From the NCBI GenBank assembly GCA_015063235.1, contig SUSW01000022.1:96000-159999 (forward strand): a stretch of DNA of 64,000 nt, read 5' to 3'. The position numbers and the translations under genes are program-made. This document shows, piece by piece, positions 1-64,000 of this stretch; position 1 is the first letter of the stretch; every line of letters starts with the position of its first letter. Origin of the DNA: Thermoplasmata archaeon. Lineage in GTDB: Archaea > Thermoplasmatota > Thermoplasmata > Methanomassiliicoccales > Methanomethylophilaceae. The notes beneath the pieces were generated by a model. It ran no database searches. It was not told the origin of the DNA and worked only from the letters and a program-made list of their open reading frames with translations.

Positions 1-1027
1 CGAGCTCTTCTTTTGCCAGTTCCTCTGCGGGTGCAGGCTCCTCGACGGGTGCGGGTGCCTCCTCTACAGGTGCAGGTTCTTCCTTTGCAGGCTCTGCCTC
101 CGTGGCTGCAACTGCAGCTCCGGTCGCAGCACCTGCGGCTGCTGCCTTGTTGGCATCCTTGGACGAGACGAGCTTGGACATGAAGTCGTTATTGGGCTTC
201 TCCTCCTTCTTAGCCTCGGCTGGAGCGGGCTTCTCGGCAGGCTTCTCCTCTGCCTTGGGGGCATCTTTCTTGTGAGCTTCTTTGTGAGCCTCTAGCTTCT
301 CATGCCTCTCCTGTTTCTCCTGCTCCTTCTTGGCCTGCTCTTCCTTCTTGGCCTGCTCCTTCTTGTGAGCTTCGAGCTTCTCCTGCTTATTCTGCTGCTT
401 CTTCTCCTCTTCCTTCTTCTTCGCCTGCTCCTTCTGAGCCCTCTTGGCGGACTTCCTCTCGGGATCGATCTCGGTCTTAGCAGCGGGCGATGCGAGCGCC
501 GTCATGCTGAGTCCGAGAGCTGCCGCAAGCCAGAATCCGATAACGAGAACTGCTGCAGAAGCAGAGATTTCAATGCTCTCGTTCATGAACATCAGAACGA
601 GGAAAACGATTTCCAAAGCCATGAAGATGATGTTTATGTCCATGAGGCCTCTCATGCCCCTGACCCACTCGGCCCCTACGCTTGCGAGCATAGCGGCGGC
701 CGCGACTCCGGAGAGGATCTTGAGGACCAGGACGTAATCCATGTCAGCGTCGATCATGAACTTCGCCCCGACACCCACCGCTCCCAGAACGATGATGAGT
801 AAGGCTGCGATCTTCTCAATGAACTTGCCTTCTTTCAGCAGTAGGAGTATTCCAGCAAGAATTGCCAACACTCCCGCTCCCAAAACAAAGTACTGAGCGG
901 TAGAAGTGAATACACCCGTATCAGAACTGTCGTTCTTTGCGAGTATCATCACGAAAGCCGCTATGATGAATAGGACTGCAGAGAGCAGACCTACGTAATT
1001 TCCATATTTGCTAGCGGATGTTCCCAT
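1..1027 (-). CDS. Membrane protein with K/E/A/P-rich cytoplasmic tail, truncated by window edge
   Basis: Manual translation of minus strand from ATG at 1027: MGTSASKYGNYVGLLSAVLFIIAAFVMILAKND... with several TM segments, then KEQAKKKEEEKKQQNKQEKLEAHKK and AEEPAPVEEAPAPVEEPAP; open to base 1, so missing from the ORF track. Confidence 0.8.
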   Translation of the reverse strand, partial: MGTSASKYGNYVGLLSAVLFIIAAFVMILAKNDSSDTGVFTSTAQYFVLGAGVLAILAGILLLLKEGKFIEKIAALLIIVLGAVGVGAKFMIDADMDYVLVLKILSGVAAAAMLASVGAEWVRGMRGLMDINIIFMALEIVFLVLMFMNESIEISASAAVLVIGFWLAAALGLSMTALASPAAKTEIDPERKSAKRAQKEQAKKKEEEKKQQNKQEKLEAHKKEQAKKEEQAKKEQEKQERHEKLEAHKEAHKKDAPKAEEKPAEKPAPAEAKKEEKPNNDFMSKLVSSKDANKAAAAGAATGAAVAATEAEPAKEEPAPVEEAPAPVEEPAPAEELAKEEL

Positions 1028-1324
1028 GGTGGAATGAATCTTTTTTAAAGGATATAACGGTTTGTGATGTGTGGCTCATATTAATTTACCAAATACATCC
1101 AAATGAGCCAGCATACAATAATACATGTGCCAGACATTTTTAATTATATCTTCATTAAAATACGAATACAGCTTAGGTTTATATATTATACATAAATAGG
1201 GAAAACCACTCTTATAATACGGGGCTCGCGGAGGCCCTGTATCATCATCACGGTCAAGGAAGGAGATTCCTTCTTTCACAAAGTCCTCCAAGTGGAGGCA
1301 ATATACGAAAAGGAGCCTAACACA

Positions 1325-2563
1325 ATGAAAATGAAGTGTAAATTCCTGGGCGGTGCCGATATGGTCGGACGCATGGGGATGACTATGGAAGGAGACGGGA
1401 TGACCGCTCTGATAGAGTACGGCCTCAGTCCCACAAAACCTCCTGAGTATCCTCTGCCCGCACCACGTATCGACTATGCGTTCCTTACGCATTCACACCT
1501 GGATCACTGCGGTATGATGCCACAGATCTGCGGTAAGAATGAATGCGACCTCTTCACGACACCGCTGTCGGCGGAGATATCGGAACTCATGATGTACGAC
1601 ACGCTCAAGATAGCAAAAGCAGAGGATTACCCCCAGCCGTACACCACCGGAGACATCGAAAGAACCATGAAATCGGTGGTCCCGATGACGTTCAAAGACC
1701 AAATAACGATCAACCACATCGATGTGACCATGCTCGATGCAGGGCACATCCCCGGAGCCGCAATGTTCCAATTCGACAAAGATGTTTCTACGATATACTC
1801 GGGAGATATCCACACAGAGCCCCAGAGGCTCGTCGGAGGAGCAAGGCCGACCGACTGTACCAATCTCTTCATCGAGGGCACATACGGAGGACGCAACCAC
1901 CCCGACAGAAAGACAACGGAAGAAGCGTTCATCGCCAAAATCGAGGAAGTTCTTGACCGTGGCGGGAAAGTCCTCATCCCCTGCTTCGCGGTCGGAAGGA
2001 CACAGGAGATCATGCTCCTGCTGAGGAACCTCGGCTACGAGATGTGGGTGGACGGAATGGGAAGGTCTGTAACCCGCCTGTTCCTCGACTATCCCGAATA
2101 TATCAGGGACGTCAAACACCTGAAAGCAGCAAAGAGGAAGTTTAACGAGGTAAGAAACGCCAACTCCAGGCTCTCCGCCATAAAGGGCGAGATCATAGTC
2201 ACCACCGGAGGAATGCTGGACGGAGGTCCCGTTCTCGGATATCTCAATGCAATCAAGGACGATCCCAAGAGCGCCATCCTGCTGGTCGGCTACCAAGCCG
2301 AAGATACCAACGGAAGGATGTTAATGGAGGAACACTGCGTGAAGATCGACGGCGAGATCGTGAACATCTCGTGCGAACTCCAGAAGTACGACTTCTCGGC
2401 ACATGCCGACCACACCCAGATTGTGAACTTCATCAGAGAGTGCAATCCAGACAACGTGATCATCATGCACTCCGAGGCCCGTGAGGCTTTCCTGCCCGAT
2501 CTCGAGGGCGACTTCAACGTCATCCTCCCGAACACAGGCGAAGAATTCGATCTGGAATTCTGA
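1325..2563 (+). CDS. MBL-fold/beta-CASP ribonuclease (archaeal CPSF-like)
   Basis: HSHLDHCG metallo-beta-lactamase motif, beta-CASP region, C-terminal SAHAD; internal start MKMKCKFLGGAD preferred. Confidence 0.85.
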   Translation: MKMKCKFLGGADMVGRMGMTMEGDGMTALIEYGLSPTKPPEYPLPAPRIDYAFLTHSHLDHCGMMPQICGKNECDLFTTPLSAEISELMMYDTLKIAKAEDYPQPYTTGDIERTMKSVVPMTFKDQITINHIDVTMLDAGHIPGAAMFQFDKDVSTIYSGDIHTEPQRLVGGARPTDCTNLFIEGTYGGRNHPDRKTTEEAFIAKIEEVLDRGGKVLIPCFAVGRTQEIMLLLRNLGYEMWVDGMGRSVTRLFLDYPEYIRDVKHLKAAKRKFNEVRNANSRLSAIKGEIIVTTGGMLDGGPVLGYLNAIKDDPKSAILLVGYQAEDTNGRMLMEEHCVKIDGEIVNISCELQKYDFSAHADHTQIVNFIRECNPDNVIIMHSEAREAFLPDLEGDFNVILPNTGEEFDLEF

Positions 2564-2574
2564 AACTGCAAGCC

Positions 2575-2597
2575 GGCCTCCGGGCAATCCGGAGGCC
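2575..2597 (+). terminator. GC-rich hairpin GGCCTCCGG-gcaat-CCGGAGGCC
   Basis: 9-bp perfect inverted repeat just after the stop of the CPSF-like gene. Confidence 0.5.
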
Positions 2598-2644
2598 TGG
2601 CATCCACCATCCTTGTTTATACTGAGTAACCGTTACACGAAATT

Positions 2645-2860
2645 ATGTCGCTCAATCTGGAAGAGTACACATGCGAATTCTGCGGAGGACCGTGCAAGAA
2701 CGTCATCTACGCTGCGTTCGTCTGCGATAATCCGGAATGCATAGAGAAAGCAAGGGTGGCCCGCGGCGGTCCCGGCGGCCATATGAAAAGGAAAGCTGAG
2801 GGCAAACCCATAATCCCTCAGGATCTCGAAGAGGCCATCGAGGATAATAAACGCGTCTAA
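2645..2860 (+). CDS. Small zinc-ribbon-like protein
   Basis: 71 aa with CEFCGGPC...CDNPEC. Confidence 0.6.
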   Translation: MSLNLEEYTCEFCGGPCKNVIYAAFVCDNPECIEKARVARGGPGGHMKRKAEGKPIIPQDLEEAIEDNKRV

Positions 2861-2872
2861 TCCTTAACATTC

Positions 2873-2890
2873 AAGGGGCACGTGCCCCTT
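2873..2890. terminator. Palindrome AAGGGGCACGTGCCCCTT between convergent genes
   Basis: Perfect 18-bp palindrome. Confidence 0.45.
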
Positions 2891-3189
2891 CAATTTTCGA
2901 CCCAGAGCTCACCGACGAAGTTGGACCACTCCAAAAGCTTCTGAAAAGGAGGAACGTCCAACATATCCGATGTCAGAAGAACCTTCTCACAGAATGCAGA
3001 TATCTCGAACAGCGTGTCTCTGGTCTGTTCGTCCAGATGACCTTCATCAAAGGCCCTGTTGATAAGCGGGTCTAAAGGGCCGATCACCCTCTTCTCACCC
3101 AATTTCTTCAAGAGCTTCTGCTCTAGTTTTGTCCTGAGCTGTGTGGCAATGCTTCTCGCTTTGAGGCTGTTGTAAGGGATGTCCGACAT
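2890..3189 (-). CDS. Conserved hypothetical protein
   Basis: ORF; start at MSDIPYNSLKARSIATQLRTKLEQ chosen. Confidence 0.6.
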   Translation of the reverse strand: MSDIPYNSLKARSIATQLRTKLEQKLLKKLGEKRVIGPLDPLINRAFDEGHLDEQTRDTLFEISAFCEKVLLTSDMLDVPPFQKLLEWSNFVGELWVEN

Positions 3190-3258
3190 ACGATCTGCCG
3201 GACCATTGGCGCCGGATAATATCAACGTTGATATTAGATTATTGGAATGATAAGAGGT

Positions 3259-3279
3259 GGCCGGTCCGGGGGGCCGGCC
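3259..3279 (-). terminator. GC-rich hairpin downstream of purH
   Basis: GGCCGG...CCGGCC inverted repeat just after the stop. Confidence 0.4.
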
Positions 3280-3289
3280 GGTTTAAGTT

Positions 3290-4846
3290 TCAGTGCCTGA
3301 ACACACGGCAGCCGGTGAAGACCATCGCCATATTATGCTCGTTGGCAGCATCGATGACCTCCTGGTCCCTGATACTTCCTCCGGGCTGGATGATCGCCGT
3401 GACACCTGCCTTGGCAGCCTCGTCGACTCCGTCCCTGAAAGGGAAGAAAGCATCGGATGCCATGACGCATCCCTCTGTGGGCTCGTTGGCCTTCATGGTG
3501 GCGATCTTGGCGGAATCCACGCGGCTCATCTGTCCTGCACCGATTCCGACCGCACGCTCTCCCTTGACGTAAACGACAGCATTGGATGTGACATGCTTGG
3601 CGAGCTTCCATGCAAAGAGCAGAGAGTGGACCTCCTCCTCAGTAGGTGCACGTTTGGTGATGACCTTCAGGTTCTTGGGATCGACCAGAACATCCTCGTC
3701 GGTCTGCACGAGCATTCCGCCCTGGACCTTCTTCATCTTGTATTCTCTGACCCTCTCGGAAGGTCCGATGGGGCAGTTGGTCCTCAAAAGGCGGATGTTC
3801 TTCTTGGCCTCCATGATCTCCACTGCACCCTCCTCGAACTCGGGACAGAGGACAGCCTCCACGAAGTATTTGGAGATCATCTCCGCGCATTCCTTCGTAC
3901 AGGGCCTGTTGAGACAGATGACACATCCGAATGCTGAAAGGGGATCGACGTTGTATGCCGTCTCGAATGCTTCGTAGATTGTATCCGCGGAAGCGAGACC
4001 GCAAGGGTTCGTGTGCTTCATGACGACGGCTGTGGGCTTCTCGAAGTCCATACAGATGTCCAGAGCCTTATCGAGGTCAAGAATGTTGTTGTAGGACAGT
4101 TCCTTACCCCAGAGGCACTCTGCCTTGGCGACTGTGGGTCCGGGTGTGAAGGGATCCTTGTAGAAGGCTGCCTTCTGATTGGGATTCTCTCCGTACCTGA
4201 GCTCCTGCACCTTCTCCAAAGGGATGGGGAAGGATTCGGGGAAGTCTCCGATGAACCTCTTTTTCATCTGCGATGCAATCATTGCATCGTAGTTGGCGGT
4301 TGCGATGAATGCGTCCGCCATGAGCTTCTCGTGGAGCTCCAGACTGAGCTCTCCCTTCTCCTTGAGCTGTGCGATGATCTCAGGATACTGGGAAGGATCT
4401 GTAACGACTGCGACTGATTGATAGTTCTTGGCGGCCGCACGGATCATGCTGGGACCGCCGATGTCGATGTTCTCTACTATGTCTTCGAACTCAACTCCCG
4501 GTTTCAAAACGGTCTGCTTGAATGGATACAGGTTAATGACCACCATGTCAATAGGTTCGATACCTTTGTCCTTGATGGCTCTCATGTGATCAGGGATATC
4601 CCTGCGGGCAAGGATACCTGCGTGGACTTTGGGATGAAGTGTCTTGACACGGCCGTCGAGCATCTCGGGGAATCCTGTTACGTCGGAAACCTCTGTGACC
4701 TTAATACCGTTCTCTTTCAGAAGCTTGAATGTTCCGCCTGTGGAGATGATGTCCACGCCGGAAGCTGCAAGCTCCTTCGCGAAGTCCACTATCCCGTTCT
4801 TGTCGGAAACGCTGATTACTGCCCTTTTAATCTTAGCCAGATGCAC
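3290..4846 (-). CDS. purH: Bifunctional AICAR formyltransferase/IMP cyclohydrolase
   Basis: 518 aa full-length PurH-like: AVISVSDKNGIVDFAKELAASGVDIISTGGT... and C-terminal SDAFFPFRDGVDEAAKAGVTAIIQPGGSIRDQEVI. Confidence 0.95.
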   Translation of the reverse strand: MHLAKIKRAVISVSDKNGIVDFAKELAASGVDIISTGGTFKLLKENGIKVTEVSDVTGFPEMLDGRVKTLHPKVHAGILARRDIPDHMRAIKDKGIEPIDMVVINLYPFKQTVLKPGVEFEDIVENIDIGGPSMIRAAAKNYQSVAVVTDPSQYPEIIAQLKEKGELSLELHEKLMADAFIATANYDAMIASQMKKRFIGDFPESFPIPLEKVQELRYGENPNQKAAFYKDPFTPGPTVAKAECLWGKELSYNNILDLDKALDICMDFEKPTAVVMKHTNPCGLASADTIYEAFETAYNVDPLSAFGCVICLNRPCTKECAEMISKYFVEAVLCPEFEEGAVEIMEAKKNIRLLRTNCPIGPSERVREYKMKKVQGGMLVQTDEDVLVDPKNLKVITKRAPTEEEVHSLLFAWKLAKHVTSNAVVYVKGERAVGIGAGQMSRVDSAKIATMKANEPTEGCVMASDAFFPFRDGVDEAAKAGVTAIIQPGGSIRDQEVIDAANEHNMAMVFTGCRVFRH

Positions 4847-4863
4847 ACCCCCTCGTATAGAGG

Positions 4864-4886
4864 AAATGCATACCTTGTATGCATTT
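4864..4886. promoter_or_regulatory. Operator-like palindrome AAATGCATAC-ctt-GTATGCATTT upstream of purH
   Basis: 10-bp perfect inverted repeat 18 bp upstream of the purH start. Confidence 0.5.
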
Positions 4887-5414
4887 TGAGAATCAAATGA
4901 TTACATATAAGAGTTGCACCGGGCCCTCCATAGTGCCGCTTGAAAGGCAATCCGAATATGCCCCCTCCCTGTCTGCTTCGGCCCTCTGAGCATCCGTGTT
5001 TCAGCCCGTTTTTGATATTTGCACCTCGTCGACCCCCAGAAACAGTAAGTTCGACAACCGTCATGTTCGAAGGACCCCCTGCACTTTTCATGATACATAG
5101 AATCAGCAACAAGCCAGTATCGATTCTTATGGCGCAAATACCCTTCGAAGTGTGGTGACCTGATAATCTGACTATTACAACGGTCATTACGTCTGAAGAT
5201 TCAGACAATCCTTAGATCTCCCCTTATCCTCAGTCATATCCAAAACTGTAAGGAAACTGCGAACTCTGCACGGTCGCCAAGATCGCATAGTTCGGCCTAT
5301 ATGATTCTAAGAGCCATCACTATCTGGAATGACGACATGGCTTCGGATTCGGTATGATCGATCAGAGTGGCCGGACGGCACACCAACTTCGGAGAATCTC
5401 AAATAATTAGGGGA

Positions 5415-5446
5415 TCCGGACTTCGGATTTCTCCGAAATCCGGATA
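5415..5446. other. Strong hairpin in 1-kb intergenic region
   Basis: ATCCGGAcTTCGGA-tttc-TCCGAAaTCCGGAT: 13 of 14 bp paired. Confidence 0.5.
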
Positions 5447-5899
5447 GATATTAGGGGAACCCGAACCTCAAATCCCTTTTTGGTTCAGGTAAATCGTTTG
5501 TTAGGGTTAGACACACCTACTATCGACATCTTAACCCAGTAGGTACATCCTTGAAGGGTCATTAGTTTTACATTGTATTTAAGCGTTAGGTATTCATTTT
5601 CAGTAAATGTACAAACCAGGCATGTTACTTACGTACACACACATCCAACTGTACATCTACTCCCTGCATAGCAGGTCTCATAGCGAACCCGTGTATTCGT
5701 TATCGGATATAATAGTACTGTTATCCTTGTTTACGAATATAGTAAGAAAACATCGTCTGACTCATATGAAATTGCCTTCCTTTGACCCAGATTGGAGACT
5801 CAATCCATCCACCAACGGAACGATGCAGGATCCGAAAAAATGGTTGATTACGGCAGAATCTGCTAGAAAATGGAAATAGTAAATGAAAAACAAATAATT

Positions 5900-5915
5900 G
5901 GGGCCCAAAAGCCCC
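5900..5915 (-). terminator. Hairpin downstream of gdhA
   Basis: GGGGC-ccaaaa-GCCCC. Confidence 0.4.
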
Positions 5916-5923
5916 GTTGAGTT

Positions 5924-7279
<1,356 letters not shown>

Positions 7280-7511
7280 TCACCTGGTTACAGAAATATT
7301 TCCTATATTCCCTGCGTTGGGCTTGATATTTCTCATCTAATAAAAATTGAACTAATCATAATCCGTTTTTGGTACAAACTTTGTTTTTCATCGTACACTA
7401 TGAAAAAAGTCATGTCGGATGCCGAACAAACCCTGATACGATAATCGTAGATTTTTATGCTCGAAACGGATACGAAAAGCTGTTGAAAACCGTTCCGCAG
7501 AGGCACAAGCG

Positions 7512-8105
7512 ATGAAGAAGAAGGACCTGGAGATGGTATTGCAGAAAGTGAAGAACTTCGAAGATCCCGACCCGACCCTCGAGCAATACATGACCCCGGC
7601 AGTGATCGCTGCGGACATTCTCTTCGATGCATACAGGAAGGGGGATGTGGAAGGTCTCAAAATCGTGGACTTGGGATGCGGCACGGGAATGTTCACTATC
7701 GGTGCATGGATGCTGGGTGCCTCTCAGACCATAGGTTTCGATATATCCGAATCCGCCCTCGGGATCGCTGAGGAAAACAAGAAGGGGCTCGGAGCCGAAG
7801 TAGAGTTCCGCCACCAGGACATACTATCGGTAAATGAGGGGGCGGACACGATCTTCATGAATCCTCCCTTCGGGTGCCAAAACAGGAATGCGGACAGACC
7901 CTTTCTCGATAGGGCCATGGAACTCTCGGAATGCGTGTACTCCATACACATGGCCAACACCCTGGAATTTGTGAAGGAATACTGCTCGGAACACGGCAGG
8001 GAAGTCGCTTATTATAAAATCTATAAGTACGAAATCCCTCATACATTTTCATTCCATACTAAGACGAAGAAGACGGTTGACGTCGCGGTCGTCAACATAA
8101 GGTGA
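7512..8105 (+). CDS. METTL5-like class I SAM N6-adenine rRNA methyltransferase
   Basis: VDLGCGTGMFTIGA SAM motif; MNPPFG (NPPF) catalytic motif. Confidence 0.8.
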   Translation: MKKKDLEMVLQKVKNFEDPDPTLEQYMTPAVIAADILFDAYRKGDVEGLKIVDLGCGTGMFTIGAWMLGASQTIGFDISESALGIAEENKKGLGAEVEFRHQDILSVNEGADTIFMNPPFGCQNRNADRPFLDRAMELSECVYSIHMANTLEFVKEYCSEHGREVAYYKIYKYEIPHTFSFHTKTKKTVDVAVVNIR

Positions 8106-8111
8106 TTTCAC

Positions 8112-8681
8112 ATGACAGAATCCAAATTTGTATTCCCCGGAGAGGAAGTAGCCTCCGAAGAAGAGTATCTGGCTGCCGAGGGGACTTTCGCAGAGAACGG
8201 TGTAATATATGCCTCACAGGTAGGAGAGCTCATTCTCGATGATGCCGAGTGCGTAGCCAAAGTAATCTCCCCCAATCCGCCGAACGTTTTGGCGGTCGGA
8301 GATATCGTATACGCTGTAGTCGGTGACATCAGGAGCACCATGGCGACAGCCGATGTTTATGTAAAAGAAGGAGTAGAAAGGAGACTCGGCGGCGACACAT
8401 ACGCCACAATCCATGTTTCCAAAATCTCACCCAACTACACCGATGATGTCTCTAAGGAGCTCAGGAAGGGAGATTTCATAAGGGCCCGCGTGACAGCGAT
8501 CAAACCTGCCCTTCAACTCACGACGAAGGATGAACACCTCGGAGTCATCAGAGCTCAGTGCGGTAGATGCAAGACGGAGATGGTCATCAGCAAGAAAGGA
8601 GACGGCCTTTTCTGCCCGGAATGCAGATACGCCATGCCCAGAAAGCTCGCTGATGATTACGGCGATGTGGACCTCAAATGA
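8112..8681 (+). CDS. Exosome complex RNA-binding subunit Csl4
   Basis: N-terminal PGEEVASEEEYLAAEGTF, S1-like region, C-terminal zinc ribbon CGRCKTEM...CPECRY. Confidence 0.85.
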   Translation: MTESKFVFPGEEVASEEEYLAAEGTFAENGVIYASQVGELILDDAECVAKVISPNPPNVLAVGDIVYAVVGDIRSTMATADVYVKEGVERRLGGDTYATIHVSKISPNYTDDVSKELRKGDFIRARVTAIKPALQLTTKDEHLGVIRAQCGRCKTEMVISKKGDGLFCPECRYAMPRKLADDYGDVDLK

Positions 8682-9304
8682 AGCTAGTTGCATTGATATC
8701 CAACGGTATCGACTCTCCAGTCGCATCATACCTTATGAGCAAAAGAGGGGCGGATGTTATCCTGCTTCACATGGATAATCGTCCCTACACGGACGACCGC
8801 AGCATAGAGGTCATTAAGGCTCTGACGGACAGACTAAGGAAGGTCACCGGCAAGGAGTTCCCGCTTTACATGGCGAACCATGGTAATAACCAGACAGCCA
8901 TACATGAGAAGTGCGATTATCATTACCAATGCGTGATGTGCAAGCGTGTGATGCAGAGGACCGCAAGAGAACTGGCAAAGATACTCGGGGCAGATGCCAT
9001 CATAATGGGGGATTCCCTAGGACAGGTCGCTTCCCAGACCCTCAAGAACATAAGGTCTGAGAATATAGGGCTGAATTTCCCAGTCGTCAGGCCGCTGATA
9101 GGGATGGATAAACTGGAGATAATCGACATCGCCAAAGAGATAGGGACATTTGACATCTCGATCAGGGAAACCAATGGATGCCTCATCGTACCGACGAGAC
9201 CCATCACAGAGGCCAATCCAGAAAAGGTCACCAGAATGAGTGATGAACTGGATCTAGATTCAATGGCAAAGAACTGTGCCGAAAACGCTGTTTTGATTCA
9301 CTGA
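8678..9304 (+). CDS. Stand-alone ThiI-like PP-loop sulfurtransferase domain protein
   Basis: SNGIDSPVASYLMSKRGADVILLH PP-loop and CVMCKRVMQRTARELAKILGADAIIMGDSLGQVASQT; no THUMP domain. Confidence 0.8.
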   Translation: MKLVALISNGIDSPVASYLMSKRGADVILLHMDNRPYTDDRSIEVIKALTDRLRKVTGKEFPLYMANHGNNQTAIHEKCDYHYQCVMCKRVMQRTARELAKILGADAIIMGDSLGQVASQTLKNIRSENIGLNFPVVRPLIGMDKLEIIDIAKEIGTFDISIRETNGCLIVPTRPITEANPEKVTRMSDELDLDSMAKNCAENAVLIH

Positions 9305-9573
9305 TTCCTGTATCCTCTCGGAGGGAATGCAGGACAGGCGTCGATCTCATCATCATCGTATACCATGTCGATGGTGACTCTGGAGATATAGCGCGCAACG
9401 TATCTGGAAATGTAAAGAGTGTGTCCCCCGACCTCGATACGGATGTCACTCTCCTTAGGGCCCTTTACTGAAGTAGGCACAAGAGCAGGCCCGAGGCATG
9501 CCGTACAGACGCGGTAATCGCATCCTGCATCCTTGATGAGCTGTTCCACTTCAGGTTCGACCGTGATTTCCAT
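9298..9573 (-). CDS. Conserved hypothetical protein with CxxC motif
   Basis: 91 aa; CDYRVCTACLGPALVPTSVKGPKESDIRIEVG; convergent with the ThiI-like gene. Confidence 0.65.
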   Translation of the reverse strand: MEITVEPEVEQLIKDAGCDYRVCTACLGPALVPTSVKGPKESDIRIEVGGHTLYISRYVARYISRVTIDMVYDDDEIDACPAFPPRGYRNQ

Positions 9574-9621
9574 AGATGGCCCATTATTGAATCCGTAGAT
9601 AAGTGTTTGGAGAAGTGGACC

Positions 9622-10119
9622 TCACAGCATGGTCACGAGGGCGGATGCCATCTTCTTCAAGGATGAGCAATCATCGATATCGCTGCCGTACGCATATATC
9701 ATCCCTCCGATGACCGCATTGGACAACGTCTCTAGTGCTAGCAGATCGTCTGAACCAGTGGCCTTCTTCAGTGTTTTCACCAGCTTGCTGCTCCACAGCT
9801 CGTTGAGCTTGGTATCCTTATCCACATCGATGAAGAAATCGAACCTGTCCGCATGTGCGTTCATGAACTCCATGCTCTTATCGATAAATATGCAGATATC
9901 AAATCCGTCCGTCATGAATCCTTCTACGGATTTGAACATGTCCCTGATGATATCGCGCTGCATCTGTGAATGAAGATCATCCAGATCATGATAGCACTGA
10001 TAGAATTCGCTCATGATTATGTCGATACGGTCGCACAATGCGGAAACCCTCATCTCACCTCCATTGACACAGAGGTCGATGTAGCCCTCCTGAATGCGTT
10101 CGTAGATATCGTCTGACAT
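9622..10119 (-). CDS. Hypothetical protein
   Basis: 165-aa ORF in consistent gene arrangement. Confidence 0.6.
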   Translation of the reverse strand: MSDDIYERIQEGYIDLCVNGGEMRVSALCDRIDIIMSEFYQCYHDLDDLHSQMQRDIIRDMFKSVEGFMTDGFDICIFIDKSMEFMNAHADRFDFFIDVDKDTKLNELWSSKLVKTLKKATGSDDLLALETLSNAVIGGMIYAYGSDIDDCSSLKKMASALVTML

Positions 10120-10158
10120 GAAGCATGCTAGAACCGAATATGTAGAAAACAGATTCGG

Positions 10159-12036
10159 TCAGTATTTGGAGTATCTGAAGAACTCCCTCTCCTTCGACGG
10201 GATGTCCTGACACAAATCCGCCGGGATCTCTTTCAATCCAGCAATCCTGCGGTCCATGATAACGGCGACACCCCTGTCGGTCTCGGACCTGATGAGCCTG
10301 CCTATCGACTGCCTCATCTTGCGGACTGTCGGGATCGTAGATGTGTATCTCATACCATCCCCGAACCTAATGTCGTAGTATCTCCTCATCGCCCTCATCC
10401 TGGCCGTTGGCTTCGGATAGGGTATCCCTATGATTATAGCCAGTTCCAGCGCCTTATCGGGAAAGTCCAGTCCTTCGCTGATCCTGCCTCCGGTGACACA
10501 GAAAAGCACCCCTCCGTCGGAATCCTTGAACCTGTTTAACATGGTCATGAGATCCGGTTGGGACATTCCTCTCTGCTCATAGCTCACTTCACGGTTCAGC
10601 CTGCGGACGAGCCCGTCATCTACCATCTTATCCATGAAGCTGTATGAAGGGAAAAACACAGCAGTATTCACCCTAACTGCGTTGACCGCATCGACAATAA
10701 GCTCCATAAGAGCGTTGTAGTTCTGCTCCACCTCCCTCTCCTCATACTTCATCGAAACCTTGTCAGTGTAGAGCGTAAGAAGATTCTCTTTAGGGAATAT
10801 ACCGTCCAGACAAAGCGTATCAACACGCTCCAAACCGAGTTCAGCAACATATGCATCCAAAGGCTGCAGTGTACCGGACATATGGATCGACGAGAAACAA
10901 TCATTGAGAGGTCCGGATGCCCCGGACGGATCCATGCAGTATGCCTGAAACATAGGATTATCCTTCTCTTTGACGATCAACCTTACGTAGTTGTCCTCAT
11001 CACCGTCTATCCACGTCCTGATGAATCTGGAAAAAGAATGGATATAGGATCTCGGGAGCTTGCGGCGTTCCTTCTTCTTCTCCATGATGCCGTCACCGAT
11101 CTCCTCCATGGACTTGCACATCCTGCTGATAGTGATCGAACTGACCCCTAAACGTGACATGAGCTCATCCTCCAGGTAATAAGGAGGGAGCATGCCGTCC
11201 TCATCGATGAGATACTCCTTCTCGGCCGCCGCCAGAATCTCCTTCATAACAGCCACCAGATCAGTAACTGTAATCCCTTCCTGGAGCTCGAAATCCCCAT
11301 GGTCCTTGGCCTCCTTCGCCGCCAGTTCCATAGCATAATCGCTGTATTCGAACGTCTGAACATCACGCAGGTAATCCGGAAGGTTGTGGGCCTCGTCCAC
11401 AATAAGTATCGTCCTAGAGAGAGGTACACCCATCCACTCCACAAAACGGTCCAGGACCATCGGTATGAAGACGAAAGGATACGGCACCGCAATGACATCC
11501 GCATAAGGGAGGATGAGCTTCATGAGCTCGTAAGGACAGACACCGACATCCTCGCACATCCTGGAGAACTCCTCCGAATCCGGGTGCTCGCGGCGGATCA
11601 ACTCCACCCATTCCTCGATGTTGACCGTGTCGATACTGGAGTAGAAACTGCAGTGGCATACGCCGTTGGACTTCCTCTTATACACGGAGCAGAGCTTCGA
11701 GATCTCCTCCGCATTGCCGGAAGCCAGATCCGGATCGTCCCTCATCATGGGGCAGGAAGCGGCCGAACGCCCCTGGACAGCGACGCAAAGCACTCCGTTG
11801 CCTATCGCGGCAGATTCTCTGATGACCTGCTTCTGCTGCGACTTCGTCCTTGTCAGATAGACGACCTTCATCTCATGGTCCTTGGCATATGACAAGGTGC
11901 CGCTGAGCGAGGTGACGGTCTTGCCGATACCAGTACCGGCCTCTATTACCGCACACCTACGGTCGCGTACCGTCCGGTCGATGAAGCTCACGAGCTCCTT
12001 CTGTCCCGGACGGTACTCGTAGGGAAAATAATCCAT
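10159..12036 (-). CDS. Rad3/XPD-DinG type ATP-dependent DNA helicase
   Basis: VIEAGTGIGKTVTSLSG Walker A, VDEAHN box, C-terminal SIGRLIRSETDRGVAVIMDRR. Confidence 0.88.
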   Translation of the reverse strand: MDYFPYEYRPGQKELVSFIDRTVRDRRCAVIEAGTGIGKTVTSLSGTLSYAKDHEMKVVYLTRTKSQQKQVIRESAAIGNGVLCVAVQGRSAASCPMMRDDPDLASGNAEEISKLCSVYKRKSNGVCHCSFYSSIDTVNIEEWVELIRREHPDSEEFSRMCEDVGVCPYELMKLILPYADVIAVPYPFVFIPMVLDRFVEWMGVPLSRTILIVDEAHNLPDYLRDVQTFEYSDYAMELAAKEAKDHGDFELQEGITVTDLVAVMKEILAAAEKEYLIDEDGMLPPYYLEDELMSRLGVSSITISRMCKSMEEIGDGIMEKKKERRKLPRSYIHSFSRFIRTWIDGDEDNYVRLIVKEKDNPMFQAYCMDPSGASGPLNDCFSSIHMSGTLQPLDAYVAELGLERVDTLCLDGIFPKENLLTLYTDKVSMKYEEREVEQNYNALMELIVDAVNAVRVNTAVFFPSYSFMDKMVDDGLVRRLNREVSYEQRGMSQPDLMTMLNRFKDSDGGVLFCVTGGRISEGLDFPDKALELAIIIGIPYPKPTARMRAMRRYYDIRFGDGMRYTSTIPTVRKMRQSIGRLIRSETDRGVAVIMDRRIAGLKEIPADLCQDIPSKEREFFRYSKY

Positions 12037-12040
12037 GGTT

Positions 12041-12433
12041 TTATGCGGCCTCGCCGCCTCTCTGCCAGATATCGTCAGGCAGATCCGAGTAGGAGAACTC
12101 GTCCTCGTTGCTGTCCGAGTCCCTTCTCTTCGAATTGACCATCAGGTCCGAGATCTTATCCCTCTTGAACAGCCAGTAGTGGATCCTCCACTCCCTTCCG
12201 TCATACAGGGTGGTCTCCTCCCTTTCGGTCGTGAGGATGCCTGCATCCTCCAGCATGTAGAATGCATCGCGATCCTCAGGTTCGAGAACGTTATCGATTA
12301 TCCTGTCCGAATAGCCGAAGAAGTTCAGCACATGGTGGGCAAGCTCGTAAGCCTGCTCCTCCACCATCGCGTGCGAATCGTCGATGCTGTTCTTGATGGC
12401 CTGTGTCAGGTCCTCGACTGTAACTATTCCCAT
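12041..12433 (-). CDS. DUF6015-like hypothetical protein
   Basis: 130 aa; resembles an archaeal family as recalled; immediately upstream of the helicase. Confidence 0.6.
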   Translation of the reverse strand: MGIVTVEDLTQAIKNSIDDSHAMVEEQAYELAHHVLNFFGYSDRIIDNVLEPEDRDAFYMLEDAGILTTEREETTLYDGREWRIHYWLFKRDKISDLMVNSKRRDSDSNEDEFSYSDLPDDIWQRGGEAA

Positions 12434-12437
12434 GCTA

Positions 12438-14021
12438 TCACTGCTCGATCTTGATGTACTTGATCTCTTCTGCCTCGGGGACCTTGGCCGCGATACCCTT
12501 CAGGACTTCCTCGGGTACATCCTGGTCGATGCTCAGGAACATTGTCGCTTTTCCGTTGGCCCTTCCGACCGCCATATGAGCGATGTTGATTCCTGCCTCT
12601 CCGATCGCGTTTCCGACTCCTCCGATGACTCCGGGCGTATCCTTGTACCTGAGGATGATCATCTTGTCGGCGATGGTGATCTCAGTGGAGTACTCGTCGA
12701 TGCTGAGGAGCCTGGGGGATCCGCCGATGACAGTTCCTCTGATGGAACGGGTAGTGCCATTGTAGGTGAACTTCATATCCACATAGCTGGCGTAATCCTT
12801 GGCCACTTCGTTGCTGGACTCGAAGATCTCGATTCCCTTGGACTTGGCTACCGGCAGCGCGTTGATCATGTTGGCAGAGCCGATGACTCCCTCGAGGTAT
12901 CCGATGACGGTGGTGACCGTGAGCATTTTGGTCTGCTTCTTGGCCAGGTTTCCGCAGTAGGAGATCTCCAGCTTGTTGAGGGGGTTGTTCCCTACGATCT
13001 GCTGGATCATCGAACCCATCCTCTTCACAAGAGGCAGGTAAGGCTGAGTCTCATCGTCCAGAGTTCCGCGGGGTGCGTTGATGGCATTGGAGATGATTCC
13101 ATCCTTAAGGAACATCACCGCATGCTCGGCTACCTCGATGGCGACCCTCTCCTGTGCCTCGACTGTAGAGGCTCCGAGGTGGGGTGTCGTGACGAGATTG
13201 TCCAGCTCCAGGAGCTTCTTCTCATCGTCGGAGAGAGGCTCGTTGCACCATACATCGAATGCGGCTCCTGCGATGATCTTCTCCTTCAGCGCTGTGTAGA
13301 GGTCCTCCTCGTTGACGATTCCTCCGCGGGCGACGTTGGCGATCCTCGCGTTGGGTTTCATCATCTTGAACTGGGGCAGAGAGATCATGTTCCTGGTCTC
13401 AGGCAGGAGCGGTGTGTGGATTGTCATGAAGTCGGCTGTCTTGATGACCTCTTCGAGGGTGGTGAGCCTGACTCCGAGTGAATCGGCCACTTCCTTGGGA
13501 AGGAAGGGATCGTATCCGATCATGGTCATATTGAACGCCTTCATACGTTTGGCGACCTCTCCTCCGACACGTCCGACACCTATGATTCCCAGGATCTTTC
13601 CGTTGAGCTCCACTCCGGTGTACTTGGACCTCTTCCACTCGCCCTTGTGCATGGACTCGTGTGCGAAGGGGATGTTTCTTGCCACTGCGAGAAGCATGGC
13701 GCATGAATGCTCGGCTGCCGACAGTATGTTGGCTGAAGGAGTGTTCATCACAAGGATTCCTTTGGATGTCGCATAGGGGATGTCGATGTTGTCGACACCG
13801 ACTCCCGCACGTCCGATGACACGGAGCTTGACTCCTGCGTCGATGACCTTCTGCGTCACCTTGGTCCCTGACCTGATGATGAGGGCGTCGTAATCTCCAA
13901 TCTTAGCACAAAGCTCATCCTCTGTGAGTCCGGATACCTCGTCGACGGGGAAACCGGAGTTCCTGAGGATAGCAAGACCCTCTGCATCGAGGGGGTCGGA
14001 TACCAGAATCTTCGTTGTCAT
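12438..14021 (-). CDS. serA: D-3-phosphoglycerate dehydrogenase
   Basis: GRAGVGVDNIDIPYAT, GIIGVGRVGGEVAKRMKAF, ACT-like C-terminus; start MTTKILVSDPL. Confidence 0.95.
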   Translation of the reverse strand: MTTKILVSDPLDAEGLAILRNSGFPVDEVSGLTEDELCAKIGDYDALIIRSGTKVTQKVIDAGVKLRVIGRAGVGVDNIDIPYATSKGILVMNTPSANILSAAEHSCAMLLAVARNIPFAHESMHKGEWKRSKYTGVELNGKILGIIGVGRVGGEVAKRMKAFNMTMIGYDPFLPKEVADSLGVRLTTLEEVIKTADFMTIHTPLLPETRNMISLPQFKMMKPNARIANVARGGIVNEEDLYTALKEKIIAGAAFDVWCNEPLSDDEKKLLELDNLVTTPHLGASTVEAQERVAIEVAEHAVMFLKDGIISNAINAPRGTLDDETQPYLPLVKRMGSMIQQIVGNNPLNKLEISYCGNLAKKQTKMLTVTTVIGYLEGVIGSANMINALPVAKSKGIEIFESSNEVAKDYASYVDMKFTYNGTTRSIRGTVIGGSPRLLSIDEYSTEITIADKMIILRYKDTPGVIGGVGNAIGEAGINIAHMAVGRANGKATMFLSIDQDVPEEVLKGIAAKVPEAEEIKYIKIEQ

Positions 14022-14023
14022 CT

Positions 14024-15088
14024 TCATTCCTCCAGAATCTCATCCATTACGGACAGGAGCTGCTTCATCATCTCTGGTGTCGTGTCTCCCATGTGTCCGA
14101 TCCTGAATGTCTTCTCTTTGACATCGCCGTAGCCGTTGGAGATCTCGTATCCCTTGGCCTTCAGCTTTGAATTGAAAGCATCGAAGTCCATATCTCCCTT
14201 GTTGAGGACACCGATGGAGTTTGACTGGTATCCTTCCTCGGGGAAGACTCCGTTGAGTTTCTTATTGGCCCAGTTCCTGAGCATGTCTGCCATCTCCTGG
14301 TGCCTTCTGTATCTTGTCTGCATCCCCTCCGCCAGTGCCTTGTCCAGCTGGTAGTCCAGTGCGTACATGAGGGATACGGGGGGCGTGGTCAATGCATAGT
14401 CGACATCGGCCTGCTTCTTGATCTTCAGTAAATCGCCGTAGAATCCGCGGTTGGGGACCGTCTTGGCCTTGTCCAGGAGCCTCTCGGAGCATAGCATGAT
14501 GGCAAGTCCCGGGGGAAGGGCAAGCGCCTTCTGGGTTCCGAAGACGAGGGAATCTGGGTCCAGATCGGGGATCTTGAGATCCATGGCGAATGCCGATGTA
14601 ACCGCATCGACCATGACGAGGGAGTCGGGGTTCTGAGCCCTTGCTTCCTTTGCGATAGCGGTGGAATCGCTGAATACTCCTGTTGATGACTCGTTGCTCA
14701 CCCAGTGGACGGCCTCGATATCCTTCGTGACCTTTCCGGCGATGTGTTCAGGCTTTATCGCCTTGCCCCAGGGCACCTCTACCTTGGTCACGTTCTTACC
14801 GTTGAGCTCTCCAAGCTCAATGGACCTGTTTCCGAAGGAACCATTGGTAATTCCAAGACTGTTGTTGGCCACTCCGTTCCTGATTGCGGCTTCGAGCATG
14901 ACTGTGGCCGATCCCCCTACAAGGAAGACATCCATATCCGTGTTGAGCGCTTTCTGTATCTTCTCCACGATTCCCGCGTGGAGCTCCTTGTACTCCTTAC
15001 AGCGGTGTGTAATCATGGGTTTAGTCATAGCCTGGAGTGTTGCGGTCTCTACGTGTACGGGACCGACTGTAAACAACGTTCTACTCAA
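14024..15088 (-). CDS. Class V aminotransferase (alanine-glyoxylate/phosphoserine type)
   Basis: 354 aa; VDAVTSAFAMDLKIPDLDPDSLVFGTQKALALPPGLAIM PLP-lysine region; abuts serA. Confidence 0.85.
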   Translation of the reverse strand: MSRTLFTVGPVHVETATLQAMTKPMITHRCKEYKELHAGIVEKIQKALNTDMDVFLVGGSATVMLEAAIRNGVANNSLGITNGSFGNRSIELGELNGKNVTKVEVPWGKAIKPEHIAGKVTKDIEAVHWVSNESSTGVFSDSTAIAKEARAQNPDSLVMVDAVTSAFAMDLKIPDLDPDSLVFGTQKALALPPGLAIMLCSERLLDKAKTVPNRGFYGDLLKIKKQADVDYALTTPPVSLMYALDYQLDKALAEGMQTRYRRHQEMADMLRNWANKKLNGVFPEEGYQSNSIGVLNKGDMDFDAFNSKLKAKGYEISNGYGDVKEKTFRIGHMGDTTPEMMKQLLSVMDEILEE

Positions 15089-15219
15089 GATTAATCCCTC
15101 GGTCGTCTAAGCGACATTGACTGTGTAACCTAAACGTCCTATAAAACATAGATGCACGCACGCGCACGACAGTACGCATAGCTTCCGCTGACTATTGCTT
15201 CTGCACGGAAAAAAGAAGC

Positions 15220-16374
15220 TCAGAGCGTGGACAGGGTCTTCTTGATCCTGGCGATTCCTTCTTGGATCTGTTCCTCGGAGGTGGCGTATGAAATCCTGAA
15301 GAATCCCTCTCCGCAGGGTCCGAAGGCTGTTCCGGGGGTGACCGCCACATGCCCTTCTCTGAGGAGGATCTCGGCGATCTTGGCCGAAGGTATGTCCTTG
15401 TTGTATTTGGGGAAGAGGTAGAATGCACCGTTGGGCGTGTTGCACTCCATACCAGGGATCTCCCTGATAAGATCAAGTGCCAGATCCCTTCTCTTCCTAA
15501 ATGCCCTGACCATCTCGAGCTTGGAATCCTGAGGTCCGTTCAAGGCCTCCACGGCAGCCTTCTGGGCGAATGATGTACAGCATGAGATGGAATGGGACTG
15601 GAGCTTGTTGATGTTCTTGATATCCTCTTCTGGTGCGATAGCCCATCCTATCCTCCATCCCGTCATAGCGAACGTCTTGGATAGTCCAGAGATTAAGATG
15701 GTGTTCTCGAACATTCCGGGGAAGGATGCCATGGAGGTGTGCTTCCCTTCATAGACGATTGCACTGTAAATCTCATCTGACATGACCTTGATGCTGTGGG
15801 CCATGGCAATGTCAGCAATCTGCTTAAGCTTATCAGCGGGTATGACACACCCGGTAGGATTGGTCGGGGTGTTCAAGATTATCATCTTCGTCCTGGGGGT
15901 GATGGCGGCCTCGATCAGAGCTGGATCCACTACGAAGTTATCCTCGAACTTGGTAGGTATGTATACGGGAACTCCGCCTGCGAGACGGACACACGCCTCA
16001 TACGAAACCCACGATGGATCGGGAAGGATAACCTCGTCTCCGGGATCGATATATGCCAGACAGGTCATGAAAATGGCTTGTTTCGTTGGGGTAACCAGGA
16101 CGTTCTTGGCCTCACATGGAACGTTATCGTTCTTCTTTGTGTAATCAGCGATGGCTTTTCTGAGCTCGGGGATACCGGTCGATGGCGTGTAATGGGTAAA
16201 TCCCTGCTGCAGTGAATCACAGGCTGCGTCAATTATATTGGAAGGCGTGGTGAAATCGGGCTCACCCATGGAGAAAGACACAATGTCAATCCCCTCGGCC
16301 TTCATCTGACTTACAAGATTCGAAATCGCTATAGTCCCTGATGCGGGAATGGTCTGCAACCTCTGTGATACCAT
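15220..16374 (-). CDS. Class I/II PLP-dependent aminotransferase
   Basis: SGLSKTFAMTGWRIGWAIAP PLP lysine motif; start MVSQRLQTIPASG. Confidence 0.9.
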   Translation of the reverse strand: MVSQRLQTIPASGTIAISNLVSQMKAEGIDIVSFSMGEPDFTTPSNIIDAACDSLQQGFTHYTPSTGIPELRKAIADYTKKNDNVPCEAKNVLVTPTKQAIFMTCLAYIDPGDEVILPDPSWVSYEACVRLAGGVPVYIPTKFEDNFVVDPALIEAAITPRTKMIILNTPTNPTGCVIPADKLKQIADIAMAHSIKVMSDEIYSAIVYEGKHTSMASFPGMFENTILISGLSKTFAMTGWRIGWAIAPEEDIKNINKLQSHSISCCTSFAQKAAVEALNGPQDSKLEMVRAFRKRRDLALDLIREIPGMECNTPNGAFYLFPKYNKDIPSAKIAEILLREGHVAVTPGTAFGPCGEGFFRISYATSEEQIQEGIARIKKTLSTL

Positions 16375-16466
16375 CGTATACCCCTGGTTAGAGCGCGCAT
16401 CTACGCCCACCATTATAATAATAACCAAAGACGGACGAACTTTACAGACCGCTATACGGTTCGCGA

Positions 16467-17540
16467 TCAGGACACTATCTCTTTCAGAGTTCCAGTTTCC
16501 GCGGCTTCCTTGATGTGCATGGCCATCCTCGCTCCGGTACTCATTCCTGGATATATCAGGTCCGCATAGGGGGATCCGGAGATGAACGGATTGGTTCCCG
16601 CGACGATCCTTGTGGAAATCTCGAAGGCCTTGAACTGCAGCTTATCATTCACAACGGTCTCCAGGCAGAACGGCCCCCACATGCCTCCGAATAGCTCGTA
16701 GGACTTGTCCACCACCTTTTCCGCCATGTCGAACGCTTTCGGAAGGAGGGATTCCCTCAAAACGACGGGGGTGTTACCGGTCACAACGAATGAAGGATAC
16801 ATCCCCACTTTCTTCAAATCGTCGATATTTCCAAGCTTATACAGTTCATCGATGTTGGATTCATCCCTACGGTCCATTGACAGGAGCTCGAGGGATCCTC
16901 CCTGAGAACATTTGTATCCGTCCTTCTTGAACGGGTCGTAGAAAAAGTGCATGTAGTACCTTGTTCCGAGACAGTACTCCTGAATGTTATAGGACTCGTC
17001 AGGGTCCACAGCCATCTTAAATCCGTTGTAATCCATGGCTATGAAATAACCCTTACCGCCCTTGGCCCCGTTGTATTTGACCATGACGGGCCTGTCAATG
17101 CTTTTGGGATCGGTAATGATCTCGGGCATGGACACGCCAGCTCCGGAGATCCATTCCCTCTGCTTCTCCCTGCTGGACTCCCAATTCAGGACCTCCCTGT
17201 TGCCGTATGAGGGCACTGGATAGTCTGAGAACCTCTCCGAACCCATGTACTCCACAAAGGATCCGTGGGGGATGATGATGGCATTCTTGTCATACAGCTC
17301 GTCGACGCGTGACTCCATATCATCGAAATCCTTGTACTTGATGATCTCGTCTGGCTTTCCCAAAGGGAATGCGTCGTAGTACTTCGTGCTGTGGGATATG
17401 GTCAGACCCAAGGTCTTGAAACCGAGCTTCCTCGCACCGTGGAAAATCTGCAGTGAGGAATGTGAGCAGAGTGTTGCGATGGTTATGTCCTTGGGATCGT
17501 ATTCGTCCAGGATTGCGTCGATCTTGCCTTTAGGTACCAT
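16467..17540 (-). CDS. purP: 5-formaminoimidazole-4-carboxamide-1-beta-D-ribofuranosyl 5'-monophosphate synthetase (formate-AICAR ligase)
   Basis: 357 aa PurP-like: TLCSHSSLQIFHGARKLGFKTLGL..., VKYNGAKGGKGYFIA, FEISTRIVAGTNPFI. Confidence 0.92.
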   Translation of the reverse strand: MVPKGKIDAILDEYDPKDITIATLCSHSSLQIFHGARKLGFKTLGLTISHSTKYYDAFPLGKPDEIIKYKDFDDMESRVDELYDKNAIIIPHGSFVEYMGSERFSDYPVPSYGNREVLNWESSREKQREWISGAGVSMPEIITDPKSIDRPVMVKYNGAKGGKGYFIAMDYNGFKMAVDPDESYNIQEYCLGTRYYMHFFYDPFKKDGYKCSQGGSLELLSMDRRDESNIDELYKLGNIDDLKKVGMYPSFVVTGNTPVVLRESLLPKAFDMAEKVVDKSYELFGGMWGPFCLETVVNDKLQFKAFEISTRIVAGTNPFISGSPYADLIYPGMSTGARMAMHIKEAAETGTLKEIVS

Positions 17541-17782
17541 TGACCGTTGATATCATTGTGCAATATAAAGAAAGCGGGTGCTGGATGAGTTCGCAGTGTT
17601 CATAGAACCGCTCATCTCCGTGTGTCGGAATTGTTCGATTAACTGCAGCGGTCACCTTTAAGAACACAGCAGGAATCGATCGGGATATCGGTCGGGAAGG
17701 AGCTTAGGAACACAGGAAAGGATGTAATCCGACTGTCGTCTGTGATTGATCAATACTTAGCAGCCGGTGTGAAAAACGCTGC

Positions 17783-17843
17783 ACTTTCATTGACAAAAAT
17801 CAATGTCTGGCTATGTGAATAGTCAATGTCTACTTTCACTGAC
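17783..17843. repeat. Symmetric repeat cluster upstream of RPA TATA box
   Basis: ACTTTCAYTGAC at 17783-17794 and 17832-17843; TCAATGTCT at 17800-17808 and 17823-17831; TATA-like cttttatac just downstream. Confidence 0.55.
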
Positions 17844-17910
17844 CCCCCTCAAACGCTTTTATACGTCATCATCAATAAGAAAAATACCTCCGGAAGGAGG
17901 GGTCGATAAT

Positions 17911-19233
17911 ATGGTAAATGAAGAATTAACACCCCATATACAGGAATTGCAAAGGGTGCTCGGAGATAAAATCGACGAAGAACAGCTGGAAATGGAGCTG
18001 AACAAATATCTCAACGAGTACCACGTAAGCATCGATGCCGCAAAAAGAGGCATCATCAGAAAATACGGAGGTACCGACACAGCCACTTTCGTAACAGGGA
18101 ACTCGCTTATCAAGAAGGTGGCTGAACTCACAGGTTCCGAACAGAATGTGGACATTACGGCGAAGGTCGTCTTCGTCGATGAGAAAGAGATTACTGCGAA
18201 AGGGATACCCAAGAAGATCGTCTCCGGAATAATCGGGGACGAGACAGGGACCGTATCATTCACCGTATGGGAGCCCGGAGCGATGGTTCTTGCCAAGGGA
18301 TCGGTCTACATCTTCAGGAACTGCTACTGCAAGACCTGGAACGATAAAGTACAGGTGAACATCGGAAACCGCGGAAAGATAGAAGCAGCCGACGGAATCA
18401 AGATAGACCTGCCTGAAAGGCAGATATCCGCATCCTCTTCCGAAATCAAGATCGGAAACATCAAAGACGGTATGGGAAACGTCACGGTGACCGGAAAGAT
18501 CATGTCCGTAGAGTCCAGAGAGATCACCGCAAGGGGAGAGCAGAAAACAGTGTTCTCCGGTATAATCGCGGACGACTCCGGAAAGATCCAGTTCTCCGCA
18601 TGGAGCGACTTCGGAATCAAAGAAGGAGAGTCCCTGTGCATCAAGAACGCATACATCAGATCATGGAAAGGAATACCCCAGCTCAACCTAGGCGACAGAT
18701 GCGAAGTCAGCCGTGTTGACGCGGTGACCAATGTCGTGGACACATCCACCAACAAGAAGACTGTCGATGAGATAAGCAGAATCGGAGGCGGTCTCGATAT
18801 CACCCTGGACGGACTGGTTGTGGACGTCCGTCAGGGAAGCGGGATCATTAGGAGATGCCCGCAGTGCAACCGTTCAATGCTGAACGGCGCATGCACCACG
18901 CACGGAATGGTCGAAGGCATCATGGACCTGAGGCTCAAAGTCGTCATCGACGACGGAACCGGAGCGATCGGAGCGATAATCAACCGTGCGGACACAGAGA
19001 AGCTCACAGGGGTCACACTCCAGGCCGCACAGGGCCTCGCATCCATAAAGGGTGAGGGAGTGGTCGGAAGGGAGATCACGAGCAAGATCCTCATGAAAAG
19101 AGTCACGGTCACCGGAAATGTCATGAGCGACGATTACGGCCCCAGCATGATCGTTAAATCGGCCGACATACTGGACATCGACATAGAGGCGGAGGCCAAT
19201 GCCCTCCTAGACGAAGTGGAGGCATCATTATGA
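17911..19233 (+). CDS. Replication factor A (OB-fold ssDNA-binding protein)
   Basis: Repeated OB-fold modules (VTARVVFVDEKEITAKG.../VTVTGKIMSVESREITARGE...), C-terminal zinc finger CPQCNRSMLNGACTTHG; RBS ggaggggt before ATG 17911. Confidence 0.88.
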   Translation: MVNEELTPHIQELQRVLGDKIDEEQLEMELNKYLNEYHVSIDAAKRGIIRKYGGTDTATFVTGNSLIKKVAELTGSEQNVDITAKVVFVDEKEITAKGIPKKIVSGIIGDETGTVSFTVWEPGAMVLAKGSVYIFRNCYCKTWNDKVQVNIGNRGKIEAADGIKIDLPERQISASSSEIKIGNIKDGMGNVTVTGKIMSVESREITARGEQKTVFSGIIADDSGKIQFSAWSDFGIKEGESLCIKNAYIRSWKGIPQLNLGDRCEVSRVDAVTNVVDTSTNKKTVDEISRIGGGLDITLDGLVVDVRQGSGIIRRCPQCNRSMLNGACTTHGMVEGIMDLRLKVVIDDGTGAIGAIINRADTEKLTGVTLQAAQGLASIKGEGVVGREITSKILMKRVTVTGNVMSDDYGPSMIVKSADILDIDIEAEANALLDEVEASL

Positions 19234-20138
19234 ACGCAAGAGAGACCGCATGGAGAGTGTTCGCCACAGAACTGAACTCATCCACTCTGGAAATCAAGGC
19301 CACGGAAGAGAAGATGCCCTCGTACATCATATCCCCCCTGGGAGCGAAAATCAACAGGGTCCTAATCTCCGGAGTCCTGACAGAGAAGGAGAACGTAGGC
19401 AGCGAAGAGGAACCCATGTGGAGAGGCAGGGTGCAGGATGTGTCCGGAAGCTTCTTCATCAATATCGGTAAGTTCCAGCCGGAAGCTTCAGCCGCCATAG
19501 CGGATCTAGAGGCGCCCTGCTTCATCGCGGCTGTCGGAAGAGTACGTGCTTACACTACCGATGACGGAAGAACGTTCATCACAGTTAGGCCCGAGCACAT
19601 CGTCAAGATAGATGAAAAGATTCGCAACGACTGGATACTAGAAACCGCCAAATCGACCTGGAAGAGACTCAAGGATACCAAGAAGGTACTTGGCATGGGC
19701 GATGCGACGGAGAAGGATCTCATAGATGCAGGAATGAGTCCCGTGGAGGCGTTCGGAATCACATATGCTCTGGACAACTACGGGAACCTGCCCGACTCCA
19801 CACTCTATCTGAAGACCATCCAGGCTGCGCTCAGGATGCTTCTGCCCGAAAGGAACGTAGACCTTGGATTCCCCGAGGACCTTTCCGACGAGCCGGACGA
19901 GATCGAGATCCCCGAGAACGGCAATGCAGGCGGCAACAATGCAGCACAGCTCGAGGATATGATCCTCAACCTTCTGGAGGAGCTCGACACCGACGGAAAG
20001 GGTGCGCCCAGGGAGGAGCTTGAGAGAAGGGCTGAGGCGGAAGGAATCAGCAGCATCGAGCTCGAAGAGGTGTCCAACACACTGATGGACAAAGGACTCG
20101 TCTACGAGCCCAATCTCAGATATCTCAAACGCATTTGA
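19230..20138 (+). CDS. RPA-associated protein (COG3390-like)
   Basis: 302 aa, overlaps the RPA stop; REVAWRVFATELNSS-type N-terminus typical of RPA-partner family. Confidence 0.8.
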   Translation: MNARETAWRVFATELNSSTLEIKATEEKMPSYIISPLGAKINRVLISGVLTEKENVGSEEEPMWRGRVQDVSGSFFINIGKFQPEASAAIADLEAPCFIAAVGRVRAYTTDDGRTFITVRPEHIVKIDEKIRNDWILETAKSTWKRLKDTKKVLGMGDATEKDLIDAGMSPVEAFGITYALDNYGNLPDSTLYLKTIQAALRMLLPERNVDLGFPEDLSDEPDEIEIPENGNAGGNNAAQLEDMILNLLEELDTDGKGAPREELERRAEAEGISSIELEEVSNTLMDKGLVYEPNLRYLKRI

Positions 20139-20143
20139 TCCGA

Positions 20144-20169
20144 CCGGGGGCGGTTCCCCCGGATTTTTT
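20144..20169 (+). terminator. Hairpin CCGGGGG-cggtt-CCCCCGG followed by T6
   Basis: 7-bp stem plus U-tract after the rpa operon. Confidence 0.65.
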
Positions 20170-20218
20170 CTCACGCCTCTGCGACAACTACTTCTGATAA
20201 GATGGCGATTCTTGAATC

Positions 20219-20701
20219 ATGGCGGAATTCAGAGAACTCACCAGGGCGCATAAGGCCATCACGATGGACGAATGCAAGGAGATCCTCAGAACGGAAAAGA
20301 GAGGAGTGTTATCAGTCATAGGTGACAACGGATATCCTTACGGTATGCCTCTGAACCATTTCTACAACGATGATGACGGACTGATCTACTTCCATAGCGG
20401 GAAAGAAGGACACAGAACCGATTCGATAAGAAAGAACGATAAAGCGTCATTCTGCGTATATGACGGCGGATACCGGGATGAGGGCGATTGGGCACTGAAT
20501 ATCAGATCGGTGATAGTATTCGGCCACATAGTGGAGATAACTGATACAGCTGAAATCTATCGCTTGGCCCGCAAGCTGAGCCGCAAATTCACTGATGATG
20601 AGGATTACATCGACAGGGAGATCGAGCGCTCTGGTCCGCTCACGATGATGTTCGCACTAGTCCCTGAGTACATCTCAGGCAAGAAAGTGAAAGAATCCTG
20701 A
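20219..20701 (+). CDS. Pyridoxamine 5'-phosphate oxidase-family FMN-binding protein
   Basis: GVLSVIGDNGYPYGMPLNHFYNDDDGLIYFHSGKEGHRTDSIRKNDKASFCVYD. Confidence 0.88.
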   Translation: MAEFRELTRAHKAITMDECKEILRTEKRGVLSVIGDNGYPYGMPLNHFYNDDDGLIYFHSGKEGHRTDSIRKNDKASFCVYDGGYRDEGDWALNIRSVIVFGHIVEITDTAEIYRLARKLSRKFTDDEDYIDREIERSGPLTMMFALVPEYISGKKVKES

Positions 20702-20767
20702 ACGTCCGGAAACCAGGGGTAAACCGACGTGCATAGCAGCGCAAAATAATCCTGTAAAAAGGAAAGA

Positions 20768-20783
20768 AGCTCCCGAAGGAGCT
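20768..20783 (-). terminator. Hairpin AGCTCC-cgaa-GGAGCT downstream of rpsB
   Basis: 6-bp stem. Confidence 0.4.
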
Positions 20784-20803
20784 ATGATTGTGGTTTGGAA
20801 AAC

Positions 20804-21433
20804 TCAGATGAGCTTTGCTTCGAAGTCGTCGATGGACAACTGGAAGTCGTTGGGGTCCTTGAGGTCACCGCGCTTGGTGAGGACTTCCCTTGCGAGAATC
20901 CAGTAGACACATGCGAGTGCACGCCTTCCCTTGTTGTTCGTGGGGATGACGAGATCGACGTTCCTGGTCTCGTTGTTGGCATCGCAGAGTGCTACGATGG
21001 GAATTCCGAGGTTGAGTGCCTCGTTGAGAGCCTGCTTGTCTGCTGCAGGGTCGGTGACGACGAGGACTTCAGGCTCGATGAACGCAGGGTTCAGGGGGTT
21101 GGTCAGGGTTCCGGGGACGAAACGGCCTGCGAATGCGGGTGCTCCGATTGCCTTGGAGAACTCCCTTGCGGGCTTCTGTCCGTACTGCCTTGCTGAGACG
21201 ACGAGGATCCTCTTGGAATCGAACCTGGCAAGGAATGACGCTGCATCCCTGAGCCTGTCATCGGTCTTCTTGACATCCAGAACATAAAGACCGTCCTGCC
21301 TGACCTTGTAGATGAAGTCCTTCATGTCGGCGGATTTCTGCTGTGTTCCGATGTGAACTCCGGATGTAAGATAGACGTCCTCTTCCACCAGAAGCTCTGT
21401 GCCTGGTGCTACAAATGTTTCCTCTTCGCTCAT
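20804..21433 (-). CDS. rpsB: 30S ribosomal protein uS2
   Basis: [64 protein letters not shown]. Confidence 0.95.
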
Positions 21434-21448
21434 GTATATACCTCAATA

Positions 21449-21625
21449 TCAGTTCTTGACGACCGAGATCGGGATAAGATCCTGGTCAAACTCCAGCATG
21501 GCGATATCGATTGGGTCAAGCATATCCTCCGGGTAGTCCGTGAGTACGGGCGCGCCGTATGAGATCTGCAGTGCCCTCGCTCCGATGATCCTTGCTTTCT
21601 CGAATCTTGTGTAACTTGTTGTCAT
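21449..21625 (-). CDS. rpoK: DNA-directed RNA polymerase subunit K (Rpb6)
   Basis: [23 protein letters not shown] signature; upstream of rpsB as in archaeal operons. Confidence 0.93.
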
Positions 21626-21775
21626 GTAAGTCACCATACAGGATAAGGCCGTGTACATTCGTCTCCTTAATAAACCTTTGCTGTCCCCTTATTTTTACTG
21701 TTAGTACATATATCAAAAAACGCGCGCGCGAGAGGCCCCGAAAAGCCTATTACATCGCCGCCCGATGCGGGTTCC

Positions 21776-22285
21776 ATGGCAGATGAGGCGACTGTCTGCG
21801 CGGCGGCGTTCTTCCGCAGCGTAGGCAAGGATGTGACTACTTCGGACGAGTTCGTTATGACCGTTTCTTTAGAACTCAAATGGATGTCTCCGTCGGATGC
21901 CAAATTACTTCTGCGGTTCCTGCTCGAATCCGGGATACTCAACAGGAAAGGGGACTTCGTCAGAACATCCTCAGACCTGAGCGCGTTGGATGTTCCGTTG
22001 GCATACAGGCCGTCGCAACAATTTCTAGAGACCGTGCGTTCCGGCAAGGCGCCTGCAAAGCCTACGGAACCAAAGAAAGAGGCCGATCCCGACATGTTCC
22101 ACGTCCTGATGGATGTTGCTCTCAAGAACGGCATGCAGACGAAGGATTTCGTACCCGCATGCTCCAAGATCCAGAAAAGACTGAGCATCGACATAGCCGC
22201 GGCTGCACTGATAGTTCTCAGAGACAATGGAATCGACATCGGACCTTACGTGGCCGAGGTCTATACCAACGTGAGCTCGGCCTGA
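21776..22285 (+). CDS. DUF2240-like protein
   Basis: 169 aa; SPSDAKLLLRFLLESGILNRKGDFVRTS winged-helix-like. Confidence 0.65.
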   Translation: MADEATVCAAAFFRSVGKDVTTSDEFVMTVSLELKWMSPSDAKLLLRFLLESGILNRKGDFVRTSSDLSALDVPLAYRPSQQFLETVRSGKAPAKPTEPKKEADPDMFHVLMDVALKNGMQTKDFVPACSKIQKRLSIDIAAAALIVLRDNGIDIGPYVAEVYTNVSSA

Positions 22286-22286
22286 A

Positions 22287-22775
22287 TCACTCCTTCCTGA
22301 TGAAATTGCCCAGAGTCATCTTGTTGGAATTGTTTCCTCCGCCCACGGTTACGCCTGACTGGACCGTCTCGGTGAGTTTGATGCCGAGGGCCTTCTCTAT
22401 CTTCTTGATGAGCTTGTCATCGGGAACGAGAGCATTGGCCTCGATCTTGGATAGGGTACCCTTCTTCTCCAGAATGGATGCTGCGAACTGTTCCAGATCC
22501 ATTCCTTTCGCTTCACGGGCCTCCCTGATCACACCGCCGTAATCTTCCACAAGCTCAGTAGATGAGGTTCCGGAGTAGATGTCCTTGGTCTTCATCCTCC
22601 TCTCCCTCTTCTCGAGCCTCTGCTCGATCACGGACGATGACATGGGTGCACCGTTCTGGCCACTCCTGTAGTCCTCTCCGAACCTGGCACAGTTGGGACA
22701 GACGTTCAACCTGCTTCCCTCGACGACAACGGTCTTCGTCAACGGGACTTCCTTTCCGCACATCTCGCAGATCAT
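22287..22775 (-). CDS. Multiprotein bridging factor aMBF1
   Basis: N-terminal zinc ribbon CEMCGKEV...CPNCARFG and C-terminal HTH. Confidence 0.88.
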   Translation of the reverse strand: MICEMCGKEVPLTKTVVVEGSRLNVCPNCARFGEDYRSGQNGAPMSSSVIEQRLEKRERRMKTKDIYSGTSSTELVEDYGGVIREAREAKGMDLEQFAASILEKKGTLSKIEANALVPDDKLIKKIEKALGIKLTETVQSGVTVGGGNNSNKMTLGNFIRKE

Positions 22776-22915
22776 GACCATACGATTACAGGGGTTGTAG
22801 ATAAGGATGATGTACTGAACCTCGGTAACATTGTCAAATGCTTCGCTGTGAATAGTAAGAACGCCACCGACTTTTACGATAATTATTATAGGAGCACTTA
22901 CGCATATCGGTCATA

Positions 22916-24160
22916 ATGAGCAACGACGAAACGATCATGGAAAGGAGTGAGCTCGACACCGGTATAAACGACGAGGTAGCCGAACTCAAAGCGAAGATCG
23001 TGACCCTTGAAGACAGAAATGTAAGGCTGGTTGAGGATCTGCGCAATGCAGAGAACGAGAAACGCTACGCGGAAGGAGAGCTTTTCAGGCTTCAGAAGGA
23101 CATAGCGAGGATCAGAGGAGAGATGGAAAGGCTGAAAACACCTCCGCTCATAGTAGGATCCTTGAGGGACGTCCTTCCCAACAACCGCGTCGTCGTAAAG
23201 AGCTCGACCGGGCCCGATTTCGTCGTCGCTGTCTCGGATTACATCGAACCTTCATCACTCGTGCCCGGATCCAGGGTCACGCTGAACAAGCAGACTCTGG
23301 CGGTCATGGAGGTAATTCCCGCAACTGTGGACCCGATCGTCTCGGGAGCAGAGGTCGTGGAGAAACCCGACGTCAAGTACTCTGATATCGGAGGACTGAA
23401 GCAACAGATGCTAGAGCTCCGTGAGGCCGTGGAGGATCCGCTGCTAAGGCCCGAACTCTACGAGAAAGTCGGAATCGAACCACCGAAGGGAGTCCTGCTT
23501 GTCGGACCTCCGGGAACCGGAAAGACACTCATGGCCAAAGCTGTGGCCAACGCGACGAATGCCACCTATATCAGACTGGTTGGTTCAGAACTCGTCCAGA
23601 AATATATCGGAGAAGGTGCCAGGCTCGTACGCGACCTGTTCGACCTAGCCAAGCAGAAGGCCCCCAGTATCATCTTCATTGATGAGCTCGACTCGGTCGG
23701 TGCTAAGAGGCTGGATGTTGCTACATCGGGAGACAGAGAGGTCCAGAGAACGCTCATGCAGCTTCTCTCAGAACTCGACGGATTCACGAAAATCAAGGAT
23801 GTCAAGATCATCGGAGCCACCAACAGACCAGATATCCTGGATGACGCCCTTCTCAGGCCCGGAAGATTCGACCGTATCATCGATGTCGGTCTGCCTGACG
23901 TTGAGGCCAGGGAGCAGATCTTCAACATCAACATCAAACATATGAACATCGACAAGAAGATCAATGCCAAGAAGCTCGCCGAGATGACCGACGGCCTGTC
24001 CGGAGCAGAGATCAAAAACCTCTGTACAGAGGCAGGAATGCTAGCTGTCAGAGACAACCGCGACAAAGTCACCGAAAAGGACTTCATCGCAGCCAAAGAG
24101 AAGGTCATGGAAGCAGGAAGAGGAAAAGCAAATCCCGCTCCTGCATATATGTTCCATTAA
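22916..24160 (+). CDS. pan: Proteasome-activating nucleotidase (AAA ATPase)
   Basis: Coiled-coil N-term, [47 protein letters not shown]-terminal HbYX-like YMFH. Confidence 0.92.
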   Translation: MSNDETIMERSELDTGINDEVAELKAKIVTLEDRNVRLVEDLRNAENEKRYAEGELFRLQKDIARIRGEMERLKTPPLIVGSLRDVLPNNRVVVKSSTGPDFVVAVSDYIEPSSLVPGSRVTLNKQTLAVMEVIPATVDPIVSGAEVVEKPDVKYSDIGGLKQQMLELREAVEDPLLRPELYEKVGIEPPKGVLLVGPPGTGKTLMAKAVANATNATYIRLVGSELVQKYIGEGARLVRDLFDLAKQKAPSIIFIDELDSVGAKRLDVATSGDREVQRTLMQLLSELDGFTKIKDVKIIGATNRPDILDDALLRPGRFDRIIDVGLPDVEAREQIFNINIKHMNIDKKINAKKLAEMTDGLSGAEIKNLCTEAGMLAVRDNRDKVTEKDFIAAKEKVMEAGRGKANPAPAYMFH

Positions 24161-24165
24161 AACCA

Positions 24166-24184
24166 TCAGGGGCTCTGCCCCTGA
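24166..24184 (+). terminator. Hairpin TCAGGGGC-tct-GCCCCTGA
   Basis: 8-bp stem just after the PAN stop, followed by ttcattttta. Confidence 0.6.
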
Positions 24185-24555
24185 ATTCATTTTTAAAGAG
24201 ATTGCTGATTATAGGGAAGCAACTGTCAAAAAACAGTGTTCAAAAATGTTGTGTCAGCATCTAGGGATGATAGTAAAGGGTCACATTCTTGTTTGAATCT
24301 GAATAAAGCTGATGGTTTCTTTGGCTGTTGTTAACATATGTTGATTATTTAGGTATTCCTAAAATATAATAACAAGAACTCGTATGTCTTCGTATGAAAG
24401 GAAAACTGACTTCAGAGAATTCGGGTACAGGCATTACGACCGATACTGTAACCGCTATTCACGATCCGCCCACAGAATACTGCTCCACACCTGTTTTCTT
24501 TATCTGGAGCAACGTAAAGCACAGGAATACCGGCCTGTGAATCACGATCCTTTTC

Positions 24556-25347
24556 ATGACAAACAAAGGCGTTCCTGACACCCTATACATCCCTCTGGCT
24601 GCCAGGATATACTCCACAGAGATGTTCCCTGAATACTTCAGGGACCATGTATCCCTTAGGTTCAAACACGACATCCCCCAGAGCATCTTTCATGGTTCTT
24701 CAGAGTATTCGATGATAGCATCCGTAGCCAGATACTACAACACAGATTCCATGGAGAGAGATTATGTTAAAAGAAATGGAAAAAGCAACATCATCCATTT
24801 GGGCACGGGTCTCGAAACCGCATACTGCCGTCTCCTGGATTTACCAGCACATTTCTATGATATGGATCTGCCGGAGGTCATCGAGATCAGGAAAAGGCTT
24901 CTTCCGAAAACAAACAACGAGACTCTGATTCCAGGAGACCTCTTCGATATGGCATGGGCCAACGACATCCCGAACAATAAACCCATTATGATCCTTATCC
25001 TCGGTGTATTCCAATATTTCCATGAGGATGAAGTGGTAGATGTTATCAGAAAGATGGGGAAGAGGTTCCCTGGAGCAGAGCTTGTATTCGATGCAACGAA
25101 CACCAGGGGTCTAAGCTACGTTAACAAGTATGTGAAGAAGACAGGAAACGATTCTGCGACCATGTATTTCGCTGTCGATGACCCTGCTGAATTTACCGAC
25201 AGATGCGATGCGGAACTTCTGGAATGTAGACCGTTCTTCACCGATGCCCGCAAAATACTCCGCAAAAAGACCAACATATCTACACGTGTCTCGATGTGGT
25301 ATGCTGATAGGTACGGGATGGTCAAACTGCTACGTATGAAGCTGTGA
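24556..25347 (+). CDS. Class I SAM-dependent methyltransferase (LCMT-like)
   Basis: VPDTLYIPLAARIYSTEMFPEYFRD..., IIHLGTGLETAYCRL motif. Confidence 0.75.
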   Translation: MTNKGVPDTLYIPLAARIYSTEMFPEYFRDHVSLRFKHDIPQSIFHGSSEYSMIASVARYYNTDSMERDYVKRNGKSNIIHLGTGLETAYCRLLDLPAHFYDMDLPEVIEIRKRLLPKTNNETLIPGDLFDMAWANDIPNNKPIMILILGVFQYFHEDEVVDVIRKMGKRFPGAELVFDATNTRGLSYVNKYVKKTGNDSATMYFAVDDPAEFTDRCDAELLECRPFFTDARKILRKKTNISTRVSMWYADRYGMVKLLRMKL

Positions 25348-25421
25348 ACGAACCAAGGCCCTATAACAGCAGATATGTGATAAATCACAGCCTCCTGCCT
25401 TAAGCAAATTTTTTAGAACTG

Positions 25422-26969
25422 TTGTCACTACGATTTCCTATGACGGAAGCTATTCTAACTCACGAGAATATCGATCCGCAGAGCCGTAATAGGATTATGA
25501 TTGGTATCGCGTTAGCTATGCTTGTAGCATGCTTCGACGGTTCCATAACAACAACATGCGGCCCCGAGATTGGTAATTCATTCAACAATACCAGCCTTCT
25601 TCCGTGGCTTACAATGGGCTATCTGCTTTTCGAGACGATAATGATCCCGATATCAGGAAAGCTCTCTGATCTTTACGGGAGAAAGAAACTGCTGACTATC
25701 GGACTCGCACTTTTCCTGCTAAGCTCGATTGTTGCCACCATCGGTATCAGCATGGAGATCATGATCTGTGCCCGTGCCATCCAAGGTATGGCCGGAGGTA
25801 TAATAATCCCAGTTGCCACCGCTGTCATCGCAGACCTTTATCCGCCTGAGGAAAGGGCAAAGATGCAGGGAGCACTCGGTGCCCTGTTCGGTATCGGACT
25901 TGGTATCGGTCCGTTGATCGGAGGGGCACTTGCCTCTATGGAGATCGCAGGCATTCCCGGATGGCATTTCGCATTCGCCATCAACATCCCGCTCCTTCTG
26001 ATAACAATCTTCATGTGCAAGGAGAAGTTCCCAATGCCTGCCAATCTGCAGGAAAAGCCCAAGATAGACTACAAAGGAATCGTGCTGATTTCCATCCTTC
26101 TGGTTATCTTCATCATCTATTTCCAGTTGTTCGGAACGGCATTCGATGTCATAAGTATCGAATCGCTTGCGATGATCTTCGTCATGGTCGGCATCATCAT
26201 CCTGCTCAGCAGGGTCGAATCCAAGGCCACCGAACCCATCATCGCACCCCATGTACTGAAGAATCCCACCGTCAGGTCAGCATCCTTGCTTCTGTTCCTG
26301 CTCGGGTTTTCGATGATCGGTGACGAACTGTTCACATCGATGTTCCTGCAGAAAATAGAAGGATATTCTGCCATCAACGCCGGAATGTTCATGCTGTGTA
26401 TGATCGCCGGTATGGCCATCACCTCCTCTGTTGCAGGAAGAATGGTAGAGAAAACTGGGTACAAACCCTGGATCTTTGCAGGACCGATCCTCATGGCCGT
26501 CGGAATGTGCGGTATGTCCTTCATTACTGACTTCTCCGTGCCACAGTTGGCAATATCCGAGTTCGTATTCGGCCTCGGAGTGGGATGTCTCATGGCATCG
26601 CTGATGGCATGTGTGCAGAATAGCTGTGAGGATTCCGAAGTAGGAATGACTACCTCGGTCGTCTCTCTGTTCAGGAACATCGGTTCAACCATTGGTTCGA
26701 GTGTGTACACGATGATGGTCACTCTCGGCATCAGTTACTATGCCATAGAGCAGGGCATTACCCAATGGGCGAACGAAGGTCTGGGTATCCTGGAGCACCT
26801 GGGCGGACTGTTTGATGAACAGATCAAATTCGTATTCACTAATTCCGTATCAGGCGCGTTCGCTCTGGGGACCATCGTCCTGATAATGGCTGCTATTATA
26901 GGATATCGCTTCAAGATTGTCCATATGAGCAAGACCAAGGAAATACTCGATCTCGAGAACAAGGAATGA
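25422..26969 (+). CDS. MFS multidrug transporter (DHA2/EmrB-like, 14 TM)
   Basis: GKLSDLYGRKKLL motif A, ARAIQGMAGGIIIPVATAVIADLYPPEERAKMQG motif C region. Confidence 0.9.
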   Translation: MSLRFPMTEAILTHENIDPQSRNRIMIGIALAMLVACFDGSITTTCGPEIGNSFNNTSLLPWLTMGYLLFETIMIPISGKLSDLYGRKKLLTIGLALFLLSSIVATIGISMEIMICARAIQGMAGGIIIPVATAVIADLYPPEERAKMQGALGALFGIGLGIGPLIGGALASMEIAGIPGWHFAFAINIPLLLITIFMCKEKFPMPANLQEKPKIDYKGIVLISILLVIFIIYFQLFGTAFDVISIESLAMIFVMVGIIILLSRVESKATEPIIAPHVLKNPTVRSASLLLFLLGFSMIGDELFTSMFLQKIEGYSAINAGMFMLCMIAGMAITSSVAGRMVEKTGYKPWIFAGPILMAVGMCGMSFITDFSVPQLAISEFVFGLGVGCLMASLMACVQNSCEDSEVGMTTSVVSLFRNIGSTIGSSVYTMMVTLGISYYAIEQGITQWANEGLGILEHLGGLFDEQIKFVFTNSVSGAFALGTIVLIMAAIIGYRFKIVHMSKTKEILDLENKE

Positions 26970-26978
26970 ACATTCCAC

Positions 26979-26994
26979 TGGCCCTTCGGGGCCA
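26979..26994 (+). terminator. Hairpin TGGCCC-ttcg-GGGCCA
   Basis: 6-bp stem with TTCG loop after the MFS gene. Confidence 0.5.
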
Positions 26995-27096
26995 AAACCC
27001 TTTCATTTTATTGATACTGGTTTCCGCTCTTCCTATGGAAGGATGAAAGCGCCATTACGCCTCAATCTTCGGGATTTATGCCGAAACTGAACGATT

Positions 27097-27894
27097 TCAC
27101 GATTTCTCTGTGTCCTCTCCGCCGAAGAAGGCCAACTGTGCCGCCGCATAGATCTCCTCGAGGCCAGTATCGGTCTCGGCAGACACCGAACGGATCTCAC
27201 CGAACACACCAGTGTTCTCCATCGCCTTGAACAGCTCCATGCCTACCACGGTCTCAGGCATCATATCTGAATCCAAAAGGTCGCCGTAAAGGGAATCGGG
27301 CACAGAGTACCAATCGAGCATCCTCTGTTCGTCCTCTTCCGAAAGGGTATCCGCCTTGGACAGAAGATTAAGCATCGGGAGCTGCAATCTGAACTGTGCC
27401 AGCGCACCCAGCGTCATAGCTGTGACAAACCCGTTGGGAGACTTACAGAGCGATGGATCGGACAGATAGATGAGCAAAGAATCCTCCCTTCCGAAAGCAT
27501 TGACGAGAACGTTAGAAGACTCCCTGAAAGCAAACAACTCCAGCTGGCCGGGAGTATCCACAAGCACATAATCCACATCGTATCCCTCGATTACGTCCTT
27601 CATCTTGTTGATATTCACCGCCATCAGGTCGGCCGCGACAATCTGAGCACCGTTGGGCCCCAGGTTGTATTCTTTCATGACCTCGTCCAACGAGATCCAT
27701 TCCCTGATGTCCACATCAGCTGAATAGGGAAGCGCATCCGCTCCGGGATCCATGTTTACAACGACGGTATCGACTCCGGCGTCGTCGCACCACTGCTTGA
27801 AGGCCCCTACCAATGTGCTCTTACCGCTTCCAGCGGTCCCGATGAAAAACAAGAACTTCAACTGATTCACCACGTTAGAACTATGAGCACGCAC
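27097..27894 (-). CDS. GPN-loop GTPase
   Basis: GTAGSGKSTLVGAFKQW P-loop; VVNMDPGADALPYSADVDIREWI; DTPGQLELFAFRES. Confidence 0.9.
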   Translation of the reverse strand: MRAHSSNVVNQLKFLFFIGTAGSGKSTLVGAFKQWCDDAGVDTVVVNMDPGADALPYSADVDIREWISLDEVMKEYNLGPNGAQIVAADLMAVNINKMKDVIEGYDVDYVLVDTPGQLELFAFRESSNVLVNAFGREDSLLIYLSDPSLCKSPNGFVTAMTLGALAQFRLQLPMLNLLSKADTLSEEDEQRMLDWYSVPDSLYGDLLDSDMMPETVVGMELFKAMENTGVFGEIRSVSAETDTGLEEIYAAAQLAFFGGEDTEKS

Positions 27895-27932
27895 GAGAAA
27901 TCAATATAAAAGTAATACGCAGTCTCGGTGCT

Positions 27933-28511
27933 ATGAGTCTGAGAGAGCTTAGCCCCGTCCCGTTCTCCATGGCCGGCATATTTCTAGGGACCCTGTTACC
28001 TATGGCACTGGTCGTGGCAATATTCATGGACGGATCCTGGACGTTCAATGAGAACTCCCTTTCAGATCTCGGAGTGTCCGATAATCCGACTGTGGCGAAC
28101 ATATTCAACTCCGTCTGCATGTTCGGAGGAGTCCTGATGGCGATAGTGGGTCTGGGAAAGGTCAACCTCGGCAAGGATCTGGACAGGACCAGCGGCATCT
28201 GTCTGGTCATAGGTGCGGTGTTCCTGTTCCTGGTAGGGGTGTTCCCGAAAGACCAGCTGGCAATCCATATTTGTGTAGCAATGGTGTTCTTCTCGATGAC
28301 CACAGCGGCAGTCCTAACAAGCATGGTATCGGACTATAGAAACAAGAGGAGACTGTCAGCCACGATATCGTCCATACTTCTGGTCATCTCGCTCGCAGCG
28401 ATTCCCGGTTTCTCATACAAGGGCCTGGAGGTCATCGGATTCGTCTGCATGTACATATGGTTCCTCGTCCAGGGATTCTCACTGACATTCAGTAACCATT
28501 ACGAACAGTGA
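27933..28511 (+). CDS. DUF998-like membrane protein
   Basis: Multiple TM segments; FNENSLSDLGVSDNPTVANIFNSVCMFGG. Confidence 0.75.
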   Translation: MSLRELSPVPFSMAGIFLGTLLPMALVVAIFMDGSWTFNENSLSDLGVSDNPTVANIFNSVCMFGGVLMAIVGLGKVNLGKDLDRTSGICLVIGAVFLFLVGVFPKDQLAIHICVAMVFFSMTTAAVLTSMVSDYRNKRRLSATISSILLVISLAAIPGFSYKGLEVIGFVCMYIWFLVQGFSLTFSNHYEQ

Positions 28512-28715
28512 TCTCATCCAGTCTCATCCCAGCACACACGTCCGTACAATCGCTTTTATAAGGGGAATTGAGATACTGTCAAACAACACGCCGGACCACC
28601 TAGGCAAGTGTCGCATGCGAGACTGTCTATCGCAATCGGCCCGATGACCCTCTGCAGGGGGTATGGGGCGATAGCGACAATTGGGGATCCGGACAATTAC
28701 AGGCCGGTAATAACA

Positions 28716-29084
28716 ATGAGCGATCAGCCCAATACAATGAAAATCGGGATGTTAGTCGCTTTCATCGGAGCTATCATCGCATTCGTTGCGATGGCCAGCA
28801 CATGGGATGGAAGCCTCGATTCAGCCCCTTATGTCGGAGTCGACATGGCAGTTGCGATGATTTTCTTCGCAGTTGCTGGATGCTTCTCCACATACAGCCC
28901 TGTTAAGGGTTCCACAGTACTCGTTCTGTCGGGACTCACAGTTGCATTCTCAGTCATAGCAGCGATTTACTCGGCGATAGAACCCATCGTCGCAGTCATA
29001 CTCGTCATTCTCGGAGTGGTTTGCATGGTTATAGCAAATCTCCCCTCCACAAGAGACTATGTTGAGAATGCCAGGATTATCTGA
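28716..29084 (+). CDS. Small membrane protein
   Basis: 4 predicted TM stretches; internal start MSDQPNTMKIGM preferred over the longer ORF. Confidence 0.65.
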   Translation: MSDQPNTMKIGMLVAFIGAIIAFVAMASTWDGSLDSAPYVGVDMAVAMIFFAVAGCFSTYSPVKGSTVLVLSGLTVAFSVIAAIYSAIEPIVAVILVILGVVCMVIANLPSTRDYVENARII

Positions 29085-29092
29085 AACCAAAA

Positions 29093-29117
29093 AAGGTCCG
29101 CGAGGACCTTACTTTTT
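29093..29117 (+). terminator. Hairpin AAGGTCC-gcga-GGACCTT followed by T-rich tract
   Basis: 7-bp stem, then actttttt. Confidence 0.65.
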
Positions 29118-29171
29118 TACTTGTACTTTCTAAGACGTCATGTTTTAAATTGTACAAATTATTGAGTAACT

Positions 29172-29828
29172 ATGGATGAGAAGTTCGCTTTCGCTCTCCG
29201 CAAATTGGCGCTACTCGGCGCAATGGACGATTATATCTCGATATCCTCAAGGGAGTTGGGAGAGTCCTTAGAGATGAGTCAGCAGTCTGCATCCAAAAGG
29301 ATTCTGGAACTTATCGATTGCCAATACATAACCAGGGACCTCGGAACCAGAAAACAGCGCATAAAAATCACCCAGAAAGGTGTCGAGGAGATGAAGAAGG
29401 AATACACCGAGTACCGCCGCATCTTCGAGCGCACGGATCACATCAACATCCGTGGTGAGGTCGCATCGGGAATGGGCGAGGGAGGATACTACATCTGTCA
29501 GGAAGGATACCTCACCCAATTCAGGTCCAAATTGGGATTCGAGCCATTCCAAGGAACGTTCAACGTCCGCATCTACCCAGAGGAGATCGGTAAACTCGAC
29601 ATCATAAGGAGTACTGCAGGCATTGTCATCGAAGGATTCTCCAGCGAGGGCAGGAGTTTCGGGAACGTCATCGCTTACAAGTCAAAGATCCACAACATAG
29701 ACTGTGCCATCCTAGTTCCCGAGAGATCGCACTACGCCGACATCCTGGAGATCATAGCACCCTGCAGCATGAGGAGAACTCTAAGCCTCAGCGACGGTGA
29801 CAGGGTTGATGTTAAAGTCAGTCTCTGA
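29172..29828 (+). CDS. ribK: CTP-dependent riboflavin kinase with HTH domain
   Basis: N-terminal winged helix; GEVASGMGEGGYYICQEGYLTQFRSKLGFEPFQGTFNV. Confidence 0.9.
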   Translation: MDEKFAFALRKLALLGAMDDYISISSRELGESLEMSQQSASKRILELIDCQYITRDLGTRKQRIKITQKGVEEMKKEYTEYRRIFERTDHINIRGEVASGMGEGGYYICQEGYLTQFRSKLGFEPFQGTFNVRIYPEEIGKLDIIRSTAGIVIEGFSSEGRSFGNVIAYKSKIHNIDCAILVPERSHYADILEIIAPCSMRRTLSLSDGDRVDVKVSL

Positions 29829-29870
29829 CCGAGACAAAATATAATCGAGAAGGGGATTGCCCCCTCCTCT

Positions 29871-30689
29871 TCAGAATTTCTCAAGATATTTCATCACGGA
29901 TTCGAAGACACATCTTCCGTCTCCTTCCTCCGTATCATAGCCTCTTGTCCAATCGGGATGAGTGAATCTCGTCATGACACGCTCAGGATGAGGCATCATC
30001 CCCATCACGTTCCCGGCAGGGTTGCAGATCCCTGCGATGTCCGACGGAGACCCGTTAGGGTTCCAGGGATAGCAGGCCTCGCCTCCATTGGGGTTTACGT
30101 ACCTGAACACAATCTGGTCGTTATCCTCCAGCTTCTGCACGAAATCGGGATCCATGCTCAGAAGCTTACCCTCCCCATGAGCGGACGGGATCATCAGGGT
30201 CCTCTTCTCGGGAATCTTCGACGTGAATATGCACTTACCCCTGTTGTCATTCCTCAGGATAGTGGGACGGCACTCGAACCTGCCCGAATCGTTGTTGTAC
30301 AGGGCGGCCTGCGGCTCGTCCGACATGGTCTGCTCCATTGCTGGCAGCAATCCCAGTTCCACAAGGATCTGGAATCCGTTGCATACTCCCAGGACGGGTT
30401 TGCCCGACTCCACGAACCTCTTGACATCGCTACCGATGCCGGCTTTGATCCTGGCTGCGAAGATGGACCCTGCACGTACGTAATCCCCTGCGGAGAATCC
30501 TCCGGGGAATGCGAGCACATCATACTCCTCTAGACTGCGCCTCATGTCTGCGGGTGCCTGACCTATCAGTTGCTTGAGATGGACCTTCTCGGCGTTGGCG
30601 CCGACCATATTGAATGCGTTGGCCATCTCATCCTCACAGTTGGTTCCCTCGATGCGTATCACGCATACCTTGACGTCCTCTGCCTTCAT
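29871..30689 (-). CDS. purQ: Phosphoribosylformylglycinamidine synthase subunit PurQ
   Basis: VIRIEGTNCEDEMANAF, FPGGFSAGDYVRAG, GVCNGFQILVELGLL, MMPHPERV. Confidence 0.95.
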   Translation of the reverse strand: MKAEDVKVCVIRIEGTNCEDEMANAFNMVGANAEKVHLKQLIGQAPADMRRSLEEYDVLAFPGGFSAGDYVRAGSIFAARIKAGIGSDVKRFVESGKPVLGVCNGFQILVELGLLPAMEQTMSDEPQAALYNNDSGRFECRPTILRNDNRGKCIFTSKIPEKRTLMIPSAHGEGKLLSMDPDFVQKLEDNDQIVFRYVNPNGGEACYPWNPNGSPSDIAGICNPAGNVMGMMPHPERVMTRFTHPDWTRGYDTEEGDGRCVFESVMKYLEKF

Positions 30690-33013
30690 TGTGAAGCACC
30701 TCCCATGATGTTCCATATAGGGTCGTTCCACGCCTTCCTCATCTCCGTGACAGGAACAACGGTTCCATTGTCCTTGATGACAAGAGCATCGCCCTTCGTT
30801 ATTCCGATGAGTTCGGCATCATCTCCCATGATCTCCATGAACTCAGTGACGTCCTTGCCGTCGACTTCGACGATCCAGCGGCTGTTGCTCTCGGAGTACA
30901 GCTTCCTGCTGAGCTCTCCATCCATTGCAGAAAGATCGATCTGAGCTCCGACCTGCCCTGATATGCACATTTCGGCTACCGCTACGGCGAGTCCTCCGTC
31001 GGAACAGTCGTGACAGCTCAGCACAAGCCTCTTATCCATTGCCTTGAGCAGGTTGGCCATCTTCCTTTTGAGTCCGGGTATGTCGACTCCGGGCACATCT
31101 CCCTCCACTCCTCCGTATTTACGGAACAGCAGGGACCCTCCCATCTCATCCTTCGTCTTTCCAACAATCAAGATACAGCTTCCTGCTTTCTTGAAATCGG
31201 CTGTGACCGCCTTGGTAACATCCTCGATGATACCGCATCCAAGGAGCATCGGGGTGGGCAGAATATGTTTCCCTCCCGGTGCCTCGTTATAGAGACTGAC
31301 GTTACCTGAGGGTATGGGGATGTTGAGCTCCCTGGCGATCTCTCCCAGTCCCCTGACCGCTTCCCTGAACACTCCGAGCCTCTCCGGGATCTCGGGGTTT
31401 CCGAAATTGAGACAGTCGGTGAACGCGTTGGGCATCGCACCTACTGCGACCAGATTCCTGCAGGTCTCGTCAATTGCGGCCATACCGCCTTTGTACGGAT
31501 CCGCCTCTGTGAACCAGGGATTGCATCCGATGGCTGCTGCGAGACCCCTCTTGCTTCCGGGGACCGGCAGCAGAACCGAAGCGTCTCCCGGTCCAGTCAT
31601 GTTGAGCTCTCCGACCATCGGGTGGATGGCCGTGCTGGCGCGGACCTCATGGTCGTACTGCCTGATGGCCCACTCCTTGGAGGCCACGTTGAAATCTGAG
31701 AGAAGCGTAAGGATGACCTCCTTGTCGGAAGGCAGCTTAGGGAACTTCTCGTTCTTCTTGGATGAGACGACGGGCAATGTGTAGGGCCTGTTGTAGACTG
31801 GTCCCCCGGTGAGGAACTCCAGATCCATGTCGAAGATGAGCTCTCCGTCCCAGAACAGACGGGTGCGCCTCTTGTCCGTTGTCTTTGCTACAGGTATCGC
31901 AAGGACGTCCCACATCTCGAATATCTCAAGGACCTTGTCCACGTTCTCCGGCTTGCAGGTACACATCATACGCTCCTGCGACTCCGAGACCCAGATCTCC
32001 CATGGTGCAAGTCCGGGCTCCTTCAGCGGCACCTTCTCCAGGTCCACATCTGCTCCGCAGCCGGCCTCCAGGGCCATCTCTCCGACGACGCAGCTCAATC
32101 CTCCGCCGCCCAGGTCCTTCATTCCTGTGATCAGGTGCTTGGCGTTCACCTCGAAACAGGCGTGCATAACAGGCTCTTTGGTGATAGGGTCTCCGAGTTG
32201 GACGGCTCCCCTGGAATCCTCATCCGAGGTGGCTGTCAGGTCCGCAGATGCGAAGTTGACTCCATGGATTCCGTCACGCCCCGTACGTCCTCCTATCAGT
32301 ATCATGACCTCGCCGGGGCCTCCGGCGAAATTGTTGGCCAGATCCTTCCTCTTCACTATTCCGAGACATGCCACGTTGACCAGGCAGTTTCCTGTGTAGC
32401 TCTCGTCGAAGAAGAATCCTCCTGTAATCGTGGGGATACCTACGCGGTTACCGTAGTCCCTGATACCCGAAACGACACCGTTGACGAGGTATCTGGGGTG
32501 CTTGGTTCCAGGGGGCACCTCCCCTTTGAAATCTATCGGGCCGAAACACAGGGGATCGGCCAGTCCGATGGGCTGAGCGCCCATGCACACAACGTCCCTG
32601 AGGATTCCGCCTATTCCCGTGGCGGCACCTCCGTACGGCTCGACGGCCGAGGGGTGGTTGTGGCTCTCTATCCTCAGACAGTATCCGTAATCATCATCGA
32701 AGACCATCACTCCGGCGTCTCCTCTGGAAAGGATGTCCTCCCTGTCCAGTCCGAAGACGAACTCCTTGAGTATGGGTTTGCTGCTTTTGTAGCAGCAGTG
32801 CTCGCTCCATGCCTGTCCCAGCGACTGCAGCTCCACATCCGTGGGATTCCTGCCTTCCTTCTTGAAGTAGTCGCGGACGACCTTCATCTCGTCCAGAGAC
32901 AGTCCGAGAGCCATGTCAGCGGAGACCTGCTTGAGCTGGTCGTCCGTGGCGTCCAGGATCGCGATGTCGAACAGCGGGAACGGGACATCGCGCTTGATCA
33001 TCAGATCTGCCAT
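30686..33013 (-). CDS. purL: Phosphoribosylformylglycinamidine synthase subunit PurL
   Basis: GQAWSEHCCYKSSKPIL, RIESHNHPSAVEPYGGAATGIGGILRDV. Confidence 0.96.
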   Translation of the reverse strand: MADLMIKRDVPFPLFDIAILDATDDQLKQVSADMALGLSLDEMKVVRDYFKKEGRNPTDVELQSLGQAWSEHCCYKSSKPILKEFVFGLDREDILSRGDAGVMVFDDDYGYCLRIESHNHPSAVEPYGGAATGIGGILRDVVCMGAQPIGLADPLCFGPIDFKGEVPPGTKHPRYLVNGVVSGIRDYGNRVGIPTITGGFFFDESYTGNCLVNVACLGIVKRKDLANNFAGGPGEVMILIGGRTGRDGIHGVNFASADLTATSDEDSRGAVQLGDPITKEPVMHACFEVNAKHLITGMKDLGGGGLSCVVGEMALEAGCGADVDLEKVPLKEPGLAPWEIWVSESQERMMCTCKPENVDKVLEIFEMWDVLAIPVAKTTDKRRTRLFWDGELIFDMDLEFLTGGPVYNRPYTLPVVSSKKNEKFPKLPSDKEVILTLLSDFNVASKEWAIRQYDHEVRASTAIHPMVGELNMTGPGDASVLLPVPGSKRGLAAAIGCNPWFTEADPYKGGMAAIDETCRNLVAVGAMPNAFTDCLNFGNPEIPERLGVFREAVRGLGEIARELNIPIPSGNVSLYNEAPGGKHILPTPMLLGCGIIEDVTKAVTADFKKAGSCILIVGKTKDEMGGSLLFRKYGGVEGDVPGVDIPGLKRKMANLLKAMDKRLVLSCHDCSDGGLAVAVAEMCISGQVGAQIDLSAMDGELSRKLYSESNSRWIVEVDGKDVTEFMEIMGDDAELIGITKGDALVIKDNGTVVPVTEMRKAWNDPIWNIMGGASQ

Positions 33014-33017
33014 TGGA

Positions 33018-33257
33018 TCATCTCACTGTGACCTTGTAGTTCTGGATCACGGGGTTTGCGAGGAGCTTCTTGCACATCTCCTCCCCTGCCTTCTTCGCCT
33101 CATCGGCAGGGAGGTCGATCTCCATCTCGAAGAGCTTGATAGCCCTGACCTCTCCGAGACCCTGAAATCCCAAAGATTCCAACGTCTTCTTCGTATTCTT
33201 TCCTTCCGGATCTGCAACGCCCTTTTTGAGCTCGATTCTGATCTCTAAAACAGCCAT
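33018..33257 (-). CDS. purS: Phosphoribosylformylglycinamidine synthase subunit PurS
   Basis: 79 aa; ELKKGVADPEGKNTKKTLESLGFQGLGEVRAIKLFEMEID. Confidence 0.93.
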   Translation of the reverse strand: MAVLEIRIELKKGVADPEGKNTKKTLESLGFQGLGEVRAIKLFEMEIDLPADEAKKAGEEMCKKLLANPVIQNYKVTVR

Positions 33258-33529
33258 GGTATCTCCCTATCGCGTGCGTGATAATAAACCTAAGCCGTGT
33301 AGAGGACGACGCTGGAAAGGTGTGCCTGTCGGTCATCATGAAACTGTTCCGCGGAGCGGCATTGGATGCTTCATTCCGTACATAACGGTGCGATAAATCT
33401 GCCAACAGGCATCGGAATAGGAACGAATATGCACCACCGCCGACAGCGATAATAAGCTAATGGTCGTTGACACACTGAAATGACATCGAGACCGAAGGTA
33501 AGGAGAGGAATCGAACCGGGTAGCGGCCC

Positions 33530-34066
33530 ATGAATTATTCCGAATTCTCCAGATGCCTCCTTCTGCATCCCGGCGTCATACGCATCGAGCTCCTGACAGA
33601 TGATCTGCTTAAAGATGTCCACAGGATCGAATATTCCAAGGAGAACGTAGGCTTTCTGCCCAACGATCCGATAGGTCTGTTGGATATCGAAAAGCATACG
33701 CTGGGTCTTATCCTGTTCTGCTCCCACGAGTTCCCCATGTTCACCGAATCCTTCATGCGGATAGTGGACAGCAAAGGGGAGGTTATCGGACGCGATGTGA
33801 TGGATTGGGAGCTTGAACAGATGGATTCCCCCGACTACGTATGGCTGACCAAGAACCTCTACTTCGACATCTCCAATCTCACCGACTACGGGATGAAATG
33901 CCTGATAGGGTCGCTGGACTTGAAGGTAGAAGGACTTCCGGAAGCTGTCCGGCCGAGAGTATTCTATCCCTGTTCCGCCACCGCCAAGTACCTCAACAAA
34001 ATGTTCGGGGCTGAAGGGAAGATTTGCGCCACCGTTCTGGTGGGTGTCGACGGGATCGAGTTCTAA
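33530..34066 (+). CDS. Hypothetical protein
   Basis: 178-aa ORF with plausible composition. Confidence 0.55.
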   Translation: MNYSEFSRCLLLHPGVIRIELLTDDLLKDVHRIEYSKENVGFLPNDPIGLLDIEKHTLGLILFCSHEFPMFTESFMRIVDSKGEVIGRDVMDWELEQMDSPDYVWLTKNLYFDISNLTDYGMKCLIGSLDLKVEGLPEAVRPRVFYPCSATAKYLNKMFGAEGKICATVLVGVDGIEF

Positions 34067-34106
34067 AGACGATAGAGTTTTATCATAAGCTCTGCCATCC
34101 GTAGGT

Positions 34107-34763
34107 ATGCTCGGCCCAATAACCGAACAGGAAAAGGGGATGTCCCTGAGGATCGCAGGCTACACAGTCCTGCGCGAGAGTATTACAGACCTCATCCTCG
34201 ACCAGAAAAGTTCTCCGGAAACATGGCTGGACACCGGATGCGGCGCAGGAGGTTCCATCAGGCTCCCCCTGGAAAAGTTCAAAGATACGCATTTCACGCT
34301 GGCAGATCCCTCTGAGAATAACATTGCCGAGGCCAAGAGGGCCATAGGACGCGACGATATCGAATATGTCTGTTCGCCTACACATCAGCTCGGATTCGAG
34401 GATGGATCCTTCGACGTCATCACAGCCATCCTCTCCCACCACTATTATCCGAACAGGGAATCCAAGAAGGATGCTATCAAAAACTGCCTCAGGATGCTGA
34501 AGGAAGGCGGTATATACGTCATGGTGGAGCACACGATATACAATCCGGAGGACCAGGCAAGGATGGATGCCGATTGGAGGCTGTACATGGAGAACAGCGG
34601 TCTGGACGAGGAATCGATCCAGAACATGTTCGAAAGACGCAACACCTTTTACTTCCCTCTGGATGAGAAGCAGCACCTGGACATGCTGAAAGAGATCGGT
34701 TTCTCAGAGACTCTCGTATTCTGGAGATCCTGTTCCGATATCGGCATCTGTGCCAGAAAATGA
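34107..34763 (+). CDS. Class I SAM-dependent methyltransferase
   Basis: WLDTGCGAGGSIRLPLEKF, FDVITAILSHHYYPN, LRMLKEGGIYVMVEH. Confidence 0.85.
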   Translation: MLGPITEQEKGMSLRIAGYTVLRESITDLILDQKSSPETWLDTGCGAGGSIRLPLEKFKDTHFTLADPSENNIAEAKRAIGRDDIEYVCSPTHQLGFEDGSFDVITAILSHHYYPNRESKKDAIKNCLRMLKEGGIYVMVEHTIYNPEDQARMDADWRLYMENSGLDEESIQNMFERRNTFYFPLDEKQHLDMLKEIGFSETLVFWRSCSDIGICARK

Positions 34764-34842
34764 TCTTCTGTTGAAATTGAGCATCCAATGAAGACACTGG
34801 TTCCTTCGATCGGGATTCCGTGGATAATTGTGAGAAAATATA

Positions 34843-34860
34843 ACGGGGGAAATCCCCCGT
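34843..34860. terminator. Hairpin ACGGGGG-aaat-CCCCCGT between convergent genes
   Basis: 7-bp perfect stem. Confidence 0.55.
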
Positions 34861-34876
34861 TTGAAGGTATTTGTGA

Positions 34877-35494
34877 TCAGGCGTATGCCTTGAAGCCGGA
34901 TCCGACCGCACTAAGATTCCAGACGCCGCCGCATGCAGGGATAAGGCTGCCCATGAGGCCCTTGACCTCTGACGGGCTCAGATCGGGGCACTTCATGTAT
35001 GCCCACTCGGATCCTGCTCCCCACTCGTTCTCGACCCACTTGGCCTTGTCCGCATCGGGAAAGGCCTTGTAGACTTCCTCGGATATGAATCCGGTCTTGA
35101 CTGCGAGTCCGATGGTACTGCTCTGGACGTACTGATAGCTTGTGTCGGTGATGATCTCCCACTGATCACCGTCTGCGTACCAGCAGGCGATGTTGAGGTT
35201 GCCGTCATAGGACATGGTGATGCCGTAACTGCTCTCCTCGACCGTGAGAGGGATTCCCTTCGCAGCAAAGGCTTGTGTGGCCGCTGCGGCGAATGAAGCG
35301 TTGTCCGGTAAGCAGACGAAAGATACTGTCACGTGATCGCTAACTACCCCATTAGGTTCAACGACCTCCACATATACTGTATATGTGTTAGGACCAGACA
35401 GTTCGGCTGCTTCAACCGATGGTGCTAAGGTTATTGCCCCTAACGCGAATACTGCGAGGACTGTGACAAACACATATGCGATTTTTGTGTTCAT
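34877..35494 (-). CDS. Secreted hypothetical protein
   Basis: Signal peptide MNTKIAYVFVTVLAVFALGAITLAPSVEAAE. Confidence 0.7.
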   Translation of the reverse strand: MNTKIAYVFVTVLAVFALGAITLAPSVEAAELSGPNTYTVYVEVVEPNGVVSDHVTVSFVCLPDNASFAAAATQAFAAKGIPLTVEESSYGITMSYDGNLNIACWYADGDQWEIITDTSYQYVQSSTIGLAVKTGFISEEVYKAFPDADKAKWVENEWGAGSEWAYMKCPDLSPSEVKGLMGSLIPACGGVWNLSAVGSGFKAYA

Positions 35495-35798
35495 TTTTAT
35501 CCTCGAAGCTATGAGGAACTAAGAGTATATGATATACTTATAAGGAAAAAAATGTCTACGAGTTGAATAGTTGGAGGACATATTTTATCACGTTTTTCGA
35601 AGTGTGGACAACAATTTTCGGAACCCGTCCAACGGAGAATCTTTCTTATGTATCTTGGATTATACAGTGATAGCTTTTCCTATTCGGTTTGCACATGTTT
35701 ATGCATACGGAAAGGACAACGAATGCACAACATTTACGATTCGCCATCTTTACGCTATCACCATATATGAAAAAGCATATATCGAGTCAGGTGGACAA

Positions 35799-36746
35799 TT
35801 GTCTGACAACTACATAGAGGTCTCACACCTGGTGAAGAAATATGGATCATTCACTGCGGTGTCGGACATCAGTTTTGAAATCGGGAAAGGAGAGTTCATG
35901 GGACTCCTCGGCCCCAACGGGGCAGGAAAGAGTACCACGCTGAAAGCGGTCACTGGTCTCCTTAAGCCCACTTCCGGAGAGATCCGCATCCAAGGGGTGG
36001 ATATCAAAGATCACCGCCACGCACTGGAGCATGTGGGATGCGTCATCGAGACTCCTATGCCCTACGGCGAGCTTTCTCCGTCCGAGCTTCTGTATCACGT
36101 TGGCCGCATGTACGGCCTAGACAAGGAGGAGATATCCATACGCTCCCGCGACGTCCTGGATGAGATGAAGCTCTGGGATTGGAGATACACTAAGGTAGAA
36201 GGGTTCTCAAAAGGAATGAAGCAGAGACTGGTGCTGGCGCAGGCACTCCTCCCCAATCCGGAGATCATAGTCTTGGACGAGCCGACATCCGGTCTGGATC
36301 CCAGAGGAATGGTCGAGGTAAGGGAAATCCTTAAAGGCCTGAAGAAAAGGGACTGCTCCCTTCTCATCAGCACGCATATCCTCAGTGAGGTATCGGAGCT
36401 GTGCGGATCCGTCACAATGATACGCGACGGACAGGCCGTGCTTTCGGGAGACGTCTCCGAACTTCTCAACAAAACATCCCGTGACGGGATAATATTGGAG
36501 ATAAAGGTGCTGAAGGACGTCAATCCCGAATTCGTGAAAGATCTCACAGGATGCTCCGGTGTGGAGGACTGCGAGACCGTGGGAGATCATGTGGTCAAGG
36601 TCTCCTTCACCGGAACGCCCGAACAGCAGACGGACATAATCTCCGTGGCCTACAACTCCGGTCTCGGACTGATGAGCGTCAACGAACACGGAAAAGATCT
36701 GGAGAGCCTGTACATGGATCTCACCGAAGGGGAGGGAGCGTCTTGA
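35799..36746 (+). CDS. ABC transporter ATP-binding protein
   Basis: LLGPNGAGKSTTLKAVTGLL Walker A, FSKGMKQRLVLAQALL signature, LDEPTSGLDP Walker B; TTG start at 35799 (RBS AGGTGG) fits the domain start better than ATG 35571. Confidence 0.85.
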   Translation: MSDNYIEVSHLVKKYGSFTAVSDISFEIGKGEFMGLLGPNGAGKSTTLKAVTGLLKPTSGEIRIQGVDIKDHRHALEHVGCVIETPMPYGELSPSELLYHVGRMYGLDKEEISIRSRDVLDEMKLWDWRYTKVEGFSKGMKQRLVLAQALLPNPEIIVLDEPTSGLDPRGMVEVREILKGLKKRDCSLLISTHILSEVSELCGSVTMIRDGQAVLSGDVSELLNKTSRDGIILEIKVLKDVNPEFVKDLTGCSGVEDCETVGDHVVKVSFTGTPEQQTDIISVAYNSGLGLMSVNEHGKDLESLYMDLTEGEGAS

Positions 36747-37681
36747 AGTTCTTCAAGAAGGAAGAACCTGTCGCCAATATCGATGCCGATGAACGCCCCA
36801 GAGGTACCTGGGAATCCAGCGGAAGAATGAGCGACGAGGAGGCGCACCGCAATGTCAAGTACAGCATCCCCAGCGTCTTCCAGCAGACCATGTATATGTT
36901 CAAAACGCAGATGGCCCTCTATTCGAAGAGGAAATCCATCTATGTCATATTGGTAATGGCCGTCCTGATCCCTCTCATCTACATGGGACTCAACGGCATC
37001 GTCGACCTTGCGCTGCTGGGAGAGGCCAGCGGAAGCGGAATGATCGGTATCCTGCTGTGCATGATGCCTTTCATCATGAGCCTGTTCACAGCGTTCATTT
37101 GCGGAAGCGCGATCCCGAGCGAATTCACCGAGCGCAGCGCATACATGAACATGGCCCTACCCATGTCCAGAGCATCCTTCTGTCTCGGAAAGTACCTGGC
37201 CGGACTCGTCATCACATTAGGTGTATTCGTATTCGCATACGGTATGGCAATGATCGGTACCATGACGGAATATGACTACTTCGACGAAGGCGCACTGGGC
37301 CTTTCATTCACAATGACGGTCCTGGCGACACTGTTCTATTCATCCTTCGCATTCTTCATGGGATGCGTACTGAAACGCGGTGCGGCCTTGGTCTCATTGC
37401 TGCTCATGGTGATGGTTGTGCCTATCATCGAGATATACCTCTACGCAAACGACTACATGAGCAGCGATGTGTTCGTCCTGCTTCCCAATCTGTTGCCCGA
37501 CATGGCATGCATATCTTTGGGAAGTTCGTTCGCCGCATCTCCGGTTGGAATGGTCAACGCTCTGGTGAACGTTATCGATCCAAGCACCTTCCCGCTGCCC
37601 ACATGCGTGCTCATCGCCGTGGTCTTCAGTGTGCTGTTCCTCGGTATCGGAATCTACGCTGTAAACAGGAGGGAGATGTGA
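36743..37681 (+). CDS. ABC-2 type permease
   Basis: In-frame TTG start overlapping the ATPase stop: LKFFKKEEPVANIDADERPRG... followed by about 6 TM segments. Confidence 0.75.
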   Translation: MKFFKKEEPVANIDADERPRGTWESSGRMSDEEAHRNVKYSIPSVFQQTMYMFKTQMALYSKRKSIYVILVMAVLIPLIYMGLNGIVDLALLGEASGSGMIGILLCMMPFIMSLFTAFICGSAIPSEFTERSAYMNMALPMSRASFCLGKYLAGLVITLGVFVFAYGMAMIGTMTEYDYFDEGALGLSFTMTVLATLFYSSFAFFMGCVLKRGAALVSLLLMVMVVPIIEIYLYANDYMSSDVFVLLPNLLPDMACISLGSSFAASPVGMVNALVNVIDPSTFPLPTCVLIAVVFSVLFLGIGIYAVNRREM

Positions 37682-38385
37682 TGATGAAGAAATCAATGGC
37701 AATACTGGCAGTCGCCGTGATGATGCTGACGCCCGTGATCTTAGCGGACATGGATATGGACGCGGCGAACGTGCAGAAATGCAGATTCAGCCAAGAGGAT
37801 CTCTATCACTGCGAAGGGACCGCCCTCTACAACGATATGGTAAAAGAAGGAATATGGGTCTACCCTATCGGCAAAGATTCCAAAATGAAAGCATACATCG
37901 CCGACCCTCAGAACGCCCCCAGGCCTGACAAGGGAGTGAGCGAGATCGTAGAAGGAGAAACATACGACATCTACTGCTTCAGCGGTCCGGAGCAGTTCGA
38001 GTACACCTCGCTTCAGAAGGTCCTCGAAAAATACTCGAAAGAGTTCTTCGTGCAGGACAGGACCGTCGAAAAGTTGACGGTGACGAGTCTCAAAGACAGC
38101 TACGGGGACTTCCCTGTATTCGTCGTCGAGTACCACGGAGGCGATGCAAAGCTTTCGCAGTATTATTCAGTAGGAAGTACTGCCAGCCTCAACCACTACA
38201 AGGATGGCGGACATTACGAATTGTCCACCAACCGTGTCAGCATGGATCTGTTCGTGGAAGCAGAGTATGAGATCTCGGTGAAGGAGTTCAGCGGATCCCC
38301 ATATCTCTACATCGGCCTCTGCATCGGTATCACTGCAGCGATCGCGCTGCTGATCTTCTGGTGCGGAAGGAAACCCAAACTCTGA
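37681..38385 (+). CDS. Membrane-anchored extracytoplasmic protein encoded with the ABC transporter
   Basis: Signal peptide MMKKSMAILAVAVMMLTPVILADMDMDA and C-terminal TM IGLCIGITAAIALLIFWCGRK; 1-nt overlap with the permease stop. Confidence 0.7.
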   Translation: MMKKSMAILAVAVMMLTPVILADMDMDAANVQKCRFSQEDLYHCEGTALYNDMVKEGIWVYPIGKDSKMKAYIADPQNAPRPDKGVSEIVEGETYDIYCFSGPEQFEYTSLQKVLEKYSKEFFVQDRTVEKLTVTSLKDSYGDFPVFVVEYHGGDAKLSQYYSVGSTASLNHYKDGGHYELSTNRVSMDLFVEAEYEISVKEFSGSPYLYIGLCIGITAAIALLIFWCGRKPKL

Positions 38386-38393
38386 AATCCAAA

Positions 38394-38412
38394 GGCCGGG
38401 GCCTTCCCGGCC
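38394..38412 (+). terminator. Hairpin GGCCGGG-gcctt-CCCGGCC
   Basis: 7-bp stem followed by T-rich cttcatttt. Confidence 0.55.
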
Positions 38413-38486
38413 GCCTTCATTTTAACACCTACCTCCGGCAAGCTCTATGCTCAGGTTTATGTCGGGAAAATCCATTACCGAAAACG

Positions 38487-40685
38487 ATGGCAGATTCCAT
38501 AATCCTCAAGGTCACGATGCCCCAGCGCCAAACCGAATCCGGTTACGGCCGCGCACGTTTGGACACAGCCTCTCGCAAGCAGTTAGGATTGGAATTGGGA
38601 GATGTCATCGAGATCACCGGAAAAAGAACAGTGGTCGCTAAGGTCTTCCCGTGCTCCATCGATGAGGAAGGACATGGGCAGATAGGCATAGACGGTCTTA
38701 CAAGGACCAATGCGGGCGTCAGTATCGACGAGAACGTCACCGTGAGGAAATGCATCCCGTCGGAGGCACGCAAGGTGGTCATAGCACCGAACATCCCCGA
38801 GGGCAAGAAGATAAACTTCGAGACAGGGATCGAAGTGGTTTTCCTGAACGGACTGCAGGGCAGACCGCTTATCGAGGGGACGGACATCATAGTTCCCAAC
38901 GTAGCTCTGATGGGGAACAGGTCCACATTCAATGTCGTATCCACCACGCCCAAGGGCCCGGTGGTCGTGACCAAGGCCACAGAGATGGTTCTGAAGGACA
39001 GTGCGCAGAAACAGGTTGTCAAGTCCTCAACGGGCAAACAGATAACATACGATGACGTAGGCGGTCTCGACGATGAGCTGAAGAGGATCAGGGAGATGAT
39101 AGAGCTCCCCTTGAAGCATCCCGAACTCTTCGAAAGGCTTGGCATCGGAGCACCCAAAGGTGTTTTGTTATACGGACCTCCCGGTACGGGTAAGACGCTG
39201 ATCGCTGAAGCAGTGGCGAACGAATCCGGGGCTACGCTATTCTCAGTGCGCGGACCTGAGATCATTGGACAGTACTACGGACAGAGCGAAGAGAGGCTGA
39301 GAGAGATTTTCAAGGACGCATCGGAGAACACTCCAAGCATAATCTTCCTCGATGAGATTGATTCGATTGCACCGAACCGCGATACAGTATCCGGAGAGGT
39401 GGAAAGAAGAGTAGTGGCTCAGCTGCTGACCCTCATGGACGGACTCGGCGACAGGGGCAACGTAATCGTCGTTGCAGCCACGAACAGAGAGGATTCCATC
39501 GACCCCGCACTGAGAAGGCCCGGAAGGTTCGACAGGGAGATCGAGATAGGAATACCCGGCAGGAAGGCAAGATGCGACATACTGAATGTGCATCTAAGGG
39601 ATATGCCACTCACGGATGATGTTTCCGTAGATGCTCTGGCAGGGATGACACAGGGATTCGTCGGAGCGGATCTCGCTGCTCTATGCAGGGAAGCAGCAAT
39701 GAAATGCGTCAGATCCCACATGAAAGACCTAGATCTTGACAAAGCCATCCCCTCGACGGTACTGGAGGGTATGAAGGTCTCCATGGCCGATTTCAAAGAT
39801 GCACTGGCGGATGTTGAGCCCAGCGGAATGCGCGAAGTACTCGTGGAGATACCCAAGGTCACATGGGAGGACGTAGGCGGACTTGACGATGTGCGGGCGC
39901 AAATCGAGGAGGCATTCATAACCGAAGAAGGTAACCCGTCCTACGAGAGACTGGGGATCGAACCGGCAAAAGGTGTACTGCTCTACGGACCTCCCGGCAC
40001 AGGTAAGACATTGATCGCAAAGGCAATAGCCAACAGTGCCGGGGCCAACTTCATAACGGTCAACGGGCCGGAGATGGCGAGCAAATGGCTCGGTGAGAGC
40101 GAGAGGGCGATCAGACAGATATTCAAGAGGGCCAAGCAGATGGCCCCGTGCATCATTTTCTTCGATGAACTGGATTCCATAGCTCCGATACGTGGCAGTA
40201 GCGATGGCTCAGCATGGGAGAGGGTCGTGGCACAGTTACTGACTTCCATGGACGGTGTGGAGAGCCTCAATAACGTCATGGTTATGGCCGCGACCAACAG
40301 GCCCGATATGATCGATCCCGCACTCCTCAGACCTGGCAGATTCGACAAGCTCGTGCTCGTGGGCAAACCAGAGCTCGAAGCGCGTCTGCACATACTTCAG
40401 GTCCATACTCGCAAGATGCCTCTGCAGGATGTCGATCTCAGAGTAATTGCAATAAACACGGACGGCTATGTGGGGGCAGACCTCGCCGCCGTATGCAGAG
40501 AAGCGGGACTGATAGCCTACCGTGAGGACCATGATGCAGAATACATCAGAATGGAGCACTTCGAGCACGCACTGAAGAAGATAGGTCCGTCGGTGGACAA
40601 GAACCTCTTCAGCAGCTATGAGAAGATCGGGAAGGATCTCAACAAACGCCGTACGGCTTGGGACAGCGTACCTTTCTACGGATGA
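38487..40685 (+). CDS. CDC48/VAT-type AAA ATPase with two AAA domains
   Basis: [10 protein letters not shown]-domain; two [11 protein letters not shown] Walker A motifs. Confidence 0.93.
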
Positions 40686-40765
40686 CATGTTTTGAAAATC
40701 CAAATGGCCACCGACCATTCTCCGATCCTGATGTCGACTTCCACCCGGATCGTCTGCGTCCGTGA

Positions 40766-42307
40766 TCAGAAATCCTTCTGCATATACGGCAACGCTTTCT
40801 TGAAACCCAGTGATGCGTAGTACCTTCTGACCCCGACGCCGCTGGTCACACGGATGCCTTCCTTGGAGTTCTCCTTAGCGATGCGTTCAGCCTCCGCAAC
40901 CAATTCCTTCCCGAATCCGCGATGCTGCCAGTCATCCCCATCCTCTCCGATGGAGACTATCTTGCCGAATACCTTCAGCTCCCTTATGGTCGCTACCGGA
41001 TTGGAATCTACCCTGACACGAACATATCCGACTATGGAATCCTCATATTCCAGGGCGACGAAGTACTCCTTCCCTCCGCTGGCCTCGTATTCCGTGATCT
41101 TCAGGCGGACCTTGTCGGGATCGTCCAATCTGATCCCCCTGTGGCCGACCTCCCTGCAGCGGATGCATCTGCACGGCCTGCCCCTTCTGGACATCTCATC
41201 AGCAACAAGCTGGCGGATGTTGCTCTTCATTATCCCTGCGGTGATCTGCGGGACGGGGATATCCCTTTGGATGCGCTGGATCCTGACATATTCCGGAACG
41301 GTCTCCTTCATCCTGCATAGAAGATCCACCGCCTCGTCCGTATCAAGAGGCTTGTACAGACCCTCCTGCCACCAGTCCTTGACCTTCGTCCCATCGACCA
41401 CAAGGGTTGGATAGAACTTCAGCATGTCCGGACGATACTCGGGCTGATCGAAAACCTTCCTGAAACATTCCAGATCATGCTCCTTCGAAGAGCCGGGAAG
41501 TCCCGGCATGAGATGATAGCATATCTTCAATCCGTGATCCTTGCAGCGCTTAGTGCAATCCCTCACCGCATCGGTAAGATGACCTCTGTCGACCTTCTCC
41601 AGAATCTCGTCGTCGAGGATCTGTACACCGAGTTCCACCCTTGTAGCCCCCAGCCTCATCGCCCTCTCTATCTGCTCATCATCAAAGACATCGGGACGGG
41701 TCTCCACGGTCATGCCAACGCATCTGTGTTCGGAAACCTCGTTCAGGGCCTGGGCCTCACCGAGGGTAATGGAATCGATTCCGTTCATCGCATCGAAACA
41801 TCTGCGTACGAACCATTCCTGGTAGGCCTCATCCCTGCATGTGAACGTACCGCCCATTATTATCAGATCTATCTTGTCGGTCTGATGGCCGATGTCCGTC
41901 AGCTGAGTTATCCTATCCATGACCTGCTTGTATGGGTCGAAATCATTCCTGCCGGCACGCCTCGCGGCCGGCTCCTTCCCGGTATAGGACTGCGGTGAAT
42001 TGTTAGCGACTCCGCCGGGACAGTACGCGCATCTGCCGTGAGGGCAGTCGAACGGCGATGTCATGACGGCGACCACGGCCACACCGCTCATGGTGCGCAT
42101 CGGCTTCTTTATCAGAAACGGTGTGAGGAGCTTCCGATCCTCCTCTTTGACGTTGGCCAGGATCTCCGAATTCATCGGAACCTGTTCTAGATCGTATTTC
42201 TTGCATAATTTGAGTTTCAGGTTCTGAAGCTGCATACGGTCTGTGACACGTTTCGTCTTGACCGCATCGATGATCTCCCCGGACAGTGCGACGATACGCT
42301 CATCCAT
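40766..42307 (-). CDS. Elp3-type radical SAM/GNAT tRNA uridine(34) carboxymethyltransferase-like protein
   Basis: CPHGRCAYCPGG radical-SAM cluster motif; C-terminal GNAT HRGFGKELVAEAERIA. Confidence 0.93.
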   Translation of the reverse strand: MDERIVALSGEIIDAVKTKRVTDRMQLQNLKLKLCKKYDLEQVPMNSEILANVKEEDRKLLTPFLIKKPMRTMSGVAVVAVMTSPFDCPHGRCAYCPGGVANNSPQSYTGKEPAARRAGRNDFDPYKQVMDRITQLTDIGHQTDKIDLIIMGGTFTCRDEAYQEWFVRRCFDAMNGIDSITLGEAQALNEVSEHRCVGMTVETRPDVFDDEQIERAMRLGATRVELGVQILDDEILEKVDRGHLTDAVRDCTKRCKDHGLKICYHLMPGLPGSSKEHDLECFRKVFDQPEYRPDMLKFYPTLVVDGTKVKDWWQEGLYKPLDTDEAVDLLCRMKETVPEYVRIQRIQRDIPVPQITAGIMKSNIRQLVADEMSRRGRPCRCIRCREVGHRGIRLDDPDKVRLKITEYEASGGKEYFVALEYEDSIVGYVRVRVDSNPVATIRELKVFGKIVSIGEDGDDWQHRGFGKELVAEAERIAKENSKEGIRVTSGVGVRRYYASLGFKKALPYMQKDF

Positions 42308-42551
42308 AGTACACGCTGCCTGTGTCCTTCTTCTTGGTCTTCTTGGGCGCGGATTCCAGAAGATCCAGGTAGATGATCTGTGACAGATTGATGAACCTAA
42401 GCGTTCCGTTCTCCAATTCGAAGACCATGGCAGTATCCGAACCCATGGCGGAATAGCCTCTGAAGACGCCTACGGTCAAATCCTCTCCGCCGTGATCGAC
42501 ACTGTATTTGGAACCTACGGTTACAGCATATTCTGCATCCACGTCAATCAC
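42300..42551 (-). CDS. Small conserved hypothetical protein
   Basis: 83 aa overlapping the Elp3 start. Confidence 0.6.
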   Translation of the reverse strand: MIDVDAEYAVTVGSKYSVDHGGEDLTVGVFRGYSAMGSDTAMVFELENGTLRFINLSQIIYLDLLESAPKKTKKKDTGSVYYG

Positions 42552-42997
42552 TTCTGCTGAACGAGTTCCTGGAAATGGATGACTGTCTTACGATAGTTCT
42601 CCATGGCCATATTCACATTGGCTTCGGTGAAACTCCATGCCTTGACGATATCCCCGAACCTGATGCGGTATCCCTTACGGATCTGCTCATTGAACTCCAC
42701 ATCCATGGCCTCGAGAAGATCCATTGACTTCAGCTTGTTGATGTGTCTGTAGATGGTAGGCTTGGTGGTCTCCAGAAGGACCGCAAGCTCCTCGACGGTC
42801 CATGCCTTGGACGGATGGGCCATCAGATAATCCATGAAAAGACGGTAAGGAACGCTCTCACGTATGGTGGCGGCACCTGTCTTGGGATCGTATCCCTTGG
42901 GCAGATAACCTATCTGAACGAGGAATGTTTCCGCCACAACGTTGACGTCCGCGACCCCGCTCATGGGTGTGTTGCTGACCACCTGTAATTCGAACAT
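42548..42997 (-). CDS. Winged-HTH transcriptional regulator
   Basis: AWTVEELAVLLETTKPTIYRHINKLKSMDLLEAM. Confidence 0.8.
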   Translation of the reverse strand: MFELQVVSNTPMSGVADVNVVAETFLVQIGYLPKGYDPKTGAATIRESVPYRLFMDYLMAHPSKAWTVEELAVLLETTKPTIYRHINKLKSMDLLEAMDVEFNEQIRKGYRIRFGDIVKAWSFTEANVNMAMENYRKTVIHFQELVQQK

Positions 42998-43018
42998 CTG
43001 TTACCGAAAAAACCCAAT

Positions 43019-43064
43019 GCTATAGATGTTTTTAAGGGTTAAGGTCACACGTTAAATCTATAGC
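43019..43064. promoter_or_regulatory. 9-bp inverted repeat GCTATAGAT...ATCTATAGC flanking a promoter region
   Basis: Perfect arms 43019-43027 and 43056-43064, upstream of the wHTH gene. Confidence 0.5.
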
Positions 43065-43110
43065 CGCTGCTGCTTTAATTATGTTATAAAAATCGTAAGA
43101 AAATCCGCAT

Positions 43111-43623
43111 TCACATGGTGTTAGTGAGCCTTTCCAGAGCCACGTGGATGCTCTGTGTCGGTATGACACGTGACACCGGAATCGATAGAATTTTCTCCAC
43201 TGTCGGAGCGACTATCGGTGCGCATACAACACCGAGTGCCCCGTCCCTCTCCGCACGGACAGCCGCGATGATGGCATCCTCCAGCGTCATGACAGGGTAC
43301 TCGTGGACCTTGATCCTCATCCCGTTGACCTCGACGTACCTGGGAACGTTCTCCAATGCATTGGATGCTGCGATGATTGCTATGAAACGCATATCCTCGC
43401 TGGTGCTGAGGATCTTGATGGCGCTAACCACTTGGCGGACCGTCCTGAGATTCGGTTCCCTTCCGCCCTCTATGACCTTGTACAAAGTGCTTTTGGAGAT
43501 GCCTGACGCCTCGCAGAACTCGTTGAGGGTCATATGCAGCTCCTCATTCAGGATATTACGGAGGGCTATCTGGAATCCTCCCTCCTCCCTGAGCATCCCC
43601 GTTATAAGGTCGTCGACTGTCAT
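43111..43623 (-). CDS. HTH (XRE-like) transcriptional regulator with C-terminal ligand domain
   Basis: MTLNEFCEASGISKSTLYKVIEGGREPNLRTVRQVV. Confidence 0.82.
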   Translation of the reverse strand: MTVDDLITGMLREEGGFQIALRNILNEELHMTLNEFCEASGISKSTLYKVIEGGREPNLRTVRQVVSAIKILSTSEDMRFIAIIAASNALENVPRYVEVNGMRIKVHEYPVMTLEDAIIAAVRAERDGALGVVCAPIVAPTVEKILSIPVSRVIPTQSIHVALERLTNTM

Positions 43624-43624
43624 C

Positions 43625-44509
43625 TCAGTTTCCTTTGACGAAGTCTGCGGCGTTCATGCCAGCTATGCAGCCCTGCCCAACGGCCTTGGCGACCTGCCAT
43701 GGCTTGCCGGTGATGTCGCCGCATGCGAACACTCCGGGAACCTCCGTCCTGCACTCGGCATCCACCTTAATGGTGTCATCCATCTCAGGCATGACATCAA
43801 GATCCATGGCGATGTCCGCTGCGGACTTGGCCCCCAGCTCGATGAAGACTCCGTCAGTCGGTATAACAGTGCCGTCCTGCAGCGTTATGGATTCCACCTT
43901 ATCGGTCCCGTCTATGGATTTCGGCTTGGAATTGTACATCCTCACCCCTGAATCCAGAGCCTTGTGGACAACGGAATCATTCGCTGTAAGGTCCCATGCC
44001 ACCCATGAGGTCTCCGACGCATACGATGTCATTAGCCTTGCCGATACGGCTGCCTCGGATTCGTTACCGACCAGGACGACCCTGCGGCCCTTGTAGAAAT
44101 TGCAGTCACACACCGCACAGTAGCTGACGCCCTTGCCGTATAGCTCCTTCTCTCCCGGGACTGCCAGCTTCTTACGGGATATACCCGTCGCGATAACGAC
44201 GGCCTTGGCCCGGATCTCCGTTCCGTCATCGGTCTCGAAAACGAATGAATCCCCGTCGCGTTTGGACGAGATCACGTTCTGATCCAAGAACTCGGTACCA
44301 AAGGATTTGGCCTGTCCGATACCTGATTGGAGAAGGGCTTCACCGTCATTGATTACACCCATGTAATTCTCTATATCGGTACCGTAAGCGGCACTGTTGG
44401 AAGGCTTTCCCAGAACCAGCGTCTTCGCCTTCTTGCGCGAAGAGTGGATGGCGGCCTGCAATCCTGCAGGTCCGCATCCGATTATCAGAACATCTGTTTC
44501 CATGTTCAC
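43625..44509 (-). CDS. Thioredoxin reductase-like FAD protein
   Basis: IIGCGPAGLQAAIHSSRK, CAVCDCNFY redox site (CxxC), GVFACGDITGKPWQVAKAVGQGCIA. Confidence 0.9.
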   Translation of the reverse strand: MNMETDVLIIGCGPAGLQAAIHSSRKKAKTLVLGKPSNSAAYGTDIENYMGVINDGEALLQSGIGQAKSFGTEFLDQNVISSKRDGDSFVFETDDGTEIRAKAVVIATGISRKKLAVPGEKELYGKGVSYCAVCDCNFYKGRRVVLVGNESEAAVSARLMTSYASETSWVAWDLTANDSVVHKALDSGVRMYNSKPKSIDGTDKVESITLQDGTVIPTDGVFIELGAKSAADIAMDLDVMPEMDDTIKVDAECRTEVPGVFACGDITGKPWQVAKAVGQGCIAGMNAADFVKGN

Positions 44510-44817
44510 AGACCGTTGACGAATTCGATGATGTCCTCTTTAGGCCTGAGTCCTACGAGCGCCTGCACCAGAACCTTGTCCTTGAAGATCAGGAGAGTAG
44601 GTATTGCGTTGATCTGGAACCTGGCGGCGATGCCCTGGTTGTCGTCGGTGTTGAGCTTGGCAACTCCGACCTTTCCGGCGAGATCGGCTGCGACCTCTTC
44701 GATGATGGGGCCCATCCTCCTGCAGGGTCCGCACCAGGGTGCCCAACAGTCTATGATGGCTATTTTGTTGCTCTCGATGAATTGATCGAATGTACTCTCG
44801 TTAAGTTCGGTCACCAT
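44506..44817 (-). CDS. trxA: Thioredoxin
   Basis: DCWAPWCGPCRRMGPIIEE active site. Confidence 0.95.
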   Translation of the reverse strand: MVTELNESTFDQFIESNKIAIIDCWAPWCGPCRRMGPIIEEVAADLAGKVGVAKLNTDDNQGIAARFQINAIPTLLIFKDKVLVQALVGLRPKEDIIEFVNGL

Positions 44818-44865
44818 GATGTTCACTGAACCATCATAACAGTCATGGAATAAAAACCAAGAACC

Positions 44866-45444
44866 TCACTCGAGATTGAATTCGCTGACTGTCTTGAGCT
44901 TGGGGTATTCGCCGATCCTCTTGGGCATAACATCCAGATCCTCACCGTACAGGTCAGAGAGCTCCATATGGAGAAGCTCCACCCTGTCTGCACCTCTGAA
45001 GGCGCCTTTGTTAATCAGCTTGGAGACGGAATGGTTATGGTCCACCACCCGATTGTCGCTGACAAGATTGTCCGCATGAGCGACTATCTTTTCCTCAAGC
45101 GTCTTCGGCATATAATCCCCCGGAGGAAGCCCCAGCTCCTTGACGTCTTCTTGGTCCAGCCCCGCACCTGTGTGCTTGCGGACTATCTCCACCAACGTCT
45201 TCGGGAGACCGTAATCCTCCACCATCTTCGAACCGTAATAGGCGTGCATGATCGAATGATCCTTGGCACGTCCGATGTCATGGAGGAGTGCGCCTGCTAT
45301 AACCGTATCATAATCTGCCTCAGGGATGCGGGATGCCATCTCCTCCGCCACGGCCCTCACGGTGCAGCAGTGGATGATCACCCTCTTCTTGCATCCTGCG
45401 TCGATAAGGAGCTCTATGCATCTCCTGTCATTCGGAATTGACAA
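44866..45444 (-). CDS. HD-domain phosphohydrolase
   Basis: TTG start (LSIPNDRRCIELL) after trimming antisense-like N-term; GALLHDIGRAKDHSIMHAYYG HD motif. Confidence 0.8.
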   Translation of the reverse strand: MSIPNDRRCIELLIDAGCKKRVIIHCCTVRAVAEEMASRIPEADYDTVIAGALLHDIGRAKDHSIMHAYYGSKMVEDYGLPKTLVEIVRKHTGAGLDQEDVKELGLPPGDYMPKTLEEKIVAHADNLVSDNRVVDHNHSVSKLINKGAFRGADRVELLHMELSDLYGEDLDVMPKRIGEYPKLKTVSEFNLE

Positions 45445-45949
45445 CGGTCTTCCCCCTTTCGTTAGGTATAATCTTGATCTTCCCGTCACGATCCTCGTAA
45501 AGCGCCTTACCCTCGGTGAAACGGTCCAGGAATATGGCGAGAGCAGCGATCTCCGAATGGGGCTGATTGCCCACGGAAACGTTGAAATCGGCTCTCTGAT
45601 AGACCTCAGCCGGTACCTTCGAAGCCCCGACAATCACCATTATGTCCTCGTCCTTAGGGATCTTCGGTATGGCATCCACTACCTGCTGACCGTACATGGT
45701 CAGGTGGACGACCTTTCCTTTGAAACCCTTCATGGCCTCCTTCCAGGAGACTCCGGTCTTTATGGAATAGTCTCCGCCGAAACGGTCGACCACGCTGCGG
45801 ATGTTCTCCTCCAGGACAGGATCGTAGGTGTCCACGTAGATCCCCTTGGCACCCAGTGCCCTCGAGGACAGTGCTACATGGGTGGTCACCCTTTTGTCCC
45901 TCTCGGGACGGTGACCGATTCTCATGATCCATATGTCGGACATACTCAC
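45428..45949 (-). CDS. tRNA (cytidine(56)-2'-O)-methyltransferase Trm56
   Basis: IWIMRIGHRPERDKRVTTHVALSSRALGAKGIYV; HLTMYGQQV; ADFNVSVGNQPHSEIAALAIFLDR. Confidence 0.93.
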   Translation of the reverse strand: MSMSDIWIMRIGHRPERDKRVTTHVALSSRALGAKGIYVDTYDPVLEENIRSVVDRFGGDYSIKTGVSWKEAMKGFKGKVVHLTMYGQQVVDAIPKIPKDEDIMVIVGASKVPAEVYQRADFNVSVGNQPHSEIAALAIFLDRFTEGKALYEDRDGKIKIIPNERGKTVVNSE

Positions 45950-46464
45950 TCTTCTTTGATGAGCTCTATCCTGTGCCCGCGGTAATCCATTTTCACGGAT
46001 CTGCGGACCAGGCTCTTCAGCATAGTGGAGGACAGACCCAATGTTTCTGCGACATCGCCGGAGAACCTTCCGTCCTTACCTACCTCGGCCAGGATCTTCG
46101 ATTCTATCTCCGAATACTCCTCTTCGCTCATCATGGCGGCCGTGAGAACATCGCTGATCTCATAGACCGGCCATTGGGCGTTGATGTTGAATGAGGTGTA
46201 ATATGTATGATAGGACTTCTGCGGGTAATTCCCGTCCTTGGATAGCCAGCGCATCTCCACAAGCTTCATCTTCTCGAAGAATATGATAGCATCCCTGCCT
46301 TCGCGACCGAACTTCTCCTCGATCTCGTCAGCTGTCCTCCATTCCAAGGTCACCTCTTTCAGCACCTCTCTCTTCGTAGGGGTGTCAACGGACCTGAGCA
46401 TGGGTACCAGCTCGGATGGCTCGTTGATGACCTTTATTCTGTTCATGAAGCTAGTTAAAGACAT
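45946..46464 (-). CDS. HTH (ArsR-like) regulatory protein
   Basis: LRSVDTPTKREVLKEVTLEWRTADEIEEKFG; adjacent to trm56. Confidence 0.75.
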   Translation of the reverse strand: MSLTSFMNRIKVINEPSELVPMLRSVDTPTKREVLKEVTLEWRTADEIEEKFGREGRDAIIFFEKMKLVEMRWLSKDGNYPQKSYHTYYTSFNINAQWPVYEISDVLTAAMMSEEEYSEIESKILAEVGKDGRFSGDVAETLGLSSTMLKSLVRRSVKMDYRGHRIELIKEE

Positions 46465-46609
46465 TATGATTATATAATATAAAGCGCGAAAGTTCTGCAA
46501 TTAGTCATGTTTTTCTACCATTTTACCCTGCAGGGATCCTATTACAGCGGTCTGCTGGACACCATCTCCTATCACAATCTATATTAACCGACTTCCTGAT
46601 TAGCGCATT

Positions 46610-46777
46610 ATGAAACAGACCAAGGAACCCGAACTTAGGTGGCAGTGTCTCAACTGTTACAAAGTCTACAAGGGTGCTGAGGGAGAGCAGAAAGCTCTTG
46701 ACTGCTGCGGTTCTCTGATCCAGGGATGGTGGACGAACTACGGCAAGTGGGGCAAGCAGAACTGGTACGGAAGATGA
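46610..46777 (+). CDS. 55-aa Cys/Trp-rich small protein
   Basis: MKQTKEPELRWQCLNCYKVYKGAEGEQKALDCCGSLIQGWWTNYGKWGKQNWYGR*; TATA-like ctatattaa about 30 nt upstream; below ORF-track cutoff. Confidence 0.6.
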   Translation: MKQTKEPELRWQCLNCYKVYKGAEGEQKALDCCGSLIQGWWTNYGKWGKQNWYGR

Positions 46778-46846
46778 TTCCGTCCTTCTTCTAAACCCCC
46801 TCCAACCCAATTTTTTATACACATTAGTCGGTATTAGGTATACATC

Positions 46847-47152
46847 ATGTCCGGAGAGAAAGAACCGATCGGCTCCATTTCTGAAGAATTCGCACTTCTC
46901 GAGAGACATATTCTCATTCTGAAGACTGTGAAATACAACCAGCCGATAGGACTTATCAGATTGTCGGAGATGACCGGGATACCGAAACATAAGGTCAGAT
47001 ATTCTCTGAAATTACTGGAGGCCGAAGGGATCATCAGGGCCACGACCGAAGGTGCGACGGTCACGGACAGCTACGATGAATTCCTGAAGAATATCTCCGA
47101 ATACGTCAAGGGACTGTATACTAAAGTGGAAGAACTCCAGTCCCAAATCTAA
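46847..47152 (+). CDS. wHTH transcriptional regulator
   Basis: LSEMTGIPKHKVRYSLKLLEAEGIIRATTEGATVT. Confidence 0.78.
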   Translation: MSGEKEPIGSISEEFALLERHILILKTVKYNQPIGLIRLSEMTGIPKHKVRYSLKLLEAEGIIRATTEGATVTDSYDEFLKNISEYVKGLYTKVEELQSQI

Positions 47153-47249
47153 ACGTCTGGGTATGTTAGAGAAAAAAGAAATCGTGCTACCTGACTCCTT
47201 ATCGTGAAGAGACCTGGGTAACACGAATTGATTTGTTTTTGCTATCGGT

Positions 47250-48395
47250 TCAGACCGACCTGATGTCGATTTTTCCGTAACCGTTGCTGTTGATGAACTC
47301 AGCGGACGACTTCGCCAGATCGACCATTCTGGAATCGCAGATCAGTACAGCGTCTTCTCCGCTGAGACACTTCATCGTACAGTTCTCAGGACCGTTGTAG
47401 CGGAATTTGGGCTTGAATCCTGTGGCGTCCGCAGCGATTCTTGCGTTCAATCCGTATATTCCTGTGGTAACATCTGTGAGACCGTTATCCTCCAATGCTT
47501 TGGCTATATCTGTATCGGTCTCGGCCATGAGTATATTCAGCGTTCCGAAGTCCCTGTCCCTGCAGTCCGATATCTTCACAGAAAGCTGTGTCTGCGTCTT
47601 CGGATACGGCTCCAGATCGCATCTTCCGAGATCGGAGAGAGCCTTGTTCATCATGAAAACCGAAGGACGGATAAGACCTGCCGTCTGCACCTTCCTGTGA
47701 TCGGAGTAGAACGGTTCGGGAAGTCCCGAATACATGCACTGTCCTCCGTGAAGCACACGTATCTCATCGGCCCATGAATAGGTAAGATCTGTATCGTGGG
47801 ATGACATGATGACCGTTACACCGGATGCATTGAGCTGTTCTGCGATCTCCATGACCTCATAGGCCATCTGAGGATCCAGTCCGGCCGTCGGTTCGTCCAT
47901 GATAAGAACACTAGGCCTCATGGCAAGGACTCCTGCCAATGTCACCCTCTTTCTCTGTCCGTAAGACAGCTTCATGATCGGGAACTTGCGGTACTTCTCC
48001 ATACCGACCGTGAACAGTGCCTCGGCGACCCTGCTCTCGACCTCCTCCTTGGGGAGTTTCAGATTCTCGGGTCCGAACGCCACGTCCTGTTCCACATAAG
48101 GCTTGAATATCATATCGTTCGGATTCTGGAACAGGATTGAGACGTCCGTACGCATCCTGATGATATCCTTGTGCTTGTAGGTCAGAGGCTTGTCATTGTA
48201 CAGGACCTTCCCGTCCTCGGGCTTGTACAGCGCATTGAGGACACTGAACAAAGTCGACTTACCGGCTCCGTTGCATCCGAGAAGCGCGGTCTTCTTGCCC
48301 TTGGGTACGTCGATGCACATGCCGTTGAGGACCTTGGGTCCCTTCCTGCTGTACGAATGGAATACATTATCCGCTTCCAGTACGGCGTTGCTCAT
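47250..48395 (-). CDS. cbiO: Cobalt/nickel ECF transporter ATP-binding protein (CbiO-type) with C-terminal extension
   Basis: GCNGAGKSTLFSVL Walker A, LSYGQRKRVTLAGVLAM, MDEPTAGLDPQ; about 130-aa extra C-terminal region. Confidence 0.9.
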   Translation of the reverse strand: MSNAVLEADNVFHSYSRKGPKVLNGMCIDVPKGKKTALLGCNGAGKSTLFSVLNALYKPEDGKVLYNDKPLTYKHKDIIRMRTDVSILFQNPNDMIFKPYVEQDVAFGPENLKLPKEEVESRVAEALFTVGMEKYRKFPIMKLSYGQRKRVTLAGVLAMRPSVLIMDEPTAGLDPQMAYEVMEIAEQLNASGVTVIMSSHDTDLTYSWADEIRVLHGGQCMYSGLPEPFYSDHRKVQTAGLIRPSVFMMNKALSDLGRCDLEPYPKTQTQLSVKISDCRDRDFGTLNILMAETDTDIAKALEDNGLTDVTTGIYGLNARIAADATGFKPKFRYNGPENCTMKCLSGEDAVLICDSRMVDLAKSSAEFINSNGYGKIDIRSV

Positions 48396-49525
48396 CCGAC
48401 CACCTCCGTATCTGCGTCGAAGCCGAACTCCTTGAGCCTGTCGATCTGTCTCTGGATGGTAGGAGCGTAGATGGAATCATAGATCAGGATCGTATCTTTG
48501 CCCTTCACGGCCTGCGTGAAACAGTAGTCCAATCCTTCGAACATGAACTCTATGTCCTTATCCTGAAGCTCGAACCTCACTTCGGATCCGTATATCCCGA
48601 CCGTACTGTCCTTGGCATCCTTGACGACCTCCTCGTACTTGGACACCGCGTTCTCTGCCTCGGCCGGTACCATATAGATCTTGCCAGATCTCTTCGAACC
48701 GCCGAACTTGGCGGTAATCTCACACATGTTATGGGGGTAGGGTTTGGGATCCATACCCTTGATGGCCGAGACATCCTTGTTCATCGTGAATATGGATGGG
48801 GCCAGTAATCCGCAAGAATAGACATTATCGATATCGGAATAGAACTCGTCGCCGTTTCCTCTGAATGCCACGGCTCCGTTACGGAAGACATTGGTAGTCT
48901 CCGCCCACTTATAGGCGAGATCGATATCGTGCGTCGAAATCAACACGGTCACCCCCTTGAGAGACATCTTCTCGGCGAGTTCCATTACCTCCACCGCCGC
49001 CTGAGGATCCAATCCCGCTGTGGGTTCATCCATGATCAGTATATCAGGCTGCATGGCCAATGCTCCGGCGATCGCCACCCTCTTCCTCTGTCCTCCAGAC
49101 AGCTGCTGCAGCGGACGTCTGTTGAGGCCTATGAGCCTTACATCCTTGAGGGCCCTGTCGACCCTCCTCTCGACCTCCTCTCTGTCGAGGCCGATATTAA
49201 GCGGTCCGAATGCGATATCCTCTTCCACCAGCGAGCAGAAGATCTGCTCATCCGGGTTCTGCAGTACGACCGCCACATTGGACCTCAGGTCCATCAGGCC
49301 TTTCTTCGTATATTCAACGGGATTTCCGTTGAAGAGCACCTCTCCGCTCTGGGGCTTGTTCACACCGGTGAGGGTGTTGAAGAACGTGGTCTTACCCGCT
49401 CCGTTGCATCCCAGGATGGAAGTGCGTACGCCTCTCTCTATCTCAAGACTGAATCCGTTCAGGATCGGCTCGGCAGTTTGGTTGTAGGCGAATACAACGT
49501 CTTTCAGTTCGAATACGCTGTCCAT
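48392..49525 (-). CDS. cbiO: Cobalt/nickel ECF transporter ATP-binding protein (CbiO-type) with C-terminal extension
   Basis: GCNGAGKTTFFNTL, LSGGQRKRVAIAGALAM, MDEPTAGLDPQ; ATGA overlap with the neighbouring cbiO. Confidence 0.9.
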   Translation of the reverse strand: MDSVFELKDVVFAYNQTAEPILNGFSLEIERGVRTSILGCNGAGKTTFFNTLTGVNKPQSGEVLFNGNPVEYTKKGLMDLRSNVAVVLQNPDEQIFCSLVEEDIAFGPLNIGLDREEVERRVDRALKDVRLIGLNRRPLQQLSGGQRKRVAIAGALAMQPDILIMDEPTAGLDPQAAVEVMELAEKMSLKGVTVLISTHDIDLAYKWAETTNVFRNGAVAFRGNGDEFYSDIDNVYSCGLLAPSIFTMNKDVSAIKGMDPKPYPHNMCEITAKFGGSKRSGKIYMVPAEAENAVSKYEEVVKDAKDSTVGIYGSEVRFELQDKDIEFMFEGLDYCFTQAVKGKDTILIYDSIYAPTIQRQIDRLKEFGFDADTEVVG

Positions 49526-49526
49526 C

Positions 49527-50351
49527 TTACCACCCGAACAGAGGCGCCATTATCTCTGCCATGTTGATCCACCCCTCGGTGTACTTACCGACGAAGTACA
49601 GTGCGACTGCCAGTCCGACCGATACGACCACCCACATTATTGACATACTCTTAGGGGGGTGGTATATCGGGAAGTATCCCTGGTAGTTGCGGCACGCCAG
49701 TGCCGCTTCCGATTTCTCCGCGAGCTCCATGGAGAAGATGAATGTGCCTGCCATTGCACCTCCGTAGGATCTCATGGCAGTCATGCTTCCGTTGTACCCG
49801 AGACGGCATTGGGCCGCATCCAACATAACAAGGAACCTCTCCAGGAGGAGGAACGCATATCTGTAAATCAAAACGACCAGCTCCGTTATCTCATTCGGAC
49901 AGTGAAGCGACCTAAAGGCGTGGGCCAAATGAGGTATGGGAGTCGAACATGCGAACGACAGCATGAGGGTCACTCCTGCCACCGCACGCACGAATATCTG
50001 CCAAGCATTGTTGAAACTCTGTTCCGTCATATGGATATCGAACCAAAGGAACTGCGCTTCCCACAATGCAGGCTGAGAATGATCCCCCATGATCGATATC
50101 ATCCCACTACCGATGATCATAATGAGAATGGCCTCACCGATTGCTAGCGCTAGAATAAGGGGAATCTTCAAATTGGTAGAATAGGCCATCAAGGCAAATC
50201 CAATGGCGAATGTGATCAAGGGAACAACCAGGCTGTCCGCCAGGAGTCCGATGATCAGCATCGCCATTACGAAAATTAGTTTCCCGAGGGGAGCCCAATT
50301 CACCATACGAGAGCTGTATGCCAGCTCATCCATTTCCATTTGTTCTGACAT
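49527..50351 (-). CDS. cbiQ: Cobalt/nickel ECF transporter T-component CbiQ
   Basis: Multi-TM; LAHAFRSLHCPNEITELVVLIYRYAFLLLERFLVMLDAAQCRLG (CbiQ motif). Confidence 0.88.
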   Translation of the reverse strand: MSEQMEMDELAYSSRMVNWAPLGKLIFVMAMLIIGLLADSLVVPLITFAIGFALMAYSTNLKIPLILALAIGEAILIMIIGSGMISIMGDHSQPALWEAQFLWFDIHMTEQSFNNAWQIFVRAVAGVTLMLSFACSTPIPHLAHAFRSLHCPNEITELVVLIYRYAFLLLERFLVMLDAAQCRLGYNGSMTAMRSYGGAMAGTFIFSMELAEKSEAALACRNYQGYFPIYHPPKSMSIMWVVVSVGLAVALYFVGKYTEGWINMAEIMAPLFGW

Positions 50352-50378
50352 TAAGCTCTCCCTCGGGGGTTTTCAGAT

Positions 50379-50855
50379 TCACTGAGCAGGCTGGTCAGTT
50401 GTCTGCTCGGGCGTCTGTTCTACACCCATCTCAGCGAGTGCCTTCTTTCTTCCGGAGTTCTGTCCGATGAAGAATCCGATGATGATGGCACCGATCGCGG
50501 CCTGGACTGCGAACAGCAGTGACTCAGTCTCTCCGGGGAGCTCGTAGTCTCCGAAGATTCCGTTCCACCAGGTCTTGTACTCGCGAAGCTGGACGGGGTT
50601 TCCCTTGTCGTCGACCTTCGCAGGGTAGACCATGTAAGGCATTTTACCCTCGTAGACGACCTCTCCTTCGTCCTCGTATACCCAAACAGGGTTTCCATCC
50701 TCGTCGTAGACGGGCTCTCCGGCGATGTCTCCGGCTGCTCCTCCTCCGGCGTCATCGGATCCTCCGAAGTCACCATTGACCAGTGCAAGTGTGCATATGC
50801 ACATGACTGCGATGATAGCGAATCCGACAAGATATACTGTCGTGTCCTTGTTCAT
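50379..50855 (-). CDS. CbiN-like/PDGLE-type cobalt transport accessory protein
   Basis: Two TM segments around an acidic extracytoplasmic loop; position between cbiM and cbiQ. Confidence 0.75.
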   Translation of the reverse strand: MNKDTTVYLVGFAIIAVMCICTLALVNGDFGGSDDAGGGAAGDIAGEPVYDEDGNPVWVYEDEGEVVYEGKMPYMVYPAKVDDKGNPVQLREYKTWWNGIFGDYELPGETESLLFAVQAAIGAIIIGFFIGQNSGRKKALAEMGVEQTPEQTTDQPAQ

Positions 50856-50857
50856 GC

Positions 50858-51544
50858 TCAGACCTCCGTGGAGAACGGATTGAGTTTGTTCTCATCAGCG
50901 ATCTGGAAGATCTCGGGCTTGGCAGTGGACAGGTAGTGGGCGAACATGGCGAAGATGATACCTTCGATGATTGCCAGGGGAACCTGGGTGACTGCGTAGA
51001 CAGAGATAAACTCAGAGAATGACGAAATGAAGTCAGCACCGCTGACGGTCACGACGTTGAGGGTCATCTGGAGTGCGGTGACAACGTATGTCATAAGGTC
51101 AGCGATTGCTGCTGCGCAGAACATGCTGATGAACGGGTTGCCGCCTGCCTTCCTGACAAGCTTCCATACGAGAAGACCGAAGAAGGGTCCGATGATTCCC
51201 ATTGAGACACAGTTCGCTCCGAGCGTTGTGAATCCGCCGTGAGCGAGAAGGAGTGCCTGGAAAATAAGAACGATTGTTGAAAGAACCGCACAGACGCCGA
51301 CTCCGTAGAATACGACTGCGATTCCAGTTCCTGTAGGGTGTGAGCTCGATCCTGTGACCGAGGGCAGTTTAAGTGATGACAGCAGGAAGATGAATGCGCC
51401 TGAGAGTGCGACAGTCATCTTCTGCTCCGGGTGCTCTGCAATGATTTTGCGCAGTTTGATAACACCGATGATGAAGAAAGGTGCCATAACTACGAACCAT
51501 ACAACGCACCACATAGGGTCAAGATAACCTTCCATTATGTGCAT
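50858..51544 (-). CDS. cbiM: Cobalt/nickel substrate-binding component CbiM
   Basis: MHIMEGYLDPMWCVVWF (metal-binding N-terminus) and SSHPTGTGIAVVFYGVGVCAVLSTIVLIFQALLLAHGGFTTLGANCVSMGIIGP. Confidence 0.95.
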   Translation of the reverse strand: MHIMEGYLDPMWCVVWFVVMAPFFIIGVIKLRKIIAEHPEQKMTVALSGAFIFLLSSLKLPSVTGSSSHPTGTGIAVVFYGVGVCAVLSTIVLIFQALLLAHGGFTTLGANCVSMGIIGPFFGLLVWKLVRKAGGNPFISMFCAAAIADLMTYVVTALQMTLNVVTVSGADFISSFSEFISVYAVTQVPLAIIEGIIFAMFAHYLSTAKPEIFQIADENKLNPFSTEV

Positions 51545-51802
51545 TTGTACACCATCCGAATATGTGACCGTTCCCGATGGAACGATTATTCAATCAAGTT
51601 AGATTGATTCTACTCGATTGGATGAGCAATCCAGGATTGTGTATAAAATAATTGTTTTAAAATATTGACCATTGGCGGATAAAATACACATTATATTTAG
51701 GATTAACTAAAAAATTTAAATAACATTTATAAAAATTATACTATTTGGTACAATAAAATTGACATATTATTTATGACATTAATTAGAATAATTCCAATCA
51801 GT

Positions 51803-51822
51803 TATGTCCAAAATAGGACATA
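51803..51822. promoter_or_regulatory. Operator-like palindrome TATGTCC-aaaata-GGACATA
   Basis: 7-bp perfect inverted repeat in AT-rich region between cbiM and tRNA-Asn. Confidence 0.4.
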
Positions 51823-51997
51823 GATTCCAACTGGTTTTGTCCACGCAACAGCTTATACTGAACAAAGCAACGATGGCACTGAAAATATGAGAATTCAAAG
51901 AATCATCCTTAACAAAAAGTCCGAACGACATCTGCAGATACCGTCCGACCTCCCCGAATACTATTAATACGAGTCCATCATTCCAAGCAATACTAAG

Positions 51998-52073
51998 GCC
52001 GCTGTAGCTCAGTAGGTAGAGCGTGTGACTGTTAATCACAAGGTCCTCGGTTCAAATCCGTGCGGCGGCGCCA
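51998..52073 (+). tRNA. tRNA-Asn(GTT), CCA encoded
   Basis: Cloverleaf: GCCGCTG/CGGCGGC acceptor, anticodon loop CTGTTAA, T-loop TTCAAAT. Confidence 0.93.
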
Positions 52074-52133
52074 TTCTTCTTCAGCATCATCCTTTGGACA
52101 ATCACTTTATCCTTCTACCCTCTCCACCCCACC

Positions 52134-52739
52134 ATGGTGAAGAACGATATCGTCTCCAAAGAATGCGTCGAAGCCTGTTTAGAAATCTTCGACAGCATAC
52201 GTTCCGAATTGGCACTAACCCCTGGAGAAGGATCGCTCCTCGAAACTTTGGCGGCCAGCGGCATCGAGATGGCAGACTGCTATCGCAAGGATGCGAAGAA
52301 CTTCATTGAAATGAATGACTATACCACAGCATTCGCAGCCATCAACTATGCGCATGCATGGATCGGTTGTTTCACTGAACTGGGACTGTTCGATTCTGAA
52401 CCGGGTGACGAACTTTACAAGCGTCTGGAGAGCTATGAAGATAAAGACGGCTCTGCGATCTCCGACGAGAAGATGGCCAAATATCTGGATATAACGACAA
52501 AGGCTAGGAAAAAACTGAAGATCGCTTCTCCTGTGAGATCCTTCGACAGAAGATTGGCACTGCATTTTCTGGACACTTCGGAATCCTACTTCAAGGATGC
52601 TATAGATTACCGCAGGGACGATGATTACGTAAGGGCATTCGCTGCTGTCAACTATGCACATGCATGGCTCGACGGAGGAGCAAGGATAGGGCTGTTCGAC
52701 GTTGAGGAAGACGACGTTCTGTTCACACTTTTTGAGTAA
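52134..52739 (+). CDS. Protein with two tandem DUF357-like domains
   Basis: Two copies: DYTTAFAAINYAHAWIGCFTELGLFD and DYVRAFAAVNYAHAWLDGGARIGLFD. Confidence 0.82.
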   Translation: MVKNDIVSKECVEACLEIFDSIRSELALTPGEGSLLETLAASGIEMADCYRKDAKNFIEMNDYTTAFAAINYAHAWIGCFTELGLFDSEPGDELYKRLESYEDKDGSAISDEKMAKYLDITTKARKKLKIASPVRSFDRRLALHFLDTSESYFKDAIDYRRDDDYVRAFAAVNYAHAWLDGGARIGLFDVEEDDVLFTLFE

Positions 52740-52774
52740 CACTTATTCTTAAATCGTGTTACTTAACTCGTCCA

Positions 52775-53638
52775 TCAGATTCTTGAGACCGAAATCTTTC
52801 CCGAATACGTACCGCAGGATATGACGGCAGCACTAGGGAACATTTCCTTCATCTCGTCCGCAGAGGCTGTGGTAAAGATGCTGTTCCCCAGCATGCACAT
52901 CCCCGCTTCATGGCCTGCATCCCTTATGATGCACAGCGCAGTCCTGATCTCATCGGATTCCAACCCGGTGCTCTCAGAGAAATGATTGGAGGCTTTGAAC
53001 AGCCCTTCCATACTGGCCATGGAATTGAGCATCCTGATAGCCGCATCCCCCTCGATGGCGATCTTCTCCATCAGAGTGTTGTCAGATAGGACGGTCCCTG
53101 TCTTCAGAGGCTCTTTGAACACTACGACAGTCAGGCTCCCCGGATCGATACCAGAGTCCGAGACCTTGCCTGTCACACCTGGGGCGCCCGGCACATCCCT
53201 GACGGGAACCGGATATTCCGAATCCATTGCCAAAAGGTCCCCTAGACCCCCGCCCATGGTACACTCCATGGTATGTGTCGCTATCGCCGCATCCTTGCGA
53301 TCCATCCCCAGGATATCGGCGGCACAGAGCGTCGCTGCGTATGTTCCTGATGCACTGGCACCGAATCCCTGTTCCAACGGAAGGTCATGCTTCAGCCTGA
53401 TCTCCAGCCCGTGACCGGGACACATGGATTCTATCGCCGCACGGGTGATCTCCGCATCGCATCTCTTCCCGTTGATGCAGATGTTTATTTTGTCGTCATC
53501 CCGCTCCCAAACGGTCGCAGTGCAGCCCTTGTCGAGCCTGAACCCGAATCCCTTCGAACCGGTAGTCAGGGGATCGTCGGTCCTGAAAGGTCTGAAAACG
53601 CACGAGATATGCCCCGGGACAAACGCTTTAGCTTTCAT
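52775..53638 (-). CDS. Pantoate kinase (GHMP family)
   Basis: LPLEQGFGASASGTYAATLCAADILG; adjacent to coaBC. Confidence 0.85.
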   Translation of the reverse strand: MKAKAFVPGHISCVFRPFRTDDPLTTGSKGFGFRLDKGCTATVWERDDDKINICINGKRCDAEITRAAIESMCPGHGLEIRLKHDLPLEQGFGASASGTYAATLCAADILGMDRKDAAIATHTMECTMGGGLGDLLAMDSEYPVPVRDVPGAPGVTGKVSDSGIDPGSLTVVVFKEPLKTGTVLSDNTLMEKIAIEGDAAIRMLNSMASMEGLFKASNHFSESTGLESDEIRTALCIIRDAGHEAGMCMLGNSIFTTASADEMKEMFPSAAVISCGTYSGKISVSRI

Positions 53639-54828
53639 TCGCCACCGAAATACTGATCCAGGATTTCCCCGGCAATCTCTTTCTTGGAGCCGGTAATAAC
53701 GTCCTCGAAGTCCTCTCTGACCATTATCACCGAAATCTCCTCTTTTCCTGCTGAATCTATGTCATTGGCGACGACCGCATACAACCCGTACTCGCTGAGA
53801 CGGGAACGTGCCTTCTTGATCAGCTGGTCCTCCGTCAGTCCCGACTCGGCCTTGAACCCGACAACGGTCTTGCATCTGGATGTGATCATAGGAAGTATCT
53901 TCGGTGCGGGATCCAGATCCAGCGTCAGATCGGAATCGCTTGATATCTTTCCGTCCCTGACCTCCCTGAGCTTGAAATCTGACAGGGCCGCCGGTACTAT
54001 GACGATATCGTGGTCTATCTCCTCGGTCAACTCCGCCAGATCTTCGACGCTGTTGAAACGTACCGTGGGAATGTATTCAGGAAGCGTGACGCTGCACGCG
54101 CCCATCCAGAGCTCCGTATCCGCCCCTCTTTCGAATGCCGCCTCGGCCAGATCCTTGGCCATCATTCCCGTGGAACGGTTGGAGATCAGCCTCATTGAGT
54201 CTATTGGCTCCTCGCTGCGTCCTCCGATAATGAGGACCTTCTTGCCCTTGATCGGACTGTTAGCGAGAATCCTCTTAACGTTCGCCACTACCTCATCGGT
54301 TGGAGCCACCTTTGCCCTCCCGTCTTTGATACGGGGGCCGATGAAATGGACTCCCCATGAATCCAATTTCTCGATGTTTTCCCTGACAGCAGGATTATCG
54401 TACATCGCCTGATGCATCGCAGGGGCGATAGCGACAGGTACGCCTGAGCCCAATGCGACCGTTGCCATCGATGTGACTGTCGTATCGTCGATGCCGTTTG
54501 CGATCTTGGATATGGTATTGGCCGTCGCAGGGTAAATCAGAAGCAGGTCTGCCTTATCATCACCGTTGAGCATCGTAACATGCTCCGTGAGCCCTGAAAG
54601 CTCCGTAACAGGCTTGTAACCTGATGCGAATTCCAGCGCATCGGGCGTCACCAGCTTCAACGCCTCCGCGGTCATCACCGGGATCACGTCTGCCCCATAC
54701 CTTACCAGTTCTCTGATGGTGCCGAAACACTCGACAGCGGCTATACTGCCTGTTATCCCCATCACAATGGTCTTTCCGGCCAGGAACTCCCCTTTCTCAC
54801 AGAATATCTCGTCCGATGGATGTGTCAC
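53635..54828 (-). CDS. coaBC: Phosphopantothenoylcysteine decarboxylase/phosphopantothenate--cysteine ligase
   Basis: MGITGSIAAVECFGTIRELVRYGADVIPVMT; LIYPATANTISKIANGI; ISNRSTGMMAKDLAEAAFERGADTELW. Confidence 0.93.
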   Translation of the reverse strand: MTHPSDEIFCEKGEFLAGKTIVMGITGSIAAVECFGTIRELVRYGADVIPVMTAEALKLVTPDALEFASGYKPVTELSGLTEHVTMLNGDDKADLLLIYPATANTISKIANGIDDTTVTSMATVALGSGVPVAIAPAMHQAMYDNPAVRENIEKLDSWGVHFIGPRIKDGRAKVAPTDEVVANVKRILANSPIKGKKVLIIGGRSEEPIDSMRLISNRSTGMMAKDLAEAAFERGADTELWMGACSVTLPEYIPTVRFNSVEDLAELTEEIDHDIVIVPAALSDFKLREVRDGKISSDSDLTLDLDPAPKILPMITSRCKTVVGFKAESGLTEDQLIKKARSRLSEYGLYAVVANDIDSAGKEEISVIMVREDFEDVITGSKKEIAGEILDQYFGGE

Positions 54829-55451
54829 TGTATCACCGCCTCGATTATCTCCATAGCTTTCTTGAATACTTCATCCCGGGTCATCGACGCGTCCACCACA
54901 TCAAAACCGTATTGCTCTGCCAGGTACAGGTAGTTGCTGCGCACCTGCTTCTGGAAATCCAGCCTCTCGAACTTGCTGATCTCCTCTCCGCGGGTACCCA
55001 CACGACCCATGCCCACCTCCGGATCTATATCCAGGAGTATGATGGCATCCGGTATGTCGATGAATTCATCGTTGATCCTGATAAGCCAATCCATCTCGGA
55101 AGCGTCTCCGTCCAAACGTGCCGATTGATATGCTACCGTGGATGCGAAGTACCTGTCGCACAGGACTATCTTGCCCTGGGAGACCTGCTCCTGTATCCAT
55201 TCGGTATGATCGTTACGGTCGGCCACGAACAGCAGCGCCTCCGTCCTCTGAGAGATTTCGCCTGCAGATCCACTGCGTATGAACGCCCCGATACCCTCAT
55301 GAGTGGGCTCGGCGGTGAGGACCGCATCCTTGCCGCGTCCCCTCAGTTCCTCCGATATGCGCTCGCACAGAGTCGATTTTCCTGCTCCGTCTGCACCTTC
55401 AAAGACGATGAATGCTCCGCTCATCGGAGCCAAGGATAAGTTTCTGGACAT
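54825..55451 (-). CDS. tmk: Thymidylate kinase
   Basis: FIVFEGADGAGKSTLCERISEEL; CDRYFASTVAYQSARLDGD. Confidence 0.93.
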   Translation of the reverse strand: MSRNLSLAPMSGAFIVFEGADGAGKSTLCERISEELRGRGKDAVLTAEPTHEGIGAFIRSGSAGEISQRTEALLFVADRNDHTEWIQEQVSQGKIVLCDRYFASTVAYQSARLDGDASEMDWLIRINDEFIDIPDAIILLDIDPEVGMGRVGTRGEEISKFERLDFQKQVRSNYLYLAEQYGFDVVDASMTRDEVFKKAMEIIEAVIQ

Positions 55452-55486
55452 ATAATGCCGACGAACGAAGACGTACTAGAATTCGT

Positions 55487-55912
55487 TCAGAGCTCCATCC
55501 AAACATGTTCTATCCCGTCATCCCAGAACTCCTCCGAAACGACTCTGAAACCAAACTTCTCGTAGAATCCTATAGCGTAGATCTGAGCCTCCAGGATGAC
55601 CCGCTTGGCATCCTTATTCTCCCGAATCCATTCGAGACAGAATTCCATGATGTCCCTGCCGTAGCCCTGCCCGCGGACGGTGGTGATTACGCGACCGATA
55701 CGTACAGTGCTTCCCCCCTCGTCTACGATACGGGCATAGGCCAGAATCCTGCCCGAATCCCTTATGAAAAGATGCTGCGCCCCCGGATCCGCCCCGTCTA
55801 TCTCCGAATATGGGCATTTCTGCTCCACCACGAATATGTCCACCCTGGCCTTCAGGATATCGTAAAGCTCCATATTGGATAACTGGTCAAAACTCTTGGA
55901 GACCCGTTCCAT
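55487..55912 (-). CDS. GNAT-family N-acetyltransferase (ElaA-like)
   Basis: YDILKARVDIFVVEQKCPYSEIDGADPGAQHLF; IGRVITTVRGQGYGRDIME. Confidence 0.88.
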   Translation of the reverse strand: MERVSKSFDQLSNMELYDILKARVDIFVVEQKCPYSEIDGADPGAQHLFIRDSGRILAYARIVDEGGSTVRIGRVITTVRGQGYGRDIMEFCLEWIRENKDAKRVILEAQIYAIGFYEKFGFRVVSEEFWDDGIEHVWMEL

Positions 55913-55915
55913 AGA

Positions 55916-56317
55916 TCATTCCCTGGAGGTCCTGCGTTTGAGTAGAGCGAGAACGGAATCCAGCGATTCCACGTCCTTCGCGAATGGACGCGTCAGCGCT
56001 GCAAGGTCCCTGCGGATGGTGTCGTCATATTCCACACCCAATGTGGAAAGATTATCCCTGAGATCGTGTGCCAGTATGCCGCCTCTGCGATCCCAGTCGG
56101 TCAGGATCACTGCTTTCTTTCCGGCCTTCCAGACATATTCGGATGCCCTTACGGCCCCACCTACCACCTGCACACAGCATATGTCCCCGCTGATCCCTAT
56201 GCTTTCCAACGCAGCGACATCCTTGTGTCCCTCTACCAGGATCACATGATCGGAGGCCAACTGAGACAGCCTGAAAATGACTTCGCTTATCTCATCCAAT
56301 CTGTCGGCATCGTTCAT
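55916..56317 (-). CDS. Toprim-domain protein
   Basis: VILVEGHKDVAALESIGISGDI ... VILTDWDRRGG toprim motifs. Confidence 0.83.
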   Translation of the reverse strand: MNDADRLDEISEVIFRLSQLASDHVILVEGHKDVAALESIGISGDICCVQVVGGAVRASEYVWKAGKKAVILTDWDRRGGILAHDLRDNLSTLGVEYDDTIRRDLAALTRPFAKDVESLDSVLALLKRRTSRE

Positions 56318-56612
56318 TTACTGCTTCCTCCAATGCGTCCATGATCGCTCCGGGATCGCCGGTTATGGTCACGGTCTTCTGATGGCTGGTCGAACCTGAT
56401 GTGACCTTAGACTTACAACGCGTTATCTCCCTAAAATAAGATTCTACTTCCTTGTTCGCGCGTCCATCCAACGGCGGGGACTTCACACGGAGGATCGCCC
56501 TCTTCCTCCACTCATCGAAGCCCTCCAATCCAGATCTGTTGGAGCGGGGGGAAACTAGGACATCGACCTCCACCCCGTCCTGCTTCACCCTGGAAACATC
56601 CGCTACCCTCAT
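56292..56612 (-). CDS. DUF167 family protein
   Basis: VDVLVSPRSNRSGLEGFDEWRKRAILRVKSPPLDGRANKEVESYF...KSKVTSGSTSHQKTVTI. Confidence 0.88.
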   Translation of the reverse strand: MRVADVSRVKQDGVEVDVLVSPRSNRSGLEGFDEWRKRAILRVKSPPLDGRANKEVESYFREITRCKSKVTSGSTSHQKTVTITGDPGAIMDALEEAVNERCRQIG

Positions 56613-56664
56613 CGCCTCCCCTATCGACGAACACTTTATTTCATGCCTCGCTTATGTGCTCCCG

Positions 56665-57480
56665 ATGAGCCCTGTACTGCAACCTATGACTTTCGATGAC
56701 CTCTGTCAGATCCACAGAGAGGAGATGAAAGCCAGAGCGTTGACCCCCTGCAGACCGGATCTTTACAGGGCCATGGCAGATCTTTTGAACAGACTGCGCC
56801 AGGACTATGACAGACAGATTGCGATAGACCCTGATTCCGTTATGAGCGAGGGAGCCAACCTCCGGAGGAAGAACGCAGACAGCATCAGCAAGGTCATAAT
56901 AAGTCTCAGGACGAAGAAGGTATGCAACAAGGCCATACTTTCAGCGGACGGCGGGAACGAACAGCTTGATGCTCTGACCCCTGAGGAGCGCGATCTCTAC
57001 GACCAGATGGTATCGGTCGCCAAGAGACACATGTCGACGGTGGACCGCATCAGAGGAAAGAAGACGATAGATACACACATCGATGAACCCATAATCCAAA
57101 AGCCCGCAGAACCCATTCCTGAAAGGATTCCCGAACCTGAAACTGTCCCGCAACCGGAGCCCGAGATGGAAGAGATTCCGTTCGTGGACGATACTCCGGA
57201 GATGTTCGATGAACCCATCATGGAGGAGAGCTTCGACGATGTTCCGGAACCGGAGGAGATGTCCCCGCAAGAGCCGGCTGTGCACGAAGATGTCCAAGAG
57301 ACGCCGAAGGAACCTGTCATGACAGACTGTATCGTGCTGCGCGTCCTCGAAGATCTTCCGCCCTTCGTAGGACCCGACCGGGACTATGAACTTCACAAGG
57401 AAGACGTTGTCACCCTGCCAGCGCCGATGGCGATGGCCCTGATAAACTCCAATAAGGCCGTGGCGGTCAATCCACTTTGA
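56665..57480 (+). CDS. GINS-like replication protein with long acidic/proline linker
   Basis: MTFDDLCQIHREEMKARALTPCRPDLYRAMADLLNRLR Gins51-type N-domain; small C-terminal beta domain after the linker; start MSPVLQPM. Confidence 0.75.
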   Translation: MSPVLQPMTFDDLCQIHREEMKARALTPCRPDLYRAMADLLNRLRQDYDRQIAIDPDSVMSEGANLRRKNADSISKVIISLRTKKVCNKAILSADGGNEQLDALTPEERDLYDQMVSVAKRHMSTVDRIRGKKTIDTHIDEPIIQKPAEPIPERIPEPETVPQPEPEMEEIPFVDDTPEMFDEPIMEESFDDVPEPEEMSPQEPAVHEDVQETPKEPVMTDCIVLRVLEDLPPFVGPDRDYELHKEDVVTLPAPMAMALINSNKAVAVNPL

Positions 57481-58231
57481 TCGTCCTCGTATCCCCGGGG
57501 AACTCGAGACAGTCGATCTTCATCCTTCTGATACCTGTACCGTCAGAGACCGCCTGCCTCGCCGTATCGGGAGTGTTGTTGGTCTTGCTGAGGTGTGCCA
57601 GGAATATCTTTCTGTGCGCATTCCCGTCCATCGTGCGTTTCAGGGCTATGGCGGTATCGAGATTGTTCATATGTCCATGATCGCTCCCGATCAGGGTCTT
57701 GAGACTGTATGGATAGGGGCCGTTCACAAGCATGTCTAGATCGTAATTGGCCTCGACCACAGCAACGTCCGCCAATGAGAGGGCATGATCGATCTGGAAC
57801 GAGAACTTGCCGGTATCTGTGCACACCAGGACCCTTTTATCGCCCACTTCCGTAAAGTAACAGTTCGGCTCGACTGCGTTATGGGAGGTAGGAAGAGGGG
57901 TTACATGGAACTGCCCGATATCTATGTGATTATTCGACCGGTATACCCAATGCTGGACGTTGCCGAGATTTGATGCGTTGAAAGTAGCCTCGTTCGCCAC
58001 TATCGGAATGTCGAGCTTCCTAGCGGTGGCACCTGCTCCGGAAACGTGGTCCGAATGCTCGTGAGTTATCAGGATGGCTTTCAGCATATCCTTGTCCACG
58101 CCTTCCTTCTCCATCAGGGAGAGGATGCGCCGGCAGCTTATTCCAGCATCTATCATAATCGCCTCGCCGTCGGATTCGATGACAGTGCAATTGCCATCGC
58201 TTCCGCTGGCGAGTACATGGACCTCCATCAT
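57467..58231 (-). CDS. MBL-fold metallohydrolase (YycJ/WalJ-like)
   Basis: LASGSDGNCTVIESDGEAIMIDAGIS; ILITHEHSDHVSG. Confidence 0.9.
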   Translation of the reverse strand: MMEVHVLASGSDGNCTVIESDGEAIMIDAGISCRRILSLMEKEGVDKDMLKAILITHEHSDHVSGAGATARKLDIPIVANEATFNASNLGNVQHWVYRSNNHIDIGQFHVTPLPTSHNAVEPNCYFTEVGDKRVLVCTDTGKFSFQIDHALSLADVAVVEANYDLDMLVNGPYPYSLKTLIGSDHGHMNNLDTAIALKRTMDGNAHRKIFLAHLSKTNNTPDTARQAVSDGTGIRRMKIDCLEFPGDTRTIKVD

Positions 58232-58234
58232 CCT

Positions 58235-58720
58235 TCAGACCTTGCTCTTGTAGAGGGAGAAGATGATGTCGCCTCTCGAGATGATGCCTACGAGTACCCC
58301 CTTCTCTAGGACGGGGATACGGTTTATTCCCAAGGTGAGCATGGTCCTGAGCACCTCTATGATGTTCGCATCGGGAGAGGTGGTCATTACCGAATGGATC
58401 ATGAGAGTAGACATCCGTATGTTCGAAATCTCCTCCACGATGGCATTGAGCTTCTCGTTGGAGTTGTCCTCAGCATCCATTGAATACTCCAGAAGATTGC
58501 AGTCGACATCCTCTTTCTGAAGTTTCGTCTGATACTTCATGATGGTTGTGAGGATATCGTTCTCGCTGACGAATCCCAGAAGGTGGTTCTTGTTATCGAC
58601 GATAGGCGCTCCTGATACATTCTCCAGAGCTAGCTTCTTCGCTGCTTTCCTGATTGTATCGTCGGGACGCAGAGTCAGGACCTCTGTCGTCATCAAATCC
58701 CTTACCTTCAATTTAGACAT
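58235..58720 (-). CDS. CBS-domain protein (two CBS motifs)
   Basis: VRDLMTTEVLTLRPDDTIRKAAKKLALENVSGAPIVDNKNHLLGFVSENDI. Confidence 0.92.
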   Translation of the reverse strand: MSKLKVRDLMTTEVLTLRPDDTIRKAAKKLALENVSGAPIVDNKNHLLGFVSENDILTTIMKYQTKLQKEDVDCNLLEYSMDAEDNSNEKLNAIVEEISNIRMSTLMIHSVMTTSPDANIIEVLRTMLTLGINRIPVLEKGVLVGIISRGDIIFSLYKSKV

Positions 58721-58820
58721 CAGAGGCTAAATCGGTGAGCATGATATAAAGGGTTCTCCGAGCTGCTGATGCGAAACTTACCATATACCCGAATTACGGG
58801 CTCGGATGGAGTTTAAAGGA

Positions 58821-58849
58821 CGGACACGGGAAAGAAATAACCGTGTCCG
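58821..58849 (-). terminator. Hairpin CGGACACGG...CCGTGTCCG
   Basis: 9-bp stem, 11-nt loop, downstream of the H1-like gene. Confidence 0.5.
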
Positions 58850-58867
58850 CCCTGCGATCGTTAGCGA

Positions 58868-59335
58868 TCAGTGTTTCTTCTGAATCTTTCCGTCCTTCTT
58901 CTGCCTGACGACGTTGGAATCCTGATTCTTGGCGACGGTCTTGGCATACTTCTCCGCCTCTGCCTTCGTATCGAAGAGCTTGAGTGCCTTGGAAGCATTA
59001 GCCTTCTTGACCTGCCATCCTCCGTCAGGATGGGGTGAGACGAAATATGCGCCGGATTTGGGCTTGGAATCTTCGTCCTTGGCTGCGGCCTTCTTAACGG
59101 GTTCCTTTTTAGGAGCTGCCTTCTTGGGGGCCTCCTTCTTAACGGGTTCCTTCTTGGCGACGGTCTTCTTGGCAGGCTCCTTCTTGGGGGCTGCTTTTTT
59201 GGCAGGTTCCTTCTTGGGAGCTGCCTTCTTGGGGGCATCCTTTGTTGCTGCCTCCTTCTTGGGAGCAGCCTTCTTAGGCTCTTCCTTCTTAGCAGGTGCT
59301 TCTGTCTTCTCCTTCTTCTTAATGCCTAGTACCAT
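58868..59335 (-). CDS. Histone H1-like Lys/Ala/Pro-rich protein with C-terminal DUF2188-like domain
   Basis: KKEPAKKAAPKKEPAKKTVAKKEP repeats; AYFVSPHPDGGWQVKKANASKALKLFDTKAEAEKYAKTVAKNQDSNVVRQKKDGKIQ. Confidence 0.85.
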   Translation of the reverse strand: MVLGIKKKEKTEAPAKKEEPKKAAPKKEAATKDAPKKAAPKKEPAKKAAPKKEPAKKTVAKKEPVKKEAPKKAAPKKEPVKKAAAKDEDSKPKSGAYFVSPHPDGGWQVKKANASKALKLFDTKAEAEKYAKTVAKNQDSNVVRQKKDGKIQKKH

Positions 59336-59458
59336 AAGTAATGAAACGTACTCTTTATAACTAAAAAGTATCGACAGAAATTGGATGAATGGACCAATCT
59401 AGTGTGTAAATTCCTGCCTGCGATATAATTATTAACCGCAAATCATGCATCGACAATC

Positions 59459-60373
59459 ATGAAGGACCTGATCAACCAAAGGAACGCTAGGGTCATGATG
59501 ATCGTAGCCATGTCCATATTCGGTACAATCGGGTTCATCACGTATCACATCGACCTGCCCTCGAGCATCATAGTCCTGTTCCGCGGAACGATCGGTGCTT
59601 CGTTCATGCTCATCCTCATCTATGCCATGGGCTCGAGACTATCCAAGGACGACATCTACAGCAACATGTTCACCCTGATATGCTCCGGGATCTGCCTGGG
59701 ACTCAACTGGCTGTTTCTATTCGAAGCATACAAGACAATAGCGATCTCCGAAGCTACCGTTCTGAACTACCTGACTCCGGCACTGACGATCCTGGCTACA
59801 CCCATATTTCTGAAACAGAAGGTTCCGTTCTTCAAGCTTGGATGCGCTCTGACCGCCCTTCTGGGGCTGGTCATGGTGTCCGGAATAATAGAGAACGGAA
59901 TGGATGTGGACGTATACGGGATCAGCTGCGGAGTACTGGCAGCGGTATTCTACACCGGAATGATACTGTTCAACAAGAAGCTCAAAAGTATAGGCTCCTA
60001 CGACAGGACCTTCGTCCAACTGCTTGTAGCAAGCGTCCTGGTCATGGCTTACAGCACTTTCACCGTGGACATGTCCTTACTGTCTTTCGACGGATTCACC
60101 ATCGGCCTCCTTGTCATGCTGGGCATATTGCAGACTGCCATAGCTTTCACGCTGTACTTCGGCTCCCTGGCCTATCTGGATGCTCCCGATGCAGCCATCC
60201 TGGGATACATAGAGCCTATCCTGGGAGTCTTGCTCAGCATAGTATTCCTCCACGAGGATCTGGGACCGATCGGATGGGTCGGTGCCGCCATCATCATAGG
60301 ATCAACGTTCATACCGGAACTGATAGACCGTTTCAGAGCAAAAGACAGCGATAACGGCAACAGGACGGCGTGA
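59459..60373 (+). CDS. EamA/DMT-superfamily transporter
   Basis: 10 TM; two EamA repeats. Confidence 0.9.
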   Translation: MKDLINQRNARVMMIVAMSIFGTIGFITYHIDLPSSIIVLFRGTIGASFMLILIYAMGSRLSKDDIYSNMFTLICSGICLGLNWLFLFEAYKTIAISEATVLNYLTPALTILATPIFLKQKVPFFKLGCALTALLGLVMVSGIIENGMDVDVYGISCGVLAAVFYTGMILFNKKLKSIGSYDRTFVQLLVASVLVMAYSTFTVDMSLLSFDGFTIGLLVMLGILQTAIAFTLYFGSLAYLDAPDAAILGYIEPILGVLLSIVFLHEDLGPIGWVGAAIIIGSTFIPELIDRFRAKDSDNGNRTA

Positions 60374-60444
60374 GGGACAAGGATAGAGCCTGGTCTTATA
60401 GACAGCTTTATTTACAAGAAGTCTTTAACGTGAGATTACTCAGT

Positions 60445-60521
60445 GGGCCTGTAGCTCAGCTAGGTGGAGCACTCGACTCTTAATCGAGGTGCCAAGGGTT
60501 CGAATCCCTTCAGGCCCGCCA
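60445..60521 (+). tRNA. tRNA-Lys(CTT), CCA encoded
   Basis: GGGCCTG/CAGGCCC acceptor, anticodon loop CTCTTAA, T-arm AAGGGTTCGAATCCCTT. Confidence 0.95.
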
Positions 60522-60601
60522 CTTATCTATCCAGATCTTCTCAAAAAAATTCTATTGTTTTGGTGTTTCTATACCTTCGACGCTCCATGTCGAGTGATAT
60601 C

Positions 60602-60631
60602 GCACTCGAACCTATGGTAGGGTTCGAGTGC
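60602..60631. repeat. Perfect 11-bp inverted repeat GCACTCGAACC-tatggtag-GGTTCGAGTGC
   Basis: Hairpin just beyond the stop of the integrase fragment. Confidence 0.6.
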
Positions 60632-60638
60632 AAAAGGC

Positions 60639-60880
60639 TCACTCGGAGGCCTCCTTCTCGTCCCAGTACTTCTGCATATCGCGGGATGCGACGTGTAGGT
60701 CCTTGTCCGCATACTCGCCCTGAGTGGTAGCGACGGAGGCGCGTCCCATGACCAATGAGACGTCATGGATCGCTTGCCCCTCGTCGAGCGCCCTCTGACC
60801 GAAGGTGCGCCTGCACTTTCTCAGCTCGAACTTCATGAACAGATACAGCAGCAGATACGTCGGGAACGATGAGAAGAACT
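60639..60880 (-). pseudogene. Tyrosine recombinase/integrase C-terminal remnant
   Basis: KFELRKCRRTFGQRALDEGQAIHDVSLVMGRASVATTQGEYADKD resembles the catalytic RxxF...G...TTQ.Y region; rest of the protein absent; upstream limit approximate. Confidence 0.65.
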
Positions 60881-61068
60881 CCCTGGGGCCACTTAGGGAT
60901 GAGATATTGGGAACAGGGATCAGATACGCCGACGCCACACACCTGGCATGCGCCATACATGCGAAATGCGACTATTTCATCACGACCGACGACCGTGTCC
61001 TGAAGTTCAAAGACGACAGGATTAAAGTTATAAATCCGGTGGACTTAATTTCAATAAAGGAGGAATGA
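60880..61068 (+). pseudogene. PIN-domain (VapC-like) toxin C-terminal remnant
   Basis: EILGTGIRYADATHLACAIHAKCDYFITTDDRVLKFKDDRIKVINPVDLI matches PIN C-terminal half; N-terminal half missing; start approximate. Confidence 0.7.
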
Positions 61069-61069
61069 C

Positions 61070-61303
61070 ATGGATTCCGTAGACGAAGAATACAGCGTCA
61101 GCGAGATGTACAGGCTCGGAATGGACTGCCTGGTCGACAGGTTCGGTATAGTCAATACGGAGAAGTTCCTCGCAGCTGTCAAGACCAGCAACTCCGATTA
61201 CACCAAATGGAGACAGCATTTTTACGACGATATGACGGTCGAGGAGTTCGACGCGGACATGGATGCATATGCTAAGGCCAACGGCAAAGAGGGCAGCAGA
61301 TAA
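61070..61303 (+). CDS. Putative antitoxin-like partner of the PIN toxin
   Basis: CLVDRFGIVNTEKFLAAVKTSNSDYTKWRQHFYDDMTVEEFDADM; resembles small proteins recalled beside PIN genes. Confidence 0.6.
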   Translation: MDSVDEEYSVSEMYRLGMDCLVDRFGIVNTEKFLAAVKTSNSDYTKWRQHFYDDMTVEEFDADMDAYAKANGKEGSR

Positions 61304-61395
61304 GACCGGAGACCCAGGCCCGCTTGAAGGCCTTTAAGGGATCGCATCCAGAATAAATGACCAGACAGGATGCTACGAACAATCCATTCGAATGA

Positions 61396-63230
61396 TTACT
61401 CGAGTTTCCGATCATTTAGATTAATTGATACGACCTCAGATCTGTTCTGATCCTGATGTTCATCTGATGTGTTCGCTGCCCCGTCGAGATGTTGATTACT
61501 ATCTGAATCCACCGATGTAACCTGCGCTTCGAACATCTTCTGGATAGTCTTACGGTTGTAATAGAACAGTCCTAAGAGCGCTAAAATCATAACAACAATA
61601 TGTTCCCAAATTCCAAGGTTGTTCGGTACGACGATCAGGATTATGATGGCAATCATCATGCTGAGCATAGTAGTACTGGACACCCTGAACATGTCCGATA
61701 TGCTCAGTCCCTCCTGGTTGACATGGATTGTGTTGGATCCCTTATCGCTAATTGCTCTGGCCATCCTGAGGTTATTCACGATAACGTAGATTGGAAAAAA
61801 ATGCCAAAGAGATTCATCAACAGCATCAGTATGCTCCATATCAGGATGGTACCTCCTATGTATTCCGCGAACCAACCAGCCAAAGCCGGATTGATCAGAA
61901 CGAACACTATCTCCACCAAGATGACGGCCAATACACAAACATAATTCATAGTCATCAGTTTTCTGAACTGTTTCCTGGTCCTCCTCGATGAGACTGCCAC
62001 ATTGGCATACAGGTTGTCTCTAGCATCCTTGATCCTTTTGAACACCCCCATAAGACCTGCAGGACACGCTTCGATGGCTTTATCCCAAACATCGCCTGAC
62101 GACCTGGAAAGAATCGGGAGGATGATCATCGAGATGAGAGCCGCACCTATGACAGAGGTATAGAATGCCTCATCCACTACCCCATAATCCAAAGCCTGTT
62201 TAGAGATGATGAATGCGAATTCTCCCATGGCGACCAAACTCACGGCGGAAATGAATCCGTTACGGGGAGACTCATTGCCAAGCCAATATCCGAGGAAAAC
62301 AGTGCTGGATTTCAAAATGGCATAAACAAGATACAGAACAAGGATCAACACCACGTTATCTAAAACAGATTGGACAGAGATTTCCATACCCACCGATATG
62401 AAAAACATGGACATGAGAAGATTCTTCATAGGTTCGAAGTCGTGACTCAACTCTCTGCTTTTCCTACTGGGGGATATCATCATTCCCAAGAGGAAGGCAC
62501 CTATGGCGACAGATAGCCCAGCGAATTGCGCTAATAGGGCCATGCCGAATGCCGACCCTATCGCCAGTATCAATAGGACCTCATAATGGACATTATCCGA
62601 TACCCAATTGATTATGAGGGGCACGAATTTGAGGCCTACGATTATGCTTACGAGCATGAAGACCGCAATACTGATTATCATCGCAATCAGACCGTTGGAA
62701 TCCAACTCGCTGCCGGCCATCATCGGAGTAATCATCGAAAGTATGATGACCTGGCCTATATCCTCCATGATGGTTATCAGAACTATCGTATCTATGTGGT
62801 CCTTATCAAGGCGGTTCTGAGTTTTGAGAACAGCCATCACGACGGCCGTACTGGATCCAGATATGATTCCTCCCAAGCATATACTCTGAACGTTATTGAA
62901 CCCCATCAGGGTGCCTGCTACCACACCTCCGAGCACCATCAGAGGAAGCTGAACCAATGCAACTATAATTGCCAAGGTACCTTGTTTCCGGATCTTCTTC
63001 AGATTGATTTCCATCCCTATGCAGAACATCAGGGTAATCAATCCCATATCTGAAAGAATCTCGACGATGTCCTCCGAATCCTCATCCATAACCCATACAT
63101 TCGCGATGATGATTCCGGCCATCAGATAACCAATCAGAGGCGGGAGTTTCAGTTTGTTGAAAATGATGGAACATACCGATGCCACCAACAGGAAAACTGC
63201 CAAATTGGTCATCAATACGATCTCATCCAT
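61396..63230 (-). CDS. CPA2-family (Kef-type) Na+/H+ antiporter with -1 frame break at T7 run
   Basis: MDEIVLMTNLAVFLLVASVCSIIFNKLKLPPLIGYLMAGIIIANV...; frame 1 ends FGIFFQSTLS*, the overlapping frame continues HFFPIYVIVNNLRMARAISDKGSNTIHV to 61396. Confidence 0.8.
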
Positions 63231-63449
63231 GCAACCAGAAATAGAATAGTTGCTTGAAGATGAATATGTTTCTATTAATGGCCAGATAAGAACCAATACC
63301 GAGTTTTAACTCCGGTACAATTCAATATTCGAAAATCTAACGATTTTGATAACCTTCGTCTCACTTCACTCTATAATTCCATACTTACGCTATTTTTCGT
63401 TCAGTTTTAACTCAGGTTATCTCTATCAAATCGTGGTCCGAATCCCGCT

Positions 63450-63625
63450 TCGCTTCGTTCGCGTGATTCGTCCTGGGTCGGGCCGGCGCCTCGGCAGAGC
63501 CTACGGCGCCCGACCCTCTGATATGAATACTTGTTGCATTCCATAAAAATTGAAGCCAGACCGCGACCGTGCCCGCGGCCTTCGGCCGGCTGGGCAACGG
63601 CCGTCGGCCTGCCTTACCTGTTTGG
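63450..63625. other. GC-rich hairpin-dense noncoding region
   Basis: Imperfect inverted repeats gggtcgggccggcgcc...ggcgcccgaccc and CGGCC-ttc-GGCCG in an otherwise AT-rich intergenic region. Confidence 0.4.
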
Positions 63626-64000
63626 ATAAGATACTAAGTGTGATAAAAGCGGCATCAGCGGAATAGGTTCCCGACCCTGCTAATGATGCCCTCACCCTGG
63701 AGCTGATGAATACCAGATACAAGGAGGCTGCCTGAGGTTACGACCATGTTCCATAGTCGCCCGGGCAGGAGCGGAGGGGCAGGGAGAATCAAGAATGCAC
63801 TAATTTCGATCTTAGAGATTGAAATCGAAAACCGTTACAGTACCCCTACCCATGTTGGACGAGGAAAGGGGCCATGGCCAAAGCCATGATCCTGTGAAAA
63901 TAAAACGGCAGTCCGAACACCGTCCATAAAGCGGCTACAGCACACAACCTTACAGAAAATGCCCTTCGGCAGCATATATTCCAGCGATAGCTATGCGATG

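Follow-up and report, generated by a model that had tools for sequence, protein, structure and literature searches.

In the GeneTack survey, frame breaks that are validated by homology and fall into no cluster are put down not to recoding but to recent indels or errors of sequencing; breaks near the 3′ end are ascribed more to indels, and the programmed class requires a conserved site (PMC3711429). The established chromosomal case of −1 frameshifting in archaea, as described in a review of archaeal recoding, is fucA of Sulfolobus solfataricus, whose site is not common to all relatives, some of them having a full-length gene, with a one-base difference in an A run (PMC8211752).

Here, we analysed, in an uncultured archaeon, an antiporter gene whose reading frame is broken at a run of seven T's. 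It lies in the window G000:C17:96000-159999, the terminal 64,000 nucleotides of a 159,999-base contig, in an assembly of 54 contigs that is 87% complete. Like the GeneTack singletons (PMC3711429), it presents one broken copy, intact homologs validated by homology, a break towards the 3′ end and no conserved site; nothing about it is notable in comparison with them, except that the sequence left at the break coincides with a slippery heptamer. With fucA (PMC8211752) it shares an archaeal host, a one-base difference in a homopolymer-like heptamer and full-length relatives. The fucA product, however, has been demonstrated experimentally and its site is accompanied by a putative stem-loop and a rare codon, whereas the antiporter shows no structure signal and is known from sequence alone. 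We find that the break is by far most probably unprogrammed: a singleton homopolymer indel in which the T run has changed in length by one base, either through a recent mutation or through a consensus error.

An antiporter gene broken at a T7 run

The 0-frame part of the gene occupies 61776..63230 on the minus strand and encodes 484 residues from the ATG at 63230, the likely start, to a TGA at 61778-61776, with the whole exchanger domain inside. This product matches the Pfam family PF00999 (Na_H_Exchanger) over residues 16-374 (E 1.8e-58), the PDB sequences of a Na+/H+ antiporter (4bwz) and of KefC (8bxg) over residues 12-375, and TIGR00932 (E 1.6e-44, below the curated cut-off). The gene encodes a CPA2-like monovalent cation/proton antiporter. 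The PF00999 exchanger core is common to this protein and to CPA2 antiporters such as NapA and KefC; in contrast to these, the protein carries a C-terminal module of four hydrophobic segments (residues ~429-447, 467-485, 518-536 and 540-558) followed by a polar tail, for which no Pfam match above the cut-off and no NCBIfam match was found. The module is common to the relatives of the antiporter compared here (L005-L009). Within the family it evolves faster than the core, and its variable polar tail often ends near a VSI motif.

Of the four C-terminal hydrophobic segments, the second ends where the frame breaks. On the minus strand, the junction reads CTC TTT GGC ATT TTT TTC CAA TCT ACG TTA TCG TGA, with the T7 run at 61795..61801, ~2.2 kb from the contig end, forming together with C61794 an in-phase T_TTT_TTC heptamer. 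The two open reading frames, 61776..63296 and 61396..61938 (both minus strand), overlap by 163 nt at 61776-61938, in agreement with the initial annotation, which had placed a break at this heptamer within a frame overlap of ~160 nt. Its statement that the 0 frame ends ten codons later holds if one counts from GGC and includes the stop; past TTC there are only five sense codons. A −1 shift on T_TTT_TTC yields ...LFGIFF followed by PIYVIVNNLRMARAISDKGSNTI, which aligns without a gap with intact relatives (LIGIYIPIHTIVSN, LILIYIPIYFIVHN). The −1-frame continuation (61396..61794, minus strand, ending in TAA) supplies the last 132 residues, i.e., the remainder of the module with two more hydrophobic segments and the polar tail. 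Its homology to the C-termini of relatives exceeds chance, and the earlier proposal that the −1 frame continues the antiporter is borne out. The part of the −1 open reading frame upstream of the T7 run (61802..61938, minus strand) overlaps the 0-frame gene; the conserved frame there is the 0 frame, and the −1 frame is open by chance and does not code.

Upstream of the antiporter gene, the window also contains a 15-nt near-identical direct repeat (AGTTTTAACTCMGGT) at 63302-63316 and 63403-63417, which may be due to chance.

Relatives read through the junction in a single frame

Antiporter matches are present in 60 of the 60 genomes searched, with strong matches (E <= 1e-150) in 30 of the 31 genomes of the genus, mostly open frames of ~570-690 codons with no internal stop. 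In a codon-level alignment, every ortholog and close paralog that aligns across the junction has a single uninterrupted frame and reads straight into the equivalent of PIYVIVNN, through codons such as GGG ATC TAC ATC CCG ATC or CTG ATC TAC ATA CCG ATA. Neither the T_TTT_TTC heptamer nor a T6 in heptamer phase occurs among these aligned sequences, and the longest T run anywhere in the aligned relatives' genes is 3-5. The slippery site is thus private to the antiporter copy in the window. Uninterrupted relatives without the heptamer had been named in advance as the observation that would speak against the initial annotation, and all aligned relatives are of this kind. With intact homologs and a break in one copy only, the gene falls into the singleton indel or error class.

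The same genome also has two intact antiporter paralogs on contig C3, 57% and 48% identical, both of which read through the junction. They lie ~9 kb apart (G000:C3:17791-19227 and G000:C3:28110-29546), and two nearby antiporter copies are likewise seen in several other genomes of the genus (e.g., G023:C2, G013:C1 and G014:C11). A scan of genome contigs for closer strains returned only one relative, 76% identical, and among the 31 genomes of the genus the nearest is at 77%; a search of plasmids found no copy of the same DNA.

Break rate on the contig and conservation of the tail

The open reading frames of the complete same-genus genome G007 were compared with the 160-kb contig, giving ~160 good matches; the survey of the break rate covered the window's contig and portions of two more. 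Set against these ~160 conserved genes on the contig, the antiporter alone is truly broken, and its break is located at the only T run of at least seven in ~196 kb of long open reading frames. A single true break among so many genes argues against an assembly in which indels are common throughout. Five other frame-change candidates on the contig turned out, on inspection, to be shadow frames on the wrong strand or in the wrong frame, or over-extended starts, and where an A7 run lies near the end of an open reading frame (C17:9463-10473), the stop is a normal one that overlaps the following gene's start.

Over its first ~90 residues, the antiporter tail is 53-59% identical to those of its four nearest relatives, which are slightly less similar among themselves (44-51%). 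Nonsynonymous differences in the tail amount to 0.25-0.29 to the four nearest relatives versus 0.33-0.41 among intact relatives, with synonymous differences of ~0.7. By this comparison the tail is undecayed and as conserved as in intact relatives. It has therefore been translated in frame for almost its entire past, and the break is either very recent or not real. Such a tail is compatible with an assembly error, with a very recent mutation or with efficient recoding; the absence of decay excludes an old pseudogene.

Alternative explanations of the two frames

If RNA polymerase slipped on the T7 run, or if the run switched length within the population (phase variation), the outcome would be a regulatory mixture of in-frame and out-of-frame products. 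Consistent with this, T7 is the longest T run among the surveyed open reading frames, the run arose in the lineage of the window only and the tail is undecayed. However, seven T's is a short run for polymerase slippage, the relatives lack the run with no sign of selection for it, and the pattern is not repeated elsewhere on the contig. We consider a mixture of this kind highly improbable; the comparison with relatives lends no support to two functional isoforms, which had been suggested for this gene.

Programmed −1 ribosomal frameshifting at T_TTT_TTC, giving truncated and full-length antiporter in a set ratio, we regard as very unlikely. The heptamer is a textbook X_XXY_YYZ motif, correctly phased and located where the frames overlap, the −1 product connects gap-free with the C-terminus of relatives, and the tail is still under constraint. 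There is also one archaeal precedent, fucA, and since its site is likewise not found in all relatives, non-conservation alone cannot exclude recoding (PMC8211752). By analogy, we take the lack of conservation as strong, though not absolute, evidence against recoding: the heptamer is missing in every aligned relative, and the slippery-site conservation among orthologs that marks programmed frameshifting is not seen. Folding of the 105 nt of RNA downstream of the heptamer is no more stable than that of shuffled sequence (z = 0.07, pseudoknots being outside the model), with no stimulatory stem-loop at a spacing of 5-9 nt, and an Rfam search of 61000-64000 gave no match.

The heptamer itself adds little. 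Among 205 long open reading frames (196 kb, three contigs), T_TTT_TTC is found in phase at two sites, which is not more than chance, and the other occurrence, outside the window, lies among the last few codons, ahead of the normal stop, of an intact gene (G000:C17:76822-78546, minus strand) that is 86% identical to its G007 ortholog and shows no frame change. By eye, this gene is B12-binding/radical-SAM-like, and it offers a useful negative control for the heptamer. Moreover, when a slightly longer T run in the same phase loses one base, T_TTT_TTC is the necessary outcome, so the heptamer is weak as separate evidence and is given no weight of its own. The classical −1 slippery site of the initial annotation is indeed present and in phase, but its occurrence does not exceed chance; with no heptamer in relatives, no downstream structure and the same heptamer harmless in an intact gene, its proposal of programmed frameshifting is not sustained. 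A −1 recoding site that is specific to this lineage, arose recently and controls the proportion of isoforms having or lacking the last two membrane segments is likewise very unlikely.

A split into two genes, with the tail translated separately, e.g., by re-initiation after the 0-frame stop at the in-frame ATG at ~61765, is scarcely credible, because although this ATG lies about a dozen bases past the TGA, the split is absent from all relatives, the tail corresponds to no known domain and no clear ribosome-binding site is seen.

Discussion

The single one-base length change in the T run is our preferred explanation, under which the last 132 antiporter codons would be put out of frame. We infer that the change is either a very recent indel or an assembly consensus error, the two being roughly equally probable. 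One point against this explanation is that a T7 run is somewhat unexpected here, TTT being a rare Phe codon in the genome (340 TTT versus 2393 TTC codons in the surveyed sequence). The one-base homopolymer error raised at the outset is thus retained in a broader form that also covers a genuine, recent indel of one base, both agreeing with intact relatives that lack the heptamer. If it is a real mutation, the indel would be very recent, and fixed or polymorphic in the sampled population.

As to the fate of the protein, we infer that a real break would leave a 484-residue product in which the exchanger core is complete but only the first two of the four C-terminal hydrophobic segments remain, the other two being lost along with the polar tail. 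Accidental slippage on U UUU UUC might still give a little full-length product, and the two intact paralogs in the genome could cover for the broken antiporter.

For the study of recoding, the locus carries a caution that a heptamer alone is weak evidence, as one-base loss in a T run, when in phase, leaves a perfect slippery site. Should lineage-specific recoding nevertheless prove true, the antiporter would be the second chromosomal archaeal case after fucA, and its demonstration would lengthen what is a very short list for archaea.
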